From a virus: a DNA stretch of 20,545 nt. The translations under genes were made by a program, and so were the position numbers. The notes beneath the pieces were generated by a model, which did not search any database, had not been told where the DNA came from, and saw only the letters and a program-made list of their open reading frames with translations. The stretch is from positions 1 through 20,545 of IMG/VR virus record IMGVR_UViG_3300004770_000143, one strand, 5' to 3'. Positions 1 through 20,545 of the stretch are shown piece after piece; positions within the stretch are counted from its first letter, which is position 1; each line of letters begins with the position of its first letter.

Positions 1-1016
1 CTGGTTCGCAAGGCGACCATGGTGATTTTGGTTATACTGGTTCTAAAGGTGATCAAGGTGATCCCGGCGAATATGCAGCATTAGGATATACTGGTTCACA
101 AGGTGATCAAGGTGTTGTTGGTTATGTTGGATCACAAGGTATTGCTGGTGAATATGCAGCACTAGGATATGCTGGTTCGCAGGGCAATATTGGTTACTCT
201 GGTTCACAAGGTGAGCAAGGTATTCCCGGTGCATTTGCAGCAATTGGTTATTCAGGTTCTATAGGAGCTGGATATACTGGTTCTATTGGATATGTAGGAT
301 CAAAGGGTGATCAAGGTGATCCCGGCGAATATGCTGCATTAGGATATACTGGTTCGGCTGGTCTTGATGGTGCAGCTGCTTATGTTGGATACGTTGGTTC
401 TCAAGGATTTGATGGATCACAGGGATTAAGAGGACCAAAAGGTGATCAGGGTGATCCCGGCGAATATGCTGCATTAGGATATACTGGTTCACAAGGTGAT
501 CAAGGATATGCTGGTTCTCAGGGTGATCAAGGTATTCCCGGTGAATATGCAGCACTGGGTTATACTGGCTCACAAGGCAATCAAGGCATTATTGGTTATG
601 ATGGTTCAAATGGTTATACTGGTTCATTAGGATATGATGGATCACAAGGAATTATTGGATATGTTGGATCACAAGGTATTCCCGGCGAATATGCAGCACT
701 AGGTTATACAGGTTCGGTTGGAGCTGGATATACTGGTTCACAAGGCATTGGGTATTCTGGTTCACAAGGAATTATTGGTTATGTTGGGTCTGGTGGAACT
801 GGTGGATTTTCAAATGGTCAATCTATTTCTGTAAATAATTTTATTATTGCTGGTTCATTTACAGCAAACAATAGTACAGGAACAAATGGGCAAGTATTGA
901 CTACTACTGGTTCTAATGTTTATTGGTCTACTGTTGGTTCATATTTTAATTTAGATGGTGGGGATCCAACAACAAATTATGGCGGAATAAATCCGATAGA
1001 TGCTGGTGGTGTTTAA
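1..1016 (+). CDS. Collagen-like phage tail fibre protein, 3' part only
   Basis: This is the C-terminal part of a fibre gene that begins before the window; codons are read from base 3 and the stop is TAA at 1014-1016. The visible ~337 residues are mostly collagen-type triplets (G-S-Q, G-Y-T, G-D-Q) with a recurrent unit reading GDQGDPGEYAALGYTGSQ, in which the EYAAL segment breaks the Gly-every-third-residue rule. From about base 790 the triplets end and a globular-type segment follows (GGFSNGQSISVNN, then GQVLTTTGSNVYW). It closes with DGGDPTTNYGGINPIDAGGV, which looks like a terminal motif I associate with phage structural proteins. The segment after the collagen run is closely similar to residues ~1669-1716 of the next gene. 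Proteins of this type form trimeric shafts on virions; the role in tail fibre or fibritin-like structures is inferred. Confidence 0.85.
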   Translation, partial: GSQGDHGDFGYTGSKGDQGDPGEYAALGYTGSQGDQGVVGYVGSQGIAGEYAALGYAGSQGNIGYSGSQGEQGIPGAFAAIGYSGSIGAGYTGSIGYVGSKGDQGDPGEYAALGYTGSAGLDGAAAYVGYVGSQGFDGSQGLRGPKGDQGDPGEYAALGYTGSQGDQGYAGSQGDQGIPGEYAALGYTGSQGNQGIIGYDGSNGYTGSLGYDGSQGIIGYVGSQGIPGEYAALGYTGSVGAGYTGSQGIGYSGSQGIIGYVGSGGTGGFSNGQSISVNNFIIAGSFTANNSTGTNGQVLTTTGSNVYWSTVGSYFNLDGGDPTTNYGGINPIDAGGV

Positions 1017-1025
1017 AAACCTGAT

Positions 1026-1033
1026 TATAAATA
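1026..1033 (+). promoter_or_regulatory. T4-type late promoter box TATAAATA
   Basis: An exact TATAAATA octamer lies 24 bases ahead of the giant fibre start codon, in the 41-base gap after the previous stop. In T4-like phages this box is recognised by the phage late sigma factor (gp55) and needs no -35 element. The following bases (TAGTAT) recur after a weaker box near 11542. Confidence 0.7.
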
Positions 1034-1057
1034 TAGTATCAATTTATGGGTAAATAA

Positions 1058-4000
1058 ATGGCAATTCAAATACAATTACGAAGAGGTACTTCTGCTCAAT
1101 GGGCTGCAGCTAATACAATATTAGCACTTGCAGAATTGGCGATTGAAATAGATACTTCTTTATTTAAAGTTGGTGATGGTTTAACACATTGGTCTGATCT
1201 TCCTTATGGAGGTATACGTGGTTATACTGGATCACAAAGTACTGTCATAGGTTATACAGGATCAAGAGCATATACTGGTTCACAAGGATATACTGGTTCG
1301 TATGGTCCTATAGCTGGTTCTGATTCTCAAGTTGTATTTAATAATAATGGTGTTGCTAATGGTAGCCCCGGTTTTACTTTCAATTCATCAAGCAATACAC
1401 TAACTGTATCAAATACAGTATCATCCACAAGTTATATTTTATCTGCAAATCTTACAAATAATAATTCACAAATAACCGGTCCAACTATAGGATTGGGATA
1501 TGGCGTCAATACTTTGCAAAATGGACCTGGAACATATCCATGGTTTTTTCCACAAGGTAGTCCTTATGCTACACCACAAACTTTCTTTTTTGCAAACAGT
1601 TCACAAATACAATTAGGCAACAACTCATCTTACTTTAATCTTACTTCTAGCAAATTAGAATTTCTCGATATAAATGGAAATCCAGCTGGTACATTAAAAG
1701 TAAATGAAATATATGCCAATAATCAACTTGGAACATCTGCACAAATACTAACATCAAATTCTACTGGTGGAATATATTGGAATTCTTCTTTTGCTGGAAC
1801 CGCTAACAATACTCTTTATGTTGGCTCTGTTTCAGCTGCAAATGTTGTTTCAAATTCACAACTGTCTGGTAATCTAGCATATTATACCAACACTACTTTA
1901 TTAACAGCTAATTTAAATACTACATATGCTAATTCTGTTCTTTACACAGATACTAAGATTGGATTAGTAAATACTTATATATCAACAAGTGTAGCAACTT
2001 CTTATTTAAATTCCGTAAATCATACAGACACTGTTATTGGTTATGTAAATACTGCAATAACTGCAAATGCATCTGCAGCATATTCTAACTCTGTATATCA
2101 TACTGATACTGTTATTGGTTTAGTCAATACTGCAATAACTGCAAATGTATCAGCTGCTTACAGTAATTCAGTAAATCATACAGACACTGTTATTGGTTAT
2201 GTAAATACTGCAATAACTGCAAATGCAAGTTCAGCATATAGCAATTCAGTCTATCATACTGATACTGTTATTGGTTTAGTCAATACTGCAATCACTGCAA
2301 ATTCTGCTACTGCTTATTCAAATGCAGTCTATCACACCGACACAGTAATTGGTTTAGTCAATACTGCAATCACTGCAAACGCATCATCTGCTTATAGTAA
2401 TTCGGTTTATCATACTGATACAGTAATTGGTTTAGTCAATACTGCAATAACTGCAAACGCATCTGCAGCATATTCAAACTCTGTTGCTCACACAGACACT
2501 GTAATTGGTTTAGTCAATACTGCAATCACTGCTAATGCAAGTTCAGCGTACAGCAATTCAGTCTATCATACTGATACAGTAATAGGGTTAGTCAATACTG
2601 CTATTACATCAAATTCTTCTACTGCATACAGTAATTCTGTTCTTTACACAGATACTAAGATTAGTTTAGTCAATACTGCAATAACTGCAAACGCATCTGC
2701 AGCATATTCAAACTCTGTTGCTCACACGGACACAGTAATTGGTCTTGTAAATACAGCAATAACTGCAAATGCATCTGCAGCGTATAGCAATTCAGTCTAT
2801 CATACTGATACAGTAATTGGACTTGTAAATACAGCAATAACTGCAAATGCATCTGCAGCATATTCTAATGCAGTATTGTATGTCAGCAATCAATTCTATG
2901 TAAATACTTCACAACTATCAAGTAATCTTTCAAATTATCAAACAACTGCTGGTCTTTCTGGTAACGTTGCTTTACTTTCTGCTAATAATGCATCTTATCT
3001 TGGTGGTGTTGCTGCAGCATCTTATATTAATACGTCTGGTTCTTATACAATAACTGGTGTTCATACTCATAATGCAAATCTTATTGTTAATGGTGTTCTT
3101 GCTGTAAATAATGAAATTGTTTCTGGAAATGGGTTCTATTCAAATTCAACTTTTGCTGGTTCTCCTGTTTACGGAGATGGCATTGTTATGGATTATATTA
3201 CTGGAAATGGTAGAATATCTGTTGGATCAGCTGATGGTTTGACATTATATACTGGTGGTGTTGCTAATATTGTTATGGCAATTGCTAATACTACAGGATT
3301 ATACGTTAATGGCGTTGTTAATGCAACTTCATTTACTGGAACAGCCAATAATACTTTGTTTGTTGGTGCGGTTTCGGCTGCAAATGTTGTTTCTAACGCA
3401 CAATTAATTGCAAATTTAGCAAATTATCAAACAATATCTGGTCTTTCATCTAGTGTATCAAATTTAACTTCTAATAATACAGCATATGTTGGCGATGTTT
3501 CAGCTGCAAATGTTGTTTCTAACTCACAGTTACAAGCAAATCTTGCAAATTATGCTGCTCTTTCTGGTGCAACATATGGCGGTGCAGTAGTTATTAATAA
3601 TAATCTTACTGTTTCTGGAAATGTTTCCATAGGTGGCAACTTAACATTTACTGGAAATACTTTTATTATTGGTGCAAACAATCTTATTGTTCAAGACGCT
3701 GTTATAAGTCTTCATACTGCAGCAAATCTTGCTCCTCTTACAGGAAATGATGGAAGATTAGTTGGTACTGCTTTCCATTATTTTGATACACAAGATAGAC
3801 AAGCTTTGCTTGTTATAAATCCAGCAAATTCTGTTTTAACTTATTATAACAATTCGACAGATGCTGCAGCCGGAGACCCTGCTGGTCTTACACTTGGTAT
3901 TATTCAAGCAAATAGTTTTATTGCTGGTAACTCTACAATATTTACTACAACAACTTCGACTAATTATTCTGGAACTGCAAACAATACAACATATGCTTTT

Positions 4001-6553
4001 GGAAAAACTGAAGGCAATCTTAATGTAAATAATTCTACATATGCTTTTGGAAAAACTGAAGGCAATCTTAATGTTAATAATGCAGTAACAGCAAACAATT
4101 CTTCTTATTTGAATAATAAATCAGAAGCTAATTTAAATGTTAATAATGCAGTAACATCTAATAATGCATCTTATTTAAATAATAAATCAGAAGTTAATTT
4201 AAATGTTAATAATGCAGTAACATCTAATAATGCATCTTATCTTGGTGGTGTAGCAGCAAGTTATTATACTAATACTTCTGGTGCATATACTATCACGGGT
4301 GTATATACACATAATGCAAATCTTGTTATAAATTCTGAAATTATTGCTGGTAGTACTTCTGGAAGTGTTGGACAAGTATTAACATCAAACGGAAGTTCTA
4401 ATAAAGTATATTGGTCAACACTTCCTTCTGTTACTGTAAGAAGCACCAATGGTAATGGGGGAGCAGTTAATACTTCTGTTTCTGGAATTACTGGAATTAA
4501 TTTTGATGAATCTACTGGTCTTCATGTAACGGATCAGGGTTCTGGAAATGTATTTGTAAGTCTTGGGTCTGGATATAAGTATATCAATGTCGCTGGTCAA
4601 AGTATAATAACTGCATTTGGTGAAGATACTCTTACAGTTGCAAATGGATACGCAGTCATTCTGACTACTAATAGTATATCAAAAACTTTGACTATTGGTA
4701 CAGATTTATCAAGTTATCAGGCAATATCTGGATTAGCTGGTAATGTTGCTTTACTTTCTGCTAATAATGCATCTTATCTTGGTGGTGTTGCAGCTGCAGC
4801 TTATGTCAATACTTCTGGAACATATACTTTAACTGGAACATATACTTTTAATACTGTTCTTAATACTTCAAATGGTATTCTATCATCAAATTCTATCAAT
4901 GTTGGAACACTTGGTGATGCTGCAAACTTAGTAACAATTTCGCCTTATTATAATATTCCCGGTCAACTTACATCTGCATTTATTGCTCTTGGTGATCCCG
5001 GCGTGAATGGACCCGGTGGTCGTTCAATATATGCTCCACAAGGAAGTATATTTGCAACACAGACTGATTTGTTTTTTGCTAATGCATCACTTCTTCAGAT
5101 GGGCAATAACACTGTATATACAAATCTGACTCCCGGTGGTCTAGCTTTAACTGGTGCTACTTCATCTATAAATCTTGGATCAAATTTTTCAGTTAATAAT
5201 TCAACTATAACATTTACAAATTATAAAATATCTGCAAATGGTTCTTATGGAACTGACACACAAGTATTGAAAGCAAATTCTACTGGTGGTGTATTTTGGG
5301 GAACAGGTATATCAGGATTTACTGGATCACAAGGTAATTTGGGATATACTGGATCACAAGGTAATCAAGGATATGCCGGTTCGCAAGGAACAACAGGATT
5401 TGTCGGATCACAGGGAAATCTTGGTTATGCCGGATCACAAGGCAATTTAGGCTATGCTGGATCAACAGGATTTGTTGGATCACAAGGAACAACTGGATTT
5501 GTTGGATCACAAGGAACAACTGGATTTGTTGGATCACAAGGTAATTTTGGATACGCTGGTTCACAAGGCAATTTAGGCTATGCTGGATCAACAGGATTTG
5601 TTGGATCACAAGGAACAACTGGATTTGTTGGATCACAAGGAACAACAGGTTTTGTTGGTTCGCAAGGAACAACAGGTTTTGTTGGTTCGCAAGGCAATCT
5701 TGGTTATGCAGGATCAGTAGGGTTTGTTGGTTCGCAAGGTTCTCAAGGATATTGGGGTTCAACTGGATTTGTAGGTTCTGCGGGAACAAGTGGTGGAACT
5801 GGATTTACTGGATCACAAGGAACTCAAGGAACAACAGGAAACTCAGGGTTTGTTGGATCACAAGGTGGAACTGGATATACTGGATCACAAGGAAATCTTG
5901 GCTACACAGGATCATTTGGATCGACCGGATATACAGGTTCTGTTGGCGTTGGATATGCTGGTTCTTCTGGTTATACGGGATCAATCGGAACTGGGTATGT
6001 TGGTTCATTAGGTTATTCTGGTTCTATAGGAAATATTGGTTACACAGGATCAGCTGGTTCTGGAACTGGTGGTGGATTTTCAAATGGGCAATCAATATCA
6101 GTAAATAATATTGTTATTACTGGTTCGCTCACTGCTAATAGTTCTAATGGTGTGACTGGTCAGGTATTGACATCTAATGGTAGCGCTACTTATTGGGCGG
6201 CAGCATCTAGTAGCGGTCAGTATACACCGAGAGTATCAAGCACAGCATCTGCTTCTTCTGTTACACCAACCACAGCATCATATGATTTGTATGTATTTAC
6301 AGCATTAGCTGCAACACTGACAATTAATGCTTCAACGTTTTTACCAACTAATGGTACTAAGTTAATGTTTAGAATTAAAGATAACGGTACTGCTCAAACA
6401 CTAACCTGGACAACTACAGGTTCAGGTTCTTTTCGTATTCTTGGTACAACATTACCAACAACAACTACAGTCAATAAAGTAACATATATTGGTTGTGTAT
6501 ATAATTCAGACGAATCTTACTGGGATGTTATCGCAGTTGGAACACAAGCATAA
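1058..6553 (+). CDS. Giant repeat-built tail fibre protein (1831 aa) with Mtd-like N-terminus and collagen-like stalk
   Basis: Domain order is readable directly. Residues 1-50 (IQLRRGTSAQW...FKVGDGLTHWSDLPYGG) match the N-terminal domain seen in major tropism determinant and many phage fibre proteins. Residues ~51-84 are a short GYTGSQ collagen-like run. Residues 296-607 are twelve tandem 26-residue repeats. A middle region reuses modules such as GTANNTLYVGSVSAANVVSN, NNASYLGGVAA and GQVLTSNGS-YW. Residues ~1420-1673 are a long G-x-y collagen-like stalk rich in GSQ. The last ~100 residues (from PRVSSTASASSVTP to WDVIAVGTQA) resemble a C-terminal domain common in phage fibres. The product is very probably a long trimeric host-contact fibre on the virion. 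The start follows a late promoter box; its ribosome binding site is weak (TATGGG). No signal peptide or membrane segment is seen. Confidence 0.9.
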   Translation: MAIQIQLRRGTSAQWAAANTILALAELAIEIDTSLFKVGDGLTHWSDLPYGGIRGYTGSQSTVIGYTGSRAYTGSQGYTGSYGPIAGSDSQVVFNNNGVANGSPGFTFNSSSNTLTVSNTVSSTSYILSANLTNNNSQITGPTIGLGYGVNTLQNGPGTYPWFFPQGSPYATPQTFFFANSSQIQLGNNSSYFNLTSSKLEFLDINGNPAGTLKVNEIYANNQLGTSAQILTSNSTGGIYWNSSFAGTANNTLYVGSVSAANVVSNSQLSGNLAYYTNTTLLTANLNTTYANSVLYTDTKIGLVNTYISTSVATSYLNSVNHTDTVIGYVNTAITANASAAYSNSVYHTDTVIGLVNTAITANVSAAYSNSVNHTDTVIGYVNTAITANASSAYSNSVYHTDTVIGLVNTAITANSATAYSNAVYHTDTVIGLVNTAITANASSAYSNSVYHTDTVIGLVNTAITANASAAYSNSVAHTDTVIGLVNTAITANASSAYSNSVYHTDTVIGLVNTAITSNSSTAYSNSVLYTDTKISLVNTAITANASAAYSNSVAHTDTVIGLVNTAITANASAAYSNSVYHTDTVIGLVNTAITANASAAYSNAVLYVSNQFYVNTSQLSSNLSNYQTTAGLSGNVALLSANNASYLGGVAAASYINTSGSYTITGVHTHNANLIVNGVLAVNNEIVSGNGFYSNSTFAGSPVYGDGIVMDYITGNGRISVGSADGLTLYTGGVANIVMAIANTTGLYVNGVVNATSFTGTANNTLFVGAVSAANVVSNAQLIANLANYQTISGLSSSVSNLTSNNTAYVGDVSAANVVSNSQLQANLANYAALSGATYGGAVVINNNLTVSGNVSIGGNLTFTGNTFIIGANNLIVQDAVISLHTAANLAPLTGNDGRLVGTAFHYFDTQDRQALLVINPANSVLTYYNNSTDAAAGDPAGLTLGIIQANSFIAGNSTIFTTTTSTNYSGTANNTTYAFGKTEGNLNVNNSTYAFGKTEGNLNVNNAVTANNSSYLNNKSEANLNVNNAVTSNNASYLNNKSEVNLNVNNAVTSNNASYLGGVAASYYTNTSGAYTITGVYTHNANLVINSEIIAGSTSGSVGQVLTSNGSSNKVYWSTLPSVTVRSTNGNGGAVNTSVSGITGINFDESTGLHVTDQGSGNVFVSLGSGYKYINVAGQSIITAFGEDTLTVANGYAVILTTNSISKTLTIGTDLSSYQAISGLAGNVALLSANNASYLGGVAAAAYVNTSGTYTLTGTYTFNTVLNTSNGILSSNSINVGTLGDAANLVTISPYYNIPGQLTSAFIALGDPGVNGPGGRSIYAPQGSIFATQTDLFFANASLLQMGNNTVYTNLTPGGLALTGATSSINLGSNFSVNNSTITFTNYKISANGSYGTDTQVLKANSTGGVFWGTGISGFTGSQGNLGYTGSQGNQGYAGSQGTTGFVGSQGNLGYAGSQGNLGYAGSTGFVGSQGTTGFVGSQGTTGFVGSQGNFGYAGSQGNLGYAGSTGFVGSQGTTGFVGSQGTTGFVGSQGTTGFVGSQGNLGYAGSVGFVGSQGSQGYWGSTGFVGSAGTSGGTGFTGSQGTQGTTGNSGFVGSQGGTGYTGSQGNLGYTGSFGSTGYTGSVGVGYAGSSGYTGSIGTGYVGSLGYSGSIGNIGYTGSAGSGTGGGFSNGQSISVNNIVITGSLTANSSNGVTGQVLTSNGSATYWAAASSSGQYTPRVSSTASASSVTPTTASYDLYVFTALAATLTINASTFLPTNGTKLMFRIKDNGTAQTLTWTTTGSGSFRILGTTLPTTTTVNKVTYIGCVYNSDESYWDVIAVGTQA
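1943..2878 (+). repeat. Twelve in-frame tandem 78-bp repeats in the giant fibre gene
   Basis: Exactly 936 bases divide into twelve 78-base units encoding 26 residues of the form HTDTVIGLVNTAITANASAA followed by YSNSVY. Units 1 and 10 start YTDTK instead of HTDTV. Units 2 and 4 share a near-identical stretch of over 50 bases (starting at 2021 and 2177), and units 1 and 10 share the bases just before and into TACACAGATACT. The array therefore appears to have been shuffled by recombination rather than grown only by neighbour duplication. Confidence 0.9.
3985..4245 (+). repeat. Short duplicated modules in the giant fibre gene
   Basis: A 16-residue unit (TYAFGKTEGNLNVNN with one preceding residue) occurs twice in tandem, followed by two 22-residue units of the form AVTSNNASYLNNKSEVNLNVNN and a third start that switches into SYLGGVAA. 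The SYLGGVAA module itself recurs around 2990 and 4770, each time leading into a Y-x-NTSG-x-YT-x-TG stretch. The pattern is modular duplication in a fibre shaft. Confidence 0.8.
5315..6076 (+). repeat. Collagen-like G-x-y repeat block in the giant fibre gene
   Basis: About 250 residues have glycine at almost every third position, dominated by GSQ, GYT, GYA, GFV and GTT triplets. Many 18-27 base stretches are repeated exactly, for example the unit encoding GTTGFVGSQ, which occurs seven or so times. The regular pattern also leaves spurious open frames on both strands. Confidence 0.9.
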
Positions 6554-6569
6554 AATAGGAGTATACATT

Positions 6570-6803
6570 ATGGCTATTACAAATCTTATTTCTGATAATT
6601 TTGAAATGTCGCAACCAGATGGTAGTTTTAGATTTACATGTTCAATTCTTATGCCCGCCGATGAGTATAATTCATATACACCTGAACAAATTCAACAAAT
6701 GAAACAGGACAGGTATGATAAGTGGTACGCCTTTGTAATTGCTGCTAGTCAAGTAGTAGATGATACTGATACTACGTCAAATACTGATACGAGTACAGCT
6801 TAA
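6570..6803 (+). CDS. Small conserved-looking protein between two fibre genes (77 aa), function unknown
   Basis: The start at 6570 is chosen because AGGAG lies at 6557-6561, eight bases upstream; an in-frame ATG at 6489 would overlap the fibre gene by 65 bases and has no such site. The product begins MAITNLISDNFEMSQPDGSF and is acidic and Thr/Asp-rich at its end (DDTDTTSNTDTSTA). The segment MPADEYNSYTPEQIQQMKQD with RYDKWYAF looks like a short helical domain. It sits between two fibre genes and its stop overlaps the next start (TAATG). That position would suit a fibre accessory or assembly factor, but no family was recognised and this is only positional inference. Confidence 0.75.
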   Translation: MAITNLISDNFEMSQPDGSFRFTCSILMPADEYNSYTPEQIQQMKQDRYDKWYAFVIAASQVVDDTDTTSNTDTSTA

Positions 6804-9211
6804 TGGCAACAAAGTATTGGCGTTTAACTACTGGTGGAGTTTTTCTTACAGCAGCTAATTGGTCTTTGTCATCAGGCGGGCCAGCAAATACTACTGCACC
6901 AACAACTGGCGATACATTAATTTTTGATCGAGCATCAACTTATACTGTTACTTTAGGTGCTACATTTACTGCACCATCTTGTACGATTAATGTTAATGCT
7001 GGTTCTGTTACTTTTAGTTTAGGTACATATTCTCTTACAATTGGTACAGTAACAAATAGCGGTACAGTGACATTTGCTTCAGGTAGTAGTGGCGCATCGT
7101 TATTTAATACTTTTACAAATAATGGTACATGTACCTTTTCTGGCGCTAGTACTAGCGTCAATCATCTTTCTGGTTATCAATCTGGCGGTTCTTTTTACAA
7201 TTATGGTACTTTAAATATAACTCAAACTGCTGGCGTAAATGCAATAACGTATGGTGGTTCTTTTTATAATTATAGCGGAGCTTCTACAACAGTATCTGGC
7301 ATAGGAATGTATTGCTCTGGTAATTTTATAAATCAGGGTTCATTATCTTTTAACGCAGCACAATTTGTACTTGGTTATAATAATGGTGCAACATATTCAG
7401 GTGGCGCAAGTTCTTACAATGTTCAAACGAACGGAGCAACAATAACTGTAAGTAGTTTCTGTTATTTGTATTCCGGAACCACAACAAATAATTCTACATT
7501 TACGTTATTAGATTCTCTTACAATTGGTGGGAGTTTACAAATATATGCTGGTTATTTAAATTTAAATGGTCAAACAGTATCATGCTCAGCTTTTTCTGCA
7601 GGTGCTGCAAATCCTAAAGGCATGACATTAAACGGTGGTAGTATTTATGCGACTGGTACAACACCATTTAATAATAGTGCTACTGCATATTTTACTGTAA
7701 CAGCTGGAACAGGTACGTGTTATTATATAACTACAAACTCTTCTGCCAAAACATTCTTAACTGGTTCGAGTAATGGTGGTTGGGTTTATCCATGGATATT
7801 ATTAAACTCTGGCGGAACATTAACATTAAGCGGCAATTATGCAGTAACATTTGGTGGGTTTCAATCTTCTGGAACAGCTACAATAACATTTACACAAGGA
7901 GCCAGCTATTATCTATCTAATCCTGGAAAAATTGGAGATGGATCAAATTATTTAACTCTTTCGGGAGGAACAAACGCTGCAAATGTCTCATCTATTGTTT
8001 GGACTGGATCTGGTAATCCAGCTGGTGGATTAGGAGCATTAACTATATCTAACATATCATTTGGCAACTTGCCAGATACAACTAATGGTTCTACTCCATT
8101 TATATGGAAACTTGGTTCTGGTTCAACTAATGCGGGAGGGATGAGTGGAGGTGCGTTTATTGATCATAATCAAGATGCATATTTAATAACAAATACTGGC
8201 TTAACTTCATGGACGTTACCTTCTAACTGGAATCCAAATAACAATCAAATTTATTTGATTGGTGGTGGTGGTGGAGGAGGAGGTGGTGTTGGTGTCGGAA
8301 CACCACTTCGTCATAACGGTGGTGGAGGAGGTGGTGGTGGATATACCTTAGTATCAAATTATTCAGGAACAGCTGGGTCGTCTGTTGCTATTACAATAGG
8401 TAGTGGCGGTAGTGGGGGATTAAGTGGACCTGGTTCTGCTGGTGGTTCAACTACTTGGGCTTCAGGCGCTTACGTTGCTGGTGGCGGCGGCGGTGGCAGT
8501 TATTCTTCAGGTTCTGGTGGTAGCGGTGGAACAGGAACATATACAGGTGGAACAGGTGGCGCTGTTGGTTCATCAATTAGTGCATCTTACGCTGCTGCTG
8601 GCGCAGGTGGTGGCGGTGCTGCTGGTCCACGTGGAAATGGTGGTAATGGTAGTTATAATGTTAATAATAACACTGCTACTGCTGGTGGTGGTGGTGGTGG
8701 TGGAAATGGTGGTGGCGCTTCCGCCAGCAATGCAACTAGTGCAACAGCGGCTGCTGGTGGTAATGGATGGTTAGGTTCGGGTGGTGGTGCTGTTGCTACT
8801 TCTGGCATAAATGGCGGCGGTGGTGGTGGTAGTAATGTTGCTGGTGTTGGTGGTGCAGGTTCAGAAGGTACAGAAATATTAGGTGTTGCTGGTAGTGCTG
8901 GCGGCGCTGGTGGTAGTTACGCTTCATCATCGACAAATAGATCTGGAACCATTGGGGGTGGCGGTGGTGCCGGAGCAGCTAGTTATACCAGTAATCAAAC
9001 TGGCGGCAATGGCGGCCAAGGTCTTATAGTTATTCTCAATACTTATATTGCTTCAGGAACATTATTATCTACATATTGTACTGGCTTTGATTTGTATGGA
9101 ACTTATGCTGATGGTGCTGGTGGCACATATAATGCATTGATAGCATATAATAGTGCAACTTGTGGTTATGCTGCTGCTGGTGGTTCTTCAAATTTCTTTA
9201 ACTTTTTCTAA
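6803..9211 (+). CDS. Tail fibre / adhesin-like protein with beta-repeat N-half and glycine-rich domain (802 aa)
   Basis: Residues 1 to ~485 are Ser/Thr/Gly-rich short beta-strand repeats (GGSFYNYGTLNITQT, NNGTCTFSG, NTFTNNGT), of the kind that form beta-helices or stacked beta-sheets. Residues ~487-742 are strongly glycine-rich with runs of up to nine Gly and the pattern GGGGGGY...VAITIGSGGSGG, typical of a glycine-rich domain found in phage fibre proteins; the block ends GGNGGQGLIVIL. The last ~50 residues are aromatic and end SNFFNFF. In the Salmonella phage S16 adhesin gp38, glycine-rich stretches pack as polyglycine-II helices that carry receptor-binding loops; a similar role is inferred here. 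The start overlaps the previous stop (TAATG), suggesting translational coupling. No catalytic motif is seen. Confidence 0.85.
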   Translation: MATKYWRLTTGGVFLTAANWSLSSGGPANTTAPTTGDTLIFDRASTYTVTLGATFTAPSCTINVNAGSVTFSLGTYSLTIGTVTNSGTVTFASGSSGASLFNTFTNNGTCTFSGASTSVNHLSGYQSGGSFYNYGTLNITQTAGVNAITYGGSFYNYSGASTTVSGIGMYCSGNFINQGSLSFNAAQFVLGYNNGATYSGGASSYNVQTNGATITVSSFCYLYSGTTTNNSTFTLLDSLTIGGSLQIYAGYLNLNGQTVSCSAFSAGAANPKGMTLNGGSIYATGTTPFNNSATAYFTVTAGTGTCYYITTNSSAKTFLTGSSNGGWVYPWILLNSGGTLTLSGNYAVTFGGFQSSGTATITFTQGASYYLSNPGKIGDGSNYLTLSGGTNAANVSSIVWTGSGNPAGGLGALTISNISFGNLPDTTNGSTPFIWKLGSGSTNAGGMSGGAFIDHNQDAYLITNTGLTSWTLPSNWNPNNNQIYLIGGGGGGGGGVGVGTPLRHNGGGGGGGGYTLVSNYSGTAGSSVAITIGSGGSGGLSGPGSAGGSTTWASGAYVAGGGGGGSYSSGSGGSGGTGTYTGGTGGAVGSSISASYAAAGAGGGGAAGPRGNGGNGSYNVNNNTATAGGGGGGGNGGGASASNATSATAAAGGNGWLGSGGGAVATSGINGGGGGGSNVAGVGGAGSEGTEILGVAGSAGGAGGSYASSSTNRSGTIGGGGGAGAASYTSNQTGGNGGQGLIVILNTYIASGTLLSTYCTGFDLYGTYADGAGGTYNALIAYNSATCGYAAAGGSSNFFNFF

Positions 9212-9214
9212 TTA

Positions 9215-9222
9215 TATAAATA
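9215..9222 (+). promoter_or_regulatory. T4-type late promoter box TATAAATA
   Basis: An exact TATAAATA octamer lies four bases after the preceding stop codon and 19 bases before the next start. It is followed by an AGAGG ribosome binding site at 9232-9236. It probably starts a late transcript covering the 581-residue gene and the genes after it. Confidence 0.65.
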
Positions 9223-9241
9223 TAAGTAAAAAGAGGATACC

Positions 9242-10987
9242 ATGCCCAGTCACGATAACACACAAAATTCTAATACCCAACAAGGAGCAGCGCAAGCTAC
9301 TGGTGGGGAAAAAATAAAGAAGATGGTTACTAAACAGCATAATGACCCTATTGATAAGGGACTAACTATGACTGGATCAAGACCAGATAAAATCATTATC
9401 AACCCTGAGCAAAAAAATCTTTTAAATAATTCTTTTGGTGATTTTTTTGGCGAACCTATTAATGAATTGACTACTCAACAAAGAATGAAGAAAGCTATTA
9501 ATTTTAAAAGAATAAAAAGTAAAGTAGAACTTGCCAGAAACAAATCAATGCTTAGAAAAGGTTCTGCTAAAGTAATTGCTAAGAGAGCAAAAGTACTAGC
9601 ACTTAATATCATTAAAACTAAACTTGCTGGTAATAGAAAAATATCTGATCTTTCTGCTATGGAAAAACAAAGAATTGAAAAAATTATGGGTAAAAATAGC
9701 GATGGCGTCAATAGACTTGCCTTGCGTTTGATTCCAGCTGTAAAGAAAAAAGAAGCAAAAAGATTTCTTAAGAAAGAATTTGTTGATACTGATAACTTAA
9801 AAGAAACAGTAGATTTTATTAATGAAATGGCTGTGAACTGTGCTGGCTTTGGTGGCATAAGAGGAATGGGATATATTTCTGGTTCTGCAGATACTGATTC
9901 TCCTAATTATGTTTCTAATAATGTGGCTGACGCAAATGAAATCAATGCTCTTATGCAACAGATAATGCAGGATCATGAAGATATTCATTATTCTGATGGA
10001 GAACAGGATGCTAATATTGCTCCTCAATCAGATACGAAAGATAATATAATGACTGGATCAAAAAATACAAATAAAACTTCAAAAGTTGTAGCAAAAGAAT
10101 CTGTAAAGCTTGATCCAAATGATAGCCATCAAAGAGATGATGGAACTGATATGTTGGTAAAAACATTCAAGCATGATACTCCCGGCGAAAAAAATAAGGT
10201 ACAGAATGTATTTAAAAGAACAGCAAAAGTAAATAATGCTTTTGAATCTTTCCTTGAATCAGAAAATCGTGAGGCTATTCCTCGTTCTGGTCAACCAAGA
10301 AAGAAACTTGATCTAACAGTAAGAAATCTTGGAACTGATAGAAAAAAATCTACAGGACCATATCGCCAGCAAGAAATTCAAAAACAGATTGTTGATGAAT
10401 CTGAAGTTTGGGATAAACCAAATCCTGTAAAGCATCATGAAAAACTTTCTCCTGTAGCTAAAGCAAAAGCAAAAGCTCGTGCTAAATCTCATGGAAGACC
10501 ATATCCAAACATGGTCGATAATATGTGGGCTGCAAGAAACGAAGAATTTAATTCGCTTGATGAAGTTGCTGCATGGCAGAAAAAAGAAGGTAAGAATCAG
10601 ACTGGTGGACTAAATCAAAAAGGAGTTGACTCTTATCGTAGAGAACATCCCGGTTCACATCTTCAAACAGCTGTAACAACTAAACCTTCTAAACTAAAAC
10701 CGGGTTCAAAGGCAGCAAAAAGACGCAAATCATTTTGTGCTCGTATGAGTGGTATGCCGGGTCCAATGAAAGATGATAATGGTAAGCCAACAAGAAAAGC
10801 TCTTTCTCTTCGTAAATGGAATTGTCATGAAGATTTAAATGTAAGAGACCCAGCTGGCCATCTTATTAAAATTAAAAAATTACAATTTCGTGGTGTTGAT
10901 ATGAAGCTTCATACTTCTTACCCCGGCAAATCTAGTTCTTCTGGCGCAGGTGGCGGTGGTGGATGTGGTGGCGGTGGTGGTAAATAA
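9242..10987 (+). CDS. Basic virion-associated-type protein with DUF6321-like segment (581 aa)
   Basis: The protein has four visible parts. Residues 1-70 are polar and probably flexible. Residues ~80-180 are Lys/Arg-rich and helical (MKKAINFKRIKSK, then KRAKVLALNIIKTKLAG and LRLIPAVKKKEAKRF), a region I associate with conserved proteins of aquatic T4-like phages. Residues ~200-430 are low-complexity. Residues ~440-530 (AWQKKEGKNQTGGLNQKG, then KAAKRRKSFCARMSGMPGPM and KWNC) resemble the family called DUF6321, recalled from memory. The C-terminus is a glycine tail with one central cysteine, GAGGGGGCGGGGGK. The gene follows an exact late promoter box and an AGAGG site. Its basic charge and its place among virion genes suggest a DNA-associated or internal virion role, but no function is established. 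Confidence 0.75.
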   Translation: MPSHDNTQNSNTQQGAAQATGGEKIKKMVTKQHNDPIDKGLTMTGSRPDKIIINPEQKNLLNNSFGDFFGEPINELTTQQRMKKAINFKRIKSKVELARNKSMLRKGSAKVIAKRAKVLALNIIKTKLAGNRKISDLSAMEKQRIEKIMGKNSDGVNRLALRLIPAVKKKEAKRFLKKEFVDTDNLKETVDFINEMAVNCAGFGGIRGMGYISGSADTDSPNYVSNNVADANEINALMQQIMQDHEDIHYSDGEQDANIAPQSDTKDNIMTGSKNTNKTSKVVAKESVKLDPNDSHQRDDGTDMLVKTFKHDTPGEKNKVQNVFKRTAKVNNAFESFLESENREAIPRSGQPRKKLDLTVRNLGTDRKKSTGPYRQQEIQKQIVDESEVWDKPNPVKHHEKLSPVAKAKAKARAKSHGRPYPNMVDNMWAARNEEFNSLDEVAAWQKKEGKNQTGGLNQKGVDSYRREHPGSHLQTAVTTKPSKLKPGSKAAKRRKSFCARMSGMPGPMKDDNGKPTRKALSLRKWNCHEDLNVRDPAGHLIKIKKLQFRGVDMKLHTSYPGKSSSSGAGGGGGCGGGGGK

Positions 10988-10993
10988 TACCAT

Positions 10994-11001
10994 CATAAAT
11001 A
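10994..11001 (+). promoter_or_regulatory. Possible late promoter box, variant CATAAATA
   Basis: Seven of eight bases match TATAAATA, 22 bases upstream of the Dps-like start and in the short gap after the preceding stop. It lies in the same relative position as the exact boxes at 1026 and 9215, which is why it is listed despite the mismatch. Confidence 0.4.
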
Positions 11002-11023
11002 GTTTTATTTAAGGGATATAAAC

Positions 11024-11530
11024 ATGGAACAACTTATTGAAAGCATGAAAGTTTTACATGCTACTAACTTTGCCTTTTATCTTAAGATTCATTTCTTTCA
11101 CTGGAATGTTACTGGTCCTAATTTTCCTCAGTATCATAAATTTTTTCAAAAACTTTATGAAGAAATTTTTGATTCTGTTGATTCTGTTGCTGAACACATC
11201 AGAGCAATCGAAGGTTATGCTCCCGGTTCTTTCCAAAGATTTAAAGAATTGTCTTTGATTCAAGATCAAATTGAAGTTATTCCTGCTTCCCAGATGTTCA
11301 ATCAAGCTTTATCTGATAATAATACTGTTATTATAGCTTTAAAAAATTCTTATAAACTTGCAAATGCCCAAGGCGAAGTTGGGTTAGCAAATTTCCTTCA
11401 AGATAGAATTGATACACATAAGAAGCATGGGTGGATGCTTCGTTCCACAGATGGAATTAGTTCTTTGGCCGTTGATGGAGCAAATGCTGTATCAGCTGAT
11501 ATGAGTGGACATATTTCAACAACAGTCTAG
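11024..11530 (+). CDS. dps: Dps-like ferritin (DNA-protection during starvation family)
   Basis: The 168-residue product fits the Dps family, which forms 12-subunit cages that oxidise Fe(II), often with hydrogen peroxide, store iron and sometimes bind DNA. Residues 16-60 contain HWNVTGPNF, YHKFF and DSVDSVAEHIR. The ferroxidase ligands H26, H38, D53 and E57 have spacings of 12, 15 and 4, the same as H31, H43, D58 and E62 in Listeria Dps. The later helices are less conserved, and the end (DGANAVSADMSGHISTTV) is not a lysine-rich DNA-binding tail. AAGGG lies at 11011-11015 before the ATG. It sits between presumed virion genes and behind a possible late promoter, so late expression is likely. 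It could protect phage DNA or handle iron, or have been recruited as a virion or assembly protein; the choice is inference. Confidence 0.8.
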   Translation: MEQLIESMKVLHATNFAFYLKIHFFHWNVTGPNFPQYHKFFQKLYEEIFDSVDSVAEHIRAIEGYAPGSFQRFKELSLIQDQIEVIPASQMFNQALSDNNTVIIALKNSYKLANAQGEVGLANFLQDRIDTHKKHGWMLRSTDGISSLAVDGANAVSADMSGHISTTV

Positions 11531-11541
11531 CAATTTAAAAA

Positions 11542-11549
11542 CCTAAATA
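11542..11549 (+). promoter_or_regulatory. Weak late promoter candidate CCTAAATA
   Basis: Six of eight bases match the late box, and the downstream TAGTAT matches what follows the exact box at 1026. It sits in the 73-base gap after the Dps-like gene, the longest non-coding gap in the window apart from none larger. The rest of this gap is AT-rich with no clear hairpin. Confidence 0.25.
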
Positions 11550-11603
11550 TAGTATTATAAACATTTTTTAATATTATTTTTTTAGGAATAAAGGAGAAAA
11601 CAA

Positions 11604-12446
11604 ATGGCACAATGGGGTAATCACGATAATAGTTCTAATTCAGTATTATGGGGTGTTACTGAATATCATAAGAGAGCAACGGCGGCAAATCGTAATGCTT
11701 TTTTTGGTAATACTACGCCAGATGCATATATCACTGGCATAACGGTTGGTCAATATGGTGCTGATGCTACTGAAACAGATGTTTCAAATGGTCCAGTAAA
11801 TCTTGTTACTATAACTAATTCTGGTTCTGGTTATTCTACAAACGTATATGCTGCATTAACAGGTGGTGGTGGTTCTGGAGCAAATGTTACAGCAGTTGTA
11901 AGTTCAACTGGAAGAGTGACATCGACTACTATTAATAGTGGTGGAAGTTCTTATGAAACTAATCCAACAATTACTATTCCAGCACCTAATTTAATTATTT
12001 GGAACGGTAATACGGCTGTACAATCCAATGCAATTGATATTGTTTCTGCAAATAGCTATTTCGCTGTTGGTGATGTTGTTACTTATGCTGGTAATGCTAC
12101 ATCGACTCCAGTAGGATTGGTAAATAATACTCAGTATTTTGTTATTTTAGCAAATACTACTGTTCTACAACTTTCAAATACTCATAGTGGTCCAGCATTA
12201 TCATTTTCTGCTGCGAGCGGGAATAGTGTAACAGCTGGTGGTGCAACATTCCAAGGCCAAACAGCTACTGCAGCAGCTGTTGTTGGTGGTGGTATCAATA
12301 AAGGTGTCACACATTCTGGGTGGGTTATACGTAAAGTAGGAAGTGGTGGAAGAGCTGGGCGTGTACAATATGAAACTTTAGTTGCCATGGGCTCTATTAC
12401 TGGCGATTCATCTGACAATACTGTTCTACCAAATTCAAATACTTAA
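11604..12446 (+). CDS. Virion structural-type protein, Gly/Thr/Asn-rich (280 aa), function unknown
   Basis: A strong AAGGAG site at 11591-11596 sits eight bases before the start. The N-terminus reads MAQWGNHDNSSNSVLWGVTE, residues ~60-130 form a beta-rich stretch with ITNSGSGYST and GGGGSGANVTAVV that looks like a short repeated beta-domain, and the C-terminus (HSGWVIRKVGSGGRAGRVQYETLVAMGSI) resembles the ending of conserved structural proteins I recall from T4-like phages of aquatic bacteria. No signal peptide, membrane segment or catalytic motif is seen. Its place among fibre genes supports a capsid-surface or neck-associated role, but that is inference from context and composition. Confidence 0.7.
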   Translation: MAQWGNHDNSSNSVLWGVTEYHKRATAANRNAFFGNTTPDAYITGITVGQYGADATETDVSNGPVNLVTITNSGSGYSTNVYAALTGGGGSGANVTAVVSSTGRVTSTTINSGGSSYETNPTITIPAPNLIIWNGNTAVQSNAIDIVSANSYFAVGDVVTYAGNATSTPVGLVNNTQYFVILANTTVLQLSNTHSGPALSFSAASGNSVTAGGATFQGQTATAAAVVGGGINKGVTHSGWVIRKVGSGGRAGRVQYETLVAMGSITGDSSDNTVLPNSNT

Positions 12447-12470
12447 TAACAAAAATAAGGGTGCGTCTGA

Positions 12471-14186
12471 ATGCCAAAAATTACAGAATTAAATTCTATT
12501 GTAAATGTTTCTGGTACTGATTTACTTGCGATAGTACATGATCCTAATGGCGCACCCTCTACTAATAAAATAAAAATTGTTGATTTTGCAAATAGTATAT
12601 CACAGACTATAACTGCAAATATTGTTTTTTCTAATACTACTATAATCACAAGAAACTATGGTGAACCTTTAGTTCTTGCATCAAATGGCTCATCAGTTAA
12701 CATTAATACAAATACAGATGTTAACTGGTCATTTGATAATACTGGTTTATTAAATTTAATATCAACCACGTATGGGACTGAAATTGAAATTGGTCAAGGC
12801 ATGGGACCAACAATTCTTGCAAATGGTTCATTATATACTTATTCATATTATACTAACACAGAAACAAATGAAAATTGGGATCAAGGAAATCTTGTTTATC
12901 CAGGAGCATCTCAAATATGGACTGAATATTACGGAAATACTAGTACTTCTGATTCTTATAGAGCTACTGTTTTGTCAATGAATTCTAATTATGGAAATTA
13001 TGGTGTTAATGTATATATTGCAAATAATACGTTAAGTCAAAATTGGAATTTCACTATTGATGGTAATTTATCAATACCTCCTACTGGAGATATTATACGT
13101 AACGGTAATTCTGTTATTACATTACCAATGTTGACACCAAAAATTCAATATACTGGCGTATGGAATGGTTATCCTTTTATTATGAATCTTCTAAAAGGAA
13201 GAGCAATAATATACAATTCAAATAATTACATTCTTGAGTCTAAAACAAAATATTGGATGGCCGATAGATTCTACACTGGAGATTCTGATCTTAGTGGAAC
13301 AGAAACAATAACTTTTTCTAATATTGGCGGAATTGATAATTATTTTTCAGTCGGTGGAAAAGGCGAAGTAATTCTTTCTAATATTGATCTAGATGGTCTT
13401 GATGTAATAACTCAATATGTAAATATTGCATATTTACCTTCATTAACATCATTTAGTGCAAATAATTTAGCTTTTGTGGGCGGCAATTTTACCATTCATG
13501 ATATTAGTAATACCTCAACAACATTTAATTTTTCAAATTTAGTCCATATAGATGGGAATTTATATATAACAAATAATTATTATCTTACTAATTATCCTCA
13601 ATTTCCCGCACTACAAGAAGCTGGCGTATTAAATTATTATTATAATTATTCTATAACCGATTATCCAAGATTTAATTCACTTGAATATTGTGCTTCCATG
13701 TTTTTTTATAATAATCCCGGTTTATCTTCTGGTACTCAATTTGATGAATTGAGATCAACACATAATATATATTTTAATTCTAATGTAAATATGGCAAATC
13801 CACCAACTTTTCCTGAATTAGAATTAATCACTGGGTATCTTGAAATTTCAAATAATCCGATTATGACTACTGCACCAGCATTTCCTTTATTATCAATTTG
13901 TGATCAATATATTAATTTTGATAATAATATATCTATGGTCAATGGGTTCAATTTTAATTCTATTAAACAAATATTTGGCGATTTTACTGCATATAATTGT
14001 GCATTAGATCAAGCTTCTGTTGATTATATTTTAAATTTATTAGCTAGTTTAGATGGAACAAATGGAACTACTATGTATAGTTATAATATAAATTTGAGTG
14101 GTGGTACAAGTTCACCACGTTCTTCTGCATCAGATACAGCATATGCTATTCTTATTAGCCGTGGCTGCACAATTTATTTAAATTAA
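12471..14186 (+). CDS. Fibre-like virion protein with leucine-rich-repeat-like region (571 aa)
   Basis: Residues 1-40 (ITELNSI..GTDLLAIVHDPNGAPSTNKI) look like an N-terminal attachment domain common to phage fibre-type proteins. Residues ~84-215 contain two 'W-x-F-D/I-x-x-G-x-L' units (NWSFDNTGLLNL, NWNFTIDGNLSIPPTGDI), typical of fibre shafts. Residues ~275-510 are irregular repeats of about 22-25 residues with hydrophobic strands and NN or SNN turns (LEISNNPIMTTAPAFPLL, LYITNNYYLTNYPQFPAL), resembling leucine-rich repeats of the BspA or receptor-L type. Residues ~511-571 (LDQASVDYILNLLASLDG then NLSGGTSSP and SRGCTIYLN) match a terminal domain often found in phage proteins. LRR-type surfaces bind proteins or glycans, so receptor recognition is a reasonable inference. 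An AAGGG site precedes the start. Confidence 0.8.
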   Translation: MPKITELNSIVNVSGTDLLAIVHDPNGAPSTNKIKIVDFANSISQTITANIVFSNTTIITRNYGEPLVLASNGSSVNINTNTDVNWSFDNTGLLNLISTTYGTEIEIGQGMGPTILANGSLYTYSYYTNTETNENWDQGNLVYPGASQIWTEYYGNTSTSDSYRATVLSMNSNYGNYGVNVYIANNTLSQNWNFTIDGNLSIPPTGDIIRNGNSVITLPMLTPKIQYTGVWNGYPFIMNLLKGRAIIYNSNNYILESKTKYWMADRFYTGDSDLSGTETITFSNIGGIDNYFSVGGKGEVILSNIDLDGLDVITQYVNIAYLPSLTSFSANNLAFVGGNFTIHDISNTSTTFNFSNLVHIDGNLYITNNYYLTNYPQFPALQEAGVLNYYYNYSITDYPRFNSLEYCASMFFYNNPGLSSGTQFDELRSTHNIYFNSNVNMANPPTFPELELITGYLEISNNPIMTTAPAFPLLSICDQYINFDNNISMVNGFNFNSIKQIFGDFTAYNCALDQASVDYILNLLASLDGTNGTTMYSYNINLSGGTSSPRSSASDTAYAILISRGCTIYLN

Positions 14187-14199
14187 AAAGGTTTAAAAT

Positions 14200-14901
14200 A
14201 TGTCATCTATAATAGTGTCTACAAGTGGAACTTCTGGAACTCCTAAAAGAATAGAATTGACTGATGCAATTATGACAGCAAGAATCGCTACTATTGCAAC
14301 TGCAAAAGGGATTCATATTTCAAATTGCAAAGTAATAAATGTTGCATGGGATAAAGATTCATCATCTGCAGTTCGTTTTGCAGAATGGGGGAAACAAACT
14401 GGTAAAAAAATTATTGGTATTGTTCCTGTAAATCAAATTGTAGAAACTTTTATAAAAGAAAAAGTTGATTGTATTTTTGGTGCGCCAGCATATCTTGTTC
14501 GTGTTGCACAATTATTTCAAGAAACTGGTAAATCAGCTGGTCTATTACAAATAATAACTGGCCATGTAGCTATATCTGATAAGGATGTGGCTTTTATTAA
14601 AAAATGGTTATGTAAAAATATTCAAGTAAATTATGGATGTAGTGAAATTGGAACAATAGCTTCTGCAACTGTAGAACAGATCGAAGATACAGATGGTTGT
14701 GTAGGATTTCCTCTCCCAAATGTTCAAGTCGAAATTGTAAATGGCGGGTATATTCGTATAAAGTCACCAACAACTATGGTAACTGAATATGTAGATGATC
14801 CAGAGAGTACTGCTAAATATTTTATTGACGGATGGTTTTATCCCGGTGACACAGGCTATTTTACAAAAGATGGTAGATTAGTAATTACAAAGAATAGATA
14901 A
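14200..14901 (+). CDS. Minimal adenylate-forming (ANL / acyl-CoA synthetase-like) core domain
   Basis: The 233-residue product carries the central motifs of ANL enzymes, which activate a carboxylate with ATP to an acyl-AMP. Seen are the A3 phosphate loop STSGTSGTPK at residues 7-16, a GAPAYLVRVAQL helix at 94-105, the A5 motif NYGCSE at 144-149, the A6 region GCVGFPLPNV at 166-175, and the A7 aspartate in YPGDTGYF at 214-221 (D217). The protein ends at KNR, where the A8 hinge arginine normally starts the mobile C-terminal domain. The usual ~150 N-terminal residues and the ~110-residue C-terminal domain with the catalytic lysine are both absent; an in-frame stop two codons upstream and the flanking genes leave no remnant. 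It follows a fibre gene by 13 bases. It may be a stand-alone acyl-AMP or nucleotide-binding protein, a partner of a separate domain, or a decayed import that remains intact as an ORF. Confidence 0.8.
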   Translation: MSSIIVSTSGTSGTPKRIELTDAIMTARIATIATAKGIHISNCKVINVAWDKDSSSAVRFAEWGKQTGKKIIGIVPVNQIVETFIKEKVDCIFGAPAYLVRVAQLFQETGKSAGLLQIITGHVAISDKDVAFIKKWLCKNIQVNYGCSEIGTIASATVEQIEDTDGCVGFPLPNVQVEIVNGGYIRIKSPTTMVTEYVDDPESTAKYFIDGWFYPGDTGYFTKDGRLVITKNR

Positions 14902-14906
14902 ATTTT

Positions 14907-15296
14907 ATGGATAAATTGGATGAGTCAAATTTTTTATTATATGCAGCAAAACATTATGAAAATACACAATGCTATGACACCATAGAATTTTATGATGATT
15001 TAAAAAGATTTAAGTATATAAAAAGATTATTTAATAGATATGCAGAAGAAGGCGATTTGAAAGAGAGATTGATATTAAATCATATCATAATTCTCAATAA
15101 TGTATTTGGACCAGAAGCAACATCTAAAATGTTGTTTTTGAAATGCAGAGGGCTAGAAGAATATTTAAAACCATTTCTTTTATTTTTAAATATTCTTCCA
15201 GAAAAAATAGAAAATGTTGGTATAGATAATAGAACTATATACACATTAGAAATAAAAATGAATACTTATATTCTAGAACAACTAAGGAAGATATAA
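14907..15296 (+). CDS. Conserved phage protein of unknown function (129 aa, DUF7207-like)
   Basis: The sequence is mostly helical and reads FYDDLKRFKYIKRLFNRYAEEGDLKERLILNHIIILNNVFGPEA, a pattern I recall from a family of short proteins (DUF7207) in T4-like phages of aquatic bacteria. The start is five bases after the preceding stop, with no strong ribosome binding site, so translation is probably coupled to the upstream ANL-like gene. The stop is one base before the next start. No membrane segment, signal peptide or catalytic motif is visible. The function is unknown; the family name comes from memory and should be treated as tentative. Confidence 0.75.
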   Translation: MDKLDESNFLLYAAKHYENTQCYDTIEFYDDLKRFKYIKRLFNRYAEEGDLKERLILNHIIILNNVFGPEATSKMLFLKCRGLEEYLKPFLLFLNILPEKIENVGIDNRTIYTLEIKMNTYILEQLRKI

Positions 15297-15297
15297 A

Positions 15298-15825
15298 ATG
15301 GTTGTAGATTCATATCTTGTATATGCTTTCGTAAGAAGATTGGTCATGCCATTTGATAAGTATCCTGCGTATACTGCAGGATTGATAGACGCTGATGGAA
15401 ATTTTCTAAAAAGTAGAGACCAATTTACTCCTGATGAAAAGAAAGCTCTCCCTTTATTTGATATCATGATCATAAATTTAAAGAGATTGATTGCTAAGTT
15501 GCCTCTTGGTAAAACAAGACTTGCGACCATCGCAGCTGCATTGATGTTACTCAGAGCAAAACCTAATAAAAAGAAAGTTAATGAATCATTATATTCACTC
15601 GAAGAAGATTTAATTAATACAATGAAAGAAGTTGAAACTGTTATGGAAGATGGTGCAGCCGCCGCAGGAGTCGTAAATAATGCAGGGGGCGGTGGTATTG
15701 CTGGTCTTGGAGATCGTCCAAGTGTTATTGTTGTTCCTCCAAAAGCAGCAACAAAATATAAAAAAGGAAATCAAAAAGCAGCTAATGTAATAATGGGTAT
15801 TGTAAAAAGAAGGACACAAATATAA
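15298..15825 (+). CDS. Conserved phage protein of unknown function (175 aa), possibly structural
   Basis: The N-terminal half (VDSYLVYAFVRRLVMPFDKYPAYTAGLIDADGN, then FDIMIINLKRLIAKLPLGKTRLATIAAALMLL) looks like a folded, mostly helical domain; I recall similar sequences in T4-like phages of aquatic bacteria, usually unassigned or called structural. Residues ~120-145 are an Ala/Gly-rich linker (AAAAGVVNNAGGGGIAGLG), and the C-terminus is basic (KYKKGNQKAANVIMGIVKRR). The gene starts one base after the previous stop and overlaps the next start (TAATG), so it belongs to a tightly coupled string with the spanin genes. The hydrophobic helix around ATIAAALMLL is too short and charged at its flanks for a confident membrane call, so I do not call it a holin. 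Confidence 0.7.
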   Translation: MVVDSYLVYAFVRRLVMPFDKYPAYTAGLIDADGNFLKSRDQFTPDEKKALPLFDIMIINLKRLIAKLPLGKTRLATIAAALMLLRAKPNKKKVNESLYSLEEDLINTMKEVETVMEDGAAAAGVVNNAGGGGIAGLGDRPSVIVVPPKAATKYKKGNQKAANVIMGIVKRRTQI

Positions 15826-16187
15826 TGTTTGGAAGATTGCCTCTCATACTTTTTGGAATAGCTTTTGCCGTTGCATCTTTTTGGACATGGCTTGCTGTTC
15901 ATGACCACAATCTTAGAATTGAGATCATTGCCGAATTTAATACACAACAAGAACAATTGCTTGCTCAGAAAAAAGAAGAATTTGATAATCAAATGAAAGA
16001 ACTGCAGTCTAAATCTGATGACTTGAAAAAAGAAATTGATGATAAGAATGCATCTTTAGAAACCATAACAACTGATATCGATAAGAATATGAAATCAACA
16101 GATGCCAGCGATGCTGCTGCACCATACCTCAAAGAAATTGTTACAAAATTACAGAAATCATTTGGTGATAAGGATATTAAAAAATGA
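15825..16187 (+). CDS. Inner-membrane spanin (Rz-like, i-spanin)
   Basis: The 120-residue protein has one N-terminal membrane segment (residues ~5-24, LPLILFGIAFAVASFWTWLA) followed by a charged, coiled-coil-type periplasmic region (residues ~35-90, QQEQLLAQKKEEFDNQMKEL and onward) and a short tail. This is the layout of Rz-type i-spanins, which span the periplasm with an outer-membrane lipoprotein and fuse the two membranes at the end of lysis. The following gene encodes a small lipoprotein and overlaps it by ATGA, the expected two-gene arrangement. Assignment rests on topology and context, since spanins are poorly conserved in sequence. Confidence 0.75.
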   Translation: MFGRLPLILFGIAFAVASFWTWLAVHDHNLRIEIIAEFNTQQEQLLAQKKEEFDNQMKELQSKSDDLKKEIDDKNASLETITTDIDKNMKSTDASDAAAPYLKEIVTKLQKSFGDKDIKK

Positions 16188-16468
16188 AAAAGATAACTGT
16201 ATCTATTATTACATTGGCATTAGCTGGGTGTGCGAGTACTGAACCAGTAAAGCTTATAGCACCAGAATATAAAGTTGTCAAGATACCTGATAATCTTTAT
16301 GAGTGTCCTACAATCAAAAAGTTTCCTGATTCGGACAAATTGACTAATCAACAGGTTGGTAGTCTTTTGATAAAAGTTCAAAAATATAACGTTGTATGCA
16401 AAAATTCACTTGACGGAATCAAAAAATACATTAACGACGCAGACAAGACAATCTCTACTAAAAAATAA
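16184..16468 (+). CDS. Outer-membrane lipoprotein spanin (Rz1-like, o-spanin)
   Basis: The 94-residue product starts with a lipoprotein signal, MKKITVSIITLALAGCAS, with lipobox L13-A14-G15-C16. Cleavage would leave C16 as the lipidated first residue, and alanine at +2 favours the outer membrane. The mature ~79 residues are hydrophilic, include two further cysteines (C41 and C56 region) and end in a Lys-rich helix. It overlaps the i-spanin gene by four bases (ATGA) in a different frame, a classical separated Rz/Rz1 layout with a minimal overlap rather than an embedded gene. It is unusually long compared with lambda Rz1 but within the range of o-spanins. A different small phage lipoprotein is possible but less likely given the partner. 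Confidence 0.75.
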   Translation: MKKITVSIITLALAGCASTEPVKLIAPEYKVVKIPDNLYECPTIKKFPDSDKLTNQQVGSLLIKVQKYNVVCKNSLDGIKKYINDADKTISTKK

Positions 16469-16471
16469 TTA

Positions 16472-16500
16472 TTGACTTTTGATTTCAAAGTGCGTATACT
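16472..16500 (+). promoter_or_regulatory. Sigma70-type early promoter ahead of the primase
   Basis: TTGACT at 16472-16477 and TATACT at 16495-16500 are separated by exactly 17 bases, close to the bacterial consensus TTGACA-17-TATAAT. It lies in the 64-base gap between the spanin genes and the primase and is the natural start of the early, host-polymerase-dependent transcript. A GGAG site at 16522-16525 follows, before the primase ATG. Confidence 0.75.
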
Positions 16501-16532
16501 CAGTATTGCATTATTGAAATTGGAGTTAATAT

Positions 16533-17573
16533 ATGTCTACGTTATGGTTAGATCAGAAATATGCATCTCTTGTTGGTACACAATTAGAACGATTTAAGAT
16601 TGTAAAGACCAAACCATTTGGTGCAAAGTTCAGATGTATTGTATGTGGTGATTCACAATCCAATAAATTAAAGACTCGTGGCTACTTTTATGAACACACT
16701 GATCGTATCAATGTGAAATGTCATAATTGTGGCTATAGTGCTTCTCTTCAAAAATTTATTCAATTAATAAATCCTGTTCTTTATTCAGAATATAGGATTG
16801 AATTCTTGAAGAATTCTGATCAATCAAAGCTTGAGCCAGAGAAGTTCGTAACTGATGTAACAAAGTTTTCATCAAGGAGAGTTGATCATTTTGATCCATT
16901 TAAATCTTTAAAAAAGATATCGCAGTTGCCTTATGATCATGCAGCAAAAAAATATATTTTAGATCGAAAAATACCCCCAAATACGCATTTTAGACTTTAT
17001 TATTCACCTACATATTATCACTGGGTGAATGAAATTATCCCTGATAAGTTCAATGAAAAGGCTTTAAAATTTGATGAGCCTCGTATAATTCTTCCTTTCA
17101 TTGATGAAAGGGGATATGTATTTGGATTTACTGGCAGAGCAATTCGTTCATCCACAGGGTTGCGTTATTCCACAATCATTTTAGACGACACGAAACAGAA
17201 GGTATTTGGTCAAGAAACAATAGACAAAAGAAAAATTGTTTACATTGTTGAAGGACCAATTGACAGTTTGTTTCTTGATAATTGTTTGGCAATGGCTGGT
17301 TCAGACGTTAACTTTAATTTGCTTGCAGACTCTAACAAGATTGTGATAGTATATGATAACGAACCCAGAAACAAAGAAATTGTTAGTAAGATCAACAAAG
17401 CAATTGATCAAGGGTTCAAGGTCTGTATCTGGCCAGATCACATCAAAGAAAAAGATATCAACGATATGATTAAAACTGGTCATACAGGTGCATCTGTTCA
17501 ATCTATTATTGACCATAATACATATTCTGGGCTTTCAGCTAAGATGCGTATGCAGTCATGGAGCAAATTATGA
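16533..17573 (+). CDS. DNA primase, T4 gp61-like
   Basis: The 346-residue product closely matches the ~340-residue length of T4 gp61, the primase that makes RNA primers for lagging-strand synthesis in the gp41/gp61 primosome. A four-cysteine zinc-binding module is at residues 35-66 (C35, C38, C63, C66: RCIVCGD and KCHNCGY), which reads template DNA. The middle contains EPRIILPFIDERGYVFGFTGRAI (residues ~182-204). The TOPRIM catalytic region follows: VYIVEGPIDSLFLDN with E240, VIVYDNEPRN with D275, and KDINDMI with D308 and D311. It lies directly behind the sigma70-type promoter, as expected for an early replication gene, and its stop overlaps the next start (ATGA). Confidence 0.9.
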   Translation: MSTLWLDQKYASLVGTQLERFKIVKTKPFGAKFRCIVCGDSQSNKLKTRGYFYEHTDRINVKCHNCGYSASLQKFIQLINPVLYSEYRIEFLKNSDQSKLEPEKFVTDVTKFSSRRVDHFDPFKSLKKISQLPYDHAAKKYILDRKIPPNTHFRLYYSPTYYHWVNEIIPDKFNEKALKFDEPRIILPFIDERGYVFGFTGRAIRSSTGLRYSTIILDDTKQKVFGQETIDKRKIVYIVEGPIDSLFLDNCLAMAGSDVNFNLLADSNKIVIVYDNEPRNKEIVSKINKAIDQGFKVCIWPDHIKEKDINDMIKTGHTGASVQSIIDHNTYSGLSAKMRMQSWSKL

Positions 17574-17737
17574 AATATTCATCAGAAATACAAACAGACG
17601 AAAATGGAGAGTTGTTCATCATTATTCCTGATGATCTAATCAAAGAACTTGATTGGAAAGAAGGAGATGTGTTACAATGGTCTGTTGAAGGCAATACAGC
17701 AATTTTATCACGTAATGAGGCAGAGAAGAATGATTAA
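17570..17737 (+). CDS. AbrB/MazE-like small DNA-binding protein (55 aa)
   Basis: This short gene fills the space between primase and nrdA. It has GGAG at 17560-17563, six bases before the ATG, overlaps the primase stop by ATGA, and overlaps the nrdA start by eight bases. The product, MKYSSEIQTDENGELFIIIP followed by DDLIKELDWKEGDVLQWSVE and GNTAILSRNE, has the swapped-hairpin AbrB pattern: a basic start, a short beta-strand ending in IP, a helix 'LIKELDWKEGD', and two closing strands. AbrB-fold proteins include antitoxins (MazE) and transition-state regulators. No toxin gene is adjacent, so a regulatory role in the early operon is the simpler inference. Confidence 0.75.
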   Translation: MKYSSEIQTDENGELFIIIPDDLIKELDWKEGDVLQWSVEGNTAILSRNEAEKND

Positions 17738-19193
17738 TACAGTTCTAGTAACAAAAAGAAACGGTACAAAAGAACATTTAGACTTGGCTAAATTCCATAA
17801 AGTTGTTTCTTGGGCATGTGAAGGAATTAACGGTGTTTCAGAATCAGAAATTGAATTGAAGTCTCAAATTCAATTTTATAATGGCATCAAGACAACTGAT
17901 ATTCAAGAAACACTAATTAAGGCTTCAGCTGACCTTATTTCAGAAGATAATCCCGGTTATCAGTATGTTGCTGGTCGTCTCATCAATTATCATATCAGAA
18001 AGCAGGTTTATGGTGACTATAATGTTCCTACTCTCAATAATCATATTGATAACGTTATTGGCGCAGGATATTATGACAAAAGTATTAAAGAATGGTATTC
18101 TGCTTCTGATCTTGCTACTCTTAATACTTACATTGATCACAAGCGAGACTTTTCTATCGCTTATGTTGGCATGGAACAGTTTCGTGGCAAGTACCTAATC
18201 AAAAACCGTTCAACTGGTCAGGTTTTTGAAACGCCGCAGTTTGCCTACATGCTTATCGCAATGGTGCTTTTCCGTAATTACCCAAAAGAAACCCGTTTGA
18301 AATGGGTAAAGGATTTATATGATGCAACATCTACTTTTGAAATATCGTTGCCGACTCCTATTATGGCAGGTCTCCGTTCGCCTCAGAAGCAATTCTCTTC
18401 GTGCGTTCTTATCGAAGCAGGTGACAGTCTTGATTCAATTTCTGCAACAGCTTCCGCAGTCGTTAAGTATGTTTCTCAAAAAGCTGGTATCGGTATTAAT
18501 GCTGGTCGTATTCGTGCTATCGGCTCTCCTATTCGCTCTGGTGATACTACGCATACTGGTGTCATTCCTTTCTACAAGCACTTCCAAAGTGCAGTTAAAT
18601 CGTGTTCACAAGGCGGTGTTAGAGGCGGTGCGGCAACTCTTTATTACCCTATCTGGCATTTGGAAGTCGAAGATTTGTTGGTATTGAAGAACAATAAGGG
18701 CACAGAAGATAATCGTATCCGTGGCTTGGACTATGGTGTCCAATTTAATAAGGTGATGTATGAAAGACTTCTCACAGGAGGTAACATTACCCTCTTTTCT
18801 CCTAACGACGTTCCTGACTTGTATGACTCTTTTTTTATTGATACTGACAGGTTTAGAAATTTATACGAGTCTGCAGAACAAAACCCAGCAATTAGAAAGA
18901 AAACAATACCAGCCATTGAACTCTTCTCAGGATTCATGCAAGAGAGGAAGGATACCGGACGTATTTATCTGCAGAATGTAGATCACGCTAATGATCATGG
19001 ATCGTTCATTAAGGAGTTAGCACCTATTCGCATGTCAAATTTGTGCACAGAAATAACTTTGCCGAGTTTTCCTCTTAATGATATTAACGATGGTAAACCA
19101 GTTAAGAAGCATATCAAAATGACCAAAGCTGACTATGAAAAATATTTGATTTGGCGTAAAAATAATCCAAATACACCTCTCCCCAATTCATAG
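17730..19193 (+). CDS. nrdA: Ribonucleotide reductase class Ia large subunit, N-terminal piece (NrdA-a)
   Basis: The 487-residue piece makes up the first part of the NrdA subunit that, with NrdB, reduces ribonucleoside diphosphates to deoxyribonucleotides. I start it at 17730 because GAGG at 17717-17720 precedes it and because this gives E. coli-like numbering: FSSC is C225, and SNLCTE gives N437, C439 and E441, identical positions to E. coli NrdA. An upstream in-frame ATG at 17649 would overlap the AbrB-like gene. Residues ~5-95 form the allosteric ATP cone (VTKRNGTKEHLDLAKFHKVV onward). After ITLPSFPLND the sequence departs from ordinary NrdA and runs ~37 residues (DGKPVKKHIKMTKADYEKYL onward) to a stop. 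The second redox cysteine lies in a separate gene after an endonuclease insertion. Confidence 0.9.
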   Translation: MINTVLVTKRNGTKEHLDLAKFHKVVSWACEGINGVSESEIELKSQIQFYNGIKTTDIQETLIKASADLISEDNPGYQYVAGRLINYHIRKQVYGDYNVPTLNNHIDNVIGAGYYDKSIKEWYSASDLATLNTYIDHKRDFSIAYVGMEQFRGKYLIKNRSTGQVFETPQFAYMLIAMVLFRNYPKETRLKWVKDLYDATSTFEISLPTPIMAGLRSPQKQFSSCVLIEAGDSLDSISATASAVVKYVSQKAGIGINAGRIRAIGSPIRSGDTTHTGVIPFYKHFQSAVKSCSQGGVRGGAATLYYPIWHLEVEDLLVLKNNKGTEDNRIRGLDYGVQFNKVMYERLLTGGNITLFSPNDVPDLYDSFFIDTDRFRNLYESAEQNPAIRKKTIPAIELFSGFMQERKDTGRIYLQNVDHANDHGSFIKELAPIRMSNLCTEITLPSFPLNDINDGKPVKKHIKMTKADYEKYLIWRKNNPNTPLPNS

Positions 19194-19197
19194 CAGA

Positions 19198-19205
19198 TAT
19201 AAATA
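19198..19205 (+). promoter_or_regulatory. T4-type late promoter box TATAAATA ahead of the endonuclease
   Basis: An exact TATAAATA lies five bases after the nrdA-a stop and 23 bases before the endonuclease start. An AAGGAG site at 19215-19220 follows with eight-base spacing. This gives the nuclease its own late expression within an otherwise early operon, as known for several T4-family homing endonucleases. Confidence 0.7.
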
Positions 19206-19228
19206 GTTGTGAAGAAGGAGACACAACT

Positions 19229-19837
19229 ATGATTACACTTTATGTTAAAACTCACAGAGTTACAGGATTAAAATACCTTGGTAAAACAGAAAGAGACCCA
19301 TATACGTATTCTGGTTCTGGTATTAGATGGAAACGAGAATTAAACAAATATGGTAATGATGTTGAAACTGAGGTATTATTTCAATCTGAAAATATTGAAG
19401 ATATTAGAGAAAAGGGATTGTATTATTCTGAGCTATGGAATATAGTTGAATCTAGTGAGTGGGCAAATTTCATAGAAGAAAATGGTTCTGGTGGAGATAC
19501 TTCAAAATATAATGATTATAAAGCAATTTCTGAGAAGTTGAAAGGTGTTCCTAGACCTAGAACAAAAGAACATCAAGATGCTTTGACTAAATCTTTAAAG
19601 GGTCAAAAAGCTTGGAATAAAGGAATAAAAACTGGTCCTGTTAGTGAAGAAACTAAAAAGAAACATACATTAGCTAGAACAGGTCAGAAACGTGGAAAAT
19701 ACATATTACACAAAGAACCACACGGAACAAAACATCTGCAAGGAAAGAAAGCTAGTTGCTTGTGCTGTCATAGAGAATTTGATCTGGGCAATTTAGCTAA
19801 ACATTTAAGGAAAAAAGAAAATGAATCTACCATTTAA
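19229..19837 (+). CDS. Free-standing GIY-YIG homing endonuclease
   Basis: The 202-residue product belongs to the GIY-YIG nucleases that cut an uninterrupted allele and spread their own gene. The variant core is visible as TLYVK (Y5), KYLGKT (Y16-L17-G18), YSGSGIRWKREL (candidate catalytic R33 or R36), and the segment EKGLYYSELWNIVESSEWAN with candidate catalytic glutamates near 61-74. Residues ~101-152 contain two NUMOD3-like DNA-binding modules (SEKLKGVPRPRTKEHQDALT and GPVSEETKKKHTLARTGQKR). The C-terminus has a zinc-finger-like CLCCHREFDLGNLAKHLRKK. The late promoter and the AAGGAG site favour late expression. Its last 17 bases overlap the start of nrdA-b in another frame. The assignment to nuclease family is firm; activity is inferred. 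Confidence 0.9.
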   Translation: MITLYVKTHRVTGLKYLGKTERDPYTYSGSGIRWKRELNKYGNDVETEVLFQSENIEDIREKGLYYSELWNIVESSEWANFIEENGSGGDTSKYNDYKAISEKLKGVPRPRTKEHQDALTKSLKGQKAWNKGIKTGPVSEETKKKHTLARTGQKRGKYILHKEPHGTKHLQGKKASCLCCHREFDLGNLAKHLRKKENESTI

Positions 19838-20545
19838 CTTTGAAGTTGTAACAGAGGTAGCTAGAGATGATACTGAACATGTATATGTATTTGATGAAGA
19901 ATTTGAAAGTGAATCAGAAGCAGAGATTAGCCTCTGTACGCTTTCGGCAATAAACTGGGGGAAAATTCGTGATCCTGCTGATTTTGAACGTCCTTGTACT
20001 CTTGCTGTTCGTGCTTTGGACGAGCTACTTGACTATCAAGATTACCCTGTCTTGGCTGCTAAAAATTCAACTATGGCCAGACGTCCTCTTGGTGTTGGTA
20101 TTATTAACCTCGCTTATTGGTTGGCTCGCAATGATCTTAGCTATCAGCATATTGATCACGATGGGTTGAATAAACTTCATGCGTATGCTGAGGCTTGGTC
20201 TTATTATCTTATCAAAGCATCAGTTGATTTGGCGGAGGAAAAAGGTGCGTGCCCGAAAAGTAATGAAACAAAATACAGTCAAGGTTTGTTCCCCATACAT
20301 ACCTACAAGAAAGAACTGGACGAAATTGTATCGCCTGCGTATCGCATGGACTGGGTTTCATTGGGCGATAAGGTTCAGTCTGTCGGCATCAGAAACTCAA
20401 CGCTTATGGCTCTCATGCCATCAGAAACATCAGCACAGATTAGCAACGCAACAAATGGTATTGAGCCACCAAGATCGCTTGTCTCTGTTAAACAGTCTAA
20501 AGATGGCGTCCTTAAACAAGTTGTACCAGAAGTTCGTAAACTTAA
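19821..20545 (+). CDS. nrdA: Ribonucleotide reductase class Ia large subunit, C-terminal piece (NrdA-b), 3' end outside window
   Basis: This frame opens with ATG at 19821, with AAGG at 19807-19810 upstream, and runs off the window end after 241 codons. The first ~33 residues (MNLPFNFEVVTEVARDDTEH onward) are not ordinary NrdA. From ISLCTLSAINWG the match to NrdA is clear: C39 here corresponds to E. coli C462, the redox partner of C225. Further NrdA landmarks are AVRALDELLDYQDYP, LGVGIINLAYWLA and the substrate phosphate loop PSETSAQISNATNGIEPPRS. The tyrosine pair of the radical-transfer path and the C-terminal cysteines should lie beyond the window. It must act with NrdA-a to rebuild one active site. 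Because it lacks its own promoter, it can be made from the early transcript and also from the late transcript that starts at the endonuclease. Confidence 0.9.
   Translation, partial: MNLPFNFEVVTEVARDDTEHVYVFDEEFESESEAEISLCTLSAINWGKIRDPADFERPCTLAVRALDELLDYQDYPVLAAKNSTMARRPLGVGIINLAYWLARNDLSYQHIDHDGLNKLHAYAEAWSYYLIKASVDLAEEKGACPKSNETKYSQGLFPIHTYKKELDEIVSPAYRMDWVSLGDKVQSVGIRNSTLMALMPSETSAQISNATNGIEPPRSLVSVKQSKDGVLKQVVPEVRKL

Follow-up and report, generated by a model that had tools for sequence, protein, structure and literature searches.

The locus described here raises the question of what a bacteriophage would do with a gene that encodes only a fragment of an ANL (AMP-binding) enzyme. The window, by which we mean the whole 20,545-nucleotide stretch that was analysed (IMG/VR record IMGVR_UViG_3300004770_000143), comes from a T4-superfamily phage, since its primase is closest among named phages to those of Stenotrophomonas phage DLP6 and Sinorhizobium phages phiM7 to phiN3 (44-45%). 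The frame in question is intact and, as the sequence-only reading had held, sits between tightly packed genes, starting 13 bases past the stop codon of a fibre gene and ending 5 bases before the start of a DUF7207 gene. Fusion to the fibre by readthrough was considered and rejected, as the two open reading frames lie in different frames in the window. The features on which the argument turns are as follows.

12471..14186, plus strand: receptor-binding fibre with a Receptor-L (leucine-rich) C-terminal part (PF01030, 3e-5), the probable partner
14200..14901, plus strand: minimal ANL (AMP-binding) core protein of 233 aa (PF00501, 7e-14), with boundaries conserved in relatives
14218..14247, plus strand: A3 phosphate loop STSGTSGTPK, residues 7-16, read directly
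14563..14565, plus strand: His122, family specific by alignment
14629..14646, plus strand: A5 motif NYGCSE, residues 144-149, placed by alignment
14830..14850, plus strand: A7 motif GWFYPGD, residues 211-217, invariant in all six copies
14884..14901, plus strand: end of the ANL N-domain, ITKNR plus stop, with N232 at the canonical A8 Arg position (placed by alignment with 28 full-length cores and by structural alignment to solved ANL enzymes)
14907..15296, plus strand: DUF7207/phrog_407 gene, the downstream anchor of the slot (PF23837, 1.1e-37; phrog_407, 1.2e-36)

The 26-kDa product is confirmed as a real ANL fragment. Its PF00501 match scores 51.8 bits against a cut-off of 29.9 and covers profile positions 169-357 of 384, and a sequence search of the PDB placed the McbA group best (E 9e-13, residues 4-230); the PHROGs collection gave no match for the four copies that were searched. 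The protein opens with MSSIIVSTSGTSGTPK, that is, with the A3 loop, its first residue lying just ahead of the P-loop, and it stops at the hinge before the C-terminal domain that carries the A10 lysine, so that the minimal core proposed from the letters alone was borne out. Two details of that proposal required amendment. Motifs A3 to A8 had been reported, and A3, A5, and A7 (PGD) do occur at normal spacing, but A8 is represented by its opening residues only, and its canonical Arg position is occupied by Asn. The cut had also been called clean at both domain boundaries; this holds at the C terminus, where the end of the predicted model falls on the final N-domain residues of solved ANL enzymes, but not at the N terminus, where residue 1 aligns to residues 141-193 in most of the solved enzymes compared, which places the cut inside the large N-domain, with its first lobe of approximately 140-190 residues missing.

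An AlphaFold2 model built from 34 sequences, including 28 full-length cores, reached a pLDDT of 93.6 and a pTM of 0.88 and superimposed on solved ANL enzymes with a Z of ~22 over 226 residues, corresponding to about residues 160-410 of those enzymes; Foldseek ranked McbA (E 9e-18) and MenE (3e-17) at the top. When the six minimal sequences were supplied alone, the pLDDT fell to 57.7, with confidence mainly over residues 40-140, and the 34-sequence model thus leans on full-length relatives and is no proof that a core lacking the first lobe would be stable. Closure of the ATP site, on which the initial proposal had been staked, is therefore predicted with confidence when full-length homologues are aligned but not from the minimal family by itself.

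The window copy is one member of a family. Part of the 157-kb contig IMGVR_UViG_3300025723_001543 matches the window at 99.98% identity, and for this reason the two were counted as one population rather than as two observations. Four further intact copies of 232-233 aa were found in IMG/VR, at 60% (59.5%; L071), 54% (L072), 54% (L087), and 53% (L088) identity to the window copy, and a sixth, L073, is truncated at a contig end. All six share the stop position and, where it is readable, the start, which gives matching limits in five independent populations in addition to the truncated copy. Among 27 relatives from a scan of bacterial genomes, the homologous frames read were ~475 aa or more, except for one (L115) that runs into the end of its stretch. 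In the tree, the minimal proteins are monophyletic, with bootstrap support of 100 and a stem of 1.33 substitutions per site, and dN/dS for the L087/L088 pair is 0.10. These comparisons indicate a maintained protein under purifying selection, and the view that the short form is not a product of random decay was upheld by the conserved boundaries, open frames, low dN/dS, and long common stem; full-length homologues from which this copy had recently been deleted did not appear, its relatives having the same limits. A search of the openly accessible literature yielded no report of a minimal ANL protein carried by a phage. Matches in the named-phage collection were set aside as probable bacterial DNA: the five that were read are full-length or edge-cut ANL proteins on UNVERIFIED records, and those whose surroundings were inspected have bacterial-looking neighbours.

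The residues of the ATP site have largely been retained. G10, T11, S12, G13, and K16 of A3 are invariant among the five full copies, as are Y145, G146, and E149 of A5, and apart from the replacement of S9 by Thr in L071 the P-loop, the YGxTE motif, and the A7 Asp are present and unchanged in every one of them. Across 12 ATP-site positions fixed beforehand from general ANL knowledge, 11 are invariant, whereas over the whole protein 85 of 233 columns are (hypergeometric 8e-5); this tally counts R233 as the A8 Arg, although the alignment places it one residue past that position and its role is uncertain, and it speaks for retention of residues rather than proving function, as conservation at these sites is a general feature of ANL proteins. 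The Arg of the (D/G)R motif in A8 is replaced by Asn or Thr across the five full copies (N232 in the window copy, Thr in L072), with an Arg one residue later, and only the partial copy L073 keeps "GR". Other positions distinguish the family: His122 is invariant in the five minimal copies and absent from all full-length rows compared, which mostly have Gly there, and it may narrow the pocket. S54, S55, W63, and W136 are likewise family specific, K69/K70 being less certain owing to gap placement near residues 67-72. The acyl pocket of known ANL enzymes is built mostly after the P-loop, so by analogy the minimal core could hold both ATP and acyl ligands.

The readable copies also agree in the position of the gene. 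In all five readable cases, the ANL gene directly follows a Receptor-L fibre and precedes DUF7207, and the expectation that homologues would occupy the same place was met in other T4-superfamily contigs; Mtd_N, the N-domain of the major tropism determinant, is present in the fibres of L072 and L087. We collected 77 loci that are anchored by DUF7207 and extend upstream of it, of which 64 are distinct. Because the Pfam model missed L088 despite its 86% identity to L087, a missing Pfam match by itself says little about absence, and the 77 slots were therefore screened with the family's own HMM. Among the 64 distinct slots, the ANL gene is present in 5 and the Receptor-L fibre in 7, the 5 falling entirely within the 7; the fibre thus accompanies 5/5 ANL slots and 2/59 others, with a Fisher p of 3e-6 that is uncorrected for kinship and locus-finding bias and overstates the association, because four of the five ANL loci (all but the window) were found through the ANL search and several are related. 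The solid part of the association is that each readable ANL copy has a Receptor-L fibre. A search with the C-terminal part of this fibre alone recovered these seven loci and nothing else. In the two exceptions, L005 and L006, the Receptor-L fibre is followed 8 bases on by DUF7207 with no ANL gene between them, although their primases are 88-89% identical to that of the window; the ANL gene therefore comes and goes relative to the phage backbone, and not every Receptor-L fibre needs the protein. Between the window and L071, the ANL proteins are 59.5% identical, far more than the primases (39.6%) or the fibres (39.7%), which likewise speaks for a maintained protein.

Elsewhere in related phages, the slot region is empty or houses a LamG, fibrinogen-like, pirin, or pro-kumamolisin protein. 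A pirin-like cupin follows the fibre gene, in or near the slot, at L007:7333-7956 (PF02678, 9.7e-21) and L011:3684-4307, at L018:2222-3130 the fibre gene is followed by one whose product has a pro-kumamolisin activation domain (PF09286), and a DUF6817/HD_4 protein lies between fibre and DUF7207 at L141:707-1141.

We tentatively favour, at somewhat short of an even chance, the reading in which the core is a nucleotide- or adenylate-binding accessory or modifier of the Receptor-L adhesin. This preference follows from position: in T4, Mu, and R-type pyocins, the gene immediately behind that of the fibre encodes a fibre chaperone or tip protein (PMC7289586). T4 gp38, Mu Tfa, and V22 gp27 are, like the phage core, products of small genes directly downstream of a receptor-binding fibre (PMC7289586), although no sequence relation to them was detected with PHROGs. 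The direct basis is family identity, conserved boundaries, selection, and neighbourhood. We suggest a phage-specific, conserved minimal ANL family serving one type of receptor-binding fibre, which would have lost the first N-domain lobe and the whole mobile C-domain while keeping the P-loop, A5, and A7 of the ATP site together with what is the acyl-pocket region of full-length ANL proteins. Such a core would bind nucleotide or acyl-adenylate and would act on or with the adhesin encoded just upstream, in the gp38/Tfa position and probably at the time of late gene expression. It might carry out adenylate chemistry on the fibre (handing an acyl group to a neighbouring nucleophile does not in principle require the C-domain), or it might alternatively serve in nucleotide-dependent folding or decoration of the tip. 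The modification of a virion protein, already raised as an option, draws circumstantial support from the strict adjacency to a single adhesin type, but proximity alone could keep the fibre and ANL genes together. Also counting against the favoured reading are the two Receptor-L fibres that lack an ANL gene, the changed A8 Arg position, His122, and the low confidence of the fold when the minimal sequences are aligned by themselves. The boldest version, in which an ANL protein pared down to its ATP and acyl site modifies or gates the phage's own receptor-binding fibre by adenylate chemistry without a C-domain, strikes us as improbable as it stands. Should the core serve the adhesin, a metabolic enzyme fold would have been recruited into phage host recognition, and the pirin and pro-kumamolisin proteins near the same place in related phages may be considered alongside that reading. 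Should it bind nucleotide and act alone, it would represent a naturally occurring ANL protein that lacks the first N-lobe as well as the C-domain, and one could learn from it which portion of the fold adenylation requires.

Behind the adhesin accessory or modifier comes a free-standing adenylating enzyme, carried as cargo for some small acid or lipid of host or phage and merely tolerated in a variable slot. The retained ATP-site residues would suit such an enzyme, as would the pirin, pro-kumamolisin, and DUF6817/HD_4 proteins of the slot region in other phages and the full-length ANL pairs on other environmental phage-like contigs; we nevertheless regard it as unlikely, given the strict association with one fibre type and the altered A8 Arg position. 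Nor were the expected companions seen: PF13193, the ANL C-domain, had no match in five contigs, and neither a PF00550 carrier domain nor a second PF00501 piece was found in the 157-kb contig, itself possibly incomplete and among the five.

Rather unlikely too, and a little behind the cargo enzyme, is purely structural reuse, with the ANL fold serving as a fibre tip or assembly protein that binds no nucleotide and keeps its motif residues for stability. The gp38/Tfa position and similar size (PMC7289586), the family-specific H122, S54, S55, W63, and W136, and the loss of the C-domain needed for normal catalysis are all compatible with such a role. Set against it is the conservation of ATP-site residues beyond the average column, including K16, E149, and D217, which we take to be mainly catalytic, although this pattern is general to ANL proteins and so is not decisive.

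The suggestion that the protein is half of a split enzyme, completed in trans by a host-encoded C-terminal domain, accords with a frame that stops at the hinge, but nothing was found behind it: the first N-domain lobe is missing too, no phage-encoded C-domain was found, and the literature searched offered no precedent, making it very improbable. That the gene is the decaying remnant of a full-length ANL gene, shorter as it is than the bacterial relatives read through, can be dismissed, for shared limits in five populations at 53-60% identity and conserved intact copies under selection argue strongly against recent deletion or decay.

Comparison with known systems places the core nearest to the N-domain of the ANL acyl-CoA synthetases, McbA, and MenE, with which it shares sequence, P-loop, A5, and A7 residues, and, in the model built with full-length relatives, the predicted fold; it differs from them in the missing N-terminal residues, the missing A10-lysine domain, the Asn/Thr of A8, and His122. 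Another short phage ANL protein, the 214-aa "AMP-dependent synthetase/ligase" of an uncultured Caudovirales phage (BFVD A0A6J5L770), has TM-scores of 0.68/0.73 to the model of the core but is only 14% identical in sequence and is annotated automatically only; the same comparison returned giant-virus entries named arylamine N-acetyltransferase. The tandem ANL pairs L074, L076, and L077 are also ANL enzymes on environmental phage-like contigs but are ~490 aa each, retain the C-domain, and lie in another gene neighbourhood, and neither the first copy of L074 nor that of L077 is sister to the minimal family in the tree. Tandem full-length pairs (~490 + 492 aa) on environmental phage-like contigs, with stop and start overlapping by a base, were noted at L089:5764-8708, L090:7059-10126, and L091:6563-9501.

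Other parts of the window merit brief mention. In 17649-20545, the frame of the ribonucleotide reductase large subunit stops at 19193 and is followed by a 202-aa ORF (19229-19837) that has no Pfam match at 0.001 and could be an intervening element; a search of this region against Rfam found no intron family. Positions 1058-6553 encode a fibre of 1831 aa with an Mtd_N start and collagen-like repeats. A ferritin/Dps-like protein (11024-11530; PF00210, 4.5e-24) is encoded among the structural genes, and similar-looking proteins are present in L008, L009, and L088.
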